Assembly: GCA_944390495.1 (NCBI GenBank)
Contig: CALXQE010000013.1
Location: 1-64,000 of the forward strand
Length of the DNA: 64,000 nt
Origin: an uncultured Clostridia bacterium
GTDB taxonomy: Bacteria > Bacillota > Clostridia > UBA1381
Direction of reading: 5' to 3'
The translations under genes and the position numbers were made by a program. The notes below the pieces were generated by a model. That model was not told the DNA's origin. It searched no databases and saw only the letters and a list, made by a program, of their open reading frames with translations. How positions within the stretch are numbered: the first letter of the stretch is position 1; every line of letters begins with the position of its first letter. Shown piece by piece: positions 1-64,000 of this stretch.

Positions 1-48
1 TTTTGAGTTATTTTAGGACAAATGTTACCAACTACAATTTTAAAAGCA

Positions 49-87
49 AAGAGGATTAAACTCTTTAGAATAGAATTTAATCCTCTT
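49..87 (-). terminator. Probable terminator of the giant esterase gene
   Basis: A perfect 12-bp inverted repeat (arms 49-60 and 76-87, 15-nt loop) lies about 60 bases past the stop codon of the minus-strand gene that ends at 150. Read on the minus strand, the second arm is followed by a T-rich stretch (TTTGCTTTTAAAA). The stem is AT-rich, so efficiency is uncertain. Nothing else is seen in bases 1-149. Confidence 0.55.
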
Positions 88-149
88 AATATTATTCCTA
101 TAAGACTAGTTTAGTTTGTAATAAAACAATTCTTATTTTAATATATTCA

Positions 150-3100
150 TTATTCACTCACTGAATCAGGATTTACAATTTGTGTAGCGCTTACTGTTAT
201 ATCAGTAGTTCCATCATTAAATGTGTATTCATAAGTTGTATCAACAATATCAGCTGTACTATCATTTGAAAGTATTCCGTTTGCAACTATTGCTGCCCAA
301 CAGTTAGCTGCATTATATGATGAGTGAAGTGAATCATTAACATTATTGTAGTAAACAGGTAGTTTTTCCAATGCAACCGCTGGTATATCTGTGTCTGCTT
401 CGCCATAATATGATGCAAAGAAATCACTGCTCTTTGCTGCAAGGTCTATAAGTATAGCATTTGTACCATCGTTTGTGTTTGACTCATTAACAGCAGCTAT
501 AACATCACCTGTGCTCTTTACACTACCTTTATACTCATTCAAACTGTGACTTGACGCATTAGGTGTTACTACAAATACTGTCATACCCTTTTCTTCAGCA
601 CCTCTAATCATAGTCTTAATAGCATCTTTCATTACTTCCATTGAAGTATGGCTTGAATCGTTGTATCCACTTTCAAGAACAAGTATATCACCTGCCTGAG
701 CACTCGCTTTTACATTTGTAAATGCATCATTTAGCATAGCTTCTGCCCATGCACCGCTGTTACCAAGATTTGTAACATTTACATCGTCTGTTAGATAATC
801 TGCAAGTACCTGACCCCAGCCTGTTCTTACAAGACCTTCACTGCCTTCAGGAGCATTTCCGTAATATTTAGCTACAAGGGAGTCACCTATAACATAGACT
901 CTTGTTTTTCTTTCAACAATTGACGGAGTTTTTACAAACTTAATCTTTTTGGCTGAATTTGTACCACCCTTATCATCTCTTAGATTAAATACGGCAGATC
1001 CTTCTGCTATAACAACATCGCCTGCTACATATTCCGTATCATCAACCTTATTCCTTGCAATTGACCAGTTATCACTACCCTGGTTAAGGTTGTTAATTAC
1101 CATCTGGTCATTTACATAAACGTCTGTTCTGTCTGCAGTACCTGCAACTACTGTAATATCATAGCTTGCAGCAGGAACTATAAACTCATCACCAATAACT
1201 CCTTCATAAACTGGAGCAACTTCAACTTTAGCAGCACCCTTAGTATCAGCTGTAATTGTATTATCTACAACATCAGCCTTATTTACAACTGTCTTGTTCA
1301 CAAGTACACCTTCTGCAGTTGCAGTTGTTACTTGATAACCTGTAATTTTATCATTAGGTACAACACCTGAAATATCAACCACTGTTGAATCACCGGTTGC
1401 ATCTGCTACAGCATAGAATGTACCGATTACAACATCATATTCTGCTCTATATTTATTTTCACCATTTGTAATTGTAGCTACAACAGTTGATGTACCTTCT
1501 TTAAGCACAGTCATAAGACCCGTTTGTGCATCTATAGTAGCTATGGCATCTTCACTTATAGTACCGCCTTCTGCAATCTCAGCTTCTGCAAGCGGTTCCA
1601 TATCTGTTAATGAATTCCAAATCATAACTTTTGTACCATTTGCTGCTTTTACTGTAATTGTATTTTCACCAACTGTAAGATCACGATTTTCAGTAGTAAG
1701 TGATTCAAGTTTATCGCCGTTATATACAGCCTTTGCAACAACGACTGTGGAAGCTTCTTCGGCTGTGATATTAAATGTTGCTTCACCATCAGATACTGCT
1801 GTTCCTTCTATTGACCATACAGGATTTACAAAACTTGAAATATCATTACCAAATTGGTCTTTTATATCAGTAATTCCATATTCATATGCAGCATTTTCCA
1901 TATATGCAACAGTCTTTGGACCTGTAATAACAGATGTAACAACCGCCGGTTCTACATTTACATCAAATGAAGCTGTCTTAGGTGCCTCTGCTGTACTAAC
2001 ACTACTTGTAACTGTAATCTGTCCGTCTGTTGCACCAGCAGGAACAGACAATACAGCTTTAGTTGTATCATCTGCATCAGGAGTTATTGTGGCACCCGGA
2101 ATTGTAGTATCCCATGTAAATGTTTCTCCGTCAACTGATACCATTACATCTACGCTGTAATCATATTTAGCATTTGAATCTGTAACAGTTGAAATTTCTT
2201 TAAGACCTGATATGCTAAGCCCAGTTACATCTACATCTTCTACAATAATATCCTTAAATAATGCATAACGGTCAATTGATTTCATATCGTCAAGCATAGT
2301 AGTAATTTTTGCAAAATTTGTTGCTTGTGTTGCACCTAAGTCATATTCTTTACCATCAATGGTAAGTTCAACCTTTGTAGTACCTTTTACATCTGTTTTA
2401 AACAACACAGATACATCGACCCATGTGTTAATTCCGCTGAATGAACCCCATAGTGTTTTGAAAGATGTTTTATCATCACCACTCCAATTTGCCGTTGACG
2501 CATCACCCATATCAAGATTGATGTATCCAAGGTTAAAAATAGAGTTGTTATTTGAATCAGTAAAATCTACTGAACGTCTAAACGTATAACCAGTAGCATT
2601 ATTCACTGCTGTTTTAAATGAAAGTAGTTGAGCTGTACCTGGTGTAAAAGTAATTGCCTCTGGAAGTGTTATGGTTTCTGTACCTTCTGTTGCAGGTGTT
2701 GCAATATATGTATTTGATGTTCCATCACTAGCTATGTTGGTTGTACCGTAGCTTGAACCGCCTACTCCTGGTTCGTAGAACAAATAATCAGAAATAGCTA
2801 CCGTAGTTGTTGCAAACTTACTTTCCTCATTTTTTGTTGCTGTGGCCGTAACAGTAAAGTTTTTAACGTGATTCTCACCACCGTCAAAACCTTTTGCTAC
2901 AGAAATAATACCATCTTCAATCGTAACATTATCATCTGCCACCTCTGAACCTTCAGGCATTACGCTCCACTGTACCTCAGCATCTGTTATTGGAATATCA
3001 GACTGATCAATAACTGAAACTGTAAACGGTTTACTCGTAACCTTTTCAGCAGATATAGGTGCTGTCATAACTTTTTGACCGCCTGTCATTGTAACCACAG

Positions 3101-4088
3101 CTGGTACAGGCGTGTAAACTTTCTTAGCTAACACCAGTTCTTGAGAATTAGCTACACCTGTCATAGTAACATCAGCAGTTGTAACTCCGCCACCTTCTGT
3201 TACAGCTTCATATCCTATTTTTGAAGCCGCCACAGTATATGTACCTGTTGGCAAAGCTACGTTAACAGTACCCGTCTCATCTGTAACCATCTGTGCTCTG
3301 TCAATAGTAACAGTTGCATCTGCTATTGGAACACTCTCATTATCTTTAACATTAACAGTCAAAGTGTCATATGTATTTTCTACCTGACTAACTGATATGT
3401 TATCCATATAAACAGTAGATTCTGCCCCATAAAATACCATTTTATCAATAGAATCTCCTACGGCAGTAAATGATTTAGCACTGACAAGTTTTCCGTTACT
3501 ATCTGTTATCGTTATATTGCCTTGTTTATTTGAGTCAACATTAACAGATACATTCAACCATTCATTTAAGACTATTTGAGGGTTATTAGCAACACTCAAA
3601 TATGGATCGTTAACAACTGTTCCACCGGAATTTTTTTCATTACTTGTAATTCCAAAAATCTGAATTGTAGATGCTGCATTTGTAAACTTTGCATCAAATG
3701 ATAAATTAAGCACATATCCTTCTTCTATTTCTTCGAAATTAGGTATATTTGCCGAAGCATCAAACCCTATTGAAGCACCTCTTTCCGATGTGGCATATTT
3801 ACCTGATACGATTTTAAAATAAGCATTATCACTTTCTTTTTCAATTGCAATGACAGATGTCCCATCGCCACCGCCACCTCTTGAGCCTAATGCCAAATCA
3901 AACATTCCAAGATCTGCCTTTTGTCCTTCTTTTCCTTGTGCAACAATACCTGTTTCTGTATATGCATCAAGATCATCATTAAGATATGTTTCTGCTGCAG
4001 CATTTGCTGGTATTGCAAAACCAGCAAAAGTTGATGCTGTTATTGTCAATGCCGTAATGGCTGACAATATTTTTTTCTTATTCTTCAT
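150..4088 (-). CDS. Giant secreted multidomain SGNH/GDSL esterase (CE12-like C-terminus)
   Basis: A 1312-residue exported protein. Residues 1-31 form a classical signal peptide (KKK, hydrophobic core, ANAAA cleavage site). Then come a LamG/jelly-roll-like region (about 35-235), a carboxypeptidase-regulatory-like beta domain (about 240-315), an Ig-like segment, a second jelly-roll-like region (about 430-620) and several bacterial Ig-like segments. A C-terminal SGNH hydrolase domain (about 1060-1290) carries VIGDSL (nucleophile Ser), GWGQVL, a GNSG block, ESGYND and NDSLH (Asp/His pair). This block order resembles rhamnogalacturonan acetylesterases, which de-acetylate pectin. No SLH, LPXTG or dockerin is visible, so surface attachment is unexplained. 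The substrate is inferred. ATG start follows GAGGGAGAG. It has its own promoter at 4150-4178. Confidence 0.75.
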   Translation of the reverse strand: MKNKKKILSAITALTITASTFAGFAIPANAAAETYLNDDLDAYTETGIVAQGKEGQKADLGMFDLALGSRGGGGDGTSVIAIEKESDNAYFKIVSGKYATSERGASIGFDASANIPNFEEIEEGYVLNLSFDAKFTNAASTIQIFGITSNEKNSGGTVVNDPYLSVANNPQIVLNEWLNVSVNVDSNKQGNITITDSNGKLVSAKSFTAVGDSIDKMVFYGAESTVYMDNISVSQVENTYDTLTVNVKDNESVPIADATVTIDRAQMVTDETGTVNVALPTGTYTVAASKIGYEAVTEGGGVTTADVTMTGVANSQELVLAKKVYTPVPAVVTMTGGQKVMTAPISAEKVTSKPFTVSVIDQSDIPITDAEVQWSVMPEGSEVADDNVTIEDGIISVAKGFDGGENHVKNFTVTATATKNEESKFATTTVAISDYLFYEPGVGGSSYGTTNIASDGTSNTYIATPATEGTETITLPEAITFTPGTAQLLSFKTAVNNATGYTFRRSVDFTDSNNNSIFNLGYINLDMGDASTANWSGDDKTSFKTLWGSFSGINTWVDVSVLFKTDVKGTTKVELTIDGKEYDLGATQATNFAKITTMLDDMKSIDRYALFKDIIVEDVDVTGLSISGLKEISTVTDSNAKYDYSVDVMVSVDGETFTWDTTIPGATITPDADDTTKAVLSVPAGATDGQITVTSSVSTAEAPKTASFDVNVEPAVVTSVITGPKTVAYMENAAYEYGITDIKDQFGNDISSFVNPVWSIEGTAVSDGEATFNITAEEASTVVVAKAVYNGDKLESLTTENRDLTVGENTITVKAANGTKVMIWNSLTDMEPLAEAEIAEGGTISEDAIATIDAQTGLMTVLKEGTSTVVATITNGENKYRAEYDVVIGTFYAVADATGDSTVVDISGVVPNDKITGYQVTTATAEGVLVNKTVVNKADVVDNTITADTKGAAKVEVAPVYEGVIGDEFIVPAASYDITVVAGTADRTDVYVNDQMVINNLNQGSDNWSIARNKVDDTEYVAGDVVIAEGSAVFNLRDDKGGTNSAKKIKFVKTPSIVERKTRVYVIGDSLVAKYYGNAPEGSEGLVRTGWGQVLADYLTDDVNVTNLGNSGAWAEAMLNDAFTNVKASAQAGDILVLESGYNDSSHTSMEVMKDAIKTMIRGAEEKGMTVFVVTPNASSHSLNEYKGSVKSTGDVIAAVNESNTNDGTNAILIDLAAKSSDFFASYYGEADTDIPAVALEKLPVYYNNVNDSLHSSYNAANCWAAIVANGILSNDSTADIVDTTYEYTFNDGTTDITVSATQIVNPDSVSE

Positions 4089-4114
4089 TAATCTCTCCCT
4101 CTCTTTAAGTTATT

Positions 4115-4128
4115 TACGGCATGCCGTA
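4115..4128. promoter_or_regulatory. 14-bp perfect palindrome in the leader of the giant esterase gene
   Basis: TACGGCATGCCGTA is a perfect palindrome about 15-28 bases downstream of the predicted transcription start of the minus-strand esterase gene. It is GC-rich against an AT-rich background. Its position fits an operator for a dimeric repressor. The cognate regulator is unknown. Confidence 0.35.
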
Positions 4129-4149
4129 TTACTTCCCATTACTAATTAC

Positions 4150-4178
4150 ATTATACACGAATTATATATTTTTTTCAA
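4150..4178 (-). promoter_or_regulatory. Sigma-A promoter of the giant esterase gene
   Basis: On the minus strand, TTGAAA (4173-4178), a 17-bp spacer, then TATAAT (4150-4155). The start site is predicted near 4143, giving a leader of about 55 nt before the ATG at 4088. Confidence 0.65.
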
Positions 4179-4181
4179 TAT

Positions 4182-4210
4182 AAAAATCAGAAGAATAAAG
4201 TCTGATTTTT
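4182..4210. repeat. 10-bp inverted repeat between divergent promoters
   Basis: Arms 4182-4191 (AAAAATCAGA) and 4201-4210 (TCTGATTTTT) pair perfectly around a 9-nt loop. The repeat sits just upstream of the -35 box of the esterase gene and about 60 bp upstream of the azlC -35. It lies between divergent genes, so it does not terminate any gene here. It may be an upstream regulatory site. Confidence 0.4.
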
Positions 4211-4269
4211 ACACATAATTTACTTTTTTTAAATTTTAATATAAATTCAAGATATATCCAATTTTTTTA

Positions 4270-4298
4270 TTGATTTTATCAATATTTTCTTATATAAT
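4270..4298 (+). promoter_or_regulatory. Sigma-A promoter of azlCD
   Basis: TTGATT (4270-4275), 17-bp spacer, TATAAT (4293-4298). It is about 40 bp upstream of the azlC start. Confidence 0.6.
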
Positions 4299-4339
4299 GA
4301 AATTATAAGTATACTGTTTTAATCGGAGTGAATAATATT

Positions 4340-5035
4340 TTGACAAAACTTAAAGATTTTACTAAAGGATGCAGATATGGTTTACCTATTGCCCTTGGCT
4401 ATCTCCCCGTATCATTTTCATTTGGAATGATTGCCGTTGCAAACGGAATATCACCTATTGCAGCTATAATTATATCAATGACTAACCTTACTTCTGCCGG
4501 TCAATTTGCCGGTATAAATATAATAGCCGCAGCAGGCGGCACTATCGAAATGGCTGTGACTCAGCTTGTAATAAATCTTCGTTACATGCTTATGTCGCTG
4601 TCATTATCTCAAAAAATCGAAAAAATGTCAATTATAAAAAGACTTGTAACCGCTTTTGGTATTACAGATGAAGTGTTTGCAGTTGCTTCTACTGTCCCTT
4701 TTAAAGTTACATTTCCTTTTATATCAGGACTTATAGCCATACCTTATATTGGTTGGTCTTTAGGAACAATACTTGGTGCATACATAAATAATCTACTGCC
4801 CAAATCTTTAGCAGATGCAATGGGAATAACACTCTATGCCATGTTTATTGCAATAATTATTCCTACTGCAAGACAAGACAAAAAGGTATTGTATGTGCTT
4901 TTAATTGCTGTTGCAATCAGTTGTATAATTTATTTCCTATTGCCTGTAATTTCATCTGGATGGGCAGTTATAATTGCGACCGTAATATCTTCAGCAGTAG
5001 GAGCAACATTTTTTCCGCATAAGGAGGAAAACTGA
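4340..5035 (+). CDS. azlC: AzlC family branched-chain amino acid exporter, large subunit
   Basis: A 231-residue polytopic membrane protein with the AzlC N-terminal signature (GYLPVSFSFG, then MTNLTSAGQFAG). Together with AzlD it forms an exporter of branched-chain amino acids or analogues. The open frame begins at a GTG at 4328, but GGAGTG (4325-4330) overlaps that codon and lies 9 nt before a TTG at 4340, so TTG is taken as the start. Six to seven hydrophobic segments span the protein. Its TGA stop is 2 nt before azlD, so the two are co-transcribed. Known AzlCD systems are often controlled by Lrp/AzlB-type regulators, but none is adjacent here. Confidence 0.85.
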   Translation: MTKLKDFTKGCRYGLPIALGYLPVSFSFGMIAVANGISPIAAIIISMTNLTSAGQFAGINIIAAAGGTIEMAVTQLVINLRYMLMSLSLSQKIEKMSIIKRLVTAFGITDEVFAVASTVPFKVTFPFISGLIAIPYIGWSLGTILGAYINNLLPKSLADAMGITLYAMFIAIIIPTARQDKKVLYVLLIAVAISCIIYFLLPVISSGWAVIIATVISSAVGATFFPHKEEN

Positions 5036-5037
5036 CA

Positions 5038-5337
5038 TTGAAAGTTTATGTTCTTATATTTGTAATGGCAGCTGTAACATATATTATTCGTGCATTGCCG
5101 ATAACTGTTTTTCAAAAGGAAATCAAATCAAAATGGCTTAAATCCTTTTTATATTATGTACCATACACAGTGTTAGGAGCAATGACATTCCCTGCAATTT
5201 TCTTCTCTACAGGTTCAATTTTAACAGCTTGTTTTGGACTTTTTGGTGCAGTGGTTGTTGCTTATTTTAATAAAGGGCTTATGGTAGCCGCTGTAATATC
5301 GGTTGTAACTGTATATATCTCAAGTTTTCTTGTGTAA
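5038..5337 (+). CDS. azlD: AzlD family branched-chain amino acid exporter, small subunit
   Basis: A 99-residue, almost entirely hydrophobic protein of usual AzlD length, with three to four membrane segments and the family's early TYIIRALP motif. It starts with TTG after an AAGGAGG box at 5021-5027, which lies inside the 3' end of azlC. The position directly behind azlC supports the small-subunit role. Substrate choice (Leu/Ile/Val or an analogue) cannot be read from the sequence. Confidence 0.85.
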   Translation: MKVYVLIFVMAAVTYIIRALPITVFQKEIKSKWLKSFLYYVPYTVLGAMTFPAIFFSTGSILTACFGLFGAVVVAYFNKGLMVAAVISVVTVYISSFLV

Positions 5338-5390
5338 TATTTTGGGGGGAATATTAATATTTTATACTAATTGAGGAAAGGAATGATTTA

Positions 5391-7352
5391 ATGACTTACA
5401 ATATTGATTATTTAACATTGCTATCACAGCAGTATCCAACCGTCAAATCAGCTTCAACTGAAATTATTCGTCTGCAATCAAGGCAAAAACTGCCTAAATT
5501 AACCGAGCATTTTATGAGTGATATTCACGGTGAATATGAATCATTCCTGCATATTCTAAAAAATGCATCCGGTGTTATAAAGGATAAAATAACCTGCACA
5601 TACGGAAGAACTTTATCAGAACACGATAGACAAATACTTGCCACATTAATCTATTATCCGGAACAAAAACTTGAGATTATAAAAGAAGAAATGGAAGATA
5701 TTGATGATTGGTATAAAATCACGTTGTATCGCCTAATTGAAATATGCCGAGTAGTGGCATCAAAATATACTCGTGAAAAAATTCGTGAATTTCTTCCTGA
5801 AGCATTCGGAAACACGATAGACGAGCTGATTCATGCTAATACAGATTATGGTTCTGACAAAACAAATTACTACAACGAAGCAATTTCTACCATCGTTGAA
5901 CTGGGACAAGCAGATGATTTTATTGTAGAAATATCAACGCTTATTCAAAACCTTGCAATTGGACGTCTTCATATTATTGGGGATATTTTCGATCGTGGTC
6001 CAAGAGCAGATATTATACTTGACACATTAATTAACTATCACAGCGTGGATATACAATGGGGTAATCATGATGTTCAATGGATGGGTGCAGCTGCAGGTTC
6101 ACTTGCTTGTATTGCTAATGTGTTAGCCATATCAACAAAGTATTCAAACTTTGACTGTCTTGAAGATGGATATGGTATAAATATGCGTCCACTTACTGTA
6201 TTCGCACTTGAAACTTACGCAGATGATCCATGTACATGTTTTATACCCCGTAATCCAAATATGGTTACAATATCACAGCATGACGAAAATTTCTGGGCAA
6301 AGGTACACAAGGCAATTTCAATTATTCAGTTTAAGCTTGAAGGACAAATAATACAGCGTCGTCCTGAATTTAAAATGGATAATCATTTAATGCTTGATAA
6401 AATTAATTATAAAGACGGCACTATTACCTTGGATGGTGTAACTTATAAGCTAAAAGACAACAACTTTCCCACAATTAATCCGGAAAATCCATTCGAACTT
6501 ACAACTGAGGAAAGAGAACTTATGGAACTTTTGCGTTCTTCATTCCTCAGAAGTGAAAAACTCCAAAAACACGTTAAATTTCTATATGAAAAAGGCAGTA
6601 TTTATCTCGCCTATAACAATAATTTACTTTATCATGGATGTATACCAATGAACAGTGATGGTTCATTTACTGAAGTGACTTTAAACGGCGAAGTTGTAAG
6701 CGGAAAATCTTTAATGGATAAAGCCGAACAACTTGCAAGGAATGGTTATTTTTCAAAAGCAGGCAGTGAAGAAAAAGAATATGGAAAAGATTTTCTATGG
6801 TTTTTGTGGTGCGGTTGTTATTCACCTGTATACGGCAAAAATAAAATGACTTCATTTGAACGTTATTTCATTGACGATGAAAATACATGGGTTGAAATTA
6901 AGGACGAATATTATCACCTTATCGAAAAAAGAAATATTTGTGATAAAATATTAAAAGAATTCGGAATTGAGCCTAAATCATTTTCGCACATAATAAACGG
7001 ACATGTACCTGTAAAAATAAAAAAAGGTGAAAGCCCTATTCATGCCGGTGGTAAGCTTCTCGTTATAGACGGAGGTCTTTCAAGGGCATATCAAAAAGTC
7101 ACTGGAATTGCCGGTTATACTCTTCTGTTTAATTCACACGGACTACTCTTAAGTGCTCACGATGCATTTGAGTCAGTTGAAAGTGCTATAAAAGAAGAAA
7201 AAGATATACATTCAACCCTTGATGTAGTCGAACTGGCACCAAATCGTTTGTTGGTTGAAAATACAGATACAGGCAAAGCACAGTCTCGAAAAATTGCTGA
7301 TTTAAAAGCTCTTGTTGACGCATATTTGAAAGGCCAAATAAAAAATCATTAA
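5391..7352 (+). CDS. fbp: Class III fructose-1,6-bisphosphatase
   Basis: A 653-residue protein of the Firmicute-type (class III) fructose-1,6-bisphosphatase, the gluconeogenic step to fructose-6-phosphate. It is unrelated to the common class I enzyme and belongs to the calcineurin-like metallophosphatases. Visible metal-site motifs are SDIHGEY (about residues 43-49), GDIFDRGPRAD (about 195), WGNHDVQWMG and NGHVP near the C-terminus. Length matches the family. The RBS GAGGAAAGGA precedes the ATG. It follows azlD by 53 bp with no clear terminator, and the downstream esterase starts 18 nt after its stop, so the three transcription units may be linked. Confidence 0.95.
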   Translation: MTYNIDYLTLLSQQYPTVKSASTEIIRLQSRQKLPKLTEHFMSDIHGEYESFLHILKNASGVIKDKITCTYGRTLSEHDRQILATLIYYPEQKLEIIKEEMEDIDDWYKITLYRLIEICRVVASKYTREKIREFLPEAFGNTIDELIHANTDYGSDKTNYYNEAISTIVELGQADDFIVEISTLIQNLAIGRLHIIGDIFDRGPRADIILDTLINYHSVDIQWGNHDVQWMGAAAGSLACIANVLAISTKYSNFDCLEDGYGINMRPLTVFALETYADDPCTCFIPRNPNMVTISQHDENFWAKVHKAISIIQFKLEGQIIQRRPEFKMDNHLMLDKINYKDGTITLDGVTYKLKDNNFPTINPENPFELTTEERELMELLRSSFLRSEKLQKHVKFLYEKGSIYLAYNNNLLYHGCIPMNSDGSFTEVTLNGEVVSGKSLMDKAEQLARNGYFSKAGSEEKEYGKDFLWFLWCGCYSPVYGKNKMTSFERYFIDDENTWVEIKDEYYHLIEKRNICDKILKEFGIEPKSFSHIINGHVPVKIKKGESPIHAGGKLLVIDGGLSRAYQKVTGIAGYTLLFNSHGLLLSAHDAFESVESAIKEEKDIHSTLDVVELAPNRLLVENTDTGKAQSRKIADLKALVDAYLKGQIKNH

Positions 7353-7370
7353 TTGAAAGGAATCTTACAA

Positions 7371-8465
7371 ATGAATTACACAAAACAACCTCTTGAAATA
7401 TTTACACCTGTTCCAAACGGTACATACGAAGTAACTGTGACTATTGAAGCTCATAGTGATATAACATTTTCTATATTATCTCAATCACGTCGTTTTATGG
7501 TACAAGATATGTCATTAAATTCAGGAGAAAAAAAAGATTTTACATTTAACGTAAGCGTATGTGACTACCATAAACGCGACGAGGAATTTACAAACGTTAA
7601 AGGTGTTACAATATATATCATGTGCGATGGTGATTTTTCTGCAATTTCTATGGTATCTCCAGTTGACATTCCAACAATATTTATTGCAGGAGACTCTACC
7701 GTTACCGACCAGCCTACTCAATATCCATATACTCCCGAGTCTACATATTGTGGATGGGGTCAAATGTTTCCTCAACTGCTAAATACAGGTATCGCCGTTG
7801 AAAACCATGCTCAGTCAGGTTCAACAACTGAGGATTTCAAAAATATAAACTTTACAGCATTTTGTGATAAAATTAAACCAGGTGACTTCTTAATAGTTGA
7901 ATTTGGTCATAACGATCAAAAAATTAAATCACTTGATGCCTATGGTGGATATACAGAAAATTTAAAATATTATATCGATTTTGCACGCGAAAGAGGTGCA
8001 TATCCAATACTATCATCACCCATTAACAGAATAATATTCCAAGAGGATGGAACACTTTTAAATCTTTTGGGCGATTATCGTAATGCAGTTAAAAAGGTAT
8101 GTGATGAAATGGATGTGCCATTTATTGATTTATGGTCAAGAACAACAGAATATTTTGAGGCAGTAGGGCCTATAAAATCATGGGATTTCTTCTGGGGCGA
8201 CGGAACAGATCGTGACTATACACATACAAATGACATTGGTGGAAATATTGTTGCACGATTTGTTGCTGATGAACTTATTAAAAAAAATGTATCTTCAATT
8301 TCTAAATTTTTGAAAGAAGATATGATTCAAGTTGAAATACCCGAAAAATCATGCGATAAGACGGTAAATACAAAAGAACTTGAGCATTTAAAAACTATCG
8401 GACTTGTTAATGTTCCTGATTCATCTGCTTTAGTCGATTTAGATAAGGACATTACAAAAATATAA
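7371..8465 (+). CDS. Rhamnogalacturonan acetylesterase-like SGNH hydrolase (CE12 type)
   Basis: A 364-residue protein without a signal peptide, so probably cytoplasmic and acting on imported oligosaccharides. The N-terminal ~100 residues look like a beta-sandwich module. The SGNH domain follows with IFIAGDSTVTDQ (nucleophile Ser near residue 108), GWGQMF, AQSGSTT, VEFGHNDQK and DYTHTND (Asp/His near 283). This is the YesT/RhgT-like CE12 arrangement that removes acetyl groups from rhamnogalacturonan pieces. The ATG at 7371 has GAAAGG 10 nt upstream. A TTG at 7353, directly after the fbp stop, is less likely. The same fold ends the giant secreted protein at 150-4088, giving an outside/inside pair. 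Confidence 0.8.
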   Translation: MNYTKQPLEIFTPVPNGTYEVTVTIEAHSDITFSILSQSRRFMVQDMSLNSGEKKDFTFNVSVCDYHKRDEEFTNVKGVTIYIMCDGDFSAISMVSPVDIPTIFIAGDSTVTDQPTQYPYTPESTYCGWGQMFPQLLNTGIAVENHAQSGSTTEDFKNINFTAFCDKIKPGDFLIVEFGHNDQKIKSLDAYGGYTENLKYYIDFARERGAYPILSSPINRIIFQEDGTLLNLLGDYRNAVKKVCDEMDVPFIDLWSRTTEYFEAVGPIKSWDFFWGDGTDRDYTHTNDIGGNIVARFVADELIKKNVSSISKFLKEDMIQVEIPEKSCDKTVNTKELEHLKTIGLVNVPDSSALVDLDKDITKI

Positions 8466-8478
8466 TCTATATGCAGAA

Positions 8479-8507
8479 AGAGCCACGAAGCTAAGTTTCG
8501 TGGCTCT
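8479..8507. terminator. Bidirectional terminator between convergent genes
   Basis: An 11-bp perfect stem (AGAGCCACGAA, 8479-8489, with 8497-8507) and a 7-nt loop sit between the CE12 esterase (+) and the ECF gene (-). T-rich DNA follows on the plus strand. It probably serves both convergent units. Confidence 0.75.
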
Positions 8508-8513
8508 GTTTAT

Positions 8514-9002
8514 TTAAAATCCTAATCTTTTTTTATTTTTAATTAAAAAGGGTAATAAAATTGCTGATGGTATCAAACTCATAGCCCATTGTATAGGTGA
8601 TGAAATAAGCGATATAAGTGCCGTTTCATATCCAAGCAACGGAATCTCAGAAATAAAATACCCTACAGTAACTATTACAAGTGCTGATAATGCAACTATT
8701 ACAAATCTTAGTGCAGTCTGGGTTTTATATAAGATTTTACCTATTATAAAGCCCATAAATCCTTTAATTATCAGTGTTGGAATACAAAATATTGCAAATC
8801 CGGAAATTAAATCTGCAAGGCTGTGTCCTATTGCACCCACAATCATACCAGCAACTGGTCCCATGAGAATTGCTGCTACATATATTATACAATCTCCAAA
8901 ATGTACATACCCTCCACCAACAGGTACTTTCGGAAAAAAAGTTAATACACACGCTAATGCTGTTAAAATTGCAATGTGAGTAATAAAATTTGTCCTGTTC
9001 AT
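8514..9002 (-). CDS. ECF transporter S component (substrate unknown)
   Basis: A 162-residue integral membrane protein with five to six hydrophobic segments and the ECF S-component pattern (VGGGYVHFGDC, AAILMGPVAGM, GHSLADLISG, TLIIKGFMG). S components bind a vitamin or micronutrient and share an energising module encoded elsewhere. AAGGAGAT precedes the ATG. It starts 14 nt after nrdG, so it is the last gene of an nrdD-nrdG-ECF operon. That association suggests a substrate linked to nucleotide or deoxynucleotide metabolism, or to a cofactor, but this is inference. Riboflavin or another vitamin remains possible. Confidence 0.75.
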   Translation of the reverse strand: MNRTNFITHIAILTALACVLTFFPKVPVGGGYVHFGDCIIYVAAILMGPVAGMIVGAIGHSLADLISGFAIFCIPTLIIKGFMGFIIGKILYKTQTALRFVIVALSALVIVTVGYFISEIPLLGYETALISLISSPIQWAMSLIPSAILLPFLIKNKKRLGF

Positions 9003-9016
9003 TATTACTAATCTCC

Positions 9017-9511
9017 TTACAATATTTGAGATATTTTACCGGACTTCAATGTCTTTTTCATATCGATAAGTCGTTGATTTTCAGAACCTCTAAATTTTAA
9101 TGTAAGATTTTTTTTATCTTCCATAAATTCACCATCTACTAATACATCTATACATTGAAGAATAGATTTTGCATCATCAATTAACTCTTCAAAAGTGAAT
9201 CCACTATAACACCATATTGTCTTTAGTGGTAATGTTTTTCGTATTGTTTGCAGGATATAAAGTACAACCGTTCTGTTTTCTTTTTCAAACGGCTCACCAC
9301 CAAGCAAACTAAACCCTTCAACATATTCTTTGCTAAGTGCATCAAGAATTTCTTTCATCGTACCTTCCGTAAAAGTGTTTCCATAGTTGAAATCCCACGT
9401 TTCCGGATTAAAACAATTTTTACAATGCCTGCGGCAACCGCTTACAAATAAAGATACTCTTATTCCAGGTCCATTTGCTATATCTGTTTTTTTTAATGCT
9501 GCATAATTCAT
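9017..9511 (-). CDS. nrdG: Anaerobic ribonucleotide reductase activating protein (radical SAM)
   Basis: A 164-residue radical-SAM activase that installs the glycyl radical on NrdD using S-adenosylmethionine and a 4Fe-4S cluster. The cluster motif CxxxCxxC is at Cys26, Cys30 and Cys33, and the SAM-binding GGEPF follows. Length is typical of NrdG. The ATG is preceded by AGGTGA and lies 12 nt after the nrdD stop, so synthesis is coupled to its substrate enzyme. It is expected to be regulated with nrdD by NrdR. Confidence 0.95.
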   Translation of the reverse strand: MNYAALKKTDIANGPGIRVSLFVSGCRRHCKNCFNPETWDFNYGNTFTEGTMKEILDALSKEYVEGFSLLGGEPFEKENRTVVLYILQTIRKTLPLKTIWCYSGFTFEELIDDAKSILQCIDVLVDGEFMEDKKNLTLKFRGSENQRLIDMKKTLKSGKISQIL

Positions 9512-9523
9512 TATGTCACCTGC

Positions 9524-11650
9524 TTATAAATGTAAAACTCTGCTTTTAATTTCCTTAGTTTTTCCTGTATTCCAAAAATTTTCGCCCAGATAACCGCATG
9601 TTCTGCGTGTTACATTTAGTTTATTATGATCCTTATTATGACATTGAGGACATTCCCATTCCATATCATCGTTAATCATAATTTCACCGTCAAATCCACA
9701 TTCTTGACAGTAATCTGACTTTGTATTGAATTCACCATATTGAATATTATCATAAATATATTTTACAAGCGTTTCAAGTGCCGGCAAGTTATTTTTCATA
9801 TTCGGGATTTCAACATAAGAAATTGCACCGCCTGATGATATATCCTGAAACTCACTTTCTATATCAAACTTTTCAAAGGCATTTATCTTTTCTCTTACAT
9901 CAACATGATATGAATTGGTGTAATAACCTTTATCTGTGACATTTTTTATTATTCCGTATTTTTCACGGTCAATTTTTGCAAAACGATAACAAAGAGTTTC
10001 TGCCGGTGTACCATAAAGACTGAAGCCAAGTCCCGTTTTCTGTTTCCACTTATCAGCTGCATCGTGAAGATGGTGCATAACTTTTAATGCAAATTCTTTA
10101 CCTTTACCATTTGTTTGACTTTCACCTGTCATTAGATAAGTAAGTTCATAAAGACCTATATATCCTAAAGACAATGTAGAATACCCGTCATGCAAGTATT
10201 TATCAATCTTTTCGCCTTTCTTTAAACGTGCTATTGCACCATATTGCCAATGAATAGGACTGACATCTGATAGCGTTCCCTCCAAAGCTTTGTGACGGCA
10301 CATTAACGCTTCATAACAGATTTCAAGTCTTTCATCAAGTAACGACCAAAACTTTTCCTCATTTCCTTTTGCAATAATCCCTATTTGAGGAAGATTGATA
10401 CTTACAACTCCCTGATTAAAACGTCCTTCCCATTTATAATTACCGTTTTCATCTTTCCATGGAGAAAGGAATGAACGACATCCCATACAACTAAATACAT
10501 TACCCTCATAATTTTCACGCATTTTCTTTGCAGAAATGTAATCAGGATACATTCTTTTTGCACTACACTTAACAGCAAGTTTTGTTACATAATCATATTT
10601 GCCGCCTTTTAAACAGTTGTTTTCATCTAAAACATATACAAGTTTAGGAAATGCAGGTGTTACATATACACCCTGTTCATTTTTTATTCCCTCAAGACGT
10701 TGACGTAGTATTTCTTCGATAATGCGTACATTTTCTTCTACATATTCTTCTGATTCATCTATATGCAAAAACAATGTTACAAAAGGAGATTGACCGTTTG
10801 TTGTCATAAGGGTATTAATTTGATATTGTATCGTCTGCACGCCTGATCTTAACTCATCTTCAACACGCATATCAACTATTTTTTGAATATTTTCTTCACT
10901 CAATGTATCAGCGAATTTCTCGTGAGCCTCTTTTGTAAATTTATCACGGCTTTTTCTAAGATACTTACCTAAATGTGCAACATTAACAGATTGACCTCCA
11001 TACTGATTACTTGCCACAGCTGCAATAATTTGCGTCGTTACTGTGCAGGCAACCTGAAAGCTCTTTGGTGATTCAATCATCTTGCCATTCATTACCGTTC
11101 CATTATCAAGCATATCTTTTATATTAACCAGACAACAGTTAAATATAGGCTGAATAAAGTAGTCTGCGTCATGAAAATGAATTATACCATTTTCATGTGC
11201 CATTGTTATATGCTCCGGTAATAATAATCTTTTAGTGACATCTCGTGATACTTCACCCGCTATATAATCCCTTTGTGTTGAGGCGTGAACTGTATTTTTA
11301 TTTGAATTTTCCTCTGCTAATTCTTTATTTTCATTTCTTATAAGCTTTAGAATTGATTCATCTGTTGTATTTGACTTTCTTAAAAGGCTTCTTTGATATC
11401 TGTATATAATATATTTTTTTGCAAGTGCATATTTATTATGACGAACAAGCGTCTTTTCAATAATGTCTTGAATTGATTCAACAGCCATTACCTCTGAACC
11501 TGTTTTTTCAACATTTGTAACCGCTTCATCTATTAAATTTTTATCGGCTTGTTGCTTGTTGTCAACCTCAACATTTGCCTTTTGAATTGCGGCAACGATT
11601 TTATCCTCTTCAAAAGCCACTATTCTTCCATCACGCTTTTGTACTTTCAT
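9524..11650 (-). CDS. nrdD: Anaerobic (class III) ribonucleoside-triphosphate reductase
   Basis: A 708-residue glycyl-radical enzyme that makes dNTPs without oxygen, using formate as reductant in this family. The N-terminal ATP-cone (VQKRDGRIVAFEEDKI onward, about 1-90) is the allosteric site. The C-terminal zinc site is formed by CQEC and CPQC. The glycyl-radical motif RTCGYLG is at about residues 683-689 with Gly686 as the radical site. An in-frame ATG 30 nt upstream (11680) overlaps an NrdR box and lacks a good RBS. The ATG at 11650 has GAAAGGGA upstream. A leader of about 180 nt with NrdR boxes precedes it. Confidence 0.95.
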   Translation of the reverse strand: MKVQKRDGRIVAFEEDKIVAAIQKANVEVDNKQQADKNLIDEAVTNVEKTGSEVMAVESIQDIIEKTLVRHNKYALAKKYIIYRYQRSLLRKSNTTDESILKLIRNENKELAEENSNKNTVHASTQRDYIAGEVSRDVTKRLLLPEHITMAHENGIIHFHDADYFIQPIFNCCLVNIKDMLDNGTVMNGKMIESPKSFQVACTVTTQIIAAVASNQYGGQSVNVAHLGKYLRKSRDKFTKEAHEKFADTLSEENIQKIVDMRVEDELRSGVQTIQYQINTLMTTNGQSPFVTLFLHIDESEEYVEENVRIIEEILRQRLEGIKNEQGVYVTPAFPKLVYVLDENNCLKGGKYDYVTKLAVKCSAKRMYPDYISAKKMRENYEGNVFSCMGCRSFLSPWKDENGNYKWEGRFNQGVVSINLPQIGIIAKGNEEKFWSLLDERLEICYEALMCRHKALEGTLSDVSPIHWQYGAIARLKKGEKIDKYLHDGYSTLSLGYIGLYELTYLMTGESQTNGKGKEFALKVMHHLHDAADKWKQKTGLGFSLYGTPAETLCYRFAKIDREKYGIIKNVTDKGYYTNSYHVDVREKINAFEKFDIESEFQDISSGGAISYVEIPNMKNNLPALETLVKYIYDNIQYGEFNTKSDYCQECGFDGEIMINDDMEWECPQCHNKDHNKLNVTRRTCGYLGENFWNTGKTKEIKSRVLHL

Positions 11651-11674
11651 ATATACCCATTCCCTTTCTTGATA

Positions 11675-11690
11675 CCACAATATGTAGTTA
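11675..11690. promoter_or_regulatory. NrdR box 1
   Basis: CCACAATATGTAGTTA matches the NrdR consensus (ACACWATATWTWGTGT) in its core CAATATnTAGT. It lies 25-40 nt upstream of the nrdD start. NrdR is the nucleotide-sensing repressor of ribonucleotide reductase genes. Its gene is not in the window. Confidence 0.6.
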
Positions 11691-11710
11691 TACCCTTTTA
11701 ATTATTAGCG

Positions 11711-11739
11711 AAAAAAAACTGCACAAATACGCTGTTTTT
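11711..11739 (-). terminator. Possible attenuator hairpin in the nrdD leader
   Basis: On the minus strand, AAAAACAGC (11739-11731) can pair with GCAGTTTTT (11722-11714), with one mismatch and an 8-nt loop. The U tract is eight residues long. The hairpin lies between the two NrdR boxes and upstream of the nrdD start codon, so it could terminate or attenuate the transcript. The stem is weak. Confidence 0.35.
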
Positions 11740-11782
11740 CTAATATTTCTTTGCGTAATTCGTACATCTATTTTAAAATATA

Positions 11783-11798
11783 CCACTACATTTTGTGT
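11783..11798. promoter_or_regulatory. NrdR box 2
   Basis: CCACTACATTTTGTGT fits the NrdR consensus at CnAnATnTnGTGT. Its centre is 108 bp from the centre of box 1 (close to ten helical turns) and it lies about 30-45 bp downstream of the predicted transcription start. Confidence 0.6.
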
Positions 11799-11833
11799 TT
11801 TAGACATTTTCCATTATCTATATCTTGTAGAAC

Positions 11834-11862
11834 ATTATAGCACAGTTGTAATATAAATGCAA
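11834..11862 (-). promoter_or_regulatory. Sigma-A promoter of nrdDG-ECF
   Basis: On the minus strand, TTGCAT (11857-11862), 17-bp spacer, TATAAT (11834-11839). The start is predicted near 11827, giving a leader of about 177 nt that contains both NrdR boxes. The stretch 11651-11975 holds no gene. It holds this promoter, the boxes, the hairpin, a NrdR-like inverted repeat at 11901-11917 and the ridA terminator. Confidence 0.6.
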
Positions 11863-11928
11863 GGGTTTTTATTTTACAAATTTGATACAATAAAAAATAA
11901 TACCACAAAATATGGTACTATAAAACAC

Positions 11929-11958
11929 AAAAACGACCCATATACATGGGTCGTTTTT
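11929..11958 (-). terminator. Terminator of ridA
   Basis: A perfect 12-bp stem (AAAAACGACCCA with its complement, arms 11929-11940 and 11947-11958) and a 6-nt loop lie 17 bases past the ridA stop. T-rich sequence follows on the minus strand. Confidence 0.8.
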
Positions 11959-11975
11959 ATAGACATAATAATTAA

Positions 11976-12347
11976 TTAAAGCTCAACTATGCTTTCAACT
12001 TCAAGAAGAACATCTTTAGGCAGTCTTGCCACCTCAACACATGAACGTGCCGGATATGGCTCTGTAAAGAACTGAGCATATATTTCATTAATCTTTCCAA
12101 AATCATCCATATTTTTTATAAAAACAGTTGTTTTGACAACATTGTCTATGCTTCCTCCGGCTGCTTCAATAAGATTCCTAACATTTGTCAGTGCCTGCTT
12201 AGCCTGTGCCTCCACACCTTCAGGAATTTCTCCGGTTTCAGGATTAATTGGAATTTGTCCTGATGTAAACAGCAAGTTACCTACTGTTATAGCCTGCGAA
12301 TACGGACCGATTGCAGCCGGTGCGTTATTTGTTTTTGTTTCTTTCAT
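11976..12347 (-). CDS. ridA: RidA family reactive enamine/imine deaminase
   Basis: A 123-residue protein of the RidA/YjgF family, which hydrolyses reactive 2-aminoacrylate and related imines released by PLP enzymes and so protects metabolism. Family motifs are GPYSQA (about residues 14-19), [15 protein letters not shown] and PARSCVEVA, with the conserved substrate-binding Arg. The open frame starts at 12356, but AAAGGA abuts that codon and stands 9 nt before the ATG at 12347, which is taken as the start. It is a monocistronic unit with its own terminator. Confidence 0.92.
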
Positions 12348-12374
12348 TTGTACCATTCCTTTCGTAATTAGAAA

Positions 12375-13247
12375 TTATATTAATAATAAGTGGCATACAA
12401 TGTTAAAGAATATGAAATATCCCAATAGCATTGTATAAATCACTTTGCCTGGCGATTGACTTATCCATTCAATTTTCAATGCTTCGTATGTGAGTACGCA
12501 AACACTTGCGGCACCACACAATATAAATACCAACAGCACAATCGGAGATAACATACTTAAAATAGCTCCGATTGCACAAATAACCGTAAACGGTATCCAA
12601 GCAGATATAAGCCTGATAGAAAAATCCCAAAACGCAGCAGAATTTCTCATTATGAATCTATTTATAAGATAGAATATACCCGCATATAAAATAAATAGAA
12701 TTATGCCGCTTACCGCCCCGGAAATAATTATTAGAAGAATAGTTGATACCAGTTTATATCCCTCTATTCCATTGAAACTCATTAATGATGCAATTAACTT
12801 AAAAGGGCCAACAGAACCGCCTCTTAAAATAAAAAACATACAAAGCCAAAGTACTATACCTTGAATTGCAGCAATCATCAATATTGTACCTTTTCCAAGC
12901 GTACCTGGATTTGATATTTTATCCGTTGGAGATTTTAAAAAAGTAACTATATAACTAAATAGATTTCTTATAAATCCCTTTGGGTTTATATTTGATGCTT
13001 TTTTAGCTGCCGTTTTCTTTGCTGCTTTTTTTGTTTTATAGCGTGTTTTTGCCCTTTCAAAACGACTTTCTTTTCCTGCATAGCCTGTTTTATATGATGT
13101 TTCTGTTTTATATGGATTAGTATATTTTTCATTTGTCTGAGTGTTTTCTTCAGCAGATTTTTTAGCATTGCGTCTGGCAACGCTCTGTGGACAATTACAT
13201 ACCTCACCCTTTTCAAGTTCTCTGCCACAATATATACAGCTTCTCAA
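12375..13247 (-). CDS. Zinc-ribbon, YIP1-like multispan membrane protein
   Basis: A 290-residue protein of unknown function. A zinc ribbon sits at the very N-terminus (CIYCGRELEKGEVCNCP, four Cys). It is followed by a Lys/Ala-rich basic linker (about 30-85) and five hydrophobic segments that resemble YIP1-type membrane domains. The start is TTG at 13247, with GAGGTG 7 nt upstream. The longer frame to 13280 lacks a usable RBS. The arrangement suggests a cytoplasmic metal-binding head on a membrane anchor. Role and partners are unknown, and neighbours do not help. Confidence 0.65.
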   Translation of the reverse strand: MRSCIYCGRELEKGEVCNCPQSVARRNAKKSAEENTQTNEKYTNPYKTETSYKTGYAGKESRFERAKTRYKTKKAAKKTAAKKASNINPKGFIRNLFSYIVTFLKSPTDKISNPGTLGKGTILMIAAIQGIVLWLCMFFILRGGSVGPFKLIASLMSFNGIEGYKLVSTILLIIISGAVSGIILFILYAGIFYLINRFIMRNSAAFWDFSIRLISAWIPFTVICAIGAILSMLSPIVLLVFILCGAASVCVLTYEALKIEWISQSPGKVIYTMLLGYFIFFNIVCHLLLI

Positions 13248-13336
13248 TATACAACACCTCTTTATTTTTTCTATAACCAAATTATAAACCTGAAAAAGAT
13301 TATTGTCAATGTAATAACTGTAAACTTTATATTAAC

Positions 13337-14983
13337 TTATTTATACAGTCTTGACTCAAACTCTTTTATATCCTTTAAATATTCGTCTCTAACTCGATGA
13401 AATAGTTTAACTTCTATGTCACCTATAACCGTATGTGCTTCTTGTATTTCTTCATATGCTGTTGCTATATCGGTATAATTTTCAAAACTTGATACAGCCT
13501 CTGTTATGACTGTTTGACTGCCATCTGCAAGATGTGTTTGTGCAGGAGATGCCACTAAAATATAGTTCACATTATAAAGAGGTGTTAAGTCTTTATCTCG
13601 TGAATCCACTTGCGGCAAAGATACTATATAATTATCTCTTTGAGACTTTTTCCCAAGTGATGGTTCAACATTTTTTAAAATCTCCTCATTTAAAACAAAG
13701 GAAGACGATAATACACCAAGTGTATCACCTTCATATACAATATTATCAAGTTTATTTTTTAGTTCCAATATTTGTTCTGTATCACTTCGAGTAACCGGAA
13801 GCATTGAAAAATTAGGTATGAGTGCAAGTCGTTTTATTTCTTGTATATTATTTGGCTGTTGACGCGGAATATATACATTAACAGAATGCAAAATAGCTAA
13901 AAGAGAAATAGATATAAGCATCCATTCCTTAGTTATATATTTTATCAATATAAGTGTCAACATTATAAATGACGGTATATAAAGGAGTAAGTGCTGCTGA
14001 CCATGAGTTTGTGTCATTATGAACATCACAAAGCATACAAACAGTTGAATCCACATAAATAACGGACGGCTTTCTTTTTTATTAACTCCTATAACGATAG
14101 AGCACACTGCAATTACTGCTATATAAATCATTCCAAAATATCTCGTAATAAGCTTAAAATCAGTCTCTAAAGAAAATTTATATCCTTCATACAAACTACC
14201 ATAATCCTTTAAAAGTTTGTAAAACAAAAAATCCTTAAAACATAAAACTAAAAGAATAGCTACTGTCAAAATAGTAATAAACGTTCCATGCCACTTTCTT
14301 TTTGACATTATACAATCAGACAGCATTGCTGTCACAAAAGAAACAGCAAAAAAAGCATACCATCTTCTCCATATCATCAAAAGTACGAGAAGTATGCCGA
14401 TAACTAAGTACCTCCATAAACCTATATTTTTATTATCCTTTGTATAGTACAGATTAAAGCAAATAAGAGAAAATAATAATCCTCCTATATCCACAAATCC
14501 ATTAAAAGCTAAAAATATTGACGACGGAAAAAGAAGTATTGTTATTGCTGTTGATATTTTGGGTGCTTTGCCTATCTTTTTTGCCAACAAGTATATTAGT
14601 ATAAATGACGGTAAAAGATACATATTCACAAGCCCTAATACATATACCAGTCTTGATTCACCAAAAAGTTTTGCTAAAAAAGCTGATGGCAGTGCGGCAA
14701 TGTAATTATAATCCTGTTCACCTATTGAATTATATACATTTGTCCAAAATCCACCATTATTAAATTCTCCTTCTGCCATGCTCCTTGATATATTCCAATA
14801 TGTGGCATTATCCCAGAAATATATATAGTTACTTTTTGTAATATATAAAACGGCAAGAATATTTATTATTGCTGCAATAACAATAAAGTATATTACAGTT
14901 TTTTGCCAATGTTTCAGTTCAATTTTATTTCCTCTTTCGTATTCCAGATCATATTTGTCGTTTAGTATTGCTCTAAATTTCAA
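13337..14983 (-). CDS. GT-C-type polytopic glycosyltransferase-like membrane protein
   Basis: A 548-residue protein with about ten to twelve membrane helices and a soluble C-terminal ~150-residue domain. After the first helix comes an Asp-containing loop (FWDNATYWNISR), as in GT-C lipid-sugar-dependent glycosyltransferases of the ArnT/PMT class. It probably transfers a sugar from a polyprenyl carrier outside the membrane, but the substrate is unknown. It starts at TTG (14983). Its GGAGG box overlaps the stop codon of the upstream SNF2 helicase gene, so the two are translationally linked despite unrelated roles. Confidence 0.6.
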   Translation of the reverse strand: MKFRAILNDKYDLEYERGNKIELKHWQKTVIYFIVIAAIINILAVLYITKSNYIYFWDNATYWNISRSMAEGEFNNGGFWTNVYNSIGEQDYNYIAALPSAFLAKLFGESRLVYVLGLVNMYLLPSFILIYLLAKKIGKAPKISTAITILLFPSSIFLAFNGFVDIGGLLFSLICFNLYYTKDNKNIGLWRYLVIGILLVLLMIWRRWYAFFAVSFVTAMLSDCIMSKRKWHGTFITILTVAILLVLCFKDFLFYKLLKDYGSLYEGYKFSLETDFKLITRYFGMIYIAVIAVCSIVIGVNKKESRPLFMWIQLFVCFVMFIMTQTHGQQHLLLYIPSFIMLTLILIKYITKEWMLISISLLAILHSVNVYIPRQQPNNIQEIKRLALIPNFSMLPVTRSDTEQILELKNKLDNIVYEGDTLGVLSSSFVLNEEILKNVEPSLGKKSQRDNYIVSLPQVDSRDKDLTPLYNVNYILVASPAQTHLADGSQTVITEAVSSFENYTDIATAYEEIQEAHTVIGDIEVKLFHRVRDEYLKDIKEFESRLYK

Positions 14984-14998
14984 ATCTGTCTACCTCCG

Positions 14999-17900
14999 TT
15001 AACTGAATAATGATAAAATTTCTTCATTAGATAAATCTTTAAATGTTTCTGTATTAACTCTGACAATATCATCTGCAAGATTTCTTTTATTTTCCTGAAG
15101 TTTAAGTATTTTTTCTTCAATAGTGCCCTTTGATGCAAGCCGTATAACCTGTACAGCCTTAGTCTGCCCAATTCTATAAGCTCTATCTGAAGCTTGATCC
15201 ATAACTGCCGGATTCCACCACGGATCATAATGTATAACCATATCAGCCCCTGTAAGATTTAATCCTACTCCTCCTGCTTTTAGCGAAATCAAAAATACAT
15301 CTCTTTCTCCACCGTTAAATCTGTCAGCAAGTTCAGCACGTTCATAAGAGGGTGTCTGTCCATTAAGATAAAAACACGGTATTCCTTCTTCTTTTAATCT
15401 ATCTTGAATAATCTCAAGCATTGATGTAAACTGTGAAAATACAAGAATCCTATGTCCTGCATCAGTTGCATTTGTAACTAACTCAATTAGCAGTTCGAGT
15501 TTACCACTGTCTTTGTCATAATTTTCGTCAAAAAGTGTCGGATGACAGCATATCTGTCTTAAACGCATTAGCAACGTTAAAATACGCATTTTACCCTGCC
15601 CGCCTTCACCTAAAAGTCGTATAGTCTGATCCTTAGCAAGTGCCAAATATGAGCTATACATATTTTTCTGATCATGAGTAAGTTCAGCAAACATTGTATT
15701 TTCAATCTTCTCAGGTAATTCATTTAAAACGTCATTTTTCATTCTTCTTAGCATAAACGGTTTTATCCTGTTTCTAAAATTTACAGATACATCTTCATCA
15801 CCGTCTTTTTGTATAGGCGTTTCATATCTGCTCCTGAAGTCATGCAGACTATAAAGGTATCCAGGCATTATGAAATCAAATATTGACCATAATTCTGAAA
15901 GTGAATTTTCCACAGGTGTACCTGTGAGTGCAAATTTATGGCGTGCGTTAATCTTTTTAACACTTCGTGCATTCATAGTTTTTGGATTTTTTATATGTTG
16001 TGCTTCATCAATAAAACAATACTCAAATTCAATCTCCTTATACAACGATATATCACGTCTTAAAAGCGGATACGATGTAATAACAAATTCTTTTTCATTT
16101 ATCTGCTGTATAAGTTTTTCCCTATCTGCCTTTGCTCCGTCTATTATAATTGATGATGCATTAGGTGTGAATTTATTAATTTCACTTTGCCAGTTATATA
16201 CTAATGCACTTGGTGCAATTATTAATACAGGTTTTTTTGCACTTAAACCATGTATATATGCTATCACCTGCAATGTTTTACCAAGACCCATATCATCTGC
16301 AAGTATACCTCCAAAACCCAAATATGAAAGTTGTGTAAGCCATTTCACACCGTCATATTGATATCCTCTCAGTATGTTATTAAGCTTTTTGGGAATCTGT
16401 GGTTTTTTATTTTTTATTTCATCAATAAAAGCAATAAATTCATCATCTTTTTGTATTTGATTTAATGAATTTAGATAAAGTGCATGATATTTTGAAATAT
16501 ACTTTTTTCCGTTTTTTATATCTTCGTATGAAAAATCAAGCTGATCAAACAGCTCAAAAATATTTTTTTCTTTGCTTTTATTAAGATCAATAAAACTTCC
16601 GTTTGATAGTCTGTAAAACGTCTTTTTTATCTTAACCGCATTTAAAATGCCGCTAATTTGCTCTTTTGAAAGTTCACTTTCAAAGTCAGTTTCCAATAAA
16701 TCAACATCGCTTTTGTAACTAACCTTTGCATTTATATTAATTTCATCAATAATTTTTAATGAATTAAATCTATTAGAACAATATAGAGTAGCTTTATTCG
16801 CTAAGTCATTTATATCTTTTGATATAAAATCAAATGTATCTGTATCCGAATTCAGCATAAAAGTATTATCATTTAATACAAACCTTTTAAAATAAGATAG
16901 TATATCATTTTCAGCTGTATAATCTCGTACTACAATTTTACTGTTATTTTCAGCATCTCCCGGTAAAATTACAGAAATACTGCCGTAAGTTGCTTTTATT
17001 ACAGCCGTTATACCATTACGAATTGTATCTAAATATATTTCAAATTTTGGTTTGGTATTTACAATCATATCTTCGATACCGCTTGTTATTACTCCATGCT
17101 TATCCTTTATTTCCGGTAATACATGAGTGGCAAAGTTCATGATATTTTCACCTTTAAAACTAATCTGCGTTCTTCCCTCAGCAGCCAGTGAATGGTATAT
17201 AGGAATAAAATATTCACGCCACTCTCTGCTGGTATGATATATACTGTTTTCATATAAAAACCATTCTCCATCATAGCAAAGAGCAAACCCTTTATCACTT
17301 ACTGACATATTTATTTCTTTATCAGCAGCGTTTATATCTATAATTATATCAGGATCATCTTCAATTATCTGTATATTTCCAAGTGCCATACCGTCAAAAA
17401 TAATGTTAAAATCAACTGTTTTTAATAAAGGGAAAATACGTTTAGCAGTCATCGGACCAAAAGATGTTTGATAAGCAGCTTTCATATACATTTGAGTGTT
17501 AGTTTTACGACTTTCGTATGTTTCCGCAAGTATTTTTATTATTTCATTTTGGTTTGCAGAAAATTCAGTTGTTCCAGGCTCATATACTATGTATCGATCC
17601 ACCTTAAAGCTTTTTCTGCTTATGAAGCTTTCTAAAAAATTTTCTATTCCATGTAGTTTTGTTCCGTTAATCTCCATAGATATACCATAACAAGCACTGT
17701 CACCGGATATTCTTTTAATATGAAGTATGAATTTTACATATAGTTGTTCTTTATTATATTTCATCGTTGCAAATGACGAACAAAGCGTTTTTGCTATTTT
17801 ATCATTTTCATCAGTGTAAGATGCACCTTCTTCAAGCTCTTTTTGACGCTGTTTAAGAGTTGCTACTATATGTTTGCATACTGAATTCATAGTTTCATAA

Positions 17901-18106
17901 TACGGACAAGTACAAAAACAATCTTGAACTGAATTTTCATCAAATTTAATTCTCACATTATACAATTCACTACCATCTACAACGGCAGTTATTAAGTTAT
18001 CTTCACGTTTTCTTAAATGTACTCTACCTTCTTTAAAATATTCAAGACCTCTTTTATATATAGTCGAAGAACATGATTTTTTAATTAATGTGTCCGTTAT
18101 TTTCAT
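14999..18106 (-). CDS. SWIM zinc-finger SNF2-family helicase
   Basis: A 1035-residue Swi2/Snf2-type ATPase. The SWIM zinc finger lies at about residues 63-80 (CFCTCPYYETMNSVCKH). The helicase core occupies about 570-1030: DDMGLGKT (Walker A), DEAQH (box II), LTGTPVENSLSE (III), FLISLKAGGVGLNLTGAD (V) and DQASDRAYRIGQ (VI). Such bacterial proteins translocate on double-stranded DNA and may remodel RNA polymerase-DNA complexes (compare RapA) or act in repair. The specific role is not known. GGAAGG precedes the ATG and a promoter lies at 18148-18176. The gene overlaps the RBS of the next gene. Confidence 0.9.
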   Translation of the reverse strand: MKITDTLIKKSCSSTIYKRGLEYFKEGRVHLRKREDNLITAVVDGSELYNVRIKFDENSVQDCFCTCPYYETMNSVCKHIVATLKQRQKELEEGASYTDENDKIAKTLCSSFATMKYNKEQLYVKFILHIKRISGDSACYGISMEINGTKLHGIENFLESFISRKSFKVDRYIVYEPGTTEFSANQNEIIKILAETYESRKTNTQMYMKAAYQTSFGPMTAKRIFPLLKTVDFNIIFDGMALGNIQIIEDDPDIIIDINAADKEINMSVSDKGFALCYDGEWFLYENSIYHTSREWREYFIPIYHSLAAEGRTQISFKGENIMNFATHVLPEIKDKHGVITSGIEDMIVNTKPKFEIYLDTIRNGITAVIKATYGSISVILPGDAENNSKIVVRDYTAENDILSYFKRFVLNDNTFMLNSDTDTFDFISKDINDLANKATLYCSNRFNSLKIIDEININAKVSYKSDVDLLETDFESELSKEQISGILNAVKIKKTFYRLSNGSFIDLNKSKEKNIFELFDQLDFSYEDIKNGKKYISKYHALYLNSLNQIQKDDEFIAFIDEIKNKKPQIPKKLNNILRGYQYDGVKWLTQLSYLGFGGILADDMGLGKTLQVIAYIHGLSAKKPVLIIAPSALVYNWQSEINKFTPNASSIIIDGAKADREKLIQQINEKEFVITSYPLLRRDISLYKEIEFEYCFIDEAQHIKNPKTMNARSVKKINARHKFALTGTPVENSLSELWSIFDFIMPGYLYSLHDFRSRYETPIQKDGDEDVSVNFRNRIKPFMLRRMKNDVLNELPEKIENTMFAELTHDQKNMYSSYLALAKDQTIRLLGEGGQGKMRILTLLMRLRQICCHPTLFDENYDKDSGKLELLIELVTNATDAGHRILVFSQFTSMLEIIQDRLKEEGIPCFYLNGQTPSYERAELADRFNGGERDVFLISLKAGGVGLNLTGADMVIHYDPWWNPAVMDQASDRAYRIGQTKAVQVIRLASKGTIEEKILKLQENKRNLADDIVRVNTETFKDLSNEEILSLFS

Positions 18107-18147
18107 ATATACGCCTTCCCGCTGTAAATACTTTTTTGTATCATATT

Positions 18148-18176
18148 ATTATAGCATATTTTACTATAATGTACAA
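18148..18176 (-). promoter_or_regulatory. Sigma-A promoter of the SNF2 helicase gene
   Basis: On the minus strand, TTGTAC (18171-18176), 17-bp spacer, TATAAT (18148-18153). The start is near 18141, about 35 nt before the ATG. Confidence 0.6.
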
Positions 18177-18241
18177 TAGTTTTTAGATAAACTTAAAAAT
18201 TTATTTGTAGTACAATAGATTAATTATTCATTTGACTAAAA

Positions 18242-18274
18242 AAGAAATGATAATTTTATAAATTATCATTTCTT
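18242..18274 (-). terminator. Terminator of the RCC1-SLH gene
   Basis: A perfect 15-bp stem (arms 18242-18256 and 18260-18274) with a 3-nt loop is followed on the minus strand by six T residues. It lies about 105 bases past the stop at 18380. The remaining intergenic DNA (18275-18379) shows no gene. Confidence 0.75.
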
Positions 18275-18379
18275 AGAATTGACTTATTAATATCAAATTT
18301 TATAATAGCTTTCCTATCGAATATTTAAGATTTGGGGCTATTAAATAGCTTTTTGCTAATAGCTCAAACTTTTTTCAAT

Positions 18380-19993
18380 TTATATTAAATCATACAATTT
18401 ATATAAAATTACTGCTGCTTCACTACGTGTTATATCTCCGTCAAGATTTTCATTTTCAGAAATTATTCCTGCTGAAATTGCAAGACTTATATCTTCCTTT
18501 GCCCAATCAGGTACTGACAGGTTATCATTTATTCTATACTCCAAGTCACGTTCCTTTTCAAGAGTTCTTGAAACAAGTGAAACAAATTGTAATTTTGATA
18601 TAGTATCATCTCCGCGGAAAGTATTATCTTCAAACCCTTTTACTATTCCAAGCTCAGCACTTTTTGACGCTACTCCGCAATACCAATCATCACTTGACAC
18701 ATCATAAAATCCGCCGTTTCCCGCACTCTCTTCTTCAGCAGTCATTCTTAGAAGCAGAGCTGCAATTTCAGAACGTGTCATAGACTTATCAGGCGAAAAT
18801 TCTGTTTCGCTTATGCCCTTGATAATACCTGCTTTTGTAAGAGAGTTTATTGCTTTTTGCTCCTCTTCTGATTTATTAGAAATATCTGTAAACTCTTTTG
18901 TATTTAATACTGTTTTTTCTTCCTGCAGTTTTATATCATCTATTATTTTGGTTAATTCAAATTTTGGAGTATGTTTTTCTTCTCCTTCTGTCAAGTTAAA
19001 TTGAAATACTTCGCCGCTATTACTAAGAATCAGTGTATTGTGATTCAAAGAATCACTCCATTCTGTCATACAATTCACATTATCAAGTAATTTAAGTGGT
19101 AAATCTTTAAAATCTATACCTGTTGGATAACATGTATATCCTGTACTTTCTTTTTTGCTATCACCAACAATCCACAGACTATTATCTTGTTTTAATACAA
19201 GATTAAATCCCCAATGCGAATTTATACTCTTTGCATTTTCAACATATTCTATTGGAGTATATACAATTTCACTATCTTTTAAGCCAACCCCATTGCCATA
19301 ATTACTTCCCCAACGATACATTGTATTGTTTTTGTCAATAGCAAAACTTGAAGACTCTCCTGCAAATACTGATACAATGTTGTCCATTATTTTCACAGGT
19401 CTATTGCTGTACTTAACATGATTTCCACAGCCCAATTCTCCGTAACTGTTACTACCAAACGTCCATACGCTACCATCAGTTTTCAGTACTACGCTGTGAC
19501 TTGAGCCCGCTTCTGCTTTCTCTACATTATTCATAATTTTTACAGGTTCTTCATAAAAATATGGTTCGCAATATTCGTATTTAAAGTAATCATCTGTTCT
19601 TTTTATCTCTCCTTGCCCTAATTGACCATGCTCATTATATCCTAGTCCCCAGAGTGTATTGTCATTCTTCACTATAAGTGTATGTCCAGCTCCCACACTT
19701 ACATATTTTACATCATCCATTATTTTGATAGGCTCTGTCTCGTCTTCACAATGCCATAACGTATTATCACTTTTTATCACAAATTCTTTTGATACAAAAA
19801 TTGCATCTTCAAATACCTTTTTCAAATTTGATAATTCATTATTCTCATATTCAAATGACCATAATGAACCATCATTTTTTATTGAATAAAAAATACTATA
19901 TGCATTACTTATAGTCTTTGTTTCATTTGAAGCATATACTGTCCCGTAAATACAAAAAACAAAAAATATAAAGATAGTAACTATTTTTTTCAT
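18380..19993 (-). CDS. Secreted RCC1-repeat protein with three C-terminal SLH domains
   Basis: A 537-residue exported surface protein. A signal peptide (residues 1-21, ending VYAS) leads into RCC1-like beta-propeller repeats (about 25-345). These show the typical LWGLGYNEHGQLGQG, VWTFGSNSYGELGCG and MYRWGSNYG motifs alternating with VSVGAGHTLIVK-type strands. Three S-layer homology domains (about 370-537) end the protein, so it is held on the cell wall or S-layer by secondary cell-wall polymer. RCC1 folds bind protein partners or other ligands; the ligand here is unknown. The ATG is preceded by AGGGG. It lies 74 nt downstream of leuB, beyond a terminator. Confidence 0.85.
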   Translation of the reverse strand: MKKIVTIFIFFVFCIYGTVYASNETKTISNAYSIFYSIKNDGSLWSFEYENNELSNLKKVFEDAIFVSKEFVIKSDNTLWHCEDETEPIKIMDDVKYVSVGAGHTLIVKNDNTLWGLGYNEHGQLGQGEIKRTDDYFKYEYCEPYFYEEPVKIMNNVEKAEAGSSHSVVLKTDGSVWTFGSNSYGELGCGNHVKYSNRPVKIMDNIVSVFAGESSSFAIDKNNTMYRWGSNYGNGVGLKDSEIVYTPIEYVENAKSINSHWGFNLVLKQDNSLWIVGDSKKESTGYTCYPTGIDFKDLPLKLLDNVNCMTEWSDSLNHNTLILSNSGEVFQFNLTEGEEKHTPKFELTKIIDDIKLQEEKTVLNTKEFTDISNKSEEEQKAINSLTKAGIIKGISETEFSPDKSMTRSEIAALLLRMTAEEESAGNGGFYDVSSDDWYCGVASKSAELGIVKGFEDNTFRGDDTISKLQFVSLVSRTLEKERDLEYRINDNLSVPDWAKEDISLAISAGIISENENLDGDITRSEAAVILYKLYDLI

Positions 19994-20017
19994 ATTTATA
20001 ACCCCTATTTTTCAAAT

Positions 20018-20061
20018 AATAAATCCCCATACAGCTAACTTATGCTTTATAGGGATTTATT
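20018..20061 (-). terminator. Probable terminator of leuCDB
   Basis: A 10-bp perfect stem (AATAAATCCC, 20018-20027, with 20052-20061) encloses a 24-nt loop just past the leuB stop. T-rich DNA follows on the minus strand, but the loop is long. Confidence 0.45.
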
Positions 20062-20067
20062 CTAAAC

Positions 20068-21135
20068 TTAAATATTTTCGGCAATAAGCTCAGCCATTTT
20101 TTTACATCCAACCTTCGTCATACCATCTGACATAATATCGGCTGTTCTGTAGTTCATATCAAGAACCTTGTCTACTGCATTATTAATAGCTTTTGCTTCC
20201 TCTGATAGTCCAAATGACATTTCAAGCATCATTGCTGCTGACACAATAGTTGCAATTGGGTTAGCTATATCCTGTCCGGCAATATCAGGAGCACTTCCAT
20301 GTATAGGTTCATACATTCCGCATTTTGTAGCACCTAAAGATGCTGACGGAAGCATACCAATAGAACCTGCAATAGCACTTGACAAATCGGATAATATATC
20401 CCCAAATATATTTGATGTTACTATTACATCAAATTGAGCTGGATTAATCGCAAGCTGCATTGCAGCATTGTCAACATACATGTGGGTAAGTTCAACCTCT
20501 GGATACTGCTGTGAAAGTTCTGTCATTGTCTTTCTCCACAATCTTGAAGACTCCAATACATTTGCCTTATCAACTGAAACAACTCTCTTATTACGAAGCA
20601 TTGCTGTTTCAAATGCAATTTTACCAATTCTCTGAATTTCTTCAACAGAATATTTTTCTTCATCTGATGCCCATGAACCATCATCAGCTTTTTTTCTTTC
20701 ACCAAAATAAATACCGCCTGTAAGTTCACGAACAACCATCACATCAAGACCGTTTTCCAACTTTTCATCTTTTAAAGGTGATGCGTCTTTTAGCTGTGGT
20801 TTTAATATAGACGGACGCAAATTTGAATATAGTCCAAGTGCTTTTCTTATACCTAAAAGTCCTTTTTCCGGTCTTTTTTCAGACGGTACACTATCCCATT
20901 TAGGACCTCCAACGGCACCTAAAAGAACACTGTCTGATTTCTTACAAATCTCTACTGTTTCATCAGGAAGTGGCACACCGTATTTATCAATGGCACATCC
21001 ACCCATATATACTTCTGTATAATTAAATTTATGATTATATTTTTTTGAAACTGCATCAAGCACTGTAACGGCACCGTTGACAATTTCAGGACCAATTCCA
21101 TCACCCGGAATAAGTGTAATATTAAATTCTGACAT
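20068..21135 (-). CDS. leuB: 3-isopropylmalate dehydrogenase
   Basis: A 355-residue enzyme that oxidises and decarboxylates 3-isopropylmalate to 2-ketoisocaproate with NAD, the third leucine-specific step. Family motifs are [11 protein letters not shown] at the N-terminus, [13 protein letters not shown] with the substrate-binding Arg, [22 protein letters not shown] and [11 protein letters not shown] with metal-binding Asp residues. Length is standard. It is the last gene of leuC-leuD-leuB and starts 4 nt after leuD. leuA is not in the window. Confidence 0.96.
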
Positions 21136-21139
21136 ATTA

Positions 21140-21628
21140 TTACATTCCCTTCTTTATATATTCTACCAATCCGCCGGCATTTATTATTCCCTGCATAAAT
21201 TCCGGAAATGCCACTGCCTGATATGTTTTATTTTTTGTTTTATTTGTAATAACACCTGTGTCAAAGTCAACACTAACTTCATCGCCCTCATCAATATCCT
21301 CGCTGGCTTCTGCACATTCAAGGATAGGTAATCCGATATTAATAGAATTTCTATAAAAAATTCTTGCAAAATCCTTAGCTATTACGCAAGAAATACCGCT
21401 TGCTTTTATTGCAATCGGTGCATGTTCTCTTGATGAACCACAACCAAAGTTTGCACCACCAACCATAATATCGCCTGCTTGAACTTTATTAACAAACTCT
21501 TTGTCTATATCTTCCATACAATGTTTTGCAAGTTCCTCCGGAAGCCATGTATTTAAGTATCTTGCCGGAATAATTACATCTGTATCAATATTATCTCCGT
21601 ACTTTATAACTTTTCCTTCTGCCTTCAT
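21140..21628 (-). CDS. leuD: 3-isopropylmalate dehydratase small subunit
   Basis: A 162-residue swivel-domain subunit of isopropylmalate isomerase. It shows the [16 protein letters not shown] start, the [15 protein letters not shown] active-site loop (binding substrate carboxylates) and the [13 protein letters not shown] segment. The short length is typical of the stand-alone LeuD found in clostridia and archaea. The ATG lies just after leuC with a 1-nt gap, so the two subunits are translated together. Confidence 0.95.
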
Positions 21629-21629
21629 A

Positions 21630-22892
21630 TTACATTACCTCCTCAGGTGCAGTTATTTTTCCTGTTATTGCACTTGCAGCAGCAACTTCAGGGCTTGCAA
21701 GATAAACTTCACTATCGACGTGTCCCATACGTCCGATAAAGTTTCTGTTAGTTGTTGAAACGCACTTTTCACCCTCTGCTAAAATACCCATATGTCCACC
21801 AAGACACGGACCGCATGTAGGTGCAGAAATAACACATCCTGCTTCGACAAGTGTTGAAAGTGTACCGTCTTTTAAAGCCTCCAGATAAATTTTCTGCGTA
21901 GCCGGGAAAACGATAGCTCTTATTCCCTTTTTAACGTGTTTACCCTTTAAAATTTCCGCAGCACTACGTAAATCAGAAATACGTCCGTTTGTACATGAAC
22001 CTATAACAATCTGGTCAATTTCAACATCTCCCCAATTTTCAGGAGTTCTTGCATTTTCAGGTAAGTGCGGAAATGCAACGGTATGAGGTACTTTTGACAA
22101 ATCGATATCTATTACCTGTACATATTCAGCATCGTCATCAGCCTTAAATACCTTGTATTCTCTGTCTGAATGTTCTTTCATATATTCTTCTGTTAGTTCA
22201 TCTACTTCAAAAATACCGTTCTTTGCTCCGGCTTCAATCGCCATATTTGCAATTGTAAATCTATCGTCCATAGTAAGGGTGTGCATACCTTCGCCGGTAA
22301 ATTCCATTGATTTATATAACGCACCGTCAACACCTATCATACCTATAATATGTAAAATTAAATCTTTACCGCTCACATACTTGTTAAGCTTACCTGTAAG
22401 ATTAAACTTTATTGCTTCAGGTACCTTGAACCAAGCTTTACCTGTTGCCATGCCGGCTGCCATATCAGTTGAACCAACACCTGTTGAAAATGCACCAAGT
22501 GCACCGTATGTACATGTATGTGAATCTGCACCAATTACCACGTCACCTGCTACTACAAGTCCCTTTTCCGGTAAAAGTGCATGCTCAATTCCAACTTCAC
22601 CGACTTCAAAGTAATTGACAATATCCTGTTCCTTTGCAAAAGTTCTTACTTTTAATGCCTGCTGAGCTGACTTTATGTCCTTATTCGGTGTAAAATGATC
22701 CGGAACAAGTGCTATTTTAGCTTTATCAAATACATTTCCTTGTCCTATTTTATCAAGTTCTCCTATTGCAACGGGAGTTGTTATATCATTGCCAAGAACA
22801 AGATTTAAGTCTGCCATTATAAGTTCTCCGGCTTTGACACTGTCTTTTCCTGCTGCATTGGCAAGAATTTTTTGAGTCATGGTCATTCCCAT
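21630..22892 (-). CDS. leuC: 3-isopropylmalate dehydratase large subunit
   Basis: A 420-residue aconitase-family enzyme with a 4Fe-4S cluster that, with LeuD, isomerises 2- to 3-isopropylmalate. Cluster cysteines appear in [11 protein letters not shown] and [10 protein letters not shown], and [13 protein letters not shown] contributes the third. The frame is open to 22961, but the family begins [11 protein letters not shown], which matches the ATG at 22892 (AAAGGA lies 12 nt upstream; a TTG 6 nt upstream is an alternative). It is the first gene of leuCDB, transcribed away from the LysR gene at 23008. Confidence 0.94.
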
Positions 22893-22927
22893 AATCAAAA
22901 ACCGTCCTTTCATATAAAATTCTTTTG

Positions 22928-22962
22928 TTTGCATTATATCACAAATTATGGTATAATGCAAA
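22928..22962. promoter_or_regulatory. Mirror-symmetric overlapping divergent promoters, leuCDB and lysR
   Basis: An 11-bp perfect inverted repeat (TTTGCATTATA, 22928-22938, with 22952-22962) contains a complete promoter on each strand. Plus strand: TTGCAT 22929-22934, 17 bp, TATAAT 22952-22957. Minus strand: TTGCAT 22956-22961, 17 bp, TATAAT 22933-22938. Each -35 overlaps the other -10, so RNA polymerase cannot occupy both. CAAATTATGGT inside the spacer is repeated at 22991-23001 and may be a LysR contact. Confidence 0.65.
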
Positions 22963-23007
22963 TATATATTATTTATATTTTATATAAATTCAAATTATGG
23001 TGATTGT

Positions 23008-23880
23008 ATGAATACATTTGAAAATCTAAACAGATACAAGATATTTATTTGTACTGCCGAAACAGGAAGTATCTCCCGTGCTGCTCAAAAACTTTATATA
23101 TCCCAGCCCGCAGTCAGCAGTGCAATAAAAAAACTTGAGGAAAACCTATCTACCACCCTGTTTTTGAGAAAACCTCGAGGAGTAATACTAACAGAAGACG
23201 GCAAAATATTATACGACAGCGTAAAACAAGCATTTGATATACTTTCCTCAACAGAAATTAATTTGAGCCACTCTCATACTAACAGTAAACTACGCATTGC
23301 TGCAAGTAACGTATTGTGTAAATATATGCTTATGCCATATTTAAAAAAATTTACCGAGAAATATCCTGATACAGATGTATCTATTACTTGTACTTCATCT
23401 TTAAATGCACAAAAACTTCTTGAAGAATGTAAAACAGATGTTGCACTTATGGCAAAACCAAATAATATGTTCGGCTTGTCGTATCACCCTCTTGGTTTGA
23501 TAGAAGATATTTTTGTATGTACTCCATCTTATCTTTCAAAACTTAACTGCAAAACACATGATATTTTTAGAAATGGTAATATTATGCTTTTAAATAAAGA
23601 AAATGTATCACGAGTACATGTTGACACTTATTATTTAGAAAACAAAATTAATCCCGAACATATATTGGAAGTAAATGATATGGATATGCTTATTGAATTT
23701 GCAAAGATAGGTATAGGAATATCGTGTGTTGTTAAACAATTTGTAGAAAAGGAACTAATGGACGGTACTCTTATCGAAATAAAACTTCCCACACCAATAC
23801 CGCCTCGTGAAACGGGTTTTCTTTATAATTCAGGCATCGTACCCATAAATGATAATATTACAAAGCTCATCAGTCTATAA
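23008..23880 (+). CDS. LysR-family transcriptional regulator, probable leuCDB activator
   Basis: A 290-residue LTTR. The N-terminal winged helix-turn-helix (about residues 5-65) shows SISRAAQKLYISQPAVSSAIKKLEE and TEDGK. The rest is a two-lobed periplasmic-binding-like effector domain (about 88-290). The start ATG follows GGTGAT. It is divergent from leuCDB with overlapping promoters, the classical arrangement in which an LTTR controls its neighbour and itself. A leucine-pathway intermediate such as 2-isopropylmalate could be the effector, by analogy with known leu-linked LysR proteins. This is inference. Confidence 0.85.
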   Translation: MNTFENLNRYKIFICTAETGSISRAAQKLYISQPAVSSAIKKLEENLSTTLFLRKPRGVILTEDGKILYDSVKQAFDILSSTEINLSHSHTNSKLRIAASNVLCKYMLMPYLKKFTEKYPDTDVSITCTSSLNAQKLLEECKTDVALMAKPNNMFGLSYHPLGLIEDIFVCTPSYLSKLNCKTHDIFRNGNIMLLNKENVSRVHVDTYYLENKINPEHILEVNDMDMLIEFAKIGIGISCVVKQFVEKELMDGTLIEIKLPTPIPPRETGFLYNSGIVPINDNITKLISL

Positions 23881-23900
23881 TTTGACCGATGAGCTTTTTT
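23862..23900. terminator. Bidirectional terminator between lysR and pcrA
   Basis: A 10-bp stem (AAAGCTCATC, 23862-23871, with 23888-23897) with a 16-nt loop overlaps the lysR stop. Six consecutive T end at 23900 on the plus strand, abutting the convergent pcrA stop. Confidence 0.7.
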
Positions 23901-26105
23901 CTAATTTACTTTTTTAACTTTTGCAAATGCCGCCATAAGACGCTTAAAACCTGTATCCTTAAAATCTATTTCCAAAATACAGTCATTCCCGCATGGTGTA
24001 GCTTTTATAATTGTGCCCTGTCCAAATTTTGCGTGTTCTACAACATCACCTACATTAAATTTAGAAGAAAATACCTTTTCACTCTGTTTTACCGGTGGTA
24101 TATATCTTTCCTTCTTTGGTGCACTATTTCTGTATATACCAAGATTTTGCATCGTTTGTGCGAATCTTGGACGTACAGTTGTCTTTTCTTCTATATATTC
24201 CTTTGGTATTTCCTTGTAAAATCTTGAAGGCTGAGACGGCATTGTTTTACCATGTATTGTACGGCTTATAGCTTTTGTGATATACAATGTTTCTTTTGCA
24301 CGAGTAATAGCAACGTAACAAAGTCTGCGTTCTTCCTCTATTTCCTCTTCATCTTCCATAGCACGCATGCCTGGGAAAAGTCCTTCTTCAAGTCCTGACA
24401 GAAAAACCGTCGGAAATTCCAAACCTTTCGCACTATGAATTGTCATTAGTACTACACTATCCTGCTGTTCGTCATAATTATCCACATCTGATACAAGTGT
24501 TATACTTTCTAAAAACTCACCTAATGTATTACCTGTTTCCTCATTTTTTTCAAACTCTGCAATAACAGATTGGAACTCATCAAGATTTTCTATTCTTGTT
24601 TTACTCTCCGTTGTATTTTCCAACGTAAGCATTGGCATATAACCGCTGTCATTTAAAATCCTTGTAGTAAGTTCACTTATTGAAATAGTATCTGTAATTT
24701 TTCTAAATGAATTTATAAGTTCTGAAAAATCCAATAGTTTCTTTATCGCAGTCTTAAATTCAGGGAAATTGTCTGCATGTGATACAATATCAAATAAACT
24801 TGTTTCATTCTTTTCTGCTATTTCCCTTGCCCTGTCAAGTGTTGCATTACCAATTTTACGTTTTGGTTCATTAATTATTCTTGCTAAACTTACGTCATCA
24901 TCAGGATTATACACTACTCTCAAATATGCAATTATATCTTTTATTTCCTTTCTGTCATAGAACCTAAGTCCTGACAGTACCTTGTACGGTATTGATTCAC
25001 GCATAAGCATTTCTTCTATTACACGTGATTGAGCATTTGTACGATACAAAACAGCAAAATCAGAAAATACACCTTTTTTATCAAAGTTTTCTTTTATTGT
25101 CCTTGCAATAAATCTTGCTTCATCGTACTCATTTTCACCTGTATATACAAATACCTTTTCGCCTTTATCATTAGATGTCCACAGCTCTTTTCCCATTCTT
25201 CCGCCGTTATTTTCTATAACGCTGTTTGCGGCATTTAGTATATTTTGTGTCGAACGATAATTTTGATCAAGTGTTACTCTCTTGACGTTTTCAAAATCCT
25301 GTTCAAAACCCAAAATATTTTGAATATTTGCACCTCTAAATTTATATATACTTTGGTCATCATCACCAACCGCACAAACATTTTGATACTTCCTTGCTAA
25401 TAAATTAATCAGCATATATTGGGAATTATTTGTATCCTGATACTCGTCCACCAATATGTAACGAAATTTTTCTTGATATTTATTTAATACATCAGGATTT
25501 TCTGTAAGAATTCTTACTGTATTCATAATAATATCATCAAAATCTAACGCATTATTTTTACGAAGTTTTCCCTGATATCTATAATATATCTTTGAAATTA
25601 TACTCATTCTATAATCCTTTTGATAGGCATTTTCAAATGTTGCAGGTTCCATTAAATCATTTTTTGCATTACTTATTATAGAAAGTACATTTCTTACAGG
25701 AAAACTTTTTTCATCAATATTAAGTTCCCTTAGACACTCTTTCATAAGAGTTCTTGTATCAGCCGTATCATAAATAATAAAATCACGTCTGTAACCTAAA
25801 AGGTCGATACAGCTTCTTAATATTTTAACGCATATAGAATGAAATGTTCCTACCCACATTCCCTCAGCATTATCACCTAACAGTTTTTCAATTCTGTCTT
25901 TCATCTCGTTAGCTGCTTTATTCGTAAAAGTAAATGCCAAAATATTCCATGGCTTAATATGTTTTTCTTTTATCATATATGCAATTCTATTAACCAAAAC
26001 AGTTGTTTTTCCGCTTCCGGCACCTGCAATTACAAGTACAGGTCCTTCTGTTGATAAAACCGCCTCTCGCTGTTTATTATTCAAATTATCAAGTAAATTA
26101 CTCAT
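23901..26105 (-). CDS. pcrA: ATP-dependent DNA helicase PcrA/UvrD
   Basis: A 734-residue superfamily 1A 3'-5' helicase that acts in repair, replication of rolling-circle elements and removal of RecA or RNA polymerase. Motifs in order: GAGSGKTT (I), TFTNKAANEM (Ia), DEYQDTN (II), GDDDQSIYKFRGA (III), QNYRST (IV), MTIHSAKGLEF (V) and CYVAITRAK (VI), with a C-terminal Tudor-like VGDVVEHAKFGQGTI segment. The start is set at the ATG at 26105, because AGGAG lies 8 nt upstream. The open frame runs to 26132. It is a single gene with its own promoter. Confidence 0.95.
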   Translation of the reverse strand: MSNLLDNLNNKQREAVLSTEGPVLVIAGAGSGKTTVLVNRIAYMIKEKHIKPWNILAFTFTNKAANEMKDRIEKLLGDNAEGMWVGTFHSICVKILRSCIDLLGYRRDFIIYDTADTRTLMKECLRELNIDEKSFPVRNVLSIISNAKNDLMEPATFENAYQKDYRMSIISKIYYRYQGKLRKNNALDFDDIIMNTVRILTENPDVLNKYQEKFRYILVDEYQDTNNSQYMLINLLARKYQNVCAVGDDDQSIYKFRGANIQNILGFEQDFENVKRVTLDQNYRSTQNILNAANSVIENNGGRMGKELWTSNDKGEKVFVYTGENEYDEARFIARTIKENFDKKGVFSDFAVLYRTNAQSRVIEEMLMRESIPYKVLSGLRFYDRKEIKDIIAYLRVVYNPDDDVSLARIINEPKRKIGNATLDRAREIAEKNETSLFDIVSHADNFPEFKTAIKKLLDFSELINSFRKITDTISISELTTRILNDSGYMPMLTLENTTESKTRIENLDEFQSVIAEFEKNEETGNTLGEFLESITLVSDVDNYDEQQDSVVLMTIHSAKGLEFPTVFLSGLEEGLFPGMRAMEDEEEIEEERRLCYVAITRAKETLYITKAISRTIHGKTMPSQPSRFYKEIPKEYIEEKTTVRPRFAQTMQNLGIYRNSAPKKERYIPPVKQSEKVFSSKFNVGDVVEHAKFGQGTIIKATPCGNDCILEIDFKDTGFKRLMAAFAKVKKVN

Positions 26106-26137
26106 AGTTTTTGCTCCTAAAAATAAAATCAAAAATA

Positions 26138-26166
26138 ATTATACCATAGTTTTAAAGAAATTTAAA
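26138..26166 (-). promoter_or_regulatory. Probable pcrA promoter
   Basis: On the minus strand, TTTAAA (26161-26166), 17-bp spacer, TATAAT (26138-26143). The -10 is perfect and the -35 weak. It ends about 30 bp upstream of the start codon. Confidence 0.4.
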
Positions 26167-26244
26167 GCCATTTCTTCAATAAGTTTTACAGTATATCAAC
26201 AAGTCTTTCGGGCAAATTTAATTATATGAAAGGCGGTGATAAAA

Positions 26245-27234
26245 TTGCAGCAAAAACTAAAAAAAATTTTTTTGTTAGTTACTATAAGTTTTTGCATTTT
26301 TTACGATGTATATGCAGCAGAAGTAAAAGTTGTTCCTGTGGGTAAAACAGCAGGTATAAGAATTTATACAGACGGCTTGCTTGTTATAGGAACTTCCGAA
26401 ATTTCAGGAGAAAATATTGCTGAAAAGTATGGTATTGAAATAAACGATAGGATAAAAAAAATCAACGGAGAAACGGCAGAAAGTTCTCAACAGCTTTCAA
26501 GGATTTTAAATGAAAATCCACAAGGCATATTACTTTCCATCGCAAGAAACAATGAAACTTACGAAACAACAGTAGTACCCAAACAAGGTGATGATGGTAT
26601 TTATAGATTAGGATTATGGGTACGTGACAGCACAGCAGGAATAGGTACTGTCACATACTATAATCCTGCTTCAAATACTTTCGCAGCTCTTGGGCATGCA
26701 ATAAACGATGTTGATACAGGTAATATTTTAACCGTTAAATCGGGAGATATTCTCACATGTGACATTATATCTGTTACAAAAAGTACAAGAGGTAATCCGG
26801 GAGCATTAAATGGCAGTGTTGACGGCAACGACTTAGGAGATGTGACATTAAATACACAAACAGGTATTTTCGGTACTGTAAGCAACAGTGAATTTTTTAA
26901 CTGCTTTGAAGCAATCCCTGTTGCTGCTAAATCTCAAATTCACGAAGGTGAGGCAGTAATAATTTCAGATGCTTTTGACAATGGACAAACTGAATATTCT
27001 GTAAATATTAAAAAAATCACAAATGAAAAAGATAAAGAACTTGTAATTGAAGTTACCGACCAAAGACTTATTGATATTACCGGCGGTATTGTTCAAGGTA
27101 TGAGCGGATCGCCGATAATTCAAGACGGCAGACTTGTAGGAGCTGTAACACATGTATTTGTGAACAGTCCTTTAAACGGGTACGGAACACTTGCAGAAAA
27201 TATGATTGATGTTTCTCAAAATATAAATGGTTAA
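26245..27234 (+). CDS. spoIVB: SpoIVB-family serine peptidase (S55) with PDZ domain
   Basis: A 329-residue protein with an N-terminal membrane/signal segment (residues 8-25), a PDZ domain (about 35-105) and an S55 peptidase domain. Catalytic motifs are ALGHAI (His) and GMSGSPII (Ser), followed by the family-typical AVTHVFVNSPLNGYG. In Bacillus, SpoIVB is the forespore signal that starts pro-sigma-K processing. It is shorter than the Bacillus protein, mostly at the N-terminus. The start is TTG at 26245 behind a near-perfect AGGCGGTGAT; the GTG at 26236 lies inside that box. It is not next to spo0A or recN as in Bacillus. Confidence 0.88.
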   Translation: MQQKLKKIFLLVTISFCIFYDVYAAEVKVVPVGKTAGIRIYTDGLLVIGTSEISGENIAEKYGIEINDRIKKINGETAESSQQLSRILNENPQGILLSIARNNETYETTVVPKQGDDGIYRLGLWVRDSTAGIGTVTYYNPASNTFAALGHAINDVDTGNILTVKSGDILTCDIISVTKSTRGNPGALNGSVDGNDLGDVTLNTQTGIFGTVSNSEFFNCFEAIPVAAKSQIHEGEAVIISDAFDNGQTEYSVNIKKITNEKDKELVIEVTDQRLIDITGGIVQGMSGSPIIQDGRLVGAVTHVFVNSPLNGYGTLAENMIDVSQNING

Positions 27235-27238
27235 ATAC

Positions 27239-27269
27239 AAAACGACTGCTCATAAAGCAGTCGTTTTTT
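27239..27269 (+). terminator. Bidirectional terminator between spoIVB and the M18 gene
   Basis: A perfect 12-bp stem (AAAACGACTGCT, 27239-27250, with 27256-27267), a 5-nt loop and a T tract immediately follow spoIVB. A-rich sequence on the other side lets it also serve the convergent aminopeptidase gene. Confidence 0.85.
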
Positions 27270-27276
27270 CGTAAAT

Positions 27277-28683
27277 TTATCTGTTATTATAAAATGCAAG
27301 ATATGATCTATATGCCATATATATATCACTCTTTGCAGTAACTTCAAATGGTGAGTGCATAGATAGCACAGGAACACCACAATCTATAACATCCATGTTA
27401 AGATTAGCAACATACTGGGCTATTGTACCGCCACCGCCTTGATCAACTTTACCAAGTTCACTTGTCTGCCAAATAACACCATCATCATCAAGTATTTTTC
27501 CAATTTGATATACAAATTCTGCCGAGGCGTCTGAAGATTCTGATTTACCTCTTGCTCCTGTGTACTTCATCAATACCATACCGCATCCGGCAAATGAGGC
27601 ATTTTTCTTTTCAGAAACATATTCATAATTAGGGTCAACTGCTGCACCGACATCCGATGAAAGGCACGCAGAATTAGATATGACTTTATTATATGAAGTC
27701 ATTGAACAACTACCATTTATTTTTTCTATAATTTCAGCAACTGTCATTCCAAAAAATGCACTTAACATTCCTGTATTTCCCGTTGAACCAATTTCCTCTT
27801 TATCAACAAGTATTGCAGCTGCAGTTCTTTTAGGAGCTTTTACATCAAAAATGCCTTTAAGTGTTGTAAATGCACATACCCTATCATCTTGACCATACGC
27901 TCCTATAAAGCTTTCATCAAGACCAACATTTCTTGCTTTAAATGCTGGTACTATTTCAATTTCAGCACTTAAAAAATCACGTTCAGTCATATTATATTTT
28001 GCATTTAGCAGTTTTAAAATTGAAAACTTAACTTTCTCCTTTACGTCGCTGTCACCTACCGGCATACCACCAATAAGTATATTAAGACTTTCTCCCTCAA
28101 TTCCCTCTGTCATTTTCTTTACCATTTGATCCTTCGCCAAATGCGGAAGAAGATCTGTTATGCAGAATACCGGGTCATTATCTTTTTCACCAATGTTAAT
28201 TTTAACACTGTTCCCGTCCTTCGTAATAACAACACCATGCATAGCAAGAGGGATAGCAGGCCAGTGGTATTTTTTTATTCCGCCATAGTAGTGTGTCTTT
28301 AATAATGCCATACCTGTACTTTCATAAAGCGGATTTTGCTTTAAATCAAGTCTTGGAGAATCTATATGAGCCCCAACAAGATTTATACCCTTTTCTATAT
28401 CTTCGCTACCTATTACAGCAAGAAATATATTTTTATTTCTGTTAATTCTGTATACCTTATCTCCTGCTTTAAGTTCATTTACGTCGTCAAGATTTCTAAA
28501 TCCATTAGAAATTGCCATTTCAAGAGCTTTTTCTACGCATTCACGTTCTGTTTTTCCTTCATCAAGAAATACACGATATTCATCACAAAGGTCAAACATA
28601 GCTTGTTTTTCTTCATCAGTAATATTTTCATAAACGTTTTTTCTGTCATAAGACAGCTCGTCAAACAATTCTTTATCAGTCAT
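27277..28683 (-). CDS. M18 family aminopeptidase
   Basis: A 468-residue cytoplasmic zinc aminopeptidase. Family motifs are GAHIDSPRLDLK (metal His/Asp), GQDDRVCAF (bridging Asp), VDKEEIGSTGNTGM (catalytic and metal Glu residues) and SMHSPFE (metal His). The enzyme removes N-terminal residues, often acidic or hydrophobic, from peptides, supplying amino acids. GGAGG precedes the ATG. It is monocistronic, divergent from the Ogg-type gene and convergent with spoIVB. Confidence 0.93.
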   Translation of the reverse strand: MTDKELFDELSYDRKNVYENITDEEKQAMFDLCDEYRVFLDEGKTERECVEKALEMAISNGFRNLDDVNELKAGDKVYRINRNKNIFLAVIGSEDIEKGINLVGAHIDSPRLDLKQNPLYESTGMALLKTHYYGGIKKYHWPAIPLAMHGVVITKDGNSVKINIGEKDNDPVFCITDLLPHLAKDQMVKKMTEGIEGESLNILIGGMPVGDSDVKEKVKFSILKLLNAKYNMTERDFLSAEIEIVPAFKARNVGLDESFIGAYGQDDRVCAFTTLKGIFDVKAPKRTAAAILVDKEEIGSTGNTGMLSAFFGMTVAEIIEKINGSCSMTSYNKVISNSACLSSDVGAAVDPNYEYVSEKKNASFAGCGMVLMKYTGARGKSESSDASAEFVYQIGKILDDDGVIWQTSELGKVDQGGGGTIAQYVANLNMDVIDCGVPVLSMHSPFEVTAKSDIYMAYRSYLAFYNNR

Positions 28684-28715
28684 AATAATACCTCCGTTTA
28701 CTTATTATATCCTAT

Positions 28716-28744
28716 ATTATAGCATATTTATTCTAAATAGTCCA
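28716..28744 (-). promoter_or_regulatory. Probable promoter of the M18 aminopeptidase gene
   Basis: On the minus strand, TGGACT (28739-28744), 17-bp spacer, TATAAT (28716-28721), about 30 bp upstream of the start codon. Confidence 0.4.
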
Positions 28745-28838
28745 CACCTTATACAGTGCATTTTGTCCACAAATAACATAATTTATTACAATTTTCACTG
28801 TGCAATTCGGCATATCGCAAAGAAATATGTTTTAATTA

Positions 28839-28867
28839 TTGATAAAATAATAACAGCGTGGTATAAT
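28839..28867 (+). promoter_or_regulatory. Promoter of the Ogg-type glycosylase gene, predicting a leaderless mRNA
   Basis: TTGATA (28839-28844), 17-bp spacer, TATAAT (28862-28867). The start codon at 28874 lies exactly where transcription should begin, and no Shine-Dalgarno sequence is present. Confidence 0.6.
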
Positions 28868-28873
28868 AACAAT

Positions 28874-29737
28874 ATGGATATTAAACACTCAGGCAATAAT
28901 TTAATTGTCACAGGACTTAAAGACTTTAACCTGAAACATATTTTTGAATGTGGTCAGTGTTTTAGATTTAATGAAATTGAAAAAAATACATATTTAGGAA
29001 TTGCAAAAGGTAATGCTCTCTGTATTTCTCAAGATTCAGACAGTATAACACTGTATGAAACAACTGAGGAGGATTTTAAAAATATTTGGTATGAATATTT
29101 TGATTTAGGCAGAGATTACGGTGAAATAAAAAAAAGACTTTCCGTTGATCCTATAATGAAAAATGCAATTTCATACGGTGATGGAATTAGAATTTTAAAT
29201 CAAGACTTGTGGGAAACTGTTATATCATTTATTATTTCCGCAAGTAACAATATTCCGCGTATAAAAGGTATTATTGAACGATTTTGCACCTCTTTTGGGA
29301 GAGAAATAAATTATATGGGTAAAACCTACTATTCTTTTCCTGATATTGGTACAATAGCTAAACTGTCTAAGGAAGATTTATCAGTTATTCGTGCAGGCTA
29401 CAGAGATAAATATATTATTGATGCTGCACAAAAATTCCAAAGCGGGCAGATAAATAATAGTTATATTCGTTCACTTACAACACCTGAAGCAAAAAAAATG
29501 CTTCTTACTATTAATGGTGTAGGAGAAAAAGTATGTAATTGTATTTTACTTTTTGGACTGCAAAGAGTTGATTCATTTCCTATTGACGTATGGATAAAAC
29601 GAATTGTGGAGAAACTGTACTTTGGCGAAGAACAAAATATACCTACAATTGCAGAGTTCGCTAAAAAACATTTCGGCGATATAGGAGGCTTTGCACAGCA
29701 GTATCTTTTCTTTTACGCAAGAGAAAACAAAATTTGA
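28874..29737 (+). CDS. 8-oxoguanine DNA glycosylase (Ogg family)
   Basis: A 287-residue helix-hairpin-helix base-excision repair enzyme that removes 8-oxoguanine and nicks the abasic site. The N-terminal domain begins in the family style (FNLKHIFECGQCFRF). The HhH motif INGVGEKVCNC contains the catalytic Lys, and FPIDVWIKR contains the catalytic Asp (compare VPVDVH of human OGG1). The frame is open from 28763, but a promoter (28839-28867) lies inside that extension, so the ATG at 28874 is taken. The absence of an RBS and the promoter spacing suggest leaderless translation. Confidence 0.88.
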   Translation: MDIKHSGNNLIVTGLKDFNLKHIFECGQCFRFNEIEKNTYLGIAKGNALCISQDSDSITLYETTEEDFKNIWYEYFDLGRDYGEIKKRLSVDPIMKNAISYGDGIRILNQDLWETVISFIISASNNIPRIKGIIERFCTSFGREINYMGKTYYSFPDIGTIAKLSKEDLSVIRAGYRDKYIIDAAQKFQSGQINNSYIRSLTTPEAKKMLLTINGVGEKVCNCILLFGLQRVDSFPIDVWIKRIVEKLYFGEEQNIPTIAEFAKKHFGDIGGFAQQYLFFYARENKI

Positions 29738-29804
29738 TTCGTATACAACATAATCACGTATTACGGATTTTACTATTATATTTGACAGAAAGGCGTGATA
29801 TTAA

Positions 29805-30407
29805 TTGCTGGTTGATTTAAAACGTATAGTTGCATATATATGTCCGCTATGTTCAAACATATCGTCAAAATCACTTTCAATATTTAGGTTTTCGGGAAAT
29901 GATAAAGTTCATCTAATGTGTCCAACACACGGTTGTCATGAAACTTGTGTGTACATATCTCAAAGAGGTAATAAATATAAACTTGATATTGAATGTCCGC
30001 TTTGCGGTGAAACACATTCATATACAATTTCAAAGGATAGTTTTTGGAATAAACCAATCATCACTTATAAATGTCCGGTGGCTGGTATAGATATATTTTT
30101 TGCCGGCGAGCAGCATGAAGTAGAAAGAATTTTAGATGAAAATTCCGAGTTGTATTCTGATGTTATGGATGATTTTGACGATGACGATTTATCTTTCAAT
30201 CTTCTTTACGCAATGATTGAAAAAATCCATTCTTTAAAAGATGCGAATAATGTTTCATGCATGTGTGGCTGTGAAGATACAGAAATGAATATTATAAGCG
30301 GTAATATAATGCTTACATGTAAAAATTGCGGTAAATCTAAACTTATAGAAGCTACCGAAGAAAATCTTACAAGGCTTCTTAATGCACATGCAATAATAAT
30401 TGGTTAA
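29805..30407 (+). CDS. Cys-rich multi-zinc-ribbon protein of unknown function
   Basis: A 200-residue soluble protein that I do not recognise by function. It holds several Cys pairs that look like zinc ribbons: CPLC (about residue 13), CPTHGCHETC (about 38-47), CPLCG (about 61), a lone Cys near 90, CMCGC (about 155) and CKNCG (about 172). An acidic stretch (DDFDDDD) sits near 123. The start is TTG behind AAAGGCGTGAT. It lies 50 bp upstream of fba with no terminator between, so co-expression with aldolase is likely. Whether it is regulatory or structural cannot be told. Confidence 0.6.
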   Translation: MLVDLKRIVAYICPLCSNISSKSLSIFRFSGNDKVHLMCPTHGCHETCVYISQRGNKYKLDIECPLCGETHSYTISKDSFWNKPIITYKCPVAGIDIFFAGEQHEVERILDENSELYSDVMDDFDDDDLSFNLLYAMIEKIHSLKDANNVSCMCGCEDTEMNIISGNIMLTCKNCGKSKLIEATEENLTRLLNAHAIIIG

Positions 30408-30457
30408 TAAATAAAAAAATATATATTTATTAAATTATTTAAGGAGGAATTATAATT

Positions 30458-31321
30458 ATGTTAGTTTCAGCTACCGAAATGTTAAACAAGGCTGTGGCAG
30501 GTAAATATGCTGTTGGTCAGTTTAACATAAACAATCTTGAATGGACAAAGGCAATTCTTACCACTGCACAGGAAAATAATTCACCTGTAATCCTTGGTGT
30601 TTCTGAGGGTGCAGGAAAATATATGACTGGTTTTAAAACAGTTGCTGCAATGGTAAAAGCAATGATTGAAGAACTAAATATCACTGTTCCTGTTGCATTG
30701 CATCTTGACCACGGTTCTTACGACGGATGCTATAAATGTATCGAAGCAGGTTTTTCTTCTGTAATGTTTGATGGCTCACACTTCCCTATCGACGAGAATG
30801 TAGCAAAAACTCAAGAACTTGTAAAAGTATGCCATGAAAAAGGCATCTCAATTGAAGCTGAAGTTGGTTCAATCGGCGGCGAAGAAGATGGAGTTGTAGG
30901 TGCAGGCGAAATTGCAGATCCACAGGAATGTAAAAAAATAGCTGATCTTGGTGTTGATTTCCTTGCAGCTGGTATCGGTAATATACACGGTAAATATCCT
31001 GAAAATTGGAAAGGTCTTGACTTTGATGCATTAGCAAAAATTAAAGAACTTATCGGCGACCTTCCTCTTGTTCTTCATGGTGGAACTGGTATTCCGGCTG
31101 ATATGATAAAAACTGCAATTTCTCTTGGCGTTGCTAAAATTAATGTAAATACAGAATGTCAGCTTTATTTCCAGGAAGCAACAAGAAAGTATATCGAAGC
31201 AGGTAAAGACCTTGAAGGTAAAGGTTTTGACCCAAGAAAACTTCTTGCACCAGGTACAGAAGCAATTAAAGTTATTGTTAAAGAGAAAATGGAACTTTTC
31301 GGTTCAATCAACAAAGCATAA
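30458..31321 (+). CDS. fba: Class II fructose-1,6-bisphosphate aldolase
   Basis: A 287-residue zinc aldolase that interconverts fructose-1,6-bisphosphate with DHAP and glyceraldehyde-3-phosphate. Motifs are ALHLDHG (catalytic Asp and zinc His), EAEVGSIGGEEDG, GIGNIHGKY (zinc His), VLHGGTGIP (zinc His) and KINVNTECQ (DHAP binding). An AAGGAGG box precedes the ATG. With fbp at 5391, the window holds both enzymes of the FBP branch point. It is followed by a terminator hairpin that also carries the next gene's RBS. Confidence 0.97.
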   Translation: MLVSATEMLNKAVAGKYAVGQFNINNLEWTKAILTTAQENNSPVILGVSEGAGKYMTGFKTVAAMVKAMIEELNITVPVALHLDHGSYDGCYKCIEAGFSSVMFDGSHFPIDENVAKTQELVKVCHEKGISIEAEVGSIGGEEDGVVGAGEIADPQECKKIADLGVDFLAAGIGNIHGKYPENWKGLDFDALAKIKELIGDLPLVLHGGTGIPADMIKTAISLGVAKINVNTECQLYFQEATRKYIEAGKDLEGKGFDPRKLLAPGTEAIKVIVKEKMELFGSINKA

Positions 31322-31335
31322 TTTTGTAATAAAAC

Positions 31336-31372
31336 ACACCCTTTATCATACATTGATAAGGGGTGTATTTTT
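31336..31372 (+). terminator. fba terminator hairpin containing the next gene's RBS
   Basis: A 13-bp stem with one G-U pair (arms 31336-31348 and 31354-31366), a 5-nt loop and an ATTTTT tail lie 14 bases past fba. The 3' arm contains AAGGGG (31358-31363), the only Shine-Dalgarno for the ATG at 31373. Confidence 0.75.
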
Positions 31373-32236
31373 ATGTTTAAGAAACTAAAGTTATTTTCAA
31401 TAGCATTATTTGTAGTTTTTATGTATTGTGGAATATTCAGTCTTTTATTCAGCGGTTTAAGTAATGATTCAGTTACAGTTAGTGTACAAGACGGCATTAA
31501 ATTGCCCGTAATAATGTATCATAGCGTTTTAAAAGATAGCAATTTATCAGGTAAATATGTTATTACTCCTGATACTTTAAAGGAAGATATATCATTTTTA
31601 ATTAACAATGGCTACACCTTTGTGTCTGCACAAGAAATAATAGATTATGTATATTCTGATGGAAATCTTCCTGAAAAACCTGTCCTTTTAACGTTTGACG
31701 ACGGTTTTTATAATACATACGGTTACGTTTTACCTATACTTAAAGAATATGATGCAAAAGCAATTATTTCAATAGTAGGCAGTTACACTGATGAATATAG
31801 CGAAAGCAAAATAAAAAATCTAACTTATGGTTATATGAGTTGGAGCGAAGTATATGATATATTTTTAAGTAATTACACAGAAGCAGCAAATCATTCTTAC
31901 AATTTTCATTCTAATACAAACGGAAGAAACGGTTCAAAACGTAATAGTAATGAAAGTATCGAAGAATACAAAAAGATTTTTTTGGAAGATACAAAAAAGG
32001 CACAGGACGCTTTTTTAACCAAAACAGGTTTTGCTCCTAATGTATACACATACCCATTTGGTGCTTACAGTCCTGAAACAACAGATATTTTAAAAGAAAT
32101 GAATTTTAAAATGAGTCTAACATGCAATGAAGGTATTAATGTAATAACAAAAGATCCTGACTCGCTATTTATGATGAAGCGATATAACAGACCTAACGGT
32201 ATAACATCAGAACAATTTTTTTCAAATATTCTTTAA
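31373..32236 (+). CDS. Membrane-anchored or secreted polysaccharide deacetylase (CE4)
   Basis: A 287-residue protein with an N-terminal hydrophobic segment (residues 6-27) that anchors or exports it. The NodB-type catalytic domain shows MYHSV (about 46), TFDDGF (catalytic and metal Asp, about 106), an NHSYNFH metal-His block and TYPFGAYSPET. Such enzymes remove N-acetyl groups from peptidoglycan or related glycans and are common in sporulating clostridia. Translation depends on a GGGG element buried in the preceding terminator stem, so output may be low or conditional. Confidence 0.88.
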   Translation: MFKKLKLFSIALFVVFMYCGIFSLLFSGLSNDSVTVSVQDGIKLPVIMYHSVLKDSNLSGKYVITPDTLKEDISFLINNGYTFVSAQEIIDYVYSDGNLPEKPVLLTFDDGFYNTYGYVLPILKEYDAKAIISIVGSYTDEYSESKIKNLTYGYMSWSEVYDIFLSNYTEAANHSYNFHSNTNGRNGSKRNSNESIEEYKKIFLEDTKKAQDAFLTKTGFAPNVYTYPFGAYSPETTDILKEMNFKMSLTCNEGINVITKDPDSLFMMKRYNRPNGITSEQFFSNIL

Positions 32237-32240
32237 ATAA

Positions 32241-32275
32241 AAAAGGTGCGGAACTTTAAATATTCCACACCTTTT
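32241..32275. terminator. Bidirectional terminator between deacetylase and S41 protease
   Basis: A 13-position stem with one mismatch (arms 32241-32253 and 32263-32275) and a 9-nt loop lies between convergent genes, flanked by A-rich and T-rich tails. It suits both directions. Confidence 0.7.
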
Positions 32276-32278
32276 ATC

Positions 32279-33742
32279 TTATTTTTCAGATGAACTTTTT
32301 CCTCCTGCCATTTCATAGGCTTTATCAAATTGATTGTCTTTTATAACTTTTATTTGCGAAAATAATTCATCTATTTTCTTTTGCGTTGCTACATCAAGTA
32401 TGCCGTATGAAAAAATATCGTTTGATTTTTGAAAATTAGATATAATTTCCTTAAAATCCTCTGTCATTATATTACTGCTTGTTTCACCATTATATATTCC
32501 CATTATAGAAAAACGTTCTTTTGCTGCAATGACATTATCAGATGAATTACCAAGGGAAACATTTGTTTTAAAATCAAATGCTGCTAAATCAGAATCATCA
32601 ATATTAACTTCTTCATTTTCAATTTGCACGTCAGGTGTTAATCCTATATGATTTATTTCATGACCATTTCGTGTTATGTATTGACCTATTGTAAGTTTAA
32701 ATGCCATTCCATTATCAAGTTTAAACTGATTTTGAATTACAGCCTTGCCGTATGTTGTTGTACCTATCAACTGTCCGCATTCACTATCCTGTATAGCACT
32801 TGCAAGAATTTCAGCAGCAGAAGCTGTATTCTCATTAACAAGAACAAAAAAATCAAATTCTTTAGTTTCAAGATCAGAGTTAAATGTTATATCATATTGT
32901 GAATCTCTGTATTTTACGTCTATAATTTTTCCCTTTGGTGCAATTTGTTTTGCTGCCTCCACAGCAGTCGCAACTACACCACCGGGATTATTTCTTAAAT
33001 CAAGAATAATATTTTTTACGTTGTTTTCTCTCATCAGATTTAATGCTTCTGTAAATTCTTTAGAAGTATTTAAATCAAACGAAGTGATTTGTATATATCC
33101 TATATTACCCTCTAAAACAGCTTCAAGCACAGTATCTTCATGCAGAGAAACTCGTGTTGTTATAAGCTCAATTTCTTCACCATCTCTAAGTACAGTGATT
33201 TTTACAGTAGTATTTTCTTCACCAATAATATGTTCACGAACTTTATCAATTGATAAGCCGGTCATATCTTTACCATCTACTTTGTAAATTTTATCACCTA
33301 TTTTAAATCCTGCTTTTTCAGCTTTGCTGTCTTCTTCTGCAAATCCTGTTATTTCTACATAATCATTTTCTTTTTGTGTCATTGTAACACCAATACCGTA
33401 AAAGGTGTGACTAAGTTCATCTTGAAACTGCTTATATTCCTCAGCAGTATAAAATTCACTGTAATCATCCATACTGCTCAAAGTTGATTTTAATAATTCT
33501 ATAAGTAATGGCTCATTATTTTCAAGAAGTTTTGATATACCCTGTGCCATTATTTCATCTTTTGTATATGAATCATCAATATATAAATCACAAATATATT
33601 GAGCTATTTTATCAAAAGCATAATATTCACCACTATAAACAACTTCTTCTGTTTGTTCTTCCGTATTTTCAGCATAAACACTGCATGGAACAATTAGTAA
33701 AACTGCTGTCAAAACAGTTATAATTAATTTATTAAATTTCAT
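32279..33742 (-). CDS. S41 family carboxyl-terminal processing protease with PDZ domain
   Basis: A 487-residue exported protease. Residues 1-24 are a signal peptide (ending VYAE). A PDZ domain (about 110-190) is followed by the S41 core with NTASAAEILASAIQDS (catalytic Ser) and YGKAVIQNQ (catalytic Lys). A C-terminal peptidoglycan-binding-like helical segment ends it. It cleaves exported proteins near their C-terminus, often cell-wall or sporulation factors. The start overlaps the DUF1934 stop as ATGA. It is the last gene of ddl-murI-DUF1934-S41. Confidence 0.9.
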   Translation of the reverse strand: MKFNKLIITVLTAVLLIVPCSVYAENTEEQTEEVVYSGEYYAFDKIAQYICDLYIDDSYTKDEIMAQGISKLLENNEPLLIELLKSTLSSMDDYSEFYTAEEYKQFQDELSHTFYGIGVTMTQKENDYVEITGFAEEDSKAEKAGFKIGDKIYKVDGKDMTGLSIDKVREHIIGEENTTVKITVLRDGEEIELITTRVSLHEDTVLEAVLEGNIGYIQITSFDLNTSKEFTEALNLMRENNVKNIILDLRNNPGGVVATAVEAAKQIAPKGKIIDVKYRDSQYDITFNSDLETKEFDFFVLVNENTASAAEILASAIQDSECGQLIGTTTYGKAVIQNQFKLDNGMAFKLTIGQYITRNGHEINHIGLTPDVQIENEEVNIDDSDLAAFDFKTNVSLGNSSDNVIAAKERFSIMGIYNGETSSNIMTEDFKEIISNFQKSNDIFSYGILDVATQKKIDELFSQIKVIKDNQFDKAYEMAGGKSSSEK

Positions 33743-34173
33743 GCTGTCACCTTCTTATTTACAGTTATAATCATATCGTTAAAGTATTTTTCCCCCTGCA
33801 CAGAAAGAGTATAAACAATTTCTATCTTACCGCCGTTCTCGGAAAGATTTGAATTTATACGTTGTGTTTCAATTTCCATTTCGACACAGCCGTAAGGCAG
33901 GTGATACATAAAACTGTGTTTTCTATCCGTTCTGTATGTCATTGATGAATTTACACTGCCTTTTCTTTTTATAAGAATCTCATTACCATCAATTTTTATA
34001 ATTGATGAAATAACATCTCCATCGTTTTCTGTTTTATAAGTTATATATTGTTTTCCGTTTTTTTCGTGATAATCACCATAAGCAACTTCCTTTATTACAT
34101 CAGTTTCTGTGTCAATAGTTTGCTTATTTTTAATAACGATACGATATTCTTTATCAGTATTTTTCAATGTCAA
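33739..34173 (-). CDS. DUF1934 (YwiB-like) beta-barrel protein
   Basis: A 144-residue soluble protein of the DUF1934 family, with a predicted calycin-like beta barrel and no known function. The pattern of alternating strands (QYITYKTENDG, SSIIKIDGNEILIKRKG, MEIETQRI) fits. It starts with TTG at 34173, behind AGGTGA, and overlaps the end of murI by 20 nt and the protease start by 4 nt. Tight packing with murI and ddl suggests a link to wall growth, but this is guilt by association only. Confidence 0.75.
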   Translation of the reverse strand: MTLKNTDKEYRIVIKNKQTIDTETDVIKEVAYGDYHEKNGKQYITYKTENDGDVISSIIKIDGNEILIKRKGSVNSSMTYRTDRKHSFMYHLPYGCVEMEIETQRINSNLSENGGKIEIVYTLSVQGEKYFNDMIITVNKKVTA

Positions 34174-34963
34174 TCTTATTCACCTGTCCGTTAATTTCTC
34201 TTTCAAGGAATATTCCACCAAGTTCTTCAAAACTTGATACATCATCACTTACATAGTATCTATATTGGTTTTCATCAATTACTGCACTATGTGACATTTC
34301 ATCATCAAGTTTCTTTTTTAGGTACTTTGCAACCTCAGCACCGGAATTAATAAGCACAACATTATTACCCATATATTCCTGTATAACTTTCTCTAAAAGA
34401 GGATAGTGGGTACATCCTAAAATAAGTGTATCTACACCCTCATTTCTAATATCCTCAAGATATTCTTCAACAATTAATTTTGTAACCGGCGAATCAAAAT
34501 AACCATTTTCTACCAATGGTACAAACATAGGACATGCTTTTGAATAAACTTTCATATCTCTGTCATATTCCTTTATTTGCTTTTCATATTCACCGCTTTT
34601 TATTGTGCCCGATGTACCAATAACGCCTATTTTTTTATTTTTTGTAGCTCTCACTGCCGCATAAACTGCAGCATCAATAACGCCAACAATAGGAATATCA
34701 AATTCATTTTTAATCATTGGAAGAGCAGCAGATGATGCAGTACCACATGCTATAACGATAACTTTAACATCAAAAGTTTGAAGAAAACGAATGTCTCCCC
34801 TTGTGTATTTTAAAATAGTTTCTCTTGAACGTGTACCGTATGGAACACGTCCTGTATCTCCGAAATATATTATGTTTTCATTTGGTAGTTCATTCATTAT
34901 CTGCTTTACAGCAGTAAGTCCTCCAAGTCCTGAATCAAAAACGCCTATACTCTTGTTATTCAT
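34154..34963 (-). CDS. murI: Glutamate racemase
   Basis: A 269-residue enzyme that makes D-glutamate for peptidoglycan. The two catalytic cysteines appear in VIACGTASSAA and LILGCTHYPLL, and the N-terminal GVFDSGLGG and YFGDTGRVPYG blocks complete the signature. Length is typical. It begins 1 nt after the ddl stop and overlaps DUF1934 by 20 nt. D-Glu and D-Ala-D-Ala supply are therefore co-expressed from one promoter at 36055-36083. Confidence 0.96.
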   Translation of the reverse strand: MNNKSIGVFDSGLGGLTAVKQIMNELPNENIIYFGDTGRVPYGTRSRETILKYTRGDIRFLQTFDVKVIVIACGTASSAALPMIKNEFDIPIVGVIDAAVYAAVRATKNKKIGVIGTSGTIKSGEYEKQIKEYDRDMKVYSKACPMFVPLVENGYFDSPVTKLIVEEYLEDIRNEGVDTLILGCTHYPLLEKVIQEYMGNNVVLINSGAEVAKYLKKKLDDEMSHSAVIDENQYRYYVSDDVSSFEELGGIFLEREINGQVNKIDIEKY

Positions 34964-34964
34964 A

Positions 34965-36023
34965 TTATCTTACTCTCTTTTCCGCAAGCTCAATAAGTCT
35001 ATCCAAAAGCTCACTATATTCAATACCTACAGCACCCCAAAGTTTAGGATACATACTGATATTCGTAAATCCAGGTAAGGTATTTATTTCATTAAGAATA
35101 ACACTTCCGTCACTATGCTTAACAAAGAAATCCACCCTTGAAAGTCCTGCACCGTCAAGTGATTTAAATGCTTTAACGGCATATTCTCGTATCTTCTCAA
35201 TAGTTTCATTAGGTAAATCTGCCGGAATTTGAAGTTTTGTTGAATTATCATTATATTTAGCATCAAAATCATAAAATTCCACTGTCGGCATAATTTCTCC
35301 AACTGTTGCTGCTTTGGGATCTTCGTTTCCAAGTATTGCACATTCTACTTCATGACCATCTATATTTTCTTCTACTAATATTTTTCTGTCAAACTTTGCA
35401 GCATTTTCAAGTGCTGCCTTTAGTTCACTTCTGTCGTGAGCCTTACCAACACCAACCGATGAACCTGTTCTTGCCGGTTTTACAAAACAAGGATAACCAA
35501 GTTTTCTTTCGATTTCATCCATTTTTTCTTCATAGTTATCCGTTCTGTTTACAACAACCCAATCCGCTTGAGGTATACCTGCACTTGCAAAAACTATTTT
35601 TGATGATGTTTTGTCCATACCATTTGCAGATGCCATTACACCCATTCCAACATAAGGAATACCTGAAAGCTCAAAAAGTCCCTGTATTGTACCATCTTCA
35701 CCAAATTCACCATGCAGTACAGGAAAAATTACATCAGGATTAATTTTTGTTATTCTACCTTCATCAAAGACAATAATTGCTTTATCTTGTGCATCGGGTG
35801 ATAAAATTGCCTTCTTCTTGTTATCAGAGTCATTCTCCCAGTCACCGTTTTCTATTTTACCATAGTCGCCGGTATATAAATACCACGCACCATTCTTTGT
35901 TATACCAATCACTGAAATGTTATATTTATTTTTATCAAGGTTATTTAAAACCGATGTTACTGATTTTCTTGAAATGTTGTGTTCCGGTGATTGTCCGCCG
36001 AAAATAACACATAATTCTTTCAT
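34965..36023 (-). CDS. ddl: D-alanine--D-alanine ligase
   Basis: A 352-residue ATP-grasp ligase that makes the D-Ala-D-Ala end of the peptidoglycan stem peptide. Motifs are FGGQSPEHNIS (N-terminal substrate loop), HGEFGEDGT, KPARTGSSVGV (ATP-binding), the omega loop EFYDFDAKY and NEINTLPGFT (metal site). The Tyr-containing omega loop points to D-Ala rather than D-lactate specificity, so no vancomycin-type resistance is implied. GGAGTGAT precedes the ATG. First gene of its operon. Confidence 0.95.
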   Translation of the reverse strand: MKELCVIFGGQSPEHNISRKSVTSVLNNLDKNKYNISVIGITKNGAWYLYTGDYGKIENGDWENDSDNKKKAILSPDAQDKAIIVFDEGRITKINPDVIFPVLHGEFGEDGTIQGLFELSGIPYVGMGVMASANGMDKTSSKIVFASAGIPQADWVVVNRTDNYEEKMDEIERKLGYPCFVKPARTGSSVGVGKAHDRSELKAALENAAKFDRKILVEENIDGHEVECAILGNEDPKAATVGEIMPTVEFYDFDAKYNDNSTKLQIPADLPNETIEKIREYAVKAFKSLDGAGLSRVDFFVKHSDGSVILNEINTLPGFTNISMYPKLWGAVGIEYSELLDRLIELAEKRVR

Positions 36024-36054
36024 TATGTAATCACTCCTAAAACTTTATATATTT

Positions 36055-36083
36055 ATAATACCTTTTTTAATATAAAAATTCAA
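36055..36083 (-). promoter_or_regulatory. Sigma-A promoter of ddl-murI-DUF1934-S41
   Basis: On the minus strand, TTGAAT (36078-36083), 17-bp spacer, TATTAT (36055-36060). The leader is about 25 nt. Confidence 0.55.
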
Positions 36084-36111
36084 GCCTTATACGACAAATT
36101 TAATCAAAAGT

Positions 36112-37023
36112 TTATTTTTTTCTAAGTTTTTCAAGTATGTTCCCAAAATACTCAGGTATTTCGCTTGTAAATTCCATCATTTGACCTGTTTTCGGATGAA
36201 TAAAACCAATTGTCTTTGCATGAAGAAGCTGACCCTTTAAACTGAATTTTTCTTTTTTTAATCCATATAAAGGATCTCCAACTATGCTATGACCTATTGA
36301 TGCCATGTGTACTCTTATTTGATGAGTTCTTCCGGTTTCTAAAACGCATTCGACAAGTGTATATTGTCCAAATCGTTCCAGCACACGAAAATGTGTAATC
36401 GCTTCACGACCACCTATTACAACAGCCATTTTTTTTCTGTCTGACGGATTTCTGCCTATTGGCTTGTTAATTATACCTGTATCTTCTTTTATATTCCCGT
36501 TTACAAGTGCTATATATTTTCTCATAGCTTTGCGTTCTTTTAGCTGATCTGAAAGCTTTAAATGTGACTCATTATTTTTTGCGCAAATAATCAGTCCCGA
36601 TGTATCCTTATCAATTCTATGTACAATTCCTGGACGAATTACACCGTTTATAGCTGATAATGAATCACCGCAGTGATACATAAGTCCGTTCACCATTGTG
36701 CCGTTTTCGTTACCCGGTGCAGGATGTACACACATACCCTGTGGTTTATTTATAACAATAACATCATTGTCTTCATATACGATGTTAAGTGTAATATTTT
36801 CAGGTTTTGCCGCAAGTTCCTTAGGAGGCGGCAAATTTATAGTAATTTCTTCATTTCCTGTTATCTTATATTTTTTCTCAACTTGTTTTTCATTTACTGT
36901 GACTAAACCGTCTTCACATAGTTTAGCCGCATAGCTCCTTGAAATATCAGAGTTATCAGCAATAAATTTATCAAGTCTTTCTCCTTTATTTTCAATGGTC
37001 GAATTAATTATTACTTTTTGCAT
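36112..37023 (-). CDS. rluD: Large-subunit rRNA pseudouridine synthase, RluD type
   Basis: A 303-residue enzyme that converts uridines of 23S rRNA to pseudouridine. An N-terminal S4 RNA-binding domain (about 10-70, RLDKFIAD) is followed by the catalytic domain with GIVHRIDKDTSGLI (catalytic Asp), RKYIALV and ETGRTHQIRVHM. The start is ATG 37023 with AGAGGAT upstream. The frame to 37041 is a poorer choice. It overlaps the end of lspA by 20 nt, an arrangement common in Firmicutes. Exact target uridines cannot be read from sequence. Confidence 0.9.
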   Translation of the reverse strand: MQKVIINSTIENKGERLDKFIADNSDISRSYAAKLCEDGLVTVNEKQVEKKYKITGNEEITINLPPPKELAAKPENITLNIVYEDNDVIVINKPQGMCVHPAPGNENGTMVNGLMYHCGDSLSAINGVIRPGIVHRIDKDTSGLIICAKNNESHLKLSDQLKERKAMRKYIALVNGNIKEDTGIINKPIGRNPSDRKKMAVVIGGREAITHFRVLERFGQYTLVECVLETGRTHQIRVHMASIGHSIVGDPLYGLKKEKFSLKGQLLHAKTIGFIHPKTGQMMEFTSEIPEYFGNILEKLRKK

Positions 37024-37471
37024 TGTTATCCTCTTTATCAAACCAAATAAAATAAATAACTAAAAGTGCCGCACCTACCGTTATAGCTATGTCAGCAAGA
37101 TTAAATACAGGAAAATCTATAAAAGACGTACTTATATAATCAACAACATATCCATGACAAATTCTGTCTATCGCATTACCGGCAGCACCTCCAAACATCA
37201 TCGCAAGTGATGTACATAAAAGTTTGTGCTGTGGTTTTTTCCATCTCCAGTATATAGCAACCACAATGCAAAATATAATAGAAATTAAACTCAGCAGAAC
37301 TCTGTTACCTGAAAGTATAGAAAAAGCAGCTCCTCTGTTTTGCACATATGTTATATCTATCAAATTAAAAATTGAAAATGCAATTTCGCCTATTTGCACT
37401 CCTGATACTATAAAATATTTTATAAACTGATCAGCTATTACTATTAATGCCACTAATAAAAACCAAATCAT
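37004..37471 (-). CDS. lspA: Lipoprotein signal peptidase (signal peptidase II)
   Basis: A 155-residue membrane aspartyl protease that cleaves the signal peptide of diacylated prolipoproteins. It has four membrane helices, the NRGAAFSI motif after helix 2, and the catalytic Asp residues in GNAIDRI and FNLADIAI. The ATG is preceded by AGGAG, which overlaps the aroB stop. It is coupled to rluD downstream. Confidence 0.96.
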   Translation of the reverse strand: MIWFLLVALIVIADQFIKYFIVSGVQIGEIAFSIFNLIDITYVQNRGAAFSILSGNRVLLSLISIIFCIVVAIYWRWKKPQHKLLCTSLAMMFGGAAGNAIDRICHGYVVDYISTSFIDFPVFNLADIAITVGAALLVIYFIWFDKEDNNAKSNN

Positions 37472-37472
37472 A

Positions 37473-38561
37473 CTATTTCTCCTGCTGGGATATATATTCT
37501 AATGCTGCAAAAATCTCTTCCTTAATTACATCATTTTTCTGCACCACTTCGCCAATACTTACCGGCAAAACAAATTTTAACTTGCCATCAAGCTTTTTCT
37601 TATCTTTTTGCATAAATTCAAAAACTACATCAAGTGATGGAAGTTTCACCTTTGTTTTAAACCCATACATTTTAAGTATATGTTCAATTCTATGTAAAGT
37701 GTCATTTGTTATATATCCTCTATTTAAAGCAATAAATGATGCACCTATCATACCAAGCCCAACACATTCACCATGTGTCATTTTAAAGTTGTATGCTGAT
37801 TCTATGGCATGTCCTATTGTGTGTCCAAAATTTAAATTTGCACGAAGCCCTGTTTCTCTTTCATCTTTTATTACAACATCAGCCTTTATTGAACAATTTG
37901 TTTTATCCATATTTATAAGAGTTTCACTGTCAAGCTCTTTTATATTCTCAACATTTTTTTCAAGATATTCAAAAAAACAGCTGTCACTAATTATTCCATG
38001 CTTTATTACTTCTCCCATTCCTGAAACAAATTGTTCTTTCGGAAGAGTTTTTAAAGTTGTAACATTCATATATACAAGTTTTGGCTGATGAAATGCTCCT
38101 AAAATATTTTTTCCGTCCATAAAATCAATGCCTGTTTTTCCGCCTACTGAACTATCAGACTGAGATAAAAGAGTTGTGGGTATTTGAATAAAATCAATAC
38201 CTCTCATATATATTGCAGCGGCAAATCCGGCCATATCACCTACAACACCTCCGCCTAATGCAACAATCATACTTTTCCTGTCCATTTTATGCTCCATACA
38301 TGCACGGCAAATTCCCAGGATTGTATCCATTGTTTTGTTTTCTTCACCTGCGTCAAAAATATAAATATGACTATCATATCCGTTATTTTGAAAAATTGTA
38401 TTTACCTCATCGCCATACAGTTCTGCAACATTACTGTCTGTTACAATCAAAATTTTTTTTTGAACATTTATTTCTTCTAAGCATTTAGGCAAATGTAAAA
38501 AACTATCAGATATAATTATATCGTAGGATTTTTCACCTAAATCAACAAACAACTTATCCAT
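37473..38561 (-). CDS. aroB: 3-dehydroquinate synthase
   Basis: A 362-residue NAD- and zinc-dependent enzyme that closes DAHP to 3-dehydroquinate, step two of the shikimate pathway. Motifs are LGGGVVGDMAGFAAA (NAD binding), PTTLLSQSDSSVGGKTG, GMGEVIKHG and LNFGHTIGHAIE (zinc His). Length is standard. It stands inside a tRNA-modification/lipoprotein operon rather than with other aro genes. aroA is at 49855 on the other strand. Confidence 0.96.
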   Translation of the reverse strand: MDKLFVDLGEKSYDIIISDSFLHLPKCLEEINVQKKILIVTDSNVAELYGDEVNTIFQNNGYDSHIYIFDAGEENKTMDTILGICRACMEHKMDRKSMIVALGGGVVGDMAGFAAAIYMRGIDFIQIPTTLLSQSDSSVGGKTGIDFMDGKNILGAFHQPKLVYMNVTTLKTLPKEQFVSGMGEVIKHGIISDSCFFEYLEKNVENIKELDSETLINMDKTNCSIKADVVIKDERETGLRANLNFGHTIGHAIESAYNFKMTHGECVGLGMIGASFIALNRGYITNDTLHRIEHILKMYGFKTKVKLPSLDVVFEFMQKDKKKLDGKLKFVLPVSIGEVVQKNDVIKEEIFAALEYISQQEK

Positions 38562-38594
38562 ATATTTAGTGTCCCTTTCTTTTTTAGTGTCCTT

Positions 38595-39596
38595 TTAAAG
38601 TTGTAATGACGGCACTGCATTTAATGTCATATCGGCAAAATCACCGTCAAGATAACCATAATACCCTGCACAAGCTATCATAACAGCATTATCAGTACAA
38701 AGTATAGGACTTGGATAAATTACATCTATTCCATGTTTTTTTGCTTCATTTGTCATTTTTTCCCGCAAAGCACTGTTTGAAGCTACACCGCCTGCCAATG
38801 CAATAATTTTGCTGTTTTTAATAATTGCAGCTTCTATTGTATGTTCACAAAGTACATCTGTAACCGCATTTTGAAAACTTGCAGCAATATCAGCTTTGTT
38901 ATATTCTTCACCATTTTGTTCAAGTTTGTGAAGATAATTTATAACTGCGGTCTTAACTCCGCTAAAGGAAAAATCGAGAGAATTTTTATCCATTCTTACC
39001 CTTGGAAATTCTACTGCATTTTTATTGCCTTCTTTAGCTAACTTATCAATAAGCGGTCCACCTGGATAACCCAATCCTAAAACTCTTGCTATTTTATCAA
39101 AAGCCTCACCTGCCGCATCATCACGTGTTCTGCCCATTATTTCAAGTTTATTATAGTCGGATACATTAACAATATGACTATGTCCTCCAGACGCAACTAA
39201 ACACACAAACGGAGGTTTTAAATCCTTATGTGCAACAAAATTAGCCATTATATGTCCCTTTATATGGTGTACCGGTATTAATGGTTTTTTAAGTGCAAAG
39301 GCAAGTGCCTTTGCTGCTGATACTCCTATTAATAAAGCTCCAACAAGTCCAGGACCGTATGTAACAGCAATAGCATCTATATCATCAAATGTCACGTTTG
39401 CTTTTTCAAGTGCTTCATCTATAACCGCATCTATTGTTTCAATATGGCGACGGGATGCTACCTCCGGAACAACGCCTCCAAATTTTTTATGAATTTCTAT
39501 TTGTGTATTAATTATATTTGAGAGTACCTCTCGCCCATCTTTAACAACAGCAGCGGCTGTTTCGTCACATGAACTTTCTATACCAAGTATTAACAT
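38595..39596 (-). CDS. tsaD: tRNA N6-threonylcarbamoyladenosine transferase subunit TsaD
   Basis: A 333-residue ASKHA-fold enzyme that transfers the threonylcarbamoyl group to A37 of ANN-decoding tRNAs. Signatures are [12 protein letters not shown] at the N-terminus, the metal-binding [17 protein letters not shown] and [19 protein letters not shown] lies 6 nt before the ATG. TsaC (40521) makes its substrate. TsaB and TsaE, the usual partners, are not in the window. Confidence 0.96.
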
Positions 39597-39613
39597 TTTT
39601 CTACTCCTAACCT

Positions 39614-40057
39614 TTAAAGGAAGCTTTTTGTCATAATGTAAGCATCCTCACCGTCATCACTATAATATCTTTTTCTTTCTCCTATTTTTTCGAAACCGTA
39701 TTTTTCATAAAGTTTTTGTGCTGCAATATTGCTTTTTCTAACTTCAAGCGTCAAAAGTACAAGATTTAATGAAGTTGCTTCCTTTATTAAAGCACTAATA
39801 AGCATACTTCCTACACCTTCACGTCTATATTTCGGAAGTACAGCCACATTTGTTATATCCCCTTCTCCGGATATATTCCAAAAGCCTGCATAACCTATAC
39901 ATTTTTCATCATCTACTGCTACGAAATACACCGCTAATTTATTTTGCATTTCGTCATTAAAAGATTTTTCAGACCATGGTACAGTAAAACATATTTTTTC
40001 AAGCTGAGCAATTTGTTTCACATCTCCAACTGTCATTTTTCTTATAAAAATACTCAT
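39614..40057 (-). CDS. rimI: Ribosomal protein S18 alanine N-acetyltransferase-type GNAT
   Basis: A 147-residue GNAT acetyltransferase. The acetyl-CoA site [15 protein letters not shown] and the [19 protein letters not shown] segment are typical of RimI, which acetylates the N-terminus of ribosomal protein S18. The start is taken at ATG 40057, 1 nt after the preceding stop, rather than at 40096 inside that gene. rimI next to tsaD is a very common pairing. Confidence 0.88.
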
Positions 40058-40058
40058 A

Positions 40059-40505
40059 TCACTTACTCTGCATATCAGAAATTTTTTCCGCAACATCTAC
40101 CAACGCATCATAAATTTCCTGTGCTGTTTCTTCATATTCATCAATATCACCGCCATACGGATCCTGAATATCTCCATTCAATCCTGCATATTCAAGGAGT
40201 GTAAAAACCTTTCCTTTTGCCATAGGTTCAATAAGTTTTTTATGTCCTTCCGTCATAGTTAAAATAAGATCACATTGTTTTATTAGATCTTCCGTTACCG
40301 GCTGTGTTTTGTGATTTGAAAGATCAATTCCGTACTTTAAAAGTGCCTTTATCGCATTTTCACTTGCACTATGTCCTTCTTCTGCAAAAATTCCTGCCGA
40401 TTCAATAAAAATATCAAGATCATTTTCCTGTGCTATTTTATCCATTATTGCAGCAGCCATTGCACTGCGGCATGTGTTTCCGGTACATACAAAAAGTATG
40501 TTCAT
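40059..40505 (-). CDS. ywlE: Low-molecular-weight phosphatase, probable protein-arginine phosphatase
   Basis: A 148-residue LMW phosphatase-fold enzyme. The P-loop FVCTGNTCRSAMA contains the nucleophile Cys. The Thr in CTGNTCRS is the residue that in Bacillus YwlE marks specificity for phospho-arginine over phospho-tyrosine. The general-acid loop DPYGGDIDEYE is at the usual place. The order tsaC(ywlC)-ywlE matches Bacillus. The matching kinase McsB is not in the window, so the substrate class is inferred from the motif. Confidence 0.85.
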   Translation of the reverse strand: MNILFVCTGNTCRSAMAAAIMDKIAQENDLDIFIESAGIFAEEGHSASENAIKALLKYGIDLSNHKTQPVTEDLIKQCDLILTMTEGHKKLIEPMAKGKVFTLLEYAGLNGDIQDPYGGDIDEYEETAQEIYDALVDVAEKISDMQSK

Positions 40506-40520
40506 ATTTGATCACTCCTT

Positions 40521-41540
40521 TTAAACGTGTATAACCTTTTGTCCAGCAGCCTTATATAGTCTGTTCTTAACAGCCAAACCATAGCCATCATCCTCACAAA
40601 ATTCAGCAAAAACTACCTCTACTCCAAGCTCATCAAATTCCCGAAGAGATGAAAAAAGATTTTTTGCATACTCTTTATTGTCTTTTCCAGCGTTTAAAAT
40701 TACAGCAGTATCATAATCAGCATCGTTCATTGACAATACACCTGTAATCTTATTTCTATTTTCTTCAAGCAGCTCTTTAATTTTATTTTTAACTACTGTT
40801 TTTTCTCCTTCAACTACTGTAACGTCGGCATTAGGCGCATAGTGTTTGTATTTCATTCCCGGACATTTTGGCACTTCATTAGCAGAAAGTGATTTTAATA
40901 TATTTTTATCAATTTCAGCATCTATACCGGCATTTTTTAAATCTTCGTATGTAATACCTCCTGGACGAAGAATAACAGGCTTGTTCCCGGTAAAATCGAC
41001 TATTGTAGATTCTACTCCTACATTACAATCACCGCCGTCAATTATACCGTCAATTCTTCCTGTCATATCGTTTATTACATGTCTTGCCTTTGTAGGGCTT
41101 GGTTTGCCTGATAAATTGGCACTTGGTGCTGCAATAGGTACTCCTGCTGCTTTTATAAGTGCTCTGGCAACATTATGAGATGGGAATCTGATTGCAACTG
41201 TATCAAGCCCAGCTGTTACTGTTTTAGGTATAATATTTTTTTTCTTTAGGATAATTGTTATAGGTCCGGGCATAAATGTATCAATTACCATTTTAGCTTC
41301 TTCTGTTACATCTTCTGCAATTTCGTCTATCTGTTCTTTTTCGCATATATGCACTATAAGAGGATTGTCAGACGGACGTCCCTTTGCAGTGTATATTTTT
41401 TCAGCAGCATCTGCATCATACGCAGATGCACCAAGTCCGTACACTGTTTCTGTAGGAAACGCAATAAGACCTCCGTTTTTCAGTATTTTTCCGGCATTGT
41501 TTATATCTTCACTGCTTGTACTAAATAATTTAGTTTCCAT
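40521..41540 (-). CDS. tsaC: L-threonylcarbamoyladenylate synthase (Sua5 form)
   Basis: A 339-residue enzyme that makes threonylcarbamoyl-AMP from Thr, bicarbonate and ATP for the t6A37 tRNA modification. The YrdC domain (about 10-200) has LIAFPTETVYGLGA, KGRPSDNPLIVHI and SANLSGKPSPT. The linker with MKYKHYAPNA and the C-terminal ~110-residue domain identify the long Sua5 form. The ATG at 41540 is preceded by GAGG. A second ATG at 41552 overlaps pncB and is less likely. Confidence 0.95.
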   Translation of the reverse strand: METKLFSTSSEDINNAGKILKNGGLIAFPTETVYGLGASAYDADAAEKIYTAKGRPSDNPLIVHICEKEQIDEIAEDVTEEAKMVIDTFMPGPITIILKKKNIIPKTVTAGLDTVAIRFPSHNVARALIKAAGVPIAAPSANLSGKPSPTKARHVINDMTGRIDGIIDGGDCNVGVESTIVDFTGNKPVILRPGGITYEDLKNAGIDAEIDKNILKSLSANEVPKCPGMKYKHYAPNADVTVVEGEKTVVKNKIKELLEENRNKITGVLSMNDADYDTAVILNAGKDNKEYAKNLFSSLREFDELGVEVVFAEFCEDDGYGLAVKNRLYKAAGQKVIHV

Positions 41541-41548
41541 AAATAACC

Positions 41549-42994
41549 TCATATCTGATATTCTTCAAGCATTTTGTGCTTCATATCCCATAATTTTTGA
41601 GATAAATCCACGTAATAGCTATGCGGATTTTCAAAACGCTTGACTTCTTCCCATAAACCTTCAATTTCCATTTTACAATATTCCCTAATAACCTCTATTG
41701 ACGGATTTTCATATACTAATTTTCCGCCTACAAAAATTGGTTTTAAAAGTTCTCTTGAATAGAAATCTGTAACTGTTTTCTTCTTCCATGTATGTTCCGG
41801 ATCAAAAATTGTATATGGTTTATCGTTATCTATTTTTTCATCATGAAGAGTTATAACGTCCGCTATGGCACTGCTGTCATGTCGTGAATATAATCTGTGA
41901 ACCTGCTTAAATCCCGGAGTAGTAATTTTAGCAACATTTTCACTAATCTTTATTTTTGGAATAATATTTCCATTTGTATCTTCAACAGCTGCAAGTTTAT
42001 ACACTCCTCCGAATACAGGTTCTGATTTCGATGTAATCAATCTTTCTCCTACACCAAATGAATCAATTTTTGCTCCTTGCAGTAGCATATCGCTTATAAT
42101 ATATTCATCAAGTGAATTTGACGCTATAATTTTACAATCAGGATAACCTGCTTCATCAAGCATTTTTCTACATTTTTTTGATAAGTACGTAATATCGCCT
42201 GAATCAATACGTACACCCTTTGGTCTTGCACCAATAGGCTTTAGTACATCATCAAATACCTTTATTGCATTAGGAATACCTGATTTTAGTACATTATAAG
42301 TATCTACCAAAAGGGTACAGTCTGTTGGATAATTTTTTGCATAGGCATAAAAAGCATCATATTCATTTTCAAATAGCTGTACCCAACTATGAGCCATTGT
42401 GCCAAGTGCCGGTATTCCATACATTTCATCTGATATTGTACACGCAGTACCGTCCACTCCTCCGATATATGCAGCTCTTGCACCGGCAACAGCACCGCTG
42501 CTTCCCTGTGAACGTCTTGAACCAAATTCCATAACAGCTCGTCCTCTTGATGCACGAACTATTCTGTTTGCCTTTGTCGCTATTAAACTTTGATGATTTA
42601 TAGTAAGCAGCAGCATAGTTTCAACAAACTGTGCCTGCATTACAGGGCCTCTTATTGTAACTATCGGTTCACCAGGGAAAATTGGTGTACCTTCAGGTAT
42701 AGCCCATATATCACATTCAAATTTAAAATTTTTAAGATAATCAAGAAATTCCTCGCTGAAAATTCCTTTACTCCTAAGATACGATATATCTTCATCAGTA
42801 AAACATATATTCTCTATATATTCTATAAACTGCTCTACACCCGCCATTATTGCAAAACCGCCATTTTCAGGAACTCGTCTAAAAAACATGTCATAATATG
42901 CTATTTTATCTTTATACCCTTCGGCTAAAAATCCATTCATCATAGTAAACTCATAAAAGTCCACAAGCATTGTAAGATTAAGTTCATTTTTCAT
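41549..42994 (-). CDS. pncB: Nicotinate phosphoribosyltransferase
   Basis: A 481-residue NAD-salvage enzyme that joins nicotinate to PRPP. Motifs are LTMLVDFYEFTMMNGF at the N-terminus, EFGSRRSQG, LVDTYN, GVRIDSGDITYLSK and SFGVGERLITSK, as in the Firmicute long form. It starts 25 nt after the DUF6273 fusion gene and is followed immediately by tsaC, so it is part of the long operon down to rluD. Confidence 0.95.
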   Translation of the reverse strand: MKNELNLTMLVDFYEFTMMNGFLAEGYKDKIAYYDMFFRRVPENGGFAIMAGVEQFIEYIENICFTDEDISYLRSKGIFSEEFLDYLKNFKFECDIWAIPEGTPIFPGEPIVTIRGPVMQAQFVETMLLLTINHQSLIATKANRIVRASRGRAVMEFGSRRSQGSSGAVAGARAAYIGGVDGTACTISDEMYGIPALGTMAHSWVQLFENEYDAFYAYAKNYPTDCTLLVDTYNVLKSGIPNAIKVFDDVLKPIGARPKGVRIDSGDITYLSKKCRKMLDEAGYPDCKIIASNSLDEYIISDMLLQGAKIDSFGVGERLITSKSEPVFGGVYKLAAVEDTNGNIIPKIKISENVAKITTPGFKQVHRLYSRHDSSAIADVITLHDEKIDNDKPYTIFDPEHTWKKKTVTDFYSRELLKPIFVGGKLVYENPSIEVIREYCKMEIEGLWEEVKRFENPHSYYVDLSQKLWDMKHKMLEEYQI

Positions 42995-43019
42995 TTTAAT
43001 ACCTCGTAATAATTTAACA

Positions 43020-45095
43020 TTAAGGTTTTATTCTTAAAGCCGCACGCACTCCATAAATATTATCGACATTCGTATGAAGAATAAAACCGTCATTTTTCAT
43101 ATATCTCTGCATTTTATCATTATATCCATAAGGACATAAAATCCAATATGAACCATTTACATCAATAGTTTCCATCATATCAAGTGTTGGAATAAATACC
43201 ATGTCATCAACATAATATTTATACGCAGTTTCTGAAAGATCTGCAACATTATCACGTGATGCACTCCAATAATGTGTATGATTACCGCTTACCGCCAAGC
43301 CACGATCATTATAAGTAAGCATCACTTCATTTCTTACTGGAACAATTTTTGCAAGTTCATCCATGGTAAATTCATTTATAAACTCAGAATTAAGCCATTC
43401 ACGAAGGTCACTTGTTTCCCACATATTATTTGTATCATCAAAAATTCTCTCAGTAACACATTTTTTTGTCACAATAAGCTTACTTCCATCACTGTAATTA
43501 GCAAGTACTTCCCATTTAAGATTTTTCCCATTATATCTTCCAAATTCAATAGTTTCCTTTGGCGGTTCGATTTGTAAGCAGAATGTTGTTATCAATATAA
43601 CCGCAACAGTTACTATTTTATTGCGAGTATGCATATTAACAATTCCTATAATTATAGCAGCAAACAGTATATCCATACAGTTTGTAAATAAAAACATATG
43701 TTTCATTAAATCAGCTTCACCATTGCCTAATATAGGCAAACACATATTTATCCACAGTCCAACTATCAGGACATATAATGCCATTATCATATATAATCTT
43801 TTTTCATCTGTTTGTTTTTTATTTTTAACAATATATACATTAACTAAAACAACATACGCTGTCATTATTATAGCCATTGCAAAAACAATATATGGATTAA
43901 ATAAAAATCGCGTAGCTACTCGTATATTGCTCCATGCACTGTAACGATTAGAATAATCCATTATTACCGTTTCTGAATTGCCGGCATTTAACGGACGAAT
44001 ACATCCGGAATTTTCTATTGAAAGCATAACCTTTTGTATAAAACGTATAGGATGCCTCAAATAGAAAAATGCAACATCAACTTTTGAAACATTATCATAA
44101 AAATCCTTCTGAAATTCAGGTGTTGTTATATCAATCGGATATTCTCCTTCATCCATGTACGCATGCGTATTCACAAGAGGTAAATATTTTTGATCAATTC
44201 CCAGCTGCTCTAAATCCTTTTCAGGTGTTTCACTTTCTTTTACTGCACCAAAAAATACAGATTGATATGTTGTATCATTGTGCATCCAATCCGGAATACT
44301 CATGTATAAATTTGCAATACAAACCGCTGCTAAAATTACGCATATTCCAACACCAACCTTATATGCTTTATTTTTTCTTAAAAACGCAAAAGAAAGTGCT
44401 AAAAGTGATACGATAATAGAATACGGTACATTTGCCAGTTTTGAACCGGCAAAAAAGTACAACGACACAAAAAAGCACGCTATTTTGGGGATTGTAGGAC
44501 GTTTATATATTAAAAGTCCAAGAGATATAAGCAGCATCACTGATACATACTGCAAAGGTTCACCGTAAAATGAGTTAAAATACAGAAGATATCCAGCATC
44601 ACAAAACATTATTATAAATATCAAAAAAACGGCAATTCTAAGCTTTAATGCTTCATCGGCAAAAAAAGTAAAAATACCCCATGCAGCCATTGACAACATT
44701 AAAATATATATAAATGCCAAAAAAGCAATATTATAATTCGTTTCATCAAAGCCAAATACGGTGTTTACAACAAAATTCATTACCTTTGATGCCTTTATAA
44801 TTATAAATTGAGGTGAAGAATAAATTTCCTCTTCATCGTTTGTTTCGCATAAGTATGAAATCTTATCTTTAAACGTATCACCTTCAACCTTCATTTTATA
44901 ATCCTGTTTAAATAGGTAGTAATAGTTATTATCGTCTTTATACTCCATATTATTAACTAACAGTACACGTCTGAAGTCACCGTTATCAGATAATCCAATA
45001 TTATCTCCCAGGTACAGTACCGAAAAAGAAAGTACAAAAACAATAATTGCACCTAAGAGAGGATATATTCTTTTGTTATTTCTTAATGATACCAT
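43020..45095 (-). CDS. Polytopic GT-C-like membrane protein fused to a DUF6273 domain
   Basis: A 691-residue protein. Residues 1-~510 hold about eleven to twelve membrane helices with an Asp-rich first loop (LSDNGDFRRVLLVN), resembling GT-C glycosyltransferases or glycan-assembly membrane proteins. The last ~175 residues form a soluble DUF6273-like domain: IEFGRYNGKNLKWEVLAN, WETSDLREWLNSEF, HYWSASR and VRAALRIKP. DUF6273 is usually found in secreted or surface proteins, so it is probably extracytoplasmic. Substrate is unknown. GGAGAT precedes the ATG. It heads the operon that continues into pncB and tsaC, beyond a terminator at 45125. Confidence 0.65.
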   Translation of the reverse strand: MVSLRNNKRIYPLLGAIIVFVLSFSVLYLGDNIGLSDNGDFRRVLLVNNMEYKDDNNYYYLFKQDYKMKVEGDTFKDKISYLCETNDEEEIYSSPQFIIIKASKVMNFVVNTVFGFDETNYNIAFLAFIYILMLSMAAWGIFTFFADEALKLRIAVFLIFIIMFCDAGYLLYFNSFYGEPLQYVSVMLLISLGLLIYKRPTIPKIACFFVSLYFFAGSKLANVPYSIIVSLLALSFAFLRKNKAYKVGVGICVILAAVCIANLYMSIPDWMHNDTTYQSVFFGAVKESETPEKDLEQLGIDQKYLPLVNTHAYMDEGEYPIDITTPEFQKDFYDNVSKVDVAFFYLRHPIRFIQKVMLSIENSGCIRPLNAGNSETVIMDYSNRYSAWSNIRVATRFLFNPYIVFAMAIIMTAYVVLVNVYIVKNKKQTDEKRLYMIMALYVLIVGLWINMCLPILGNGEADLMKHMFLFTNCMDILFAAIIIGIVNMHTRNKIVTVAVILITTFCLQIEPPKETIEFGRYNGKNLKWEVLANYSDGSKLIVTKKCVTERIFDDTNNMWETSDLREWLNSEFINEFTMDELAKIVPVRNEVMLTYNDRGLAVSGNHTHYWSASRDNVADLSETAYKYYVDDMVFIPTLDMMETIDVNGSYWILCPYGYNDKMQRYMKNDGFILHTNVDNIYGVRAALRIKP

Positions 45096-45124
45096 TGCTA
45101 TCTCCTGAAAAATATAATAAAACA

Positions 45125-45142
45125 GGCGGAAACATTTCCGCC
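45125..45142 (-). terminator. Terminator of the yab-type cluster
   Basis: GGCGGAAA (45125-45132) and TTTCCGCC (45135-45142) form a compact GC-rich hairpin 14 bases past the S1-protein stop. A T-rich tail (TGTTTTATTATATTTTT) follows on the minus strand. Confidence 0.75.
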
Positions 45143-45155
45143 CGACAAAATACTA

Positions 45156-45602
45156 TTAAAATGAATGATGGCTCTTTCTGCTGTATCCGCCTGAGCGCTT
45201 CGAATCGTTATTACGTCTTAATGTCTGCATTTTTTCATCACTGTCCTGCTTAAATTTTGAAAGCTTATCCTCAAAAGATAAACCTTCATTTGAAGATAAA
45301 CCCCAGTCTATGTCTGCCGGACGTACAGGAATCTTTGCTGATGATTGTTTTTCATACTTTTCACTTTTATCTTCACATGCTTGTTTTATAGATAGGCTTA
45401 TTTTTCCTGCTTCATCTATTTTAATTACTTTTACCTTTACTGTATCGCCTTTTTTTATACACTCATTTATATCTTTCACATATCTATTAGAAACCTCCGA
45501 GATATGAACAAGACCTGATTGTTTGTTTCCTATATCTACAAACGCACCAAAAGGCATAACATTTACAATTTTTCCTTCTACAACACTGCCAACTGCAACC
45601 AT
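45156..45602 (-). CDS. S1 RNA-binding domain protein (YabR/GSP13-like)
   Basis: A 148-residue protein with one S1 domain at the N-terminus (about 3-72: GSVVEGKIVNVMPFGAFVDI, GLVHISE, KVKVIKIDEAGKISLSIK). The rest is a charged, Ser/Arg-rich low-complexity tail (RRNNDSKRSGGYSRKS). It resembles YabR, which follows divIC in Bacillus and is thought to bind RNA or ribosomes. AAAGGAT precedes the ATG. Last gene of the cluster. Confidence 0.85.
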   Translation of the reverse strand: MVAVGSVVEGKIVNVMPFGAFVDIGNKQSGLVHISEVSNRYVKDINECIKKGDTVKVKVIKIDEAGKISLSIKQACEDKSEKYEKQSSAKIPVRPADIDWGLSSNEGLSFEDKLSKFKQDSDEKMQTLRRNNDSKRSGGYSRKSHHSF

Positions 45603-45633
45603 AACTATCCTTTTTTTCCTCTCCTAATAATGT

Positions 45634-45954
45634 CTACTGCTGATCTCCCGACACATCAATAAATACCTTTGAATTACTCTTAATAAGACCAAGTTTATCA
45701 CTCGCCATTTTTTCTATGTACTCATCAGTATTAACCTTGTCCTTTAGAGCTTCCACTTCCTTTTGGCGTTCTTTTTCATATTCAATTTGGTCATTAAGTT
45801 GAGAAATCTGAGCTTTACCTTCTCGTATCTGAGGGATTTGCATTAACCCTTTAAAAAACATTCCGCCCACAAGCAGTACAAGAATCCATATTTTTATGGC
45901 TTTTTGGTGTTCTGTGACGAAGCTAATTACTTTATTTTTATATTCTTCCATCAT
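45634..45954 (-). CDS. divIC: Septum formation initiator, DivIC/FtsB family
   Basis: A 106-residue bitopic membrane protein with one transmembrane helix (about residues 21-41) and an extracellular coiled coil (IREGKAQISQLNDQIEYEKE region, about 48-75). The YIEKMASDKLGLIKSNSK motif is typical of FtsB/DivIC divisome proteins, which link FtsL and septal wall synthesis. Position between yabQ and the S1 gene matches divIC in Bacillus. Start may be either of two adjacent ATG codons. Confidence 0.9.
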   Translation of the reverse strand: MMEEYKNKVISFVTEHQKAIKIWILVLLVGGMFFKGLMQIPQIREGKAQISQLNDQIEYEKERQKEVEALKDKVNTDEYIEKMASDKLGLIKSNSKVFIDVSGDQQ

Positions 45955-45961
45955 ACGTACA

Positions 45962-46375
45962 CTAATCCTTCCTTCTTTGGCCTTTGATATGCTTTTTTAC
46001 AGGCACTACTAAAATTTTATACAAAAAACCCAGCGGTGTCAAGAGTATTTTCAAAATAAGTTTAATAATTTTTAAAATATTTTCAATAATGATAATAAAT
46101 ACCTTTAAAAACCATTTACTTACAGATGAAAAATATATAACTGAACCAATTGCCAACCCTGCAACATGGTAAAATCTCAAAATCCCATTGTTATACTTAA
46201 ATAAACATGCTGTAATAACATACATTCCCACAGTACAAAATATAATATCACTTATTGCGACAACTGCAGTATTAGGTTTAAATATCATTCTTATTGCCCT
46301 AAAGAAATCAAATATGCATGATACAACACCGCCAATTGCAACCATCATAAAAAGAATCCCTATTTCTCTGTTCAT
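45962..46375 (-). CDS. yabQ: Spore cortex biosynthesis protein YabQ
   Basis: A 137-residue membrane protein with three to four helices and the YabQ pattern (GGVVSCIFDFFRAIRM, SDIIFCTVGM). In Bacillus, YabQ sits in the outer forespore membrane and is needed for cortex formation. Its C-terminus is basic. The start overlaps the yabP stop by 1 nt (TAATG). Presence of yabP and yabQ is a strong sign that the organism sporulates. Confidence 0.9.
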   Translation of the reverse strand: MNREIGILFMMVAIGGVVSCIFDFFRAIRMIFKPNTAVVAISDIIFCTVGMYVITACLFKYNNGILRFYHVAGLAIGSVIYFSSVSKWFLKVFIIIIENILKIIKLILKILLTPLGFLYKILVVPVKKHIKGQRRKD

Positions 46376-46638
46376 TACTTAAACAATCCGGCAAAAAAGC
46401 CGTCCTTTCCGCCGCTATATTGCAGTGATTGTATTTCGCCTTTTATATCAAGTGTACCCGCATCTGTATTTAGTTGATTTACCGTAAGTTTCTTTCCTCT
46501 TACGCATAAACCTCCCATACTGGTTTTAAGATTTACTTTTGCATCTGAAAATTCAGATACTTCCAGCACTCCTGACAACGAAATAACTGACCTATTAAGC
46601 ATTGACAGAGAATGTTCTCTATTATCTTTTTTGTCCAT
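46375..46638 (-). CDS. yabP: Sporulation protein YabP
   Basis: An 87-residue protein of the YabP/YqfC family: HSLSMLNRSVISLSGVLEV, followed by TSMGGLCVRGKKL and LDIKGEIQSLQYS. In Bacillus it is made under sigma-E and recruited to the spore coat. It lies next to yabQ, as expected. It is separated from rqcP by about 58 bp, which could hold a sporulation promoter, though I do not see a clear sigma-E consensus. Confidence 0.92.
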   Translation of the reverse strand: MDKKDNREHSLSMLNRSVISLSGVLEVSEFSDAKVNLKTSMGGLCVRGKKLTVNQLNTDAGTLDIKGEIQSLQYSGGKDGFFAGLFK

Positions 46639-46696
46639 GTTTACGCACCGCCTTTATGTTTTTATAAAATATATGATGCGTAAAATAATAATATTA

Positions 46697-46936
46697 CTAA
46701 AGAGGTTTATATAATGATGAAGCATCATTTTTTAGAACATGTTCAGCTATAGCAGTTACTTGTACCTTTATCAAGCGTTCTCCCATCTTAATTTCTATTA
46801 TATCATTTTCCTTAATATCATACGACGCCTTAACAACCTTACCGTTTACAGTTATCCTGCCCTGGTCACATGCCTCATTTGCTACTGACCTTCTTTTTAT
46901 AAGTCTGGCAACCTTTAGATATTTATCTATTCTCAT
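46697..46936 (-). CDS. rqcP: S4-domain ribosome-associated protein RqcP (YabO)
   Basis: A 79-residue protein made mostly of one S4 RNA-binding domain (MRIDKYLKVARLIKRRSVAN, then GRITVNGKVVKASYDIK). RqcP assists RqcH in adding alanine tails to nascent chains on stalled 50S subunits. GGAGG lies 5 nt before the ATG at 46936. The frame open to 46981 runs into the upstream terminator hairpin and is rejected. Position downstream of hup and mazG matches Bacillus yabO. Confidence 0.92.
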   Translation of the reverse strand: MRIDKYLKVARLIKRRSVANEACDQGRITVNGKVVKASYDIKENDIIEIKMGERLIKVQVTAIAEHVLKNDASSLYKPL

Positions 46937-46945
46937 ATTTCCTCC

Positions 46946-46981
46946 TAAAAACAAAACATGGGTACCGAAAACGGCACCCAT
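46946..46981 (-). terminator. Terminator or attenuator between hup and rqcP
   Basis: A 10-bp stem (46958-46967 with 46972-46981) and a 4-nt loop is followed on the minus strand by TGTTTTGTTTTT. One position is a G-U pair only in the minus-strand RNA, fitting selection for that direction. It would keep hup expression above that of rqcP. Confidence 0.7.
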
Positions 46982-46996
46982 AAATTAAAAACATAA

Positions 46997-47272
46997 TTAC
47001 TTATTTACAACATCCTTAAGAGCCTTACCAGCCTTGAATGCGGGAACCTTTGATGCAGCGATCTGGATAGCTTCACCTGTACGAGGATTCTTACCTGTTC
47101 TTGCTTCTCTGCTTCTAACCTCAAATGTACCAAAACCAACAAGCTGTACTTTGTCACCTGCACAAAGAGCATCCGTAATAGCTGCTGTTACAGCTGCAAC
47201 TGCCTTTTCTGCATCCTTCTTTGATAATTCAGCTTTTTGAGCAACTGCTGCTACAAGTTCTGTTTTGTTCAT
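46997..47272 (-). CDS. hup: DNA-binding protein HU
   Basis: A 91-residue nucleoid protein: [20 protein letters not shown] start, [18 protein letters not shown] in the DNA-binding arm, [13 protein letters not shown] at the C-terminus. It bends and compacts DNA as a dimer. The AGGAGG box and the perfect TTGACA-17-TAAAAT promoter (47352-47380) predict high expression. A terminator follows it. Confidence 0.97.
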
Positions 47273-47351
47273 GATTTTTCCTCCTAAAATAATTTACTTA
47301 AAATTTCAAAACACCCAATGTGGGTTGGCATAAATGCCTGATCATTTATAG

Positions 47352-47380
47352 ATTTTATTACATTTTTTTCAATCTGTCAA
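47352..47380 (-). promoter_or_regulatory. Strong sigma-A promoter of hup
   Basis: On the minus strand, TTGACA (47375-47380, full consensus), 17-bp spacer, TAAAAT (47352-47357). The leader is about 70 nt and contains short inverted repeats (ACCCA/TGGGT near 47313-47325). Confidence 0.75.
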
Positions 47381-47426
47381 TACTTTTGTACCATTTTAAG
47401 CCAATTTTTACAAAAAAACAACGGTT

Positions 47427-48197
47427 TTATGCGTTTTTTGATTGTTCCCATAGTTTATTTCGTTCATTATCTGTCATTTCTGCCAAATCTCTTCCATTCG
47501 TTTCTTTTTCTATTTTTTCAAAACGTTTTATAAATTTGTCTGAAGACTTTGTCAGTGCAATTTCAGGTGTCAATTTCAGGTGACGTCCAAGGTTTACAAC
47601 AGCAAATAGTAAGTCTCCATACTCCTCCTCTATTTGTTCCTTATTTTCATTTAAAACAGCTTCCTTTAATTCATCTATTTCTTCATTTATTTTATCGTAT
47701 ACTCCGTCAATATCCTTCCAATCAAAACCAGCACTTGATGCTTTCTTTTGTATTTTTTCACTTCTCATAAGTGCAGGAAGATAGCGTGGCACATCCTTTA
47801 GCATAGCTGTATATGAGTCAAGATTTTTTTCCTTCTTTTTATTCTTTTCCCAATTTCCTAATGCTTCCTCTGCCGAAACAGCAACGTCTTTTCCGAAAAC
47901 ATGAGTATGACGTGTGATTAATTTTGTGCATATTTCATTTACAACATCATCAAAATCAAAAGCTCCTCTTTCTTCTGCTAATCGTGAATGGAAAACAACT
48001 TGTAAAAGAACGTCACCAAGCTCATTTGCAAAAGCATGATCATCACCGCTGTCAAGGGCATCAATAGCTTCATAACATTCTTCTATCATATCTTTTTTTA
48101 TACTTTGATGCGTCTGCACTTTATCCCACGGACAGCCGTTTTCTCCTCTGAGCTGTATAATTATATTTCTCAAATCGTCTATACTGTACTTTTTCAT
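47427..48197 (-). CDS. mazG: Nucleoside triphosphate pyrophosphohydrolase MazG
   Basis: A 256-residue all-alpha NTP pyrophosphohydrolase with two MazG domains. The first shows GENGCPWDKVQTHQSI, EECYEAIDALD and ELGDVLLQVVFHS. The second shows EIDELKEAV and EEYGDLLFAVVNL. It hydrolyses (d)NTPs, including damaged ones, to NMPs. It lacks the N-terminal methylase domain that precedes MazG in Bacillus YabN. It lies between spoVB and hup, as in other clostridia. Confidence 0.95.
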   Translation of the reverse strand: MKKYSIDDLRNIIIQLRGENGCPWDKVQTHQSIKKDMIEECYEAIDALDSGDDHAFANELGDVLLQVVFHSRLAEERGAFDFDDVVNEICTKLITRHTHVFGKDVAVSAEEALGNWEKNKKKEKNLDSYTAMLKDVPRYLPALMRSEKIQKKASSAGFDWKDIDGVYDKINEEIDELKEAVLNENKEQIEEEYGDLLFAVVNLGRHLKLTPEIALTKSSDKFIKRFEKIEKETNGRDLAEMTDNERNKLWEQSKNA

Positions 48198-48236
48198 CAG
48201 TAAATCTATCCCTTCATTTTTTATACAACAATTATA

Positions 48237-49775
48237 TCACCCCTTATTGTTTTTGACAAGTAAATTGTTTAATTCCTTAAAGGATACAACATCTAAAATA
48301 AAAAGCACAGACGTGTACGCACATAAAGATACAATACAAAGCACACTTAAATACATAATTTTATTAATAGATGAAAGTGGTCCTTGTAAGAAATAAATAA
48401 CAGTATACATAACTGCTGCTGCTATTATAAGCTTTATAATTGTTACCAAAATATTTCCTTTTAAACCTAAATAATGCTTTACTGCAATCAAATTTAAAAT
48501 CATTATTACTATGTATGCCGCATTTGAACTTATAGCAGACCCATATATATTCACTTCAGGTATTGCTATAAGATAGTAGCTAAGTGAAAGTTTTATACCG
48601 CTTCCTAATAAAGATATAAAAAACGGGAGTATAATTTTTCCTGATGACTGTAAAATAGCTGCGGTAATTTGCGATACACACATCATTATTACACACGGTG
48701 CTACTGTCGATAACATACGTGCGGAGGAACTGTTATGAAACAGTATATTAAGTATTTCACTGCTCATTGTGAACATTATTATTCCGCATGGTATTGATAA
48801 AATGAAAACCAAACGTATAGCCATATCCGTAGCAGTTTTGACTCGTTCGTGATTTTTTACCGCTACTGCACCGGCTATAACCGGCAATATGCTCACTCCT
48901 AATGTTGCAAGTATCCCTACTGGAAGGTGAAATACTGTCAGTGCGTAACCGGTGTATGCACCATACAAATAACGTGCATCCTCAGGCGAAAAACCTGCAT
49001 CAAGCAGCCTTGAACGTATAAGAGTTGTATCGGCAACATTTATAGCGTTAGCCACAACTGATGCACATAAAAGCGGAAGTGCAACCGTTATAATTGATAC
49101 AAGTATTTCTTTTGAAGATATGTCATTTTTTCCTTTCATTCCACTTTTATGTTCAGGAATATACATTAATATCAAAATGACAGTTGCTATGATTTCTCCA
49201 GCAGTTACTCCAGCTATTGCACCACCTGATGTTTTTTCAACACCTAAATCTATAAATAATATTGCTAAATAAAAACCTGCAACAACTTTTACTATTGCTT
49301 CTACCACCTGTGATATAGCAGTAGGTATCATATTTGATACACCTTGGTAGTAGCTTTTGTATGCCGTACCTACTGCAACAAAAAATATGGAAGGTGAAAT
49401 CATTTTTATTGCATATACAGCCTTTTCTTCTTTCATTGCAAGAGCAAAAAAAGAAGCACCAAAATACAATACCAAACTACCTACAATCCCTATTATGGCA
49501 AGGAAGACTGTTGAAACACGAACTGTTTTTCTTATTTTGCTATACTCTTGTTTTGAATCATATTCCGCTATAACCTTAGATATGGCGAAGGGTACACCTG
49601 AAATTATAACAGCTAAAAACATTATGTATACTTCAAAGGCTGTATTAAACACGGCCATTCCTTCTTCATTAAGTATATACGTAATAGGTATTTTAAATAC
49701 TGCTCCTAAAATTTTAGATACAGCATTAGCAATCATAAGAATGACTGCTCCCATTATAAAGCTTTGCTTTTTCAT
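48237..49775 (-). CDS. spoVB: Stage V sporulation protein B, MOP-superfamily flippase
   Basis: A 512-residue membrane protein with about fourteen helices of the MOP/MurJ-like superfamily (MGAVILMIANAVSKILGAVF start, SYYQGVSNMIPTAISQ loop). SpoVB-type proteins are thought to move lipid-linked glycan precursors for spore cortex. The SYYQG motif and location next to mazG-hup-yabPQ support SpoVB rather than a general O-antigen flippase. It is divergent from aroA. Confidence 0.88.
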   Translation of the reverse strand: MKKQSFIMGAVILMIANAVSKILGAVFKIPITYILNEEGMAVFNTAFEVYIMFLAVIISGVPFAISKVIAEYDSKQEYSKIRKTVRVSTVFLAIIGIVGSLVLYFGASFFALAMKEEKAVYAIKMISPSIFFVAVGTAYKSYYQGVSNMIPTAISQVVEAIVKVVAGFYLAILFIDLGVEKTSGGAIAGVTAGEIIATVILILMYIPEHKSGMKGKNDISSKEILVSIITVALPLLCASVVANAINVADTTLIRSRLLDAGFSPEDARYLYGAYTGYALTVFHLPVGILATLGVSILPVIAGAVAVKNHERVKTATDMAIRLVFILSIPCGIIMFTMSSEILNILFHNSSSARMLSTVAPCVIMMCVSQITAAILQSSGKIILPFFISLLGSGIKLSLSYYLIAIPEVNIYGSAISSNAAYIVIMILNLIAVKHYLGLKGNILVTIIKLIIAAAVMYTVIYFLQGPLSSINKIMYLSVLCIVSLCAYTSVLFILDVVSFKELNNLLVKNNKG

Positions 49776-49798
49776 ACTTACCTCCGTTTTTTTGAAAC

Positions 49799-49827
49799 TT
49801 GTCTTTATATATTATTTGTGTTATAAT
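49799..49827 (+). promoter_or_regulatory. Sigma-A promoter of aroA
   Basis: TTGTCT (49799-49804), 17-bp spacer, TATAAT (49822-49827). The predicted start is about 20 nt before the aroA ATG, leaving room for the GGAGG box. Confidence 0.6.
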
Positions 49828-49854
49828 ATTTTTATAACGCTTGGAGGTAATAAA

Positions 49855-51117
49855 ATGCAGATAAGAAAAATAAAAAAAGCTGTAGGTACTATAAAAGTTC
49901 CCGGTGATAAATCAATTTCCCATCGTGCTGTAATGCTTGGTTCTTTAGCTAATGGGATTACAAGTGTATCAGGATTTTTAAGTGGAGCTGATTGCCTATC
50001 TACTATTGATTGTTTTAGGAATATGGGCATAGAGATAAATATTGATGATGATAACGTAATTGTTTATGGTAAAGGGCTACATGGTCTTAAACAGCCAAAT
50101 AAAATGCTGTACACCGGTAACAGCGGTACTACAACACGACTACTTTGCGGCATACTTGCCGGACAAAAATTTAATTCTTCAATCACAGGAGATGCTTCTA
50201 TTCAAAAACGTCCAATGGGCAGAGTCGTAAAACCGCTTTCTATGATGGGTGCTAAGATTGAAAATGAATTTTGTCCCCTTTACATAACAGGAACAAATTT
50301 AAAAGGTATAGATTATAAAATGCCGGTTGCATCTGCACAAGTTAAAACTGCAATATTGTTAGCAGGACTTTATGCAAACGATGAAACTGTAGTACGTGAA
50401 ATAGAAAAATCACGTGACCATACAGAGCTTATGCTTGGTGCAATGGGTGCTGATATAAATGTAGATGATTTAAATATTACAGTAAGAAAAACTGAAAACC
50501 TTTCAGCAATAGATGTAAATGTACCTGGAGATATATCCTCTGCTGCATTTTTTATGGTTCTTGCCTCTATCATGCCAAATTCAGAAGTTACAATAACAAA
50601 CGTAGGCATCAATCCAACAAGAACAGGTATTATCGATGTATTAAAAGATATGGGAGCTGATATTACTCTCGAAAATGTCCATACAAATGCCGGTGAAAGT
50701 ATTGCTGATATAACTGTGCGTTCGTCAAATTTAAAAGGTACAACTATCGGCGGTGATATTATTCCACGCCTCATTGATGAACTTCCTATAATCGCAGTAG
50801 CAGCTGTTTTTGCTGATGGTACAACAACTATCAAAGATGCAGAAGAATTGAAAGTTAAAGAAACTAACAGAATACGTGCTGTTGTAGATGAGTTTAAAAA
50901 ATGCGGTATTGATATAACAGAAACAGATGACGGTATGATCATACACGGCGGTAAAAGTATATCAGGTGCTGATTTTAAAACATACGGTGACCACAGAATG
51001 GCAATGAGTTTATCTGTATTGGCACAACTTGCTGACGGCGATTCTACCATTGATGATAGTCAGTGTGCATGCGTATCATACCCTAATTTCTTTGATGATT
51101 TATACGGATTAGAATAA
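49855..51117 (+). CDS. aroA: 3-phosphoshikimate 1-carboxyvinyltransferase (EPSP synthase)
   Basis: A 420-residue enzyme that condenses shikimate-3-phosphate with PEP, the sixth shikimate step. Motifs are VPGDKSISHRAVMLG (substrate Lys/Arg), GNSGTTTRLLCG (PEP loop), RPMGRVVKPL, RDHTELML, DELPIIAVAA and LRVKETNRI-like KVKETNRIRA. The class (glyphosate sensitivity) cannot be fixed by eye. The open frame reaches back to 49357, but GGAGG and a promoter fix the ATG at 49855. It is the only plus-strand gene between 32.2 and 59.9 kb. Confidence 0.95.
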   Translation: MQIRKIKKAVGTIKVPGDKSISHRAVMLGSLANGITSVSGFLSGADCLSTIDCFRNMGIEINIDDDNVIVYGKGLHGLKQPNKMLYTGNSGTTTRLLCGILAGQKFNSSITGDASIQKRPMGRVVKPLSMMGAKIENEFCPLYITGTNLKGIDYKMPVASAQVKTAILLAGLYANDETVVREIEKSRDHTELMLGAMGADINVDDLNITVRKTENLSAIDVNVPGDISSAAFFMVLASIMPNSEVTITNVGINPTRTGIIDVLKDMGADITLENVHTNAGESIADITVRSSNLKGTTIGGDIIPRLIDELPIIAVAAVFADGTTTIKDAEELKVKETNRIRAVVDEFKKCGIDITETDDGMIIHGGKSISGADFKTYGDHRMAMSLSVLAQLADGDSTIDDSQCACVSYPNFFDDLYGLE

Positions 51118-51121
51118 TAAA

Positions 51122-51189
51122 AAAACCACCTTGAATTGAGATAAACTTTAAAGTAATTACTTTAAGGTTACATCAAAACAGGTGGTTTT
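51122..51189. terminator. Two-tier hairpin terminator after aroA
   Basis: An outer 10-bp stem (AAAACCACCT, 51122-51131, with 51180-51189) encloses an inner perfect 18-nt palindrome (51148-51165). A- and T-rich flanks suit both directions. It separates aroA from the convergent ftsH-DUF1858 unit. Confidence 0.65.
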
Positions 51190-51203
51190 AATTTTACTTA
51201 ACT

Positions 51204-51407
51204 TTATTCTGCTTTTTCAAGAAAATCATTTATTTTTTTCACAAGCTCATCTGGGTCAACGCCATGAACCATACAAGCTTCCGCAATAGACTCTCCCTGT
51301 GAAGCAGGACAACCAAGACAGTGCATACCAATTCCCATCAAAATCGGTGCCACTCCCTCATTAATTCTTAAAAGCTCCCCTATTAATGTTTCTTTAGTTA
51401 TTTTCAT
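51204..51407 (-). CDS. DUF1858 small CxxC protein
   Basis: A 67-residue soluble protein of the DUF1858 family, whose hallmark MHCLGCPAS (CxxCP) is present at about residues 28-36. The family is thought to bind metal or an iron-sulfur/redox centre, but no function is settled. The true ATG at 51407 has GGAGGA 8 nt upstream, and that RBS lies inside the ftsH reading frame. The gene overlaps the end of ftsH by 14 nt, so its translation is coupled to the protease. Confidence 0.8.
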
Positions 51408-53205
51408 TATTATTTCCTCCTTGCTTGAAACATTCTTCAAATTCTTCACCGCTGATAGTTTCTTTTTCAAGAAGTTTTTCAGCCACTCTTTTTAGTATAT
51501 CCATATTTTCAGTAAGAATTTGCTCAGTTTTTTTGTACTGCATAATCAGTATATGTTTAATTTCCTCGTCAATATCAGATGCAGTTTTTTCAGAATATGA
51601 TTTTGAATGTGCAAAATCACGTCCTATAAATACTTCCTCTTCATCATTATAAGAAACAGGTCCAATAACATCAGACATACCATACTTTGTAACCATCTGT
51701 CGTGCCAGTTTTGTTGCTTGCTGCAAATCGCTTGATGCTCCTGTGCTTATATCTTCCATAGTGAGTTCTTCTGCTACTCTGCCGCCAAGCATCACAATTA
51801 TTCTATCAAGCATTTCATTTTTAGAAGTATACATCTTATCTTCATCAGGCACATACATCGTAAATCCTCCTGCTCTGCCACGAGGTATGATTGATACTTT
51901 GTGCACATGTGATGTCTTATTTACAAGTTTTGCCAATACAGCATGACCTGCCTCATGAAATGCTGTTAATCTCTTTTCGTTATCGGTAATGACTCTTGAT
52001 CTTTTTTCATTGCCCATCATTACTTTCAAATTAGCATCTTCTATATCTTTATTGGTAATCTTGCTATGATTTCTCCTTGCAGCTAAAATTGCAGATTCAT
52101 TCATCAAGTTTTCAAGATCCGCACCAGAATATCCGGCAGTAGCCTTTGCTATTTCTGCCAAATTAACATCGTCCTCAAGCGGCTTTTTACGGCAGTGTAC
52201 TTTTAATATTGCCTCTCTTCCCTTTACATCAGGAATGTCAACAACTACCTGTCTGTCAAAACGTCCCGGTCTTAACAATGCGGGATCAAGTATATCAGGA
52301 CGGTTTGTTGCTGCAATCATTATAACACCGTCATTTTCGCCAAAGCCATCCATCTCAACTAAAAGCTGGTTTAGCGTTTGTTCTCTTTCATCATGTCCTC
52401 CGCCCATACCGGCACCACGCTTACGACCGACAGCATCGATTTCGTCTATAAACACAATACATGGTCTATTTCGTTTTGCTTGCTCAAATAAATCTCTTAC
52501 TCTAGAAGCACCTACACCAACGTATAACTCTACAAAATCAGAACCGCTTATTGAGAAAAACGGAACGCCAGCCTCACCTGCCACAGCCTTAGCAATAAGA
52601 GTTTTTCCTGTACCAGGAGAACCTACAAGCAAAACGCCCTTAGGTATTCTGGCACCAAGTTTAATAAACTTTTGAGGATTTTTTAAAAACTCCACAATTT
52701 CAGCTAATTCCATCTTTTCTTCTTCCGCACCTGCAACATCATTAAATGTCACTTTTACGTTGTCAATATTCAGTTTGGCTCTGCTTTTTGTAAAATTACC
52801 TGCACCGCCTCCACCTCTTTTAACAAAAAGGAAGAAAAACAGAAATATTGTTATGCCAATTAGCACAACATTAGATATAACAGTCCATGAAATTTTAGAT
52901 TCATAAGCTTCCTGAGTCAATGAACCTTTTTCCATCTGCTGGCTTATTTCTTCTCCTACATCTGATTGAAGCGTATCTAAAGACGGAATTTGAACTTTAG
53001 CCATTTGTCCATTTACCAAAGTAACAGTAACCGTATTTCCGTTTATAGACATATTTTTAACTTGTTCAGTTTTAATGTTATTAACCAAATCAGAATAAAC
53101 CATCTTAACTTGATTATGAGTCATTGCTACAAAGAACGAATAAAGCATATATACTATAATCAGCATTGCAATCCATATACCTATTCCCTTAAAATTTCTG
53201 CGCAA
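51394..53205 (-). CDS. ftsH: ATP-dependent zinc metalloprotease FtsH
   Basis: A 603-residue membrane AAA+ protease that degrades misfolded membrane and regulatory proteins. Two helices near the N-terminus (about 7-24 and 104-124) flank an extracytoplasmic domain. The AAA module has [13 protein letters not shown] (Walker A), [11 protein letters not shown] (Walker B) and RPGRFDRQ (arginine fingers). The protease domain has HEAGHA (zinc). The start is TTG at 53205: AGGAGG of its RBS encodes the last codons of tilS. The open frame to 53223 would place the RBS inside the gene. Confidence 0.96.
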
Positions 53206-53209
53206 ATCA

Positions 53210-54538
53210 TTACCTCCTGTCAAATTTTATTTTAACACCTCTGTCCTTAAACAGAAAGCGGTTGTCAACCCTTTCGCCTACCGCAGCAATTTCACCGTTA
53301 ATTTCTATTATTGGTATACTGCTTCGTATTTCTTTTGGTATTTTATTGTCAATAAAATACTGTTTTAGTTTTTTACTGCCTGTCATACCACTCGGATAGA
53401 ATCTATCTCCCGGTTGTCTGTTACGAATTATAATTCTATCAGTATCGCATCCTAAATATATATATCCGTCTTTTTTACGTTTATCACATTTTTCAATCGA
53501 CACACTATATAAAATCTCAGGTATTTGGGCACAACACGGAACATTTAAACTATATTTAAAATCTAACGTTTTAGAACTATCAAATTTTCCTATTTTTAAT
53601 TTATCATATTCTATTTTAGCAACAACACCATTTAAAAGATTAATACTGTTTCCCGTATGTTTTAAATTTAAAATGTCGCTTATATATATACCCGGTATAT
53701 CTGAAAGTCCATTATAAACTTCACTTAGCATATATCTTATTACACGTCTTTGTATTGAAACAGGATTTTCTTTTAGCTTACTTATTGACACACTTCCATG
53801 CTTTGCAATCTTACTATACACTCTATATGCAATCTGATCAAGGCAATAGCTGTCCTCTATCATTAACTTTGCATTTGATGTAACTGTTGATACAAAATTA
53901 GGATTGAAATTTTCTTTTACAAGCGGTATTAATATATTTCTTACCTTGTTTCTCGTATAATTATTTGACAAATTTGTACTGTCTGTTACATATTCCAATT
54001 TATTAATCTGACAATACTCCTCTATCATTTCACGAGATACATCAAGTATTGGACGTATCACATTCCCTCTTTTATAAGGTATACCGCACAGCCCTTTTAC
54101 AGTACTTCCACGCATAAAATTCATAAGAATTGTTTCAGCATTATCATTTTTATTATGAGCTGTTGCAATTTTAGAAATCTTATACTCATTGCATAGATTC
54201 TCGAAAAACTCATATCTTGCATTTCTTCCGGCAGTTTCTTCAGATACACCTGTTTGTTTCGCCAACTCCGGAACATTAAATCTTGCAGAAAAAAACTTAA
54301 TTCCCAAAGATTTTGAAAATTTTTCAGCAAAAAGTTCATCATTATTTGCTTCATCACCGCGTATACCATGATTTACATGTGCAGTGTAAACTTCAATACC
54401 TAATATTTCCTTTAATTCATTCAGTGCATGCGTAAGACATACACTATCAGCACCACCTGACAGACCAACAAGAACACTGTCGCCTTTATTTAATAAATTA
54501 TATTCTGATATAGTTTGTCTGATTATATCTAAAATCAT
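53210..54538 (-). CDS. tilS: tRNA(Ile)-lysidine synthase
   Basis: A 442-residue enzyme that turns C34 of tRNA-Ile(CAU) into lysidine so it reads AUA codons. The N-terminal PP-loop ATPase has [14 protein letters not shown] and [11 protein letters not shown], with [17 protein letters not shown] further on. A C-terminal TilS domain holds [20 protein letters not shown]. It ends 4 nt before the ftsH start, a pairing widespread in bacteria. Confidence 0.95.
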
Positions 54539-54553
54539 TATTTTGACCTAATA

Positions 54554-55915
54554 TTATTGTCCTTCCTTAATTGCAAATTCTACATTTGAAAACTTGGTGT
54601 ATTCACCCTTCCAGCCAAGCTTAAATGAACCGATCTCACCGCTTCTGTTTTTTGCAATTATACATTCTGCCAAATTTTTTTCATCAGTATCTTTATTATA
54701 ATAATCATCTCTATAAAGAAACATTACCATATCAGCATCTTGCTCAATAGCTCCTGATTCTCTAAGATCTGATAGCATCGGTCTTTTATCGCTTCTCGAT
54801 TCGCTTGCACGAGAAAGCTGTGAAAGTGCAATAACCGGAATATTCAATTCCTTAGCAAGTATTTTAAGCGAACGTGAAATTTCAGAAATTTCCTGCTGAC
54901 GATTATCTGCTCGTCCACTTGACTGCATAAGCTGCAAATAGTCTATCACTATAAGTTCAAGATTTTTTGTCTGTTTTAATCGTCTACATTTTGCTCTGAT
55001 TTCTGAAACTGTTATTGAAGCGGTATCATCAATATAAATAGGTGCAGTTGCAACCTTGTCAACAACAGAACCAATTTTCTCCCAATCTTCACCGCTAATA
55101 TCACCTGTACGCATTTTACCTGAATTAACCATCGCCTGGCTGCATATTATACGGTTTACAATTTGTTCTTTAGGCATTTCCAAATTGAAAATTGCAACTG
55201 TTTTTTTATCGTAAATACTCACATGCTCTGCTATATTTACAGCAAAACTTGACTTACCCATACCAGGACGTCCGGCAATAAGAATCAACTCACCGCCGTG
55301 AAAACCGCCTGTTCGTTTATTAAGTTCTGTAAAACCTGTTGATAAACCGGTAATACCATCTTTATTCATTGAATTTTCAACAAGTTCACTGTAACTCCCC
55401 ATAAAAATTTCACTTATAGGAAGTATATCACTTTTTTCCCTTGATGAAGCAATATCAAATATAAGCTGTTCAGCCCTGTCAACAACTCTTTCAACTTTAT
55501 CTGCTTCTGAATATGCAAGGTCACCTATAATATTTGCACTGCTTATAAGCGAACGCAGTATAGCCTTGTCCCTTATAATTTCAGAATAATAAGAAACGTG
55601 TCGTGTTGTTGGTACTTCACGTGCTGCGTTTCGCAAATATGTTATTCCACCTACTGCATCAAGTTTGTCCTCTTGTGTCAGTCTGTCTGATACTGTAACA
55701 AAGTCAATAGGTGTATTTTCGTTAAAAAGTTCAAGAATAGCAGCATAAATAATCCTGTTCTGAGGAAAATAAAAGTCATCTGCCCGAACAATTTCCGCAG
55801 ACTCTGCTACACTGTGAGGATTAGTTAAAGCACTGCCTATAACAGCAAGTTCTGCTTCCTGACTGTGCGGCAGTTCTCTGCCCATTACATCAATAGGTGA
55901 TGACATTTCAGCCAT
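54554..55915 (-). CDS. dnaB: Replicative DNA helicase DnaB
   Basis: A 453-residue hexameric helicase that unwinds the replication fork (called DnaC in Bacillus). The N-terminal DnaB domain (about 10-115, LPHSQEAELAVIGSAL) is followed by the RecA-like ATPase with GRPGMGKSSFAVN (Walker A), IVIDYLQLM (Walker B) and LSQLSRASE. No intein is present, and length is normal. It lies downstream of rplI in the conserved gdpP-rplI-dnaB order. Confidence 0.96.
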   Translation of the reverse strand: MAEMSSPIDVMGRELPHSQEAELAVIGSALTNPHSVAESAEIVRADDFYFPQNRIIYAAILELFNENTPIDFVTVSDRLTQEDKLDAVGGITYLRNAAREVPTTRHVSYYSEIIRDKAILRSLISSANIIGDLAYSEADKVERVVDRAEQLIFDIASSREKSDILPISEIFMGSYSELVENSMNKDGITGLSTGFTELNKRTGGFHGGELILIAGRPGMGKSSFAVNIAEHVSIYDKKTVAIFNLEMPKEQIVNRIICSQAMVNSGKMRTGDISGEDWEKIGSVVDKVATAPIYIDDTASITVSEIRAKCRRLKQTKNLELIVIDYLQLMQSSGRADNRQQEISEISRSLKILAKELNIPVIALSQLSRASESRSDKRPMLSDLRESGAIEQDADMVMFLYRDDYYNKDTDEKNLAECIIAKNRSGEIGSFKLGWKGEYTKFSNVEFAIKEGQ

Positions 55916-55933
55916 TATTCTTCCTCCCTAAAA

Positions 55934-56380
55934 TTACATTTGCTCTACTACGACACTTAATTTACCAACAACTCCTGAATATATCTTTACATCAACAATA
56001 GTAGTACCTAAAGTTTTTATACCATCAGGCATGACAAATTTTTTCTTATCAAGTTTAATGTGATGCTGCTGCGTAAGAGCTTCTGATACATCTTTGGATG
56101 TTATAGAACCAAAAAGTTTACCGTTTTCGCCTGCTTTCGCTTTTAAAACTACCTTTATTTCTTTCATTTTTTCAGCAATAGCATTTGCTTCTTCAAGTTC
56201 TACTTTTTTCTTATATTCAAGCGATTCCTGTTTACCTTTAAGTACATTTATATTTGATTTGCTTGCAATTTCAGCCATACCTTTTGGTAATAGATAATTT
56301 CTTGCATATCCGTCAGATACATTTACCATCTGACCTTTTTTTCCTTGACCTTTTACGTCCTTTAATAATATAACCTGCAT
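55934..56380 (-). CDS. rplI: Ribosomal protein bL9
   Basis: A 148-residue large-subunit ribosomal protein. The N-terminal domain starts MQVILLKDVKGQGKKGQMV and contains GYARNYLLPKGMA. A long connecting helix leads to a C-terminal domain with GKLFGSITSKDV. It lies 15 nt after gdpP and 18 nt before dnaB, in the usual Firmicute order. Confidence 0.97.
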   Translation of the reverse strand: MQVILLKDVKGQGKKGQMVNVSDGYARNYLLPKGMAEIASKSNINVLKGKQESLEYKKKVELEEANAIAEKMKEIKVVLKAKAGENGKLFGSITSKDVSEALTQQHHIKLDKKKFVMPDGIKTLGTTIVDVKIYSGVVGKLSVVVEQM

Positions 56381-56394
56381 ATTTATTCCTCCGT

Positions 56395-58410
56395 CTAATT
56401 ATCATTATTAATATATTTATTCACAGCATCTACTGTTTCATTATAAACAGTATCTATTGTTTTATCTTTTACATATGCACCTGCGACAGTACTATGACCG
56501 CCTCCACCCAAATACTCCATAATTATCTGTACATTAATATCGCCTAAAGATCTTGCACTAATTCCAACACCATTATCTTGCGGATACAAAACTATTGACG
56601 CTTGTGTATCGCCTATATTTAGCATCTCGTCTGCGGCTTGTGATGCAATTACACGCATATTCTGATATTTGTTATAGCATTTAGCAACTGCTATATGTGG
56701 CACAACCATTTGCATTGTTCTTACAATTTCAGCTCTGTGGTCATAATCCTCTTTTTTAACATTAAATAATTTTTTAATATCTGTTGTATTTAAACCTAAT
56801 CTTCTAAGATATGATGCTGCTTCAAATGTTCTAACACCTGTTTTAAGCATAAAGTTTTTGGTGTCCATTAAAATACCTGTATACAAACATTCAGCTTCAA
56901 CATTGGTAAGTGAACTTCCGAAATCCATATACTCCAATAGCTCAGTTGACATTTCACAAGTTGATGAAGCATAAGGTTCATGGTACATAAGTGAACAGTG
57001 GCTTAAAAATTCGGTAGAACGTCTATGATGATCTATAAGTACAACCTTTGATGCCTTTTCTGTAAGAGCAGGACATGGAAGCATAGAAGGTCTATGAGTA
57101 TCAAGAACAACTACAAGGGTATTGTCGGTTAAAATTTCAAGCGAATCATCAGGGCTGATAAACATCCCCTTGTATTCACTTATTCCTTTTAATTCATCAT
57201 ACAAAAGTTTAATTGCCGGTGAATTATTGTCATAAACAATATAAGGTTTCTTTCCCAATGTTCTTACAGCACGCTGAAGACCTATTGCAGCACCAAAACT
57301 GTCATAGTCTGCACCTGCATGTCCCATAAATATAACCTTATCAGAATTACGCATAAAATCCTTTAGTGCAACAGCAAACGCTCTTGTTTTAACCCTTGTA
57401 CTCTTTTCATAGTCACGAGCTTTACTGCCGTAGAACTTATATTGTGTATCATCTTTTATGCTGACTTGATCGCCGCCCCTGCCTAATGCCATATCCAACG
57501 CACTTCTTGCGTATGAATCGTTTTCAGCAAGAGAACCGCCTACACCAATACCTATACTAATACTTACAGGTAATTTTATATCTTCACCGACTTTTCGTAC
57601 TTTGTACAATATGTCAAACTTTTCACTTACATATTTTGATAAATATTTGTGTTCAAAAAACATATAGTATCTATCACGGTCGGTGTTTTTCACAAGTGCA
57701 TTACTCACTTGTGCCCATTCATTAACACAACGGCGTATTTGTGAAATAATATGCTGCTGTTCATTATCATTAACTCTCTGCAAAACATCATCGTAATTAT
57801 CAATATTTATGATTGCAATATCCGTTTTTTCATTATTATAACGCCTTTTTAATTCAACTTCATTTGTTCTGTCTATAAGATATATATATACGGACACTTT
57901 GTCCTCATCTTCATTAGTAATTGAAGTATTACGTTCCTTTAATGTTTTTGCTATTAAAAGAAATTTTTTATCTTCAATTTTAATACGTTTTTCGTAATGA
58001 GCCGCACTTTTTAGAACCTCTCCCCATTTAATAGATGGAATAATTGATTCAATCTTCGAATCAAATAAATCTTTATTTAGAAAAAGTCCAGAAAAGCTTT
58101 CATTATACCAATTAACAGAACCATCTATATGCACAACAGCAACAGGAATTGGTAATGAGCCCACTACATTTGAAGTAATAGCCCCCGAGTTTTTTGCAAC
58201 AATATTCAAAAAATTACTTATACTATCCTTACGCTTTTTTTTAAGTATTTCTAAACATATTAATATTATTGCACCTAATATAATCTGAACTACCCCTGCT
58301 ATGGTACTTTTGGTTAAACAGAATGTTATTCCTCCCACCACCATCAATACCGCAGATATAAAAGCTAAAATTATATAAGTTTTTATTATATGTCCGTAGT
58401 ATTTTTTCAT
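56395..58410 (-). CDS. gdpP: Cyclic-di-AMP phosphodiesterase GdpP
   Basis: A 671-residue membrane enzyme that hydrolyses c-di-AMP. Two N-terminal helices (about 5-50), a PAS-like domain (about 75-165), a degenerate GGDEF domain (about 185-325, without a GGDEF active site), and a DHH/DHHA1 phosphodiesterase (about 330-665) with MGHAGADYDSFGA, VLIDHHRRS and GGGGHSTVAGA. ATG 58410 has GGGAGG 6 nt upstream. The frame to 58440 is rejected. It controls osmotic, wall and beta-lactam responses in relatives. Confidence 0.93.
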   Translation of the reverse strand: MKKYYGHIIKTYIILAFISAVLMVVGGITFCLTKSTIAGVVQIILGAIILICLEILKKKRKDSISNFLNIVAKNSGAITSNVVGSLPIPVAVVHIDGSVNWYNESFSGLFLNKDLFDSKIESIIPSIKWGEVLKSAAHYEKRIKIEDKKFLLIAKTLKERNTSITNEDEDKVSVYIYLIDRTNEVELKRRYNNEKTDIAIINIDNYDDVLQRVNDNEQQHIISQIRRCVNEWAQVSNALVKNTDRDRYYMFFEHKYLSKYVSEKFDILYKVRKVGEDIKLPVSISIGIGVGGSLAENDSYARSALDMALGRGGDQVSIKDDTQYKFYGSKARDYEKSTRVKTRAFAVALKDFMRNSDKVIFMGHAGADYDSFGAAIGLQRAVRTLGKKPYIVYDNNSPAIKLLYDELKGISEYKGMFISPDDSLEILTDNTLVVVLDTHRPSMLPCPALTEKASKVVLIDHHRRSTEFLSHCSLMYHEPYASSTCEMSTELLEYMDFGSSLTNVEAECLYTGILMDTKNFMLKTGVRTFEAASYLRRLGLNTTDIKKLFNVKKEDYDHRAEIVRTMQMVVPHIAVAKCYNKYQNMRVIASQAADEMLNIGDTQASIVLYPQDNGVGISARSLGDINVQIIMEYLGGGGHSTVAGAYVKDKTIDTVYNETVDAVNKYINNDN

Positions 58411-58443
58411 AAATTCCTCCCACGCATGATACACGTGCAAGCC

Positions 58444-58746
58444 TTAACGGCTTTTTAAATATTTTCTGAGTTCAGACATATCAGAGAATTCTATTTCAAG
58501 TAAATGACCGTTTTCTACGCCTATTGAAAGTAACTCAGAAATTTTCTTATCTACACCTGCAAAATCCACTCCAAGCCGTCTTGCAAGTATGTACTCCATT
58601 GCTATTACAGTAGCAATCTCATTTGTGACACTTTCAAAGTCTGCCACTTCATCATAATCGGCAAGTGATTTATAAAGATTTGCGATCTCTGATAAAATTT
58701 CTCCTTTTATAGTGTCAATAGCTTTTAGATTTGTTGAAATGTTCAT
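58444..58746 (-). CDS. Small MazG-like protein
   Basis: A 100-residue, mostly alpha-helical protein that resembles the short MazG-like family found upstream of gdpP-rplI-dnaB in clostridia: an N-terminal helix with EILSEIANLYKSLAD and a YILARRLGVDF segment. The full EExxE/ELGD catalytic set of true MazG is not evident, so activity is doubtful. GGAGG precedes the ATG. It is the first gene after the promoter at 58798-58826 and is separated from gdpP by 33 nt. Confidence 0.55.
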   Translation of the reverse strand: MNISTNLKAIDTIKGEILSEIANLYKSLADYDEVADFESVTNEIATVIAMEYILARRLGVDFAGVDKKISELLSIGVENGHLLEIEFSDMSELRKYLKSR

Positions 58747-58797
58747 AATGATGCCTCCTAAGTTGTATTAAATTTATGTAATCCTATCTAATACTAT

Positions 58798-58826
58798 ATT
58801 TTATCACAAACTTAATTTTAAGTCAA
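58798..58826 (-). promoter_or_regulatory. Sigma-A promoter of the mazG-like-gdpP-rplI-dnaB-tilS-ftsH unit
   Basis: On the minus strand, TTGACT (58821-58826), 17-bp spacer, TAAAAT (58798-58803). The leader is about 45 nt. Confidence 0.65.
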
Positions 58827-58921
58827 CTATAACGGTAAACTTTAGCACAATCATTTATAATTTTGAAACAGATATGTTACACTGCAAAACAATGTAAAGA
58901 GGAAATTTATTATTGTTCTGC

Positions 58922-59752
58922 TTAATGATGATAGTCTGATGGATTTATACCAATATATTTTTTAAAGGTTTTACTAAAATAATATATATCAGAAAAACCT
59001 ACAATTTCTGATGTCTCTGTCACCGAACAGCCATTTAACAATAATTGTTTTGCTTTATTCATACGTATATTGTTTAAATATGTAATAGGTGTTTGATTAG
59101 TTATTGATTTAAAAATACGTACCAAATAAGAAACACTAATATTTTCTTGTTTAGCTAAATCTGAAATACTTATATCTTCAGAAAAATGTTTAGTCATATA
59201 TTTTATAATGTTATCTACTCTTATTTTATTTTTGTAGTTAATATCTCTATTCTTGGTTGAAAACATAAACAAATCTAAAATATCAATAAATATTTTTCTT
59301 TCTTCTTGATGGTTTAGTACGGTATTTGAAATATGTACCCTAAACAACCGATCAAACATAGATATTAATTTATCAAGTATATGCTCATCATCTATATGTG
59401 TAATAAAATCAATAGGAAGCTTTACGTCAGTAAAACTCCAATTATTATATGGTGGTTCATTATGGAAAATAGGAATAGTATATACAAAATTAACACCATA
59501 GCATTTTAATAAATTATTGGGGTTTGTTGATATAGAACGGCTATCTCCTAAACTGTAAAATACAAAATCTCCGCGATGAACAATATATTTTTTATTATTA
59601 TGTATAAATGTTCCTTCTCCCTCGTAAATCAGCATAATATTGTAGTATGTAAGATATTTTTCGTTATAACGCCATTCTGCCCATGTATGTCTGTTAATAA
59701 CCATCTGAATATCAAAAAAAATATTTTGCATAAGTTCCCTGTCACTATTCAT
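58922..59752 (-). CDS. AraC-family regulator with cupin-like sensor domain
   Basis: A 276-residue regulator. An N-terminal beta-rich, cupin-like domain (about 15-150: MLIYEGEGTFIHNNKKYIVH) would bind a sugar. The C-terminal double helix-turn-helix (about 175-276) has ISISDLAKQENISVSYLVRI and SEIVGFSDIYYFSKTFKKY. ATG 59752 has AAGAGGAT upstream. The open frame to 59827 would read through the predicted promoter and is rejected. It is divergent from the interrupted BNR gene and is the obvious candidate to control it, in response to a plant-wall sugar (inferred). Confidence 0.85.
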   Translation of the reverse strand: MNSDRELMQNIFFDIQMVINRHTWAEWRYNEKYLTYYNIMLIYEGEGTFIHNNKKYIVHRGDFVFYSLGDSRSISTNPNNLLKCYGVNFVYTIPIFHNEPPYNNWSFTDVKLPIDFITHIDDEHILDKLISMFDRLFRVHISNTVLNHQEERKIFIDILDLFMFSTKNRDINYKNKIRVDNIIKYMTKHFSEDISISDLAKQENISVSYLVRIFKSITNQTPITYLNNIRMNKAKQLLLNGCSVTETSEIVGFSDIYYFSKTFKKYIGINPSDYHH

Positions 59753-59766
59753 TATCTTATCCTCTT

Positions 59767-59802
59767 TACTAATATTTGTATTAAATAATACAAATATTAG
59801 TA
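59767..59802. repeat. Perfect 16-bp inverted repeat over the araC -10 and start site
   Basis: Arms 59767-59782 and 59787-59802 are perfect complements (outer bases TACTAATATTTGTATT) around a 4-nt centre. The right arm overlaps the predicted araC -10 (59799-59804) and start site (near 59792). The left arm abuts the araC RBS. This placement suggests an autoregulatory operator. Confidence 0.7.
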
Positions 59803-59827
59803 TATATTGCATTCTACAAAAAGTCAA
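59799..59827 (-). promoter_or_regulatory. Sigma-A promoter of the AraC-family gene
   Basis: On the minus strand, TTGACT (59822-59827), 17-bp spacer, TATACT (59799-59804). The -10 lies at the edge of the large inverted repeat. Confidence 0.55.
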
Positions 59828-59896
59828 TATACTGTATAGTTAAATAAAACCTTACAAACAATAATTTGTCTAAAAAATTACAAGGAGGAATTAAAA

Positions 59897-62386
59897 ATGA
59901 ATTTAAAAAAGTATATTGTTTCGGTTTGGGTCATGATAATGTCTGTTACAACTGTAAACTTCACACAAGTACATGCAGCCATAGCAGACTATACATGTAA
60001 TTTAGTATCATACGGACATAGTGGTAGTGCAAGCGGTACCGGTTTATTTTTAGGTGCAATAGGTAAAGAAAATTTAGATGTCGGTTCACCTGACCGTGCT
60101 CCGTTTATATCCGGAGTTACAGGCAATAATTCCGTAGAAGTAGGCTCATCAAGAGTTGGTGCCTTGGAATTTTCAGTTGATGGAAGTATTGATCCTAATT
60201 CAATCGTTTCTGCAACTATGAACGTATATGTAAACAGCATAAATCAAAATTTTAAAAACAGTGATGACTGGATGTTTTTAGCTGCTTATGAAACAGAAAA
60301 TCCATCTCTTACATATTCTGTCGGAGGAATGGATGAAAGTCTTTATCCTGCAATTAATAACGACTACTCTTACGAAGCGGTTATGTGGAGTAATGAACGC
60401 TGTTCTAAATCCAATCTTGGTTGGAAAACAATAGATGTAAAACGTGCAGTGGTACATGCGTTAGAAAAAGACGGAGGTAAAAGTGATGAAGTAAAAGTGG
60501 TCATAAGACTTCACGTTCCTGCATGCGGACTTAACGTATCTGTCGCATGACAAGTTCCATCTATATCCGTTAAAACAGACGAAAGTGTAAACGGCATTAT
60601 TAAAACAGTAGATCAGAACGGAAATAGTATATTACCCGACAAAGAATTTTCATCCGGTATAGGTGAATTCTCTTATTACGAAATAATAGATAAAGAACTT
60701 AATATTAATGATGTCCTGTATCTATTTGACAGTAATAAATCAATTACAAATATAACAATGGAGAAAGGAAAAGAAAACGTAATCGTTTTAGTTTATAACA
60801 ATACAGGAGAAATGAGAAAATACAGCGGTACAACATTAATTGATGACGGTGCAACCTGTTGGTTTGCAGATCCAAGAAGCGTTACTTTTGAACACGAAGA
60901 CATTTTTGAAAATGATACTCTTGTTCTTCCGGCAAGCAGTAAAACTATAGTTGGTGCTATTGATGACAGTGGTACAGTAAAGGCTGTGCAGTACGACAAT
61001 ATTACAGATGAGAAAAAGGAAATTATAATAGATACCGGATTTGAGCCTGATGATCATAACAATCCGACGTTTTTATATTTACCTGATCACAGAATTATGG
61101 TGTTTTGGTCAAAACACACAAGTGAAGAATACTGGTACTATCGTGTAACACAAGAACCTGATAATCTTACTACTTTAGGCGAAGAAAAATGTGTATCAGT
61201 AGAGGGCTATGGAGATTTCACTTATCCTTCTCCGTTTTATATGAGTGATGCACCTGATTCATTCTTTATATGTTGGAGAGGCGTGAATTGGCATCCTACA
61301 ATAGCAAAGTATTCTCTGCCAAATGAAAATGACAATATTGTCTGCGAAAAAGAGCCAACACAAATAGTTCAAACAATTGGACAAAGACCTTATGTCAAAT
61401 ATGAATCAAACGGAAAAGATAAAATATATTTCACATTCATAACAGCACATCCGGATAACAATTATCCTAACTGGGTTTATTACAGTGAAATTGATATAAA
61501 TACGTTTGATCTGTATAATATTGAAGGTGATATATTATGCGAAGGAGAAAATTTACCACTGGGAAAAGATGAACAAATTAACACATCATCAGATTACGGT
61601 TCTTTAACTGTTGATAATCCTGATAATAAACGTGACTGGGTTTGGGATATTGCAGTTGATAAAGACGGATCAATAGTAATATTGTTTACTCAAATATCGA
61701 ACGATAAATCCCAGCATGATTACTATTATGCAAAATAGAATAAGGAAACAAGAACATGGGATAAAACATATATAGCAAATGGTGGTGGCTGGTTCCATCA
61801 AAATGACAGCGGAAAAGAAAAATGCTATTCAGGCGGTATGTGTCTTGACCATTCAGATCCATCTTTAGTATATGTATCAAAACCGACCGAGGGATTATAT
61901 GGAAATATTTATGAAATATGGGAATTAAAAATGGAAGATATGGAAGTTGTGAGCGAAACACAGATTACCGAAAATTCACAATTCAACAATGTCCGTCCAT
62001 TTGTAGCAAAAGGTAGTTCTCCTGATGATTATCTAAGACTTACTTGGATGAATGGCTTGTATTATTATTGGGTAAGCAGCAGTTCTCTTCCAAATGCATT
62101 CCCTACAAGTATTATGACTCACTATAATAGACCTTCACTTGATGCAGATGTAACAAAAACAGAAAACGGTGTAGATATAAACATTAGTAAGAATAATATA
62201 GATGATTTAAATTTAATAATTGTTGCAGGATATAACGAAAACGGAATATTAACTGATATAAAATTTGCAGATAGTGATAATGTAACTATTGAAAATACTG
62301 AGTTAAAATCAATTAAAGTATTTTGTTTAGAAAATCTTGAAACTCTAAAACCTATAACTACGTCAATATATAAAGAGTTAGTTTAA
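59897..62386 (+). pseudogene. Secreted BNR-repeat/carbohydrate-binding protein gene with two in-frame stops
   Basis: One frame of 830 codons is open from ATG 59897 (AAGGAGG upstream) to TAA 62384, except for TGA at 60548-60550 and TAG at 61736-61738. There is no frameshift. The first part (217 codons) has a signal peptide (ending VHAA) and a beta-sandwich, carbohydrate-binding-like domain. The middle part (codons 219-613) and the last part (615-829) form a BNR_4-like beta-propeller (DDHNNPTFLYLPDHRIMVFW, WVWDIAVDKDGSI, YYYAK-stop-NKETRTWDK) with a C-terminal beta domain. The TAG falls where this family commonly has Trp. Both stops could come from TGG by a single G-to-A change. Probably a recent pseudogene of polysaccharide use; only the 217-residue first part would normally be made. 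Confidence 0.75.
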
Positions 62387-62499
62387 AATTTAGCCGTAAA
62401 TATAATAATACTCCATTAACAATATTTAATAAAATTCATATAATAAAAGTGAGTCATCTTAATCTTGAGACTCAAAAAATGTTAAAGGTGATTTTGAAT

Positions 62500-62838
62500 A
62501 TGGCTGAAATTTTTAACGAACCACAAGACCAAACCTGTCCTACAACAGCATACCAGTTATCATCTGTTTGTGTACCTGTTACAGTATCACCATTTGCAAA
62601 AACAGGTGTTACTTCAACCAAGTGCTGTGGTACATCTGTTGTAATACCCGGTAAAAATACTTGCGATGGTATAAAAAATGGTCAGTGTGTATTCACAGTT
62701 GTACAGGATATATGCGTTGAAGTTCCGGTAGAATTTGGTGCTGTTGCTTCTGTTGGTGACAATTATGTAAATTGTATTGATTCATCTGCTGATGATATTT
62801 GTACAAATTGCGATGACATAAACCCTGATAATCTTTAA
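62500..62838 (+). CDS. Small cysteine-rich protein of unknown function
   Basis: A 112-residue protein with ten cysteines and no signal peptide or membrane helix. Recurring features are VCVPVTVSPFAKTG, TKCCGTSVV, NGQCVFTVVQDICVEVPVEF and an acidic C-terminus (DDICTNCDDINPDNL). I recall similar short Cys-rich proteins in clostridia but cannot name a function; a spore-coat or surface role is only a guess. The start is ATG 62500 with AAAGGTGAT upstream. The frame is open from GTG 62449 without an RBS. An 11-nt repeat flanks the gene (62433-62443, 62850-62860). A terminator follows. Confidence 0.6.
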   Translation: MAEIFNEPQDQTCPTTAYQLSSVCVPVTVSPFAKTGVTSTKCCGTSVVIPGKNTCDGIKNGQCVFTVVQDICVEVPVEFGAVASVGDNYVNCIDSSADDICTNCDDINPDNL

Positions 62839-62861
62839 AATATTAAATAAATTCATATAAG

Positions 62862-62896
62862 AAAACGGTGGTATCATTATTCGATGCCACCGTTTT
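62862..62896. terminator. Bidirectional terminator between the Cys-rich gene and serA
   Basis: A 14-bp stem with one G-U pair (arms 62862-62875 and 62883-62896) and a 7-nt loop is followed by T-rich sequence on the plus strand and lies about 45 bp past the serA stop on the other. Confidence 0.8.
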
Positions 62897-62941
62897 ATTT
62901 TAAAATTGTACATCAATAATTTAATCAAAAATTAATTTAGA

Positions 62942-64000
62942 TTATTTTATTACTCTTACTTTTATTACTTCTTCAATACTATTTAACTTTTCAACAGCTT
63001 CGTTTGGAATAGCATGATCAGTATTAATAATTGTATATGCAATATCTCCCTTTGATTTATTAATCATATCAGAAATATTAACAGTTGAAAGTGCATCAGT
63101 AAATTTAGCTATTGCATTAGGTACATTTTTATGTGCAATAGTTATTCTACCAACATTACCAGCTGGAAGTGAGCAATTCGGGAAATTTACTGAATTTAAA
63201 ATATTACCATTTTCAAGATAATCTGAAATTTCATCTGCAGCCATTATTGCACAATTATCTTCCGATTCTGATGTCGAAGCACCAAGATGAGGTATATTGA
63301 TTATACCAGGCTGATTTACTGTTTCGCTGTCTGTAAAATCAACAACATATTTCTTAACTTTACCATCAGCTATTGCTTTCTTTATGTCATCATTATTTAC
63401 AAGACCACCTCTTGCAAAATTCAGTATAACAACGCCATCTTTCATCATTGATAAAGTTTCAGCGTTAATTGTATTTCTCGTTGAATCTAAGAGAGGAACA
63501 TGTATAGTTATGTAATCAGAAACAGCATACACTTCTTCTGCACTGTTTGCTTTATGTACCTTTGTAGAAAGCTTTAATGCTGAATCTACTGATAAATAAG
63601 GATCATAACCAATTACATTCATACCAAGTGCAACTGCCGCATTAGCCACAAGAATACCAATAGCACCAAGTCCTATTACGCCAAGAGTTTTGCCCATAAT
63701 TTCACAGCCGGCAAAATTAGACTTACCCTTCTCTACTTGCTTGTCAACATCATCACCGGTAAGTGTATTAGACCATTCAACACCACCGATTATATCTCTT
63801 GAAGCCAAAAGCATACCGGCAATTACAATTTCCTTTACAGCATTAGCATTAGCACCAGGTGTATTAAATACTACAATGCCCTTTTCGCTGCATCTATCAA
63901 TAGGAATATTATTAGTACCAGCACCAGCTCTTGCAACAGCCTTTAAAGATGCAGGAAATTCCATATCGTGCATCTTGTAACTTCTTAAAATAATACCATC
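62942..64000 (-). CDS. serA: D-3-phosphoglycerate dehydrogenase, N-terminus outside window
   Basis: The last 352 codons of a SerA-type dehydrogenase, which starts serine synthesis by oxidising 3-phosphoglycerate with NAD. The frame runs open to the window edge, so the start lies beyond 64000. Visible are GAGTNNIP, the Rossmann motif VIGLGAIGILVA, NFARGGLV (catalytic Arg), IPHLGAST (catalytic His) and a C-terminal ACT domain (GRITIAHKNVPNAIAKF), which usually mediates serine feedback. It is a short-type SerA of about 385 residues, judging from the family. Confidence 0.92.
   Translation of the reverse strand, partial: DGIILRSYKMHDMEFPASLKAVARAGAGTNNIPIDRCSEKGIVVFNTPGANANAVKEIVIAGMLLASRDIIGGVEWSNTLTGDDVDKQVEKGKSNFAGCEIMGKTLGVIGLGAIGILVANAAVALGMNVIGYDPYLSVDSALKLSTKVHKANSAEEVYAVSDYITIHVPLLDSTRNTINAETLSMMKDGVVILNFARGGLVNNDDIKKAIADGKVKKYVVDFTDSETVNQPGIINIPHLGASTSESEDNCAIMAADEISDYLENGNILNSVNFPNCSLPAGNVGRITIAHKNVPNAIAKFTDALSTVNISDMINKSKGDIAYTIINTDHAIPNEAVEKLNSIEEVIKVRVIK

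Follow-up and report, generated by a model that had tools for sequence, protein, structure and literature searches.

In-frame stop codons are found in many bacterial genes, and carbohydrate metabolism is the second most frequent category among those affected (Belinky et al. 2021, PMC7918605). For some of these stops a reduced expression with kept function has been proposed, and the evidence for this rests on stops common to different species. In-frame UGA may also be recoded from stop to Trp by variants of tRNA-Trp (PMC13092985). The BNR_4 family of propeller proteins includes the PL25 ulvan lyases (PMC13193363).

Here, we report a BNR_4 gene interrupted by one TGA and one TAG in a stretch of 64,000 nucleotides (the window) from an uncultured Clostridia bacterium. 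It resembles known bacterial nonsense pseudogenes and null alleles at strain level, such as those with the in-frame stops in the survey of Belinky et al. (PMC7918605), in that its stops are single-base changes, its frame is otherwise intact, it is a dispensable carbohydrate gene and no long-term persistence is visible for it. It differs from them in carrying two stops of different kinds. The gene thus fits the picture drawn in that survey, without the sharing of stops between species that would support function. Very probably it is a recently inactivated gene for a secreted propeller protein, its null allele being either fixed or confined to the strain level, in a genome undergoing a wider loss of secreted-carbohydrate genes.

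The reading frame and its two internal stops

Translation of window positions 59897-62386 gives a single frame of 829 codons in which the only internal stops are codon 218 and codon 614. With A and T at 0.32 each, about 7% of codons drawn at random should be stops, which makes roughly 58 over the 829 codons; the 2490 bases contain neither a frameshift nor a third internal stop. The interrupted frame is real and far from chance. Its features, together with the divergent neighbour, are as follows.

58922..59827, minus strand: divergently oriented neighbour, an AraC-family regulator with an intact frame (HTH_18, E 4.1e-20)
59881..59889, plus strand: Shine-Dalgarno-like caaggagga ahead of the start codon (ATG, 59897) (from the sequence)
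59897..60547, plus strand: segment 1, a signal peptide followed by an N-terminal domain of carbohydrate-binding-like type that is interrupted ahead of its last predicted strand (47% identity, residues 30-228, with a domain found in congener protein L003)
60548..60550, plus strand: in-frame TGA (codon 218), in a variable stretch where relatives have Gly, Ala or Pro and neither Trp nor a stop (alignment)
60551..61735, plus strand: segment 2, a linker together with the greater part of the BNR_4 propeller (PF15892, E 1.9e-37)
61736..61738, plus strand: in-frame TAG (codon 614), inside the BNR_4 match, Trp (TGG) in 5/5 relatives (alignment and profile match)
61739..62146, plus strand: first part of segment 3, end of the propeller, alignable with every relative as far as about residue 750 (alignment)
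62147..62383, plus strand: second part of segment 3, C-terminal domain, the aBig_2 and Laminin_G_3 domains (or more) that precede it in relatives being missing here (32.5% identity over 80 amino acids to L009 residues 948-1027)
62384..62386, plus strand: natural stop TAA (translation)

Segment 1 thus begins with a predicted signal peptide and is preceded by a ribosome-binding site. Codon-usage coding scores were 0.204, 0.207 and 0.206 for segments 1, 2 and 3, within the range of the intact long open reading frames of the genome, and the best wrong-frame control scored lower (0.096). The first-pass annotation had proposed one BNR_4-type gene in a single frame without an indel, with codon content still coding past each stop; translation and the PF15892 match bear out the former and the equal segment scores the latter. 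Segment 2 by itself reached 129.5 bits against the BNR_4 profile (cut-off 27.3). When the stops were read as residues the score rose to 134.7 bits, the match running from residue 359 to residue 627 across the TAG and covering positions 10-270 of the 272 in the profile. The gene accordingly belongs to BNR_4 by a profile score above the curated cut-off. The solved BNR_4 structures gave no sequence match to the interrupted protein, and a fold model of it (mean pLDDT 47) was of too low a quality to locate the stops in the structure; its PDB fold matches were largely propellers, with unreliable scores. Directly downstream, at 62449-62838, lies a frame for a Cys-rich protein of 129 residues with no match in Pfam or NCBIfam.

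Intact relatives and the predicted role of the protein

Homologues lacking sequence that corresponds to the segments downstream of the stops had been named beforehand as an observation that would speak against an interrupted gene. The homologues were examined in this respect, and their alignment, which extends over residues 7-773, crosses both stops, so that intact counterparts exist on either side of each stop, as a nonsense pseudogene requires. Two of them are intact relatives from Clostridia MAGs (L005, from water-buffalo caecum, 63% identity, and L006, 62% identity). A third, L009, stems from a genome of the same family (G036), has 64-66% identity and is cut by a contig end, while two from Bacteroidales MAGs (L007 and L008, 46-48% identity) align in the propeller part only. 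All five are free of stops through the sites that they cover. Neither stop is thus seen in any of the five relatives, and the conservation expected of a programmed or regulatory read-through site is not found among them. The same-family relative is the closest of that family and is split over two contig ends of its own assembly (L009 and L017, on contigs 20 and 84 of G036; residues 2-133 and 115-749).

The two stop sites differ in these alignments. That the TAG occupies a position where BNR_4-type proteins usually have Trp was confirmed, TGG being present in every relative and lying one G-to-A change away from TAG. An equivalent origin of the TGA from TGG, also proposed, was not upheld: in this column the codons of the Clostridia-type relatives are for Gly (GGC, GGA) or Ala (GCG), or in L006 an adjacent Pro, and Trp was rejected for this site as none of the relatives has it there. 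The TGA does not mark a neat domain boundary. It precedes the last strand of the N-terminal domain, and since the copy of this domain in L003 runs on beyond the TGA position before it ends, the stop appears to remove that strand.

Architecture differs as well, in frame. The relatives have aBig_2 and Laminin_G_3 domains between the propeller and the C-terminal domain (L006 has more), and the window gene is without this part, its last 80 residues matching the C-terminal domain of L009. As for the gene itself, no further copy was found in its own genome and the full gene is missing from 15 congeners, one of which has only the N-terminal domain, within another protein; the gene is therefore dispensable in the genus.

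The intact protein would most likely be secreted and act on a polysaccharide of pectin or arabinan type, either as a lyase or as a binding protein, judging from its family, from the surroundings of its relatives and from the divergent AraC regulator beside the gene. Genes neighbouring the relatives encode an arabinofuranosidase, GH16, GH43 and PL11-type (rhamnogalacturonan-lyase) enzymes and further BNR_4 proteins, and these neighbourhoods agree with the pectin-type substrate proposed earlier and support it indirectly. The PL25 ulvan lyases are comparable through the near full-length BNR_4 profile match given above, whereas the neighbours of the window gene's relatives suggest a terrestrial substrate of pectin or arabinan type.

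Probable inactivation and its setting in the genome

By the proposed course of events, the gene would once have encoded a secreted propeller protein binding or cutting plant-type polysaccharide. Two independent point mutations would then have converted TGG to TAG at codon 614 and a sense codon to TGA at codon 218. Translation would now yield at most a piece of 217 residues that is deprived of the last strand of its own domain. These mutations may have become fixed in the lineage or may represent a null allele at strain level, and they would form part of a wider loss, together with the interruption of the genome's only other BNR_4 gene and of one gene of rhamnogalacturonan-lyase type.

The age of such an inactivation can be approached in several ways. 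About 5.2% of the single-base changes possible in the gene create a stop, and two stops would then correspond to about 39 neutral substitutions (95% range 5-139). The chance of zero frameshifts was estimated at about 4-38%, depending on the frameshift rate that is assumed. The branch of the window protein is not clearly longer than those of its relatives. Changes unique to the window lineage, which is basal among the four compared, were mildly raised (48 of 142, p 0.02), and segment 3 showed a mild, non-significant excess of unique changes. As a measure of constraint dN/dS was discarded as uninformative, synonymous sites being saturated. The lack of indels, the undropped coding scores and the ordinary branch fit a very recent death of the gene, and they fit a strain-level allele, read-through or error as well.

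A survey for other interrupted genes covered 653 kb of the 2.32 Mb genome and 535 open reading frames of at least 120 codons, and it detects in-frame stops and not frameshifts. Apart from pairs of ordinary adjacent genes, it brought up just two further interrupted genes. One is a PL11-type, YesW-like gene of rhamnogalacturonan-lyase type (L076) with a TGA at positions 434-436 of contig C62, inside an insertion that is absent from relatives; the contig begins inside the gene. The second, on the minus strand of contig C50 (L091), is the genome's one remaining BNR_4 gene and has a TAA at about position 8876, where an intact relative has Tyr. This gene retains only 73 of the 272 domain positions and has lost its 3' part, and its frame ends next to a quinolinate-synthase-like frame. 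Both BNR_4 genes of the genome are thus broken. The TAA and the lost 3' end of the C50 gene are hard to obtain through read-through of UGA or UAG and easy to obtain through decay, and they point to decay rather than to a code specific to certain stops. In another genome of the family (G030), a PL11-type relative at C80:4613-5611 carries an internal TGA and an internal TAA, and decay of such genes is therefore not unique to the window genome. A plasmid search gave no match, and an apparent frame of 11448 residues in a congener was set aside as masked N.

Errors of assembly or sequencing, or a minority-strain variant that entered a metagenome consensus, might also have produced the two stops, the gene then being intact in most cells. 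The draft genome comprises 113 contigs and is probably a metagenome assembly, because its nearest named relatives are MAGs, and the frame, the codon usage and the protein branch all resemble those of a live gene. Random errors, however, should strike genes of all kinds. All three interrupted genes are of the secreted carbohydrate type, a class to which a crude signal-peptide heuristic assigns roughly 10-14% of coding length, and three out of three would fall in this class by chance with a probability of about 0.001-0.003 (post hoc and approximate). This argues against random sequencing errors, and the loss of most of the BNR_4 domain from the C50 gene is not a base-call error. Assembly error is for these reasons disfavoured, and we consider it an unlikely source of the stops. 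As a broken gene, the interrupted gene carries little weight beyond correct annotation, but it provides a modest example of gut bacteria losing secreted polysaccharide enzymes, both BNR_4 genes being broken here while other species keep intact ones.

Read-through and re-initiation as possible alternatives

Of the options first put forward for the gene, recent death fits best, and read-through found no support, as no suppressor machinery was detected and the tRNA-Trp is normal. A low level of full translation through both UGA and UAG, with expression lowered and function kept in the manner proposed by Belinky et al. (PMC7918605), would account for the missing indels and the apparently maintained constraint, and it would suit the rank of carbohydrate metabolism in that survey. 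Unlike the evidence presented there, neither stop is common to any relative, and the loss of product would be compounded over a series of two different stops. The second BNR_4 gene of the genome has a TAA, and a clear RNA signal was not seen around either stop of the window gene. Only weak folds follow the TGA (z -2.2) and precede the TAG (z -3.0), and the latter is accounted for by the coding sequence and not conserved in L005. Taken together, we regard such low-level translation as very unlikely.

The decoding apparatus was likewise that of an ordinary genome. A global change of the code, earlier held to be excluded, is indeed ruled out by the stop usage of 230 long open reading frames in 445 kb (TAA 182, TGA 29, TAG 19) and by the presence of both release-factor genes, prfA (RF1) and prfB (RF2); prfB carries the 5' in-frame TGA that is usual for this autoregulated gene. 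ARAGORN, applied to the 43 tRNA matches, revealed no anticodon TCA, CTA or TTA among them, in a draft that is about 97% complete and may have missed one tRNA. The only tRNA-Trp is of the CCA type, with an anticodon stem of 5 bp, A9 and G24. The best matches to SelB (177.7 of 242 bits) and PylS (23.9 of 178 bits) remained below the cut-offs. Stop-codon reassignment would call for a cognate suppressor tRNA or a missing release factor, and insertion of selenocysteine or pyrrolysine for SelB or PylS; the genome searches revealed none of these, nor a tRNA-Trp with a 4-bp stem or of Hirsh type. The window gene shares with the recoded genes of PMC13092985 a TGA within a coding frame. In contrast to these, its genome has a tRNA-Trp without the features linked to UGA reading, TGA serves as a stop, and the TGA of the window gene is not at a Trp position. 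A UGA-specific mechanism common to this gene and the PL11-type gene on C62 was also rejected, as relatives of the latter lack the insertion that holds its TGA, and the broken BNR_4 gene on C50 is interrupted by TAA. That UGA and UAG are read at a useful level by some unrecognised mechanism, limited to some secreted carbohydrate genes and dampening their expression, is highly improbable. Read-through, if true, would be a real surprise, with two different serial stops suppressed without a detectable suppressor tRNA.

Least credible is a split gene in which re-initiation yields one polypeptide per segment: in-frame ATGs are available at 60758 and 61838, but no convincing Shine-Dalgarno-like sequence precedes either, the breaks fall inside folded domains, a signal peptide is present on the first piece only and no relative is split.

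Elsewhere in the genome, genes for tRNA-Pro, tRNA-Thr and tRNA-Tyr occur twice, about 2.2 kb apart (L025/L026, G000:C62:39484-42012), which suggests a local duplication.
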